NCBI GenBank assembly: GCA_949739085.1
Contig: CATIYU010000128.1
Span: forward strand, 1 to 11,746
Length of the DNA stretch: 11,746 bases
Direction: 5' to 3'
DNA from: an uncultured Eubacteriales bacterium
GTDB lineage: Bacteria > Bacillota_A > Clostridia > Oscillospirales > Oscillospiraceae
How positions within the stretch are numbered: position 1 is the first letter of the stretch; the number at the start of each line of letters is the position of its first letter. The notes beneath the pieces were generated by a model. The model ran no database searches, was not told the DNA's origin, and worked only from the letters and a program-made list of their open reading frames with translations. Of this stretch, positions 1 to 11,746 are shown one piece after another. Made by a program: the position numbers and the translations under genes.

Positions 1-373
1 ATCCCATGGCGTCCAGCAGGCGGTCCGGTGTTTTCAAATCTACCCGCAGATTGCAAAACAGGACGAAACTCCGTGCCCGCCTTTCGTCTCCCCTCCCCAA
101 TGCTTCCCGCTCCTGCTGGGTCAATTGTCCAATATCAATCCTGGACTTTTCGACTTTATACCCGGTTGCAGTCTTAACCAAACAAATATCACAGCATTTG
201 TCCAGAAAACTATGGAGTTCTGGTTGGGTGAAATTGAGTCGCACCGGCCCACACCCGGCATTCCAAAGAGACATGATATACGCATTCACATCCTCAATCG
301 TAAACTGCCTTCCGTCAGGGCTCGTGTTGACAAAACCAGCAACCGCCTGTTCTACTTCTAACGCCACACTCAT
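1..373 (-). CDS. Unknown protein, 3' end outside window
   Basis: An open frame of 124 codons starts at ATG 373-371 and runs off the left edge without a stop, so only the N-terminal part is visible. The start is well supported: AAGGAG lies eight bases upstream. The protein begins MSVALEVEQAVAGFVNTSP and is mostly soluble and mixed-charge. It has several Cys (CCDIC near residue 70) and a segment that reads like a helical DNA-element protein (IDIGQLTQQEREALGRG). I do not recognise the family. It follows the 99-residue membrane-anchored gene by about 50 bases and is probably in the same transcript. That upstream gene ends in TAG, and reading through the TAG would stay in frame with this gene, but the strong ribosome binding site argues for separate initiation. 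Confidence 0.75.
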   Translation of the reverse strand, partial: MSVALEVEQAVAGFVNTSPDGRQFTIEDVNAYIMSLWNAGCGPVRLNFTQPELHSFLDKCCDICLVKTATGYKVEKSRIDIGQLTQQEREALGRGDERRARSFVLFCNLRVDLKTPDRLLDAMG

Positions 374-421
374 ATATCGTTCTCCTTGCTCACCGCTCCA
401 ACAAACCATTTCGTGATTTAA

Positions 422-721
422 CTATTCTTTTGTGCTATCAGCTTCCGCATAATCAGTAATGTCGCAATGCAAGAATTCCCCCAATTCTCCAAGTCCCCTC
501 TCAATATCGTCAAAAAAGGAAGCACAAAACGCGGACTGGTCGTTGACAGTGACGGTCATATCTATAATGGCAACACAAGCCCGAGCATTATCAAGCCCTG
601 TATCCTTGGATGAACCAGGCTTAGGCGGTCTCGAAAACCACCAATCCGCCAATATACCGCCAACGATAACAATAATTGGACACAAAAGAAGCGCCAAAAA
701 ATCATACCACAAGTGTATCAC
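422..721 (-). CDS. Small membrane-anchored protein of unknown function
   Basis: 99 residues. One strong hydrophobic segment (about residues 8-28, LALLLCPIIVIVGGILADWW) is followed by a Pro/Lys linker and a soluble acidic C-terminal part of about 60 residues. This looks like an N-anchored membrane protein with a cytoplasmic tail. The start is uncertain. GTG 721-719 overlaps the stop of the preceding 27-residue ORF as GTGA, which suggests coupled translation. TTG at 712 with AGGGTGA upstream is an alternative. The stop is TAG. No recognised domain. Confidence 0.6.
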   Translation of the reverse strand: MIHLWYDFLALLLCPIIVIVGGILADWWFSRPPKPGSSKDTGLDNARACVAIIDMTVTVNDQSAFCASFFDDIERGLGELGEFLHCDITDYAEADSTKE

Positions 722-801
722 CCTAACTTTCTAAGACCGATAACCATGATAATACACGCAATACTCATGGCAAAGTAAATCATAGGTATTGCGTCTTTCA
801 T
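718..801 (-). CDS. 27-residue membrane micro-protein
   Basis: ATG 801-799 follows AGAGGTGA with good spacing. The frame encodes a peptide that is almost all hydrophobic (YFAMSIACIIMVIGL) with a basic end (RKLG), a single membrane-spanning design with positive charges at the C-terminus. Its ATG overlaps the stop of the upstream ORF by one base (TAATG) and its TGA overlaps the GTG of the downstream gene (GTGA). This coupling on both sides makes a real gene likely despite the length. Function unknown; such peptides are common in phage and ICE operons. Confidence 0.5.
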   Translation of the reverse strand: MKDAIPMIYFAMSIACIIMVIGLRKLG

Positions 802-920
802 TATTCTTCACCTCTCTTCGCACGGTAGCGGGCTCCAATCTTTTCTACTTTGTGAGGCAGACAATCATACATTTTTGCATACTCCATAGCCTCCGATTTC
901 TTTTTTTGAAAAGCTCCCAC
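801..920 (-). CDS. Small basic ORF (39 residues, or 28 from the inner ATG)
   Basis: The frame ends at TAA 803-801, overlapping the next ATG. It reads from GTG 920 (VGAFQKKKSEAMEYAK...) or from ATG 887-885 (MEYAKMYDCLPHKVEKIGAR...). GGAGG sits only two bases before the ATG, which is too close, and GTG has no clear site, so the start is undecided. The product is short, soluble and Lys/Arg-rich at both ends. The tight overlap with the next ORF is the main support. Confidence 0.4.
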   Translation of the reverse strand: MGAFQKKKSEAMEYAKMYDCLPHKVEKIGARYRAKRGEE

Positions 921-992
921 TTACAGGAATATATAAAACCCGTACACACCAGGTAATAGGATAAAAGCTATATGTGTGAGTATAGAACTCAT
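921..992 (-). CDS. Possible 23-residue hydrophobic peptide
   Basis: ATG 992-990 has GAAAGG eight bases upstream and encodes MSSILTHIAFILLPGVYGFY plus three residues, hydrophobic throughout. It ends in TAA immediately before the possible GTG start of the next small ORF and starts about 30 bases after the methylase stop. It fits the chain of micro-ORFs here but is too short for certainty. Confidence 0.3.
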   Translation of the reverse strand: MSSILTHIAFILLPGVYGFYIFL

Positions 993-1021
993 AAAACCAG
1001 CCTTTCATTCCGACATTCAGT

Positions 1022-1759
1022 CTATTGGGTGTACTTTATCTTGTCCAAGACTAATCTGTATTGCCAAATTTCTGTATACATCATAGGCGTGTACCAGATT
1101 TCCTGTCCGTCTTGTTTGACTGGGAGCAGAACACTTGGCCCAATAGTTGGGTTTAATAATGAATCTCCAACCACAACATACCCCGCGCACCCCAACAAGC
1201 TGAGTTGAACAAAGCACATCAATGCCGCAGTTCTGTCGATGTCTTGAGCCACAAACAGTACAGATTGCTGGTAGTTCACTTTCTGCCGTACACACTCTTG
1301 TGCGAAGGCAATCAGTAATGCCCCCGCCCCACAGGCAGGGTCATTTACAGAAATCCAAGGCTTATCCTCCAACTGGGCTGTCAAATCCCCTGCTGTTATT
1401 GCTGACATAGCCTTGCAAATGCTATATGGGGTAAAAAATTGACCTTTCCATGTGTTGGAAAGGTCAAATCTCATAAATAAATCCCCTAAAAAATCTTGGT
1501 ATGGGTTTTGTTCCAACGCATCTACGATAAGAGCGAACATTCTTGGAAAGCACTCGATGTCCTCTTTCCTATAGCGTTTGATGGTGTCTGCGTATTCTCG
1601 TTCTCTTTCATCTCTATCGGAAACACACAGGCTACAAGCTGATAGCCGGATAAAATCAGACCATATTTCCCACTTTCCATACCGTTCAGACAGGTATCGA
1701 AAATCGTTGTATATTTCTTTTTGCTGCGGTGTATCAAGCCGGATATTTGATCTACTCAC
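1022..1759 (-). CDS. Orphan N-6 adenine DNA methyltransferase-like protein
   Basis: 245 residues from GTG 1759-1757, which has AAGGAGG eight bases upstream. The protein carries the Type I/IIG-like N-6 methylase signature: GQFFTP at about residue 106, then the SAM-binding motif I NDPACGAGALL at about 140, then FVAQDIDRTAALMCFVQLSL. The catalytic (N/D)PP(Y/F) motif is not visible; the position is occupied by SLLNPTIGPS. The protein ends about 40 residues later at TAG. Short N-6 methylase-like proteins of this kind are common in Bacillota prophages and conjugative elements, usually without a restriction subunit, and none is visible here. Either this subfamily uses a diverged catalytic motif, or it binds SAM without methylating. 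The gene contains a perfect 12-bp inverted repeat at 1439-1467. Confidence 0.85.
   Translation of the reverse strand: MSRSNIRLDTPQQKEIYNDFRYLSERYGKWEIWSDFIRLSACSLCVSDRDEREREYADTIKRYRKEDIECFPRMFALIVDALEQNPYQDFLGDLFMRFDLSNTWKGQFFTPYSICKAMSAITAGDLTAQLEDKPWISVNDPACGAGALLIAFAQECVRQKVNYQQSVLFVAQDIDRTAALMCFVQLSLLGCAGYVVVGDSLLNPTIGPSVLLPVKQDGQEIWYTPMMYTEIWQYRLVLDKIKYTQ
1439..1467. repeat. Perfect 12-bp inverted repeat inside the methylase gene
   Basis: TTGACCTTTCCA (1439-1450), loop TGTGT, then TGGAAAGGTCAA (1456-1467). It lies within coding sequence, just upstream of the codons for GQFFTP. Read on the minus strand, the right side is followed by a T run (TTTTTTAC), which resembles an intrinsic terminator for the methylase transcript. 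Confidence 0.75.
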
Positions 1760-1813
1760 TGGCCCGTCCTCCTTATATTATGTATCACAGCAAAAGGAAA
1801 CATTGACTGCCTT

Positions 1814-2032
1814 TTACATATCCATTTTCATTTCCACAAAGCAGATAATAACCGACAGGACTGAGAATATGATTGCGCATGGGATAAGCATTAGCAGCTT
1901 CGCTGCACCTCCGCATATCGCAGAAATCAGGATGGCAAAGAACCAGATAACACACCCAACCTCACCGACCACAACTACAACAGCGACCAGGATAATTGCT
2001 ATCAAGCCCTGGGTGTAAAAATGTCGCATCAT
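1814..2032 (-). CDS. Small multi-pass membrane protein
   Basis: 72 residues from ATG 2032-2030 (a second ATG follows at once). Hydrophobic stretches cover most of the chain: LIAIILVAVVVVVGEVG, then CVIWFFAILISAICGG, then LLMLIPCAIIFSVLSVIICF. Two or three membrane helices are expected, with a short charged C-terminus (EMKMDM). AGAGGC upstream is a modest ribosome binding site. It overlaps the end of the upstream 73-residue ORF by about 70 bases in another frame, which is unusually long and suggests that one of the two ends is not as originally encoded. No family recognised. Confidence 0.6.
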   Translation of the reverse strand: MMRHFYTQGLIAIILVAVVVVVGEVGCVIWFFAILISAICGGAAKLLMLIPCAIIFSVLSVIICFVEMKMDM

Positions 2033-2183
2033 TGTGGCCTCTCTCCAGCCACCGTTCTGCTTCAGGAAGAAGCTCATATCCAATATCAATAAGGAACTGA
2101 ACAGCTTCTTCCCGTTGGCATACATTTTTACATCGAATTACGCCGCCCTTGTTTATGCAGCGTTTGACTTCATCAACAGTCAT
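1962..2183 (-). CDS. Small unknown phage-type protein
   Basis: 73 residues from ATG 2183-2181, chosen over ATG 2213 because GAGAGGTG lies at proper spacing before it. The sequence MTVDEVKRCINKGGVIRCKN followed by EEAVQFLIDIGYELLPEAE looks like a compact helical accessory protein. I cannot assign a function. The start overlaps the end of the GP88-like gene region closely, consistent with one operon. The last residues (SNYPGRCCSCGR) lie inside the next gene and may not be conserved. Confidence 0.55.
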   Translation of the reverse strand: MTVDEVKRCINKGGVIRCKNVCQREEAVQFLIDIGYELLPEAERWLERGHNDATFLHPGLDSNYPGRCCSCGR

Positions 2184-2202
2184 AATGTCACCTCTCATTC
2201 TC

Positions 2203-2802
2203 TCAGTGTTCATTAAAAACTACTTGCTCGCCAGGGCGGAGAGTCCAACACCCGTCGTCAGCGATTGCACATTTTGTGCAGTTGCCGTTACACAACTTGG
2301 CATCTGGCCTCGCTGTCGTCTCCCCGTAACGAAATTTAACATGGGCTTCCGGCAGATTGTATGGGTTAGGCATCTCCACCCCAGGCCACGCACTGAAAAT
2401 GATATGTAAATTTTTCGGGATACCCATGCCGCAAATGAGCAGCGAGTTGACAAACTCATATCGCTTGGTAAAGCACAGAATCTCACAGTGCTGATTCCGC
2501 TTTGCTACCTCAACCATCCGGCAGAGGTAGGTTGTATTGGGGATATCGCCAGAAACATGAAAACGGAAGAATCGAGACAGCATGATAGCTGCTTCGACCT
2601 CCCGCCAATAGACATCCGGGCTTTCTTCCAGGATGTGCAGATTTGTTTTGTATGCAACTTCCACACTGGGACGGCGCCGTCCGATTCTTCGGGCGTAGCA
2701 TTTCTTGATACAATCACATTCCCTGCAGGTCAAACCCGCCGGAAGCGACACGCTTTTGATGCTCCCCAGTTTCTCATTTCCCTTACTGATACTTACATTC
2801 AA
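2203..2802 (-). CDS. GP88-like Cys-rich phage protein
   Basis: 199 residues. The N-terminus NVSISKGNEKLGSIKSVSLP followed by a Cys cluster (TCRECDCIKKCYARR) matches the GP88 family found in phages and gut mobile elements, in which SLPAG, clustered Cys and CYA are conserved. A second Cys group sits near the C-terminus (CNGNCTKC, GC). Metal or iron-sulfur binding is suggested by the Cys pattern only. The family's biochemical role is not known to me. The start is TTG 2802-2800, six bases after AAGGAGG, and homologous-looking sequence begins exactly there. The frame stays open upstream to 2895, but that part overlaps an inverted repeat arm and is probably not translated. Ends with TGA. Confidence 0.8.
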   Translation of the reverse strand: MNVSISKGNEKLGSIKSVSLPAGLTCRECDCIKKCYARRIGRRRPSVEVAYKTNLHILEESPDVYWREVEAAIMLSRFFRFHVSGDIPNTTYLCRMVEVAKRNQHCEILCFTKRYEFVNSLLICGMGIPKNLHIIFSAWPGVEMPNPYNLPEAHVKFRYGETTARPDAKLCNGNCTKCAIADDGCWTLRPGEQVVFNEH

Positions 2803-2819
2803 AGAATACCTCCTTCCGT

Positions 2820-2846
2820 GTTCGGACCTCTGCTTCAAACAGAAAG
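2820..2846 (-). repeat. Inverted repeat arm A
   Basis: On the minus strand this reads CTTTCTGTTTGAAGCAGA followed by GGTCCGAAC. It matches the plus strand at 3253-3279 with an identical first 18 bases and two mismatches in the rest. It lies just upstream of the GP88-like ribosome binding site. Confidence 0.75.
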
Positions 2847-3002
2847 TTGCTTTGACACGATTGGCTGGTAATGCCCATCGGGGCTTTGCAGTCAAAAATT
2901 ACAAACTCTTAGTCGGATTTCAAGTCCAATCAGAGTAGAATTGCCTGTGAAGGCGTAGAGCGAGGAGATGGTAGCGGTTAGTGCCGAACTGGATAACGCT
3001 CC

Positions 3003-3049
3003 TCGCAAAATGATGAATCGTTTGGTGATTTCGTGCCTTTCGCAAAATG
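3003..3049. repeat. Pair of direct repeats TCGCAAAATG
   Basis: TCGCAAAATG occurs at 3003-3012 and again at 3040-3049, 37 bases apart, in the non-coding spacer. Two copies are not enough to call an iteron array. They could be a protein-binding pair. Confidence 0.35.
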
Positions 3050-3099
3050 TAATAGTGGCTCACGTCTCACGAAGCGTGTTACGGTCTTCCCAATTTGGA

Positions 3100-3119
3100 T
3101 GTAAACAAACCTGTTTACA
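3100..3119. promoter_or_regulatory. Perfect 20-bp palindrome, operator-like
   Basis: TGTAAACAAACCTGTTTACA has 8-bp arms around AACC and is a typical size and symmetry for a dimeric repressor site. The right arm contains TTTACA, which could serve as a -35 element for a plus-strand promoter with TATAAG 15 bases on, but that spacing is short. The minus strand also has TTTACA from the left arm. No regulator is encoded in the window. Confidence 0.5.
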
Positions 3120-3252
3120 CTTTTGTTTATGTCATATAAGCTCGAACAGCGAATAGAGATGTCGATGAATGATTTTATCGACCATGATAGACCGGCATCG
3201 TTGTCGGTGGCAGATACGTTTGCCAGACGCCAACCAAAAGTAGTCGCTACGC

Positions 3253-3279
3253 CTTTCTGTTTGAAGCAGAAGGCCGAAC
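3253..3279 (+). repeat. Inverted repeat arm B
   Basis: CTTTCTGTTTGAAGCAGA followed by AGGCCGAAC, the plus-strand counterpart of the arm at 2820-2846. The two arms flank about 405 bases of the non-coding spacer. Confidence 0.75.
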
Positions 3280-3293
3280 CGTCAGCCTTCTGC
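3266..3293 (-). terminator. 9-bp hairpin after the 59-residue gene
   Basis: GCAGAAGGC (3266-3274), ten-base loop, GCCTTCTGC (3285-3293). It sits a few bases beyond the stop codon at 3301-3303 of the upstream minus-strand gene, the right place for a terminator. No clear U tract follows on the minus strand (TTCAAACAG), so termination efficiency is uncertain. The right end of the repeat arm at 3253-3279 is part of this stem. Confidence 0.45.
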
Positions 3294-3300
3294 GCCGAGG

Positions 3301-3480
3301 TTAGGCTCCCAGGAGCGCCTGGAAATTGGCGATGACTCGGTCGTTCTTCTCACGAGCCGCAGTCAGACCATCCTTGGTCTCCGCCAGCTCCCGCTGATAG
3401 TCGTCGATTTCTTGGATGGTGTCAGTGATGAGCGAGACCGCCTTATCGAACTGTGCGTTGAAGGAATCCAGCCACGACAT
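3301..3480 (-). CDS. Small coiled-coil protein of unknown function
   Basis: 59 residues from ATG 3480-3478 (66 if the ATG at 3501 is used). The chain MSWLDSFNAQFDKAVSLITD continues with charged heptad-like sequence (IQEIDDYQRELAETKDGLTAAREKNDRVIANF), suggesting a helical or coiled-coil protein. Neither start has a good ribosome binding site, and the first residues overlap the end of the damaged upstream gene, so the original 5' end may have been lost with that gene's 3' end. Ends with TAA and is followed by a hairpin. Confidence 0.55.
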   Translation of the reverse strand: MSWLDSFNAQFDKAVSLITDTIQEIDDYQRELAETKDGLTAAREKNDRVIANFQALLGA

Positions 3481-3921
3481 CTTCAAAGGTATCGTTGACA
3501 TTGAAGGGAGGGGTATACTCCACCTGGGTGTTAATCATGGCGGAGTCAGTGGAGGCCGATGTCTCGTCGGCCTTGGAAATGAGGGCACGCAACGTATCCT
3601 TAGCCTTGGCTCGGTCAAAGGCTTCGGTTGTCACGACCTCAACGTCATAGTAGTAGGTCGTCTGGTTACCCTTGGCATTGAACTTGTAGTCCGAGCCCTT
3701 TTCGACGCGCTTTGATGCCTTAGTACACAACATACCGCATTGGCCGGGAACTCACCGACATCAACGGCTTCTTCCATGTCGGAGACCTCGTTGCTCACCT
3801 GATTGCGAAGATGCGTCTTGGTGGTGGTCAGACAATGCGATGTGGTGGTGAGGCTCGTACCAGCCTCAATAATCATGCCGTTGAGGAAATTTTGGTAGCG
3901 AAACGATTCCTTCAGATTCAT
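3443..3921 (-). pseudogene. Conserved hypothetical gene broken by frameshift, probable internal deletion
   Basis: Starts at ATG 3921-3919 with AAGGAGG seven bases upstream: MNLKESFRYQNFLNGMIIEA and on to VDVGEFPANA at about 3737. There the frame is lost, and the protein-like sequence resumes in another frame as ASKRVEKGSDYKFNAKGNQT, then YYYDVEVVTTEAFDRAKAKD, then INTQVEYTPPFNVNDTFEDVV. Both halves look like parts of one conserved protein that I remember from gut Bacillota mobile elements as longer in the middle. A deletion plus frameshift at about 3735 is therefore my inference. Charged helical content; function unknown. The reading near 3485 may shift again, into the 59-residue ORF. Confidence 0.6.
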
Positions 3922-3952
3922 GGCTGTCCTCCTTGTAGTAGTGAGTGATGAA

Positions 3953-4243
3953 TTACACGGTTGCGGCTTGCAGCCGTGCCGCGTGTTCTGCGTCGAGAGC
4001 ACCCATGAGGCGCTCCGTATCGACACTGGTCAGGATGCCGCACCACGCCGAGCGGAAGAAGTGTTGCAAACTCAACAGGAGCGGCTGGTCGTTCTTTTCC
4101 AAAGCTGTGCGGTAGTCGTCTGCCGCCACACAGACAATGGCGTTTGCGAGATTTTGGTATGGGTCTCCGTCGTCATTGCGCAGCCTCGCAAGACTGAACG
4201 ACGGTGCCTGCATCTCATCCCGCAGCATGATGTCTCTTTTCAT
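3953..4243 (-). CDS. Unknown 96-residue protein
   Basis: Starts at ATG 4243-4241, with AAGGA upstream inside the end of the RNA ligase gene. A longer upstream extension of this frame only shadows the ligase. The protein begins MKRDIMLRDEMQAPSFSLAR and carries a helical stretch (ANAIVCVAADDYRTALEKND, then LLLSLQHFFRSAWCGILTS). No recognised motif. It lies between the RNA ligase (five-base gap) and the broken 3921 gene, in the same operon. Ends with TAA. Confidence 0.7.
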   Translation of the reverse strand: MKRDIMLRDEMQAPSFSLARLRNDDGDPYQNLANAIVCVAADDYRTALEKNDQPLLLSLQHFFRSAWCGILTSVDTERLMGALDAEHAARLQAATV

Positions 4244-4247
4244 GTTC

Positions 4248-5330
4248 TCAGTCCTTTTCTGCGAGCAGGAAATCCGGGTTGATGACCTTGAAGCTGATAT
4301 TGTTCTGGATATTCCGCATGACAACACCTTCACGCTTCTGCTCTTTGCGAACCACTGACTTGCCCTTGGAATACTCCACCAGCTCTGCGATGGTCTCCGG
4401 CAAAATCTTACCCTCCTCCACAATGGGAACCGACTTGATTCCAAACGGGGCGAGAATCTCCTTGATTTCCGCCGTTGTGCATTTATGGTCGGGGTAAATC
4501 AGGTTAAAAGCAAAAAGGTCATACCCGCTGATGTGGTATTTGTTCCCCTGGATACCGTCGCCACAAATCTCGCCTTGTAAAACGATTGTTTGGTATTCAC
4601 CGATGAGCTTTTTCAGCACATTTTCGATGTCATACTTACGGGCAATCGTCCAGTAAGAGCTGTTATCTGGCGTTCCCAGCCGGATATTCCGGTTACAAAC
4701 GCCAAACTCATACTTGCGGCGGGAGATTTTCTGGAGAAAATAGGTGACGGACTGACCGTCAACTTTTTCGGTGACGGAGAACGGCGTCCCTTTCTTTCGC
4801 TCGATGTCAAACAGCGTGGTAAGATTCTGGATACGGGTCTCATCCGTCTTGACAATCCAATCCGGGAATCCACCCCTACGCTTCGGATTTATAAATAGCT
4901 TGCGAGACCACTTGAACTGCACCAGGAACTTCATGATGGGATTTGCGGGTGTTTTTGGCTGCTTTGTTAGCAAAAGAGCCTCTTGCTGAGCCTATGGGTC
5001 GTACTTGGTGACGCCGAGAATCTTTGTCACGTCGTCACCGAGTTTGTAGTTACCGGCAGGCAGGATGTCCAGCGGCAGAACCAGCCCCTGGCTGACCTGG
5101 CCACGCAGCTTGATAGTGCAAACTCTGAACTTGCGGTCACGCAGGAACTCAAACTCGGGGCGATCCGGCATAACAGAGTCTACCTCAACGTAGACAATAT
5201 GCTGGCCGGCCTCGAACTCACCCTTCTTGACCACGCACTCCCACCCATCGACCTGGGCAACCTCAATACGGTCAGCACCTTGGATGGGGCGGGTTGATGC
5301 AATCGTTCGGATAGTTGCTAACTGACGCAT
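4248..5330 (-). CDS. RNA ligase, DRB0094/Rnl-type, with in-frame TAG
   Basis: A single frame of 360 codons from ATG 5330 (AAGGAGG, seven bases upstream) to TGA 4250-4248, interrupted only by TAG at 4994-4992 (codon 113). Residues 1-112 form the N-terminal OB-like domain of the DRB0094 family (IQGADRIEVAQVDGWECVVK, then KLRGQVSQGLVLPLDILPAG). After TAG the frame continues AQQEALLLTKQPKTPANP into the nucleotidyltransferase domain: motif I EKVDGQS (lysine adenylation site), motif III-like LQGEICGDGIQGNKYHISGY, motif IV EGVVMRN and motif V SFKVIN. Total length fits the family (about 340 residues). The enzyme would seal RNA nicks, for example in tRNAs cut by host nucleases. The amber codon is either a CAG-to-TAG nonsense mutation, a suppressed codon or an error; a second start after it would lack the OB domain. 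Confidence 0.85.
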
Positions 5331-5373
5331 CAGTGCTCCTCCTTACAAAACAATCGTTATAGATACTCTGAGA

Positions 5374-5420
5374 AAGCAGCCAAACCACCATGATGGAAAC
5401 TGCATGGTGGCTGGCTGCTT
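5374..5420 (-). terminator. Long hairpin between SPFH and RNA ligase genes
   Basis: AAGCAGCCAAACCACCATG (5374-5392), ten-base loop, CATGGTGGCTGGCTGCTT (5403-5420). The arms pair over about 17 positions with one small internal mismatch. It sits after the SPFH stop (5477) and before the RNA ligase start (5330), and on the minus strand is followed by TTTCTC. A terminator, attenuator or RNA-processing site is plausible. Confidence 0.55.
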
Positions 5421-5476
5421 GAGTTTTGTGGCGGCCAAGCGACTCGGGGCAGAAGTTTATGGCCGCCGTTCATCCT

Positions 5477-6265
5477 TTAGCCAAGGTCGGGCGTAAGCAT
5501 TACACCAGAGCCATCTCCAGTAATAATCTGGGGCAGCTTGCCGTCCCACTTCTCCAGATACTGCTGGGCAACCCATGTGTCAGGCATATTCTCCAAAGCC
5601 TGACGGGTAATTTCCAGAGCCCTGGCTTCACCCTCAGCGGTGGCAATAGCGGCCTCGGCGTTGATTGCGGCAACCTCACGCGCCTGTTCAGCACGAGTGA
5701 CGGCCTCTTTCTTCTCATTCTCGGCCCGCAAAGCGTTCTGCTCGGCCTGCATCTTAGCCTCAACCGCAGCCTCGAAAGCATCGGAGAAATCAATGTCTTT
5801 CACAACCACATTTGTGAAATGGACAGGAAAGGTATCTTCCAGCAGCTTGACCTCCTCGTCTACCTGGGCAGACAGGGTAGAACGGGCCTCCAGCAAAGGC
5901 ATAGCGCTGTAACGAGCGAACACAATCTTTGCGCGTTCCTCAACAGAGGCATTCAGCTTAGTTTCCAAAATCTCATAAGACCCAAACTGTTTAACCACGT
6001 CCATAGCGCTGGCGGGCAACATTTCATACTGATACTCGATAGACGCTGTAACAGGCTGAGCGTCCTTGGTGTAGCTGGCAAACGAGGACTCGCGGACGTG
6101 TACACGCAAATCCATAATTTCAACAGTATCGGAAATAGGATTCACAAAATTTAGTCCGCCGGAGATGGTGTGGTCAACACGACCGAAAGTCTTGATGACG
6201 CCAACTTCTGTCTGGTCAATAATCTTGATACCACCAATCAGCATTGCGATGGTAAAGATAGCCAC
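5477..6265 (-). CDS. SPFH/prohibitin-like membrane protein
   Basis: 262 residues from GTG 6265. A hydrophobic N-terminus (IFTIAMLIGGIKII) precedes the SPFH core: DQTEVGVIKTFGRVDHTISG, then NFVNPISDTVEIMDLRVHV, and an Ala/Glu-rich coiled coil (about 165-225, EAKMQAEQNALRAENEKKEA). The C-terminus is typical of prohibitin-like proteins (WDGKLPQIITG). SPFH proteins form membrane-associated rings or scaffolds; phage copies occur but their role is not settled. A better start by position and ribosome binding site is ATG 6305-6303 (AAGGAG nine bases upstream, six bases after the preceding gene). It encodes MIVLLVILTIWR, a good membrane segment, but it is one frame off and would need a +1 shift near 6270. 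So the real N-terminus may be longer and the gene may carry an indel. Confidence 0.85.
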   Translation of the reverse strand: MAIFTIAMLIGGIKIIDQTEVGVIKTFGRVDHTISGGLNFVNPISDTVEIMDLRVHVRESSFASYTKDAQPVTASIEYQYEMLPASAMDVVKQFGSYEILETKLNASVEERAKIVFARYSAMPLLEARSTLSAQVDEEVKLLEDTFPVHFTNVVVKDIDFSDAFEAAVEAKMQAEQNALRAENEKKEAVTRAEQAREVAAINAEAAIATAEGEARALEITRQALENMPDTWVAQQYLEKWDGKLPQIITGDGSGVMLTPDLG

Positions 6266-6311
6266 ACATCCGCCAAATTGTGAGAATCACAAGAAGAACT
6301 ATCATTTCCCT

Positions 6312-6722
6312 TTACTCCTTTATGTAGTGTTTTTCTGCACATCCCAAAACTCTTGGAATGTATGTGCGAGTTTCCATGCGCTCTTCGACCTTCCTGGTCT
6401 TACCCAGCGCTTCGCGTACCAGGTTGTATAGGTTTTTGCCCCTGTCGCTTTCGAGAAATTCCACGAGCGGCTTTAACACTTCAACGGTGTCTTTGCACGC
6501 CCGGCGGGCCTGTCTGCATTTCGCGATTTGCGTAGCTACTTTCGCCCGCTCTTTATAGTCGAGGTTATCAAGCTCCAGCTTGTGGAGGTAGTCCTGCGTA
6601 AGCCTGTCCATACGGTTCACCTCCTCATAGTTCCAAGCGTAGTCCTTGGATGCCTCCTCCATCATCTGAACAAAGTCGCTAATAACAGAGGAGAACTTAG
6701 GGGGGCTGCATTTCTTTCCCAT
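6312..6722 (-). CDS. Helical protein of unknown function
   Basis: 136 residues from ATG 6722-6720 with GGGAGGTGG upstream. The chain is mainly charged and helical (FVQMMEEASKDYAWNYEEVN, then LHKLELDNLDYKERAKVATQ). It has Cys in CRQARRACKD and a basic central part. No motif allows an assignment. It lies between the 54-residue gene (20-base gap) and the SPFH gene (six bases before its candidate ATG), so it is part of the same transcript. Ends with TAA. Confidence 0.7.
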   Translation of the reverse strand: MGKKCSPPKFSSVISDFVQMMEEASKDYAWNYEEVNRMDRLTQDYLHKLELDNLDYKERAKVATQIAKCRQARRACKDTVEVLKPLVEFLESDRGKNLYNLVREALGKTRKVEERMETRTYIPRVLGCAEKHYIKE

Positions 6723-6742
6723 ACAAGACCACCTCCCTTCGC

Positions 6743-6907
6743 TTAACTGTCGAGTCTGTCGATGACCTCATGGTCGTCCGCATCAGACCAGCTATAAGCG
6801 CTGCTCGGCAGCGATTCCGCCATGCCGATTGCGATCTCTTCGCTATCCGCCTCGACTTCGGTATAGCCGTACCGAACGCACATGACCTTGTACTTTTCCT
6901 TAGCCAT
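6743..6907 (-). CDS. Small acidic protein, 54 residues
   Basis: ATG 6907-6905 with AAGGAGG nine bases upstream, stop TAA 6745-6743. Sequence begins MAKEKYKVMCVRYGYTEVEA and continues acidic (DSEEIAIGMAESL, then DADDHEVIDRLDS). It looks like the small single-domain phage proteins with a YxVxxxYGYxxVEAxSxEEA-like start, but I cannot name a family or function. It overlaps the end of the DNA ligase remnant by eight bases, consistent with the original operon order. Confidence 0.65.
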   Translation of the reverse strand: MAKEKYKVMCVRYGYTEVEADSEEIAIGMAESLPSSAYSWSDADDHEVIDRLDS

Positions 6908-7481
6908 AGCTCACACCCTCCTTATCATTTCTTATTCCAACAAACATCTGGAACTGGATGCTCTCTGCACATGTGGATTTGTCATAGGACACCTCCTTAT
7001 ACTTCACCTCGCACAGAACGCCGATGAGGCTGCCTCTGTTTTGCCAGAACTCGGCACGCTGCTGCCGAACCTCTCATTCTGGGATCAGGCCGGGAATCAC
7101 CTTGTTCACTGTCTTGGCCGTGACACCCAGGCGAAGCGTCTTGGAGAGGAGCTTCGTGTAAAGCTCCATCTCATGCGGATAGCACATATTTTGTACGAAT
7201 ACACACACTTGATAAACTGTTGCGTCGTCCAGAGTCTTCCGCTTTGACAAACACTCGCAAATATTGAAGATGTCCAGCATGGTCAGCGTGATGGCGAGGT
7301 CATAGACGACTGGGGTGCGCAGCCTCTGCTCCGAAATTTTGTAGGCGAGCATTGGATTCAACGCATAATACAGGAGCTTTCAAAAGTTCTCGTTCTCGCT
7401 CCCGAGCCGCAAAACCTCCTGCTTTTTGAGTGAGCCGGGGGCGTTTTGCAGCGCGTTGATGAGGCAGATTGCGTCAAACAT
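6900..7481 (-). pseudogene. ATP-dependent DNA ligase remnant lacking its catalytic domain
   Basis: One reading frame of 193 codons plus stop, from ATG 7481 (overlaps the nadE end by eight bases, GGGAG upstream) to TAA 6902-6900, with TGA at 7382-7380 and 7076-7074. The N-terminal part matches the helical domain of T4-like phage ligases: KLLYYALNPMLAYKI, then LLSKTLRLGVTAKTVNKVIP and GLIPE. Right after the second TGA comes the end of the C-terminal OB domain: GSLIGVLCEVKYKEVSYDKS, FVGIRNDKEGVS. The nucleotidyltransferase domain with motif I KxDG, about 300 residues in related ligases, is absent. The join preserves frame. Trp or Phe would suit both TGA positions, so they may be TGG-to-TGA changes. 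It cannot be an active ligase. Confidence 0.75.
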
Positions 7482-8232
7482 TGTGTATTACTCCCATTCC
7501 ATAGGACGGCATGGGGAGCAGCTTGTGCAGGTTCCGTTTGTGCATCGCTTCAATCTTGGCATCCACAAGCCAGTTCCCTGCCGACCCCTTCTCGATGTAC
7601 GCATCAAGCTGGGCGTAGGTGAAGCCCAGCTTGTCTTCGTCCGTTTTGCCGCACAGGCCGTCAGCGGGGGTCTTATCCACCAGCTCCTTCGGGATGGGCA
7701 GCTCGTATCCAACCAGCTTCACGTCGGAAACCGTGAGGTTGGCCAGAGGGCTGAAGTCCCCGGCACTATCGCCAAACTTGGTGGAGTACCCCACATAATC
7801 CTCGGACTTGTTGCAAGTGTTAGCCACCCGGCCGCCGTCCGGCAGAGACTGGGCGACTGCATATAGTGTCGCCATGCGGAGCCGAGGCGGGAGGTTGACC
7901 TTGGTTTGCTCATAAACGCCGTCCCGAAGTCCTGCGCCGACAACCGCCATCAGCTTGCTGTACACCCCACTGATGTTGACGGTGATGTGCTGGATGCCCA
8001 GCTCTTTGACCACCTTGACAGAATCGGAGATGTCCTTCTGGATGCCATTGGGCATCAGTACGCCAAAAACCCGGTCTTTGCCCAGGGCTTCAACACACAG
8101 GGCGGCGACAATCGTGCTGTCTTTTCCGCCGGAGATACCGACAACGGCACTGCACTCGGGCCCGTTCTTCTCAAAATAGTCACAAATCCATTGGACGATG
8201 GCATCTTTTGTTTTCTTGGGATCACGAATCAT
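7474..8232 (-). CDS. nadE: Ammonia-dependent NAD+ synthetase
   Basis: 252 residues from ATG 8232-8230, two bases after the preceding stop. NadE amidates nicotinic acid adenine dinucleotide to NAD+ with ATP and ammonia. Visible signatures: the ATP PP-loop SGGKDST (about residues 34-40), then RMATLYAVAQSLPDGGRVAN (about 118-137), NKSEDYVGYSTKFGDSAGDF, and the C-terminal PADGLCGKTDEDKLGFTYAQ. Length is near the family norm (about 250-280), with no glutaminase domain, so it is the NH3-dependent type. It appears intact, unlike several neighbours. In this cluster it would complete a deamidated route, but a nicotinate phosphoribosyltransferase and an adenylyltransferase are not visible. Confidence 0.95.
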   Translation of the reverse strand: MIRDPKKTKDAIVQWICDYFEKNGPECSAVVGISGGKDSTIVAALCVEALGKDRVFGVLMPNGIQKDISDSVKVVKELGIQHITVNISGVYSKLMAVVGAGLRDGVYEQTKVNLPPRLRMATLYAVAQSLPDGGRVANTCNKSEDYVGYSTKFGDSAGDFSPLANLTVSDVKLVGYELPIPKELVDKTPADGLCGKTDEDKLGFTYAQLDAYIEKGSAGNWLVDAKIEAMHKRNLHKLLPMPSYGMGVIHNV

Positions 8233-8234
8233 TG

Positions 8235-8507
8235 TTACTGCACCTCTTTCTCAACAATCTCCCAGCAGTAAATTACGGCGAGATCGCCAAAACTGCGAGT
8301 GTTTCTGCCAAGATGAATCTCTCGCTCTTCCTCCCAGGTCATGTCCTCATCCCAAAAATTGGGCTGGACGGAGTGATATGCTTTGGTCGCGTCCGCATCT
8401 GCCTTCATATCTGCGATAGCGTCATCCACATTTTCGTAGACCGCCATGATTTCGTTGCCTTCGTTATCTGGGGTGTTCCAGTAACGGTGTAAGACATAGA
8501 CCGTCAT
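8235..8507 (-). CDS. Unknown 90-residue protein in the NAD cluster
   Basis: Starts at ATG 8507-8505, with GGAGG seven bases upstream inside the end of the macrodomain gene. The frame is open upstream, but that stretch shadows the macrodomain gene. The protein MTVYVLHRYWNTPDNEGNEI has a run of acidic residues (DAIADMKADADATKAYH) and an aromatic/acidic middle (NFWDEDMTWEEEREIHLG). No family recognised. It overlaps neither neighbour and sits two bases before nadE, so it is translated within the NAD operon. Its position between macrodomain and NadE is the only hint of role. Confidence 0.75.
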   Translation of the reverse strand: MTVYVLHRYWNTPDNEGNEIMAVYENVDDAIADMKADADATKAYHSVQPNFWDEDMTWEEEREIHLGRNTRSFGDLAVIYCWEIVEKEVQ

Positions 8508-8508
8508 G

Positions 8509-9015
8509 TTAAAGCCTCCATAACTCGTCTGTGTGGTCCTGACCGGGAATCTTTTCAATGAGGCTGTAGACAACCTCCCAATTCCCGTTGCCAAGACCAC
8601 ACCCAATTTTGTAGGGCATAGCAATCGTTTCTCCGGCGGGAACTAGCTTTCTCAAGTGGAGCAGGCATTTTTCAAAGGCCGCATAGTCTGTGAACTGCTT
8701 TCTGTTGTAGCCATATTGGTCTTGGGAGAACAGATTGCAGATAGCCTGTGAGTCAATGTCGTTCTTCCCGACAGGATAGTCCTCCTTGTAAACCATCTGA
8801 ACTTGGCCGAGAAGGAGAGGCTTGGAGCTTCCAAGCCTCTCCTTCTCTTTCGCTCCTTCAGAACACCTGACCTTGTACCACTGATACACCGTCTTATATT
8901 TCTCCTCTATCTGCCTCGCAACGCCGCTACCCATTTTGTCTTGGCAATTCACTTGATGGCTGATATACTCGGCATTCGTGGTAAACAGATTGTCATCTAC
9001 AACCTTGACCGCCAT
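8509..9015 (-). CDS. Macrodomain protein, ADP-ribose-binding type
   Basis: 168 residues from ATG 9015-9013, overlapping the upstream stop by one base (TGATG). The macrodomain signature is clear: VVDDNLFTTNAEYISHQVNC, QDKMGSGVARQIEEKYKTVY, a conserved LLGQVQMV, and the C-terminal IAMPYKIGCGLGNGNWEVVY. Family members bind ADP-ribose or related compounds; the closest look is ADP-ribose-1''-phosphate phosphatase (Poa1p-like) or de-ADP-ribosylating types, which I cannot separate by eye. Next to Prs, NAMPT and NadE homologues it fits ADP-ribose handling during NAD+ recycling. The coding sequence contains a perfect 18-bp inverted repeat at 8809-8847, in the variable loop before LLGQVQ (KEKERLGSSKP). 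This may be a late insertion that kept the frame. Confidence 0.9.
   Translation of the reverse strand: MAVKVVDDNLFTTNAEYISHQVNCQDKMGSGVARQIEEKYKTVYQWYKVRCSEGAKEKERLGSSKPLLLGQVQMVYKEDYPVGKNDIDSQAICNLFSQDQYGYNRKQFTDYAAFEKCLLHLRKLVPAGETIAMPYKIGCGLGNGNWEVVYSLIEKIPGQDHTDELWRL
8809..8847. repeat. Perfect 18-bp inverted repeat in the macrodomain gene
   Basis: GAGAAGGAGAGGCTTGGA (8809-8826), three-base loop GCT, then TCCAAGCCTCTCCTTCTC (8830-8847). All 18 pairs match. On the minus strand it encodes EKERLGSSKPLLL. No U tract follows on either strand, so a simple terminator is unlikely. Confidence 0.9.
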
Positions 9016-10509
9016 CAGAACTGCCCCCTGTGGAGGTTCCGGCGCACCTCATCCAATGTATACTGCTTGATGAAGCTGCCGTTCTTGAACACCGTCACAA
9101 GCTCGTTGTCCTTCTGGGCCTCCGCCCAGGTCAGGCCGTCCTCATAGTGGTAGTCGCCGTTGGGGTAGTTTTTATACACCCGGCAGCAGCCCCGCTGGGA
9201 CTTCTTGAAGTGGCCAGTGTCGGTCTTGGGGTTCTTAAAAATCATGATGGGCTTACCGTCGGCGTCCTCGGCATAGGTGGCCTTAACGGCGATACCGAAG
9301 GTGTCGCGGGTATAGGGCGCATAGGATTTGTGGTCGGCCTCCATAGTTTCCAGGCACTGCATGGAGAAGGAACCGGCGCCCAGCGCCACATTATTGATGG
9401 CGAACCCGGCACGCTCCAGGATTCCATAAATCTGCTGGCAACGCTGCGGGGTAATGCTGTCTCCGTACAGAGCCTTGACATGGGGATTCAGAACCTTGAA
9501 GCCCTTGCTGTTGACCGTGCCGCCGAAGATATTCCACAGCCGGAACACGGTCTCGGTAATGACCTCAACGGGGTCGCCGCTGTCGCCACGAATGGACAGA
9601 CAGCCGCCGTGCGCTAAAATCTCATCCTTAAGCTGGGGCAGGATATTGTCCACTAGATTCCAGTAGTCGTAGCTGTCGCTGACCATGGAGAAGCTCTGAT
9701 GCGGATAAACCTCTGTCAGCAGGCGGCGGATATGGGTAATCTCGTCGCCGTCCATAGCGAAGTTGGAGCACATCACGCTGTGCTCTGTGGACAGAGCGCC
9801 AAAAAGCTACCGGCTCCTTGGCGCAGTCGCAGTGGTAGTTGCTCTCCAGCCAAAGAATGGCAGGGACAGTGGCGGTGTTCAGGAAGCTGAGACAGAACGC
9901 CGCAGAGCTCTTGGTCGCGCTCTCAATGCTTTCCTGACCACGCATAGAGAAGTCGCCCAGGAGCCTTGCACGAACCACATCGTCGTCACAGGTGCGCTCG
10001 GCGAACTCGTTGACGATTTGGCGGTAACGGTAGCCGGCCTCAGCGGAAACCTGGGTGTGCCACATCGTGCAGGACAGCATGGTCTCGATGGAGTTGACCA
10101 GCCATACGAAGTTCGGATGGGTGTTGGAAATCTCAATCTGCGGCACCTTGATGTTGGTGCGGGAGCCCTCTGGGATGGCCCGAATCTCCAAGGGAAGATA
10201 GCCCAGGTCATACAGGGCTTTCAGCCGCTTCTCACCAACCCCGTCGGTGTTGATAGTGGCATTGAGGACACGCTTGTACTCAGCAAGCACATCCAACCAA
10301 TCCTCTAGGAAGAAATAGAGGTCGAAAGCATTGATGAGATACTCATGAATAAACGCCTGGAGACCGAACAGGGTGACCTTATCGGTGTCGTCCAGGCGGG
10401 TCATGCGGGGTGTGTAGTAGGAGACCATCTTGGTCAGGGTTTGCGGATACTGCTCTGCATGAGCAGTCTTGTAAAAGTCCAAACAGAGCAGGGGATTGTA
10501 GTGGGTCAT
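9015..10509 (-). pseudogene. nadV: Nicotinamide phosphoribosyltransferase-like gene, one-base frameshift
   Basis: ATG 10509-10507 has AGGAG eight bases upstream. Residues 1-236 are continuous (MTHYNPLLCLDFYKTAHAEQ, GSRTNIKVPQ, LGDFSMRGQES). At the T run read from 9805-9801 an extra T breaks the frame. Skipping one base continues GALSTEHSVMCSNFAMDGDE, then VSDSYDYWN, SIRGDSGDPVEVI, LYGDSIT and NPKTDTGHFKKSQRG, to TGA 9017-9015. The restored length, about 497 residues, matches NAMPT/NadV (about 490). The family joins nicotinamide to PRPP giving NMN; a phage branch (Namat of NARP1) joins it to ADP-ribose pyrophosphate giving NAD+ directly. It sits directly after the Prs homologue and before the macrodomain gene. 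As written the protein ends 57 residues into a wrong frame. The indel lies in a homopolymer, so an assembly error is a real possibility. Confidence 0.88.
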
Positions 10510-10510
10510 G

Positions 10511-10591
10511 TCATTTTCTCCTGTTCATTTCTTCAGCGAAGTAAATGGCGAAGGCAAATGGGGCAGCAACTGGCCAGAAGATACCGGCCAT
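10511..10591 (-). CDS. Possible 26-residue membrane peptide
   Basis: ATG 10591-10589 to TGA 10513-10511, encoding MAGIFWPVAAPFAFAIYFAE plus EMNRRK: one membrane span with a basic tail. It ends two bases before the NAMPT start and contains that gene's ribosome binding site. No ribosome binding site precedes this ATG; GGAAGG lies about 30 bases upstream, before an out-of-frame ATG. Either the peptide starts further upstream and the frame has been damaged, or it is not translated. The amino acid pattern resembles known small phage membrane proteins. Confidence 0.35.
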   Translation of the reverse strand: MAGIFWPVAAPFAFAIYFAEEMNRRK

Positions 10592-10692
10592 AACACTTGT
10601 GAAGCCGTCATCGCAGCCCCTTCCGCAAGATTTGAGCCGACGGCTTTCAGACTGTAACAGGCAGCTTTACCGTATGCTTACCAATCTCACAC

Positions 10693-10710
10693 GAACCTGG
10701 TTTACCAGGT
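10693..10710. repeat. Small perfect hairpin downstream of prs
   Basis: AACCTGG, loop TTTA, CCAGGTT. It lies about ten bases after the prs stop codon in the minus-strand transcript. No U tract follows (CGTGTGAG), so it may stabilise or process the mRNA rather than terminate it. Confidence 0.45.
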
Positions 10711-10716
10711 TTGGTA

Positions 10717-11401
10717 TTACTCCTTCCCTTTGATTACAGTAATGTTTTCATGCTCGCCACGGTAGATACTGTCGGTGGTGAAAACGTGGCGAATCAGGCC
10801 ATCGGTTAGCACCAGCCCATCGAAGATGGCGTTTTCGCAGTGGGACACATACAGATAAATGTCTTTGGCTCCGGCCTCTTTCAAAGCTCTTGCCGTATGG
10901 GTGAACGTGCCGCCACGGGAACAGATATCGTCCACAATGAGGACGTGACGACCCTCCACCTTTTCTGTAGAGGTTAGCTCCAACCGCTCAATCTTGCCCG
11001 TGCGCCAATCCCTGTGCTTGATGCCGAAGATGTACTCGGCTGGCATAAGCTCGGAGTACCTTATTGGAGTGCGGGTCAAAGACCGCGACATGGCAGAAAT
11101 GAAGCGAATTGATAAAGTCGGCGAACCATTTCAGTGTAAATACCTCGTCGCCGTTTTTTACCCTGTCCATCCTGGCGTTGGGAATGTATGGCATCATGAG
11201 CTGCACATGGGTGTCCGGCCCCATAATAGAGCGGATATGGTTCACGAGATACCACACAATCATGCACTCGCCATCATTGTCATACTTCCAGGTGATGGCC
11301 GGGATACTGTCGCACTCCAACCCCTCCATATAGAACCGGAATGAGGATGTGCCGTCTGGGAACTGCGTGGGCTCAATTCTTTTCCCGTTAAAGAAAATCA
11401 T
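10717..11401 (-). pseudogene. prs: Ribose-phosphate pyrophosphokinase homologue, frameshift and internal deletion
   Basis: ATG 11401-11399 overlaps the nicotinamidase stop (ATGA). Residues 1-114 match phage-type Prs: MIFFNGKRIEPTQFPDGTSS, MMPYIPNARMDRVKNGDEVF, then VAVFDPHSNK. The frame then fails near 11060. In the +1 frame the protein resumes as RYSELMPAEYIFGIKHRDWR, then the PRPP-loop signature VLIVDDICSRGGTF and IRHVFTTDSIYRG, to TAA 10719-10717. Between DPHS and KHRD only about 16 residues remain, while PRPP synthetases have about 55-60, so roughly 40 residues including the SPDxG-like loop are missing. The family makes PRPP from ribose 5-phosphate; the phage Adps branch instead pyrophosphorylates ADP-ribose for NARP1 NAD+ synthesis. 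As written it should be inactive. Confidence 0.85.
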
Positions 11402-11746
11402 ACTTCATCCTCCCAGTTCTCGATATTCACCTGGCACATCCGCAAGGCCCGCAGGGCGTTTTCGTGGCTCTCCGGGGTTACACCGGCGCAGCAGGCGGCA
11501 TCCACCGTCATCTTGGCTTCCGGCAGAAACGCTTTGATGAGCAGAGCGTTGGAGATAACGCAGATATCAGTACACAGCCCGACCAGGACAATCTCCTCAA
11601 TGTCCACATCGTGGCTCTTATCGACCAGATACTCGCCCAGCTCCACGGAACCAAATGTAGGTTTCATCACGGAGCGGATGGCGGCATCGCCACGGCTCTT
11701 GACGGCGGCATAGACCTTGGCGTCCAGCTCCCAACCCGGAGTGTTC
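11398..11746 (-). CDS. pncA: Nicotinamidase, 5' end outside window
   Basis: The frame is open from the right edge (NTPGWELDAKVYAAVKSRGD) to TGA 11400-11398, giving the C-terminal 115 residues of an isochorismatase-fold protein that is usually about 180-210 long. The TPGWEL turn, the catalytic lysine region (VMKPTFGS) and the nucleophile region GLCTDICV, where the Cys of TDIC attacks the amide, are visible. The N-terminal catalytic Asp and metal ligands lie outside. Nicotinamidase turns nicotinamide into nicotinate and ammonia. It begins the visible NAD cluster and is coupled to prs by an ATGA overlap. Starting this protein at GTG 11670 would drop needed residues and is not right. Confidence 0.9.
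   Translation of the reverse strand, partial: NTPGWELDAKVYAAVKSRGDAAIRSVMKPTFGSVELGEYLVDKSHDVDIEEIVLVGLCTDICVISNALLIKAFLPEAKMTVDAACCAGVTPESHENALRALRMCQVNIENWEDEV

Follow-up and report, generated by a model that had tools for sequence, protein, structure and literature searches.

The window, the whole stretch of 11,746 nucleotides that was analyzed, carries genes for a nicotinamidase, a Prs homologue, a NAMPT homologue, a macrodomain protein, a 90-residue protein and NadE (Table 1). These six genes had been named in an initial annotation of this DNA, and all were found on the minus strand, at about the positions given there. Their description there as a tightly coupled operon was borne out by overlaps of the nicotinamidase stop with the Prs-homologue start and of the NAMPT-homologue stop with the macrodomain start, and by gaps of 1 base between the macrodomain gene and the 90-residue reading frame and of 2 bases between this frame and the NadE gene. 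The exception is the interval separating the Prs homologue from the NAMPT homologue, ∼207 bases in which no gene was identified. Intact homologues of the operon were found in relatives (L001, L002, L006, L009, L010 and L011), some of them with extra genes or a different order; in relative L004, the macrodomain gene itself is split. Comparable gene sets also occur in further gut phages and on bacterial chromosomes.

Table 1. Features of the gene set in the window
Feature	Position	Strand	Evidence and remarks
Nicotinamidase of the PncA/isochorismatase family, C-terminal portion; 5′ end cut by window edge	11398..11745	-	PF00857 6.2e-11
Adps-like (Prs-family) protein, N-terminal piece	10988..11401	-	phrog_619 5e-29; 59% identity to L010 homologue
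Adps-like protein, C-terminal piece, different frame	10717..11091	-	phrog_619 2.5e-29; 80% identity to L010
Namat-like (NAMPT-family) protein, N-terminal piece	9628..10509	-	phrog_448 1e-63; RMTR (Arg40 site), NTAT (Ala at Asp215 site)
Namat-like protein, C-terminal piece, different frame	9015..9776	-	phrog_448 8e-79, PF04095 9e-18; clamp helix GAGSFSMQ...YTRD
Macrodomain, predicted fold of Poa1, DarG, TARG1	8509..9015	-	phrog_335 7e-33; PADLOC DarG 2.5e-11
90-residue protein, accessory	8235..8507	-	ORF
NadE, NAD+ synthetase; NH3-dependent size and closest kin	7474..8232	-	PF02540 5.9e-50, TIGR00552 3e-50 (over cut-off), solved NH3-dependent synthetase 2.5e-34

The Prs homologue (whole extent, 10717-11401) and the NAMPT homologue (9015-10509) are each interrupted by one frame break in the window, and the RNA ligase and DNA ligase of the window likewise seem to be split, or shorter than in L010. 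With two key genes broken, the cluster might no longer work in the window's phage. However, when six window pieces were compared with the close relative L001, 48% to 88% of base changes fell at third codon positions, the pattern of genes that selection still maintains or maintained until very recently; without constraint, one third of changes would be expected at these positions. This excess indicated that the breaks are either recent or assembly errors, and an assembly error fits several unrelated broken genes within one window equally well. Decay is, hence, considered highly improbable, and decay in the window would have no bearing on the function of the intact relatives.

A tree was used to place the Prs homologues of this type, which grouped with the Adps of phage SPbetaL1 and apart from 14 Prs sequences (split support, 99/97), the intact relatives L010 and L001 falling within this group. 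They sit with Adps and apart from E. coli Prs and the Prs sequences of the nine bacterial genomes searched. The N-terminal window piece exhibited 34% identity to SPbetaL1 Adps over 113 residues, as against 31% to E. coli Prs over 52 residues only, and the C-terminal piece 41% identity to the same Adps over 105 residues. A loop motif in the C-terminal piece, DDICSRGGTF, resembles DDLSSFGGTF of SPbetaL1 and is unlike DDMIDTGGT of E. coli Prs. By the tree of intact relatives, the identities of the window pieces and this motif, the Prs homologue is assigned to the Adps clade. This placement bears on an alternative reading in which the genes carry out Preiss-Handler salvage: the Prs homologue would make PRPP, the NAMPT homologue would make NaMN, host NadD would convert this to NaAD and phage NadE would complete NAD+, boosting NAD+ during infection without ADP-ribose. 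Such a route would need a true PRPP synthetase, and the window-type Prs homologue falls in the Adps clade instead.

As for the NAMPT homologue, the solved structure most closely related to the L010 protein was 9w5x/9w5w (403 bits), the sequence of which is 100% identical to that of phage SPbetaL1 over the stretch tested; the NAMPT entry 2h3d scored 152. The N-terminal window piece has 42% identity to SPbetaL1 Namat over 238 residues. Bit scores and tree thus place this protein in the Namat clade. The initial annotation had proposed that the pair are NARP1-type Prs and NAMPT homologues, and the trees, identities and clamp residues (see below) all support this; the pattern that would have refuted it, both proteins branching with ordinary PRPP synthetase and NadV and no conserved operon order, was not observed.

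Asp215 of SPbetaL1 Namat hydrogen-bonds nicotinamide, and a D215A substitution cuts nicotinamide-dependent NAD+ output 8.1-fold (PMC12774641). The known effect of this substitution is that use of nicotinamide is lost, and not that use of nicotinate is acquired. The window protein has Ala at this site. Variation at the site was examined with samples capped at the best 80 of 577 viral and the best 80 of 169 genome relatives, so that no more than 23 Asp loci were read, besides 143 non-Asp loci; these counts follow removal of 7 contig-repeating loci and still include near-duplicate contigs. Position 215 was Ala in 138 and Ser in 5 of the 143 non-Asp relatives and Asp in all 23 classical Namats of this sample, while position 242 in the same alignment was Ser in 143/143 and Ala in 23/23, respectively. 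Only five of the 470 alignment columns (187, 215, 239, 242 and 304) were invariant in the 23 Asp-type sequences and never contained that residue in the 143, and two of these five coincide with the 7 reported nicotinamide contacts. A by-eye comparison of the DFG...GTS stretch found GTS in E. coli PncB, a nicotinate enzyme, where NAMPT has GTD. The feature by which NARP1 recognizes nicotinamide, Asp215, is missing in the window and in every non-Asp relative sampled; the gene set is classed as a variant of NARP1 rather than a member because this residue is replaced.

All non-Asp enzymes fell into a single clade (99/99), with one Asp/non-Asp change on a tree rooted on Xcc NAMPT; nesting of this clade inside the Asp-type Namats was weakly supported (84/50). 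One change also sufficed for a reduced set (<88% identity; 102 of 148 rows; contigs of at least 10 kb) containing 79 Ala, 5 Ser and 18 Asp sequences. The phAss-1 sequence alone had a very long branch, its nearest rows by path being of Asp type, but joined the single non-Asp clade when its family was added.

The initial annotation had proposed amidated and deamidated branches together, that is, a classical nicotinamide-using NARP1 plus a separate branch of nicotinamidase and NadE. Every gene required for this arrangement is there. However, the amide-binding Asp and the neighboring Ala are replaced throughout the non-Asp enzymes sampled, and the nicotinamidase would destroy the substrate of an adjacent nicotinamide-using enzyme. 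Also counting against two branches, a study of >8000 organisms that included a model describes PncA and Nampt as seldom retained together in bacteria (PMC9316036). With the two nicotinamide-marking residues lost, the nicotinamidase, Adps, Namat-like enzyme and NadE fit a single deamidated line, and the two-branch arrangement is regarded as very unlikely.

In SPbetaL1 Namat, the R40A/F392G substitutions lower activity with ADPR-PP about 16.6-fold (PMC12774641). The window pieces retain Arg40, Phe392 and TRD (Thr398-Arg399-Asp400), and alignment of the non-Asp enzymes in the best-80 samples detected Arg40 in 135/143, Phe or Tyr at 392 in 141/143 and both Arg399 and Asp400 in 143/143; the adenine clamp, as judged from these residues, appears largely retained. 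The window's branch has an insertion forming a loop in the clamp helix, and the Tyr396 site is Pro in 135 of the 143 non-Asp enzymes. Owing to the insertion and the loss of Tyr396, use of ADPR-PP is less sure in this branch than in its sister families. In a Clostridium sister family, all 30 loci read had Ala215, Ser242, Arg40, Tyr392, Tyr or Phe at 396 and Thr398-Arg399-Asp400. In a phAss-1-like sister family, Ala215 and Ser242 were present in 115/115 listed sequences, with aromatic residues at both 392 and 396 in 100/115. A scan of viral contigs with the phAss-1 Namat as the query yielded no match. By alignment, then, the switched pocket coincides with a clamp of the classical type in two sister families, at 30/30 Clostridium loci and in the majority of the phAss-1-like sequences.

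Genes for the flanking steps accompany the switched pocket. In the same best-80 samples, NadE was located near 130 and a nicotinamidase near 126 of the 143 non-Asp loci versus none of the 23 Asp loci, and the whole records of these 23 contained neither NadE at the cut-off nor a PF00857 match. NadE was missing at 13 and nicotinamidase at 17 of the 143, some of these loci being on short contigs; NadE was present in 12/30 Clostridium loci, and extra NadE copies were detected in 3/6 genomes. The protein encoded at L010:1970-2518, the nicotinamidase of a relative, matches solved nicotinamidases, and the window piece includes the Lys in KPTFGS and the Cys in TDICV, which we take to be catalytic residues. 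Treating the association as a correlation across independent origins was rejected, there being a single origin of the non-Asp enzymes and one independent pair. As these enzymes form one clade, the association is one event, and no statistical claim is made. NadE is also carried by other phages (42 records), and in eight fecal phage records selected for NadE or nicotinamidase (L013-L020), that gene was present without any other profile of the set in the DNA examined.

PF01467, representing the NadD/NMNAT class, was absent from 16 of 20 searched records of this type, 19 of which contained NadE. The four matches were rejected as NadD: one was a CoaD over the cut-off, one CoaD-like, one unclear and one NMNAT-like, the last (L067) lying inside an operon. 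A NadD supplied by the host might nevertheless be used. Among the 143 loci, an NMNAT-like gene was near the set in three (L046, L067 and, weakly, L066), and a PRPP route would use it. Preiss-Handler salvage derives support from these three loci, from pocket changes that favor nicotinate, from the clamp-helix insertion in the window's branch and from the NCBIfam name of the L010 protein, nicotinate phosphoribosyltransferase, which fits nicotinate and would imply PRPP; furthermore, PRPP is still usable by classical Namat in vitro (PMC12774641). Set against it are the position of the Prs homologue in the Adps group, the large degree to which Arg40, aromatic 392, Arg399 and Asp400 are kept, the scarcity of the NadD/NMNAT class and the occurrence of the same pocket with classical clamps in the sister families. 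On balance, this route is considered unlikely.

An AlphaFold2 model of the macrodomain (pLDDT, 87; pTM, 0.85) was searched with Foldseek, the best matches being Poa1p (3.6e-10), Mycobacterium tuberculosis DarG (6.4e-10) and TARG1 (9.5e-10); the predicted fold is like that of these macrodomains, with ∼20% identity to the top-ranked matches. Identity as a DarG antitoxin was not indicated, the L010 homologue scoring 48 bits with NCBIfam DarG versus a cut-off of 250, and PADLOC detected no DarT partner among the 10 window ORFs scanned. The macrodomain may free ADP-ribose from ADP-ribosylated molecules or ADP-ribose-1″-phosphate and so feed the ADPR-PP step. The 90-residue protein, flagged in the initial annotation as deserving attention, proved not to be a conserved part of the set. 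Nothing matched it at E 0.1 among the relatives' loci compared or at E 0.01 among 50,697 phage records, and 25 clusters, its own included, were found in the protein collection; it was, hence, rejected as a core pathway member. DUF7336 was matched, at its cut-off, by one of the homologues. A homologue designated P0263 contains LPD15 and resembles a hybrid.

We consider it probable that the gene set is a deamidating variant of NARP1 constituting one pathway, not two branches. Cleavage of NAD+ by a host NADase would release nicotinamide and ADP-ribose. The nicotinamidase would convert nicotinamide to nicotinate, and the Adps-like enzyme would pyrophosphorylate ADP-ribose to ADPR-PP. The Namat-like enzyme would then join nicotinate, rather than nicotinamide, to ADPR-PP, so that NaAD would form in a single step with no need for NadD. 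Finally, NadE would amidate NaAD to NAD+. We propose that the Namat-like protein is a predicted nicotinate ADP-ribosyltransferase; the reactions, the preference for nicotinate, the macrodomain substrate and a role in counter-defense are those we infer from the sequences. Weighing against the proposal are the single origin of the non-Asp enzymes, the capped samples with their 23 Asp-type loci, the clamp-helix insertion and lost Tyr396 of the window's branch, the known effect of D215A, the non-Asp loci that lack NadE or nicotinamidase, the phage records with one of these genes alone, the NMNAT-like gene near three loci, the NCBIfam name of the L010 protein and the two broken genes of the window. 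In its full form, towards which we lean, this enzyme would be the heart of a four-step route that avoids NadD and PRPP in gut phages and Clostridium-like chromosomes, the phage macrodomain probably supplying the second step with additional ADP-ribose recovered from ADP-ribosylated host or phage molecules. If so, ADP-ribose-driven rebuilding of NAD+ would have a second form, one that is deamidating and relies on an enzyme activity for which no description was found in the literature searched, among the matches listed. It would also account for the presence of nicotinamidase and NadE in some phages and might explain why Clostridium and Lachnospiraceae genomes have additional genes of the adps-like, nadE and "nicotinate phosphoribosyltransferase" kinds. 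Furthermore, two residues would provide a simple sequence test of the pyridine used by a Namat.

NARP2 consists of salvage of the NadV plus NadM type, as in phage KVP40. Like it, the present set would serve NAD+ salvage in a phage and includes an enzyme of the NAMPT family, but NARP2 needs an NMN adenylyltransferase; such an enzyme was not encoded with the NAMPT homologue as a trait of this type, given the few PF01467 matches described above. A survey of phage salvage describes NadV, NadM and NadR (PMC9503650). With NARP1 of SPbetaL1, Bas63 and Paenibacillus foliorum, the set shares the pair of Adps and Namat families, the clamp residues Arg40/Phe392/TRD and homes in both phages and chromosomes; it differs in the replacement of Asp215 by Ala or Ser and of Ala242 by Ser, in the addition of nicotinamidase and NadE and, often in phages, of a macrodomain. 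The terms nicotinic acid, nicotinate, nicotinamidase and NadE are all absent from the main text of the paper on the Namat structure (PMC12774641). The NARP1 operon of phage DyoEdafos likewise includes an ADP-ribose-making feeder enzyme; that enzyme, RyDEP, is a RyR-domain glycosidase of cADPR, whereas the putative feeder here is a macrodomain (PMC13232231). The nicotinamidase and NadE steps are those of the Preiss-Handler pathway (PncA, PncB, NadD and NadE), from which the set differs in that the PRPP donor and the NadD step are apparently bypassed through ADPR-PP.

The gene set is real and conserved. The genes claimed in the initial annotation, namely the end of a nicotinamidase gene, Prs and NAMPT homologues, a macrodomain gene, a 90-residue open reading frame and a NadE gene, were all found within the 11,746 bases analyzed, and the recognizable genes lie on the minus strand. 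Two of these genes, encoding the Prs and NAMPT homologues, are each split between two frames. No near DNA match to the window was detected among 50,697 phage records; close protein relatives are encoded by IMG/VR contigs, with 90% identity for the C piece of the NAMPT homologue. Intact homologues were present, with the NAD+ genes being unbroken and grouped in six relative loci (L001, L002, L006, L009, L010 and L011), some of which have an altered gene order or extra genes. The macrodomain gene is split in another relative, L004. In the comparison of the window pieces with L001, the share of changes at third codon positions ranged from 48% (macrodomain) to 88% (Prs C piece), with values of 80/109 for the N piece of the NAMPT homologue and 112/179 for NadE.

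The Prs homologue of L010 exhibited 37% identity to Adps of the reference phage SPbetaL1 (267 residues) versus 27% to Escherichia coli Prs (216 residues) by BLASTP. In a tree of 54 rows, 40 Adps-type proteins, including the relatives of the window, were separated from 14 Prs proteins (that of E. coli and 13 found in bacterial genomes) with support of 99/97, in agreement with the earlier proposal of an Adps-like identity. In the phosphate loop, the window has the motif DDICSRGGTF, compared with DDLSSFGGTF for SPbetaL1 and DDMIDTGGT for E. coli; other forms, such as DDICDGGRTF, occur in some Adps homologues of phages with a classical, Asp-type Namat.

The top solved relative of the L010 NAMPT homologue was 9w5x/9w5w (403 bits), a 100% match to SPbetaL1 Namat over the stretch compared, followed by 9ke8 (325 bits) and, at lower scores, Xcc NAMPT (7yqo; 182 bits) and NAMPT 2h3d (152 bits). 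In SPbetaL1 Namat, nicotinamide is contacted by Asp13, Tyr15, Phe189, Arg192, Asp215, Ala242 and Arg306 and the adenine clamp consists of Arg40, Phe392, Tyr396, Thr398, Arg399 and Asp400; R40A/F392G reduced ADPR-PP activity ∼16.6-fold while sparing PRPP activity, and D215A resulted in an 8.1-fold loss (PMC12774641). These columns were read in 166 loci, 7 contig-repeating loci having been removed beforehand. At five of the seven nicotinamide contacts, neither group had a substitution; Asp13 and Tyr15 were gaps in 4 rows. Positions 215 and 242 were Asp and Ala in all 23 Asp-type loci and Ala/Ser and Ser in all 143 non-Asp loci. As a control, 105 of 470 comparable columns were invariant in the Asp group, and five of these (187, 215, 239, 242 and 304) never had that residue in the non-Asp group. 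Two of the five are nicotinamide contacts and the other three lie no more than three residues away from contacts 189, 242 and 306; by a simple calculation, the chance of at least two of the seven contacts falling among 5 of 105 columns is about 0.03. The in-frame pieces of the window have Gly187, Ala215, Arg40 and Phe392, positions 239 and 242 being inside the out-of-frame part. Asp219 of human NAMPT, which bonds nicotinamide and sets substrate specificity according to two reviews (PMC7096376, PMC9322656), is taken from the GTDT motif as the same position as Asp215. In a comparison by eye, the nicotinate enzyme PncB of E. coli has GTS in place of the GTD of NAMPT.

The clamp was for the most part preserved in the non-Asp group, with Arg40 (135/143), Phe/Tyr392 (141/143), Thr398 (142/143) and Arg399 and Asp400 (143/143 each); Tyr396 was not kept, the aligned residue being Pro in 135/143.

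Gene association was examined by profile searches of up to 10 kb per side around the closest 80 of 577 viral relatives and the closest 80 of 169 genome relatives. NadE was near 130/143 non-Asp loci and nicotinamidase near 126/143, versus 0/23 for both in the Asp loci; when the count was restricted to loci spanning 10 kb or more, the values were 113/121 and 111/121 versus 0/20 and 0/20. Searches of the whole records of the 23 Asp loci with Pfam models detected no NadE above the cut-off (one sub-threshold match) and no isochorismatase. Evidence against the association came from eight records of fecal phages (L013-L020) that had NadE or nicotinamidase with the other profiles absent from the stretches searched, and from NadE matches in 42 phage records, a minority of which were examined. 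A less likely rival reading is that the gene set serves a PRPP route via NaMN. Among 20 chosen non-Asp-type records, 19 had NadE and 4 had PF01467 matches, comprising an NMNAT-like gene within the operon (L067), CoaD, a CoaD-like protein and one unclear case; NMNAT-like genes also adjoin the set in L046 and, weakly, L066. The few phages with a NadM/NadR-like gene at the NAD+ set, of which the Ser-type L067 is the most telling, may run the PRPP route.

In a Namat tree of 65 rows rooted on Xcc NAMPT, the non-Asp enzymes formed one clade (support 99/99), to which the phAss-1 and Clostridium families belong along with the gut-phage type and its Ser subgroup, and a single change accounts for the residue at 215. 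Placement of this clade inside the Asp-type Namats was weakly supported (84/50). As the non-Asp enzymes have one origin, the gene association is not replicated. The families with a classical clamp branch off earlier and, hence, the inserted clamp loop of the window's branch is probably derived.

Phage phAss-1, a complete code 15 gut-phage genome with a predicted Clostridia host (PMC10607447), has homologues of nicotinamidase, Prs, NAMPT and NadE located near one another. All 115 homologues of its family (P0001-P0115, from 120 listed of 5314) had Ala215 and Ser242, with positions 392 and 396 both being aromatic in 100/115. Relatives of a Clostridium paraputrificum protein (P0120) were present in 46/225 genomes of one order. 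In 30 Clostridium loci read for about 1.5 kb per side, nicotinamidase and Adps were each found in 28, and 12 had NadE (one cut by a contig end); Ala215, Ser242, Arg40, Tyr392, Tyr/Phe396 and TRD were present in all 30. In these chromosomal loci (L188-L217), Adps and nicotinamidase form one run with an Ala-type Namat-like gene that has a classical clamp and, in many cases, with NadE. The gene set was also found on contigs labeled as Lachnospiraceae, Oscillospiraceae, Ruminococcus and other taxa, among them Pseudoruminococcus massiliensis and Bacterium 0.1xD8-71; the labels are mostly those of MAG contigs and some titles (archaea, Alistipes, Azoarcus) look doubtful. A second, long NadE was also present in 3/6 bacterial genomes searched (G020, G022 and G024).

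A macrodomain gene was near 31/55 Ala-type viral loci that spanned 10 kb or more versus 6/61 genome-contig loci and is, therefore, mostly part of the phage form. The best matches of its structure model (pLDDT 87) were Poa1p, DarG and TARG1, enzymes that strip ADP-ribose of attached groups or release it from targets. Phage macrodomains have been argued to act mostly on small ADP-ribose derivatives (PMC9503650), and RyDEP feeds Adps (PMC13232231); a reasonable guess, by analogy, is that the macrodomain would do likewise. The 90-residue protein has 25 homologue clusters in the protein collection, counting its own, and no homologues among the loci searched; one homologue, P0263, has an LPD15 polyvalent-protein domain in place of the N-terminal part. 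In two relatives, the genes separating Adps from the Namat-like gene hint that NAD+ rebuilding is linked with RNA repair. By eye, several relatives have ORFs resembling SPFH/band-7 downstream of their NAD+ set.

Coordinates of neighboring and additional features in the window and relative loci
Feature	Sequence	Position	Strand	Remark
N6-methylase-like protein	Window	1022-1759	minus	PF02384
Gp88-family protein	Window	2203-2895	minus	PF17338
PHA02142 OB-fold and RNA ligase	Window	4248-5330	minus	Two separate ORFs
Counterpart of the PHA02142 ORFs	L010	11205-12284		Single 360-aa protein
SPFH/band-7 protein	Window	5477-6265	minus	PF01145, 2e-23
DNA ligase	Window	near 7074-7361		Short; 446 aa in L010
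PAPS-reductase-like, HD-domain and RtcB RNA ligase genes	L001	2320-4898		Between Adps and Namat-like gene; Pfam
ORFs resembling HD-domain and RtcB genes	L010	3351-5163		Between Adps and Namat-like gene; by eye
NadM/NadR-like adenylyltransferase	L067	9365-9952		Within or beside NAD+ set
NadM/NadR-like adenylyltransferase	L046	12234-12821		Within or beside NAD+ set
NadE-family match beside the set	Pseudoruminococcus massiliensis (L148; G019 C13)	near 207337		656-residue open frame; size of long NadE, not short type

Among the papers listed on NARP1, Adps, Namat, nicotinamidase and NadE, apart from the original NARP1 paper, no description of the variant was found, and nicotinamidase and NadE were absent from the main text of a 2022 survey that covered 21,191 viral proteomes (PMC9503650). 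The argument for a variant depends on what the swapped positions mean chemically and on the genes being kept together despite changes in order. The gene set is likely to represent a deamidating variant of NARP1, in which the predicted nicotinate ADP-ribosyltransferase would form NaAD where classical Namat forms NAD+ from nicotinamide.
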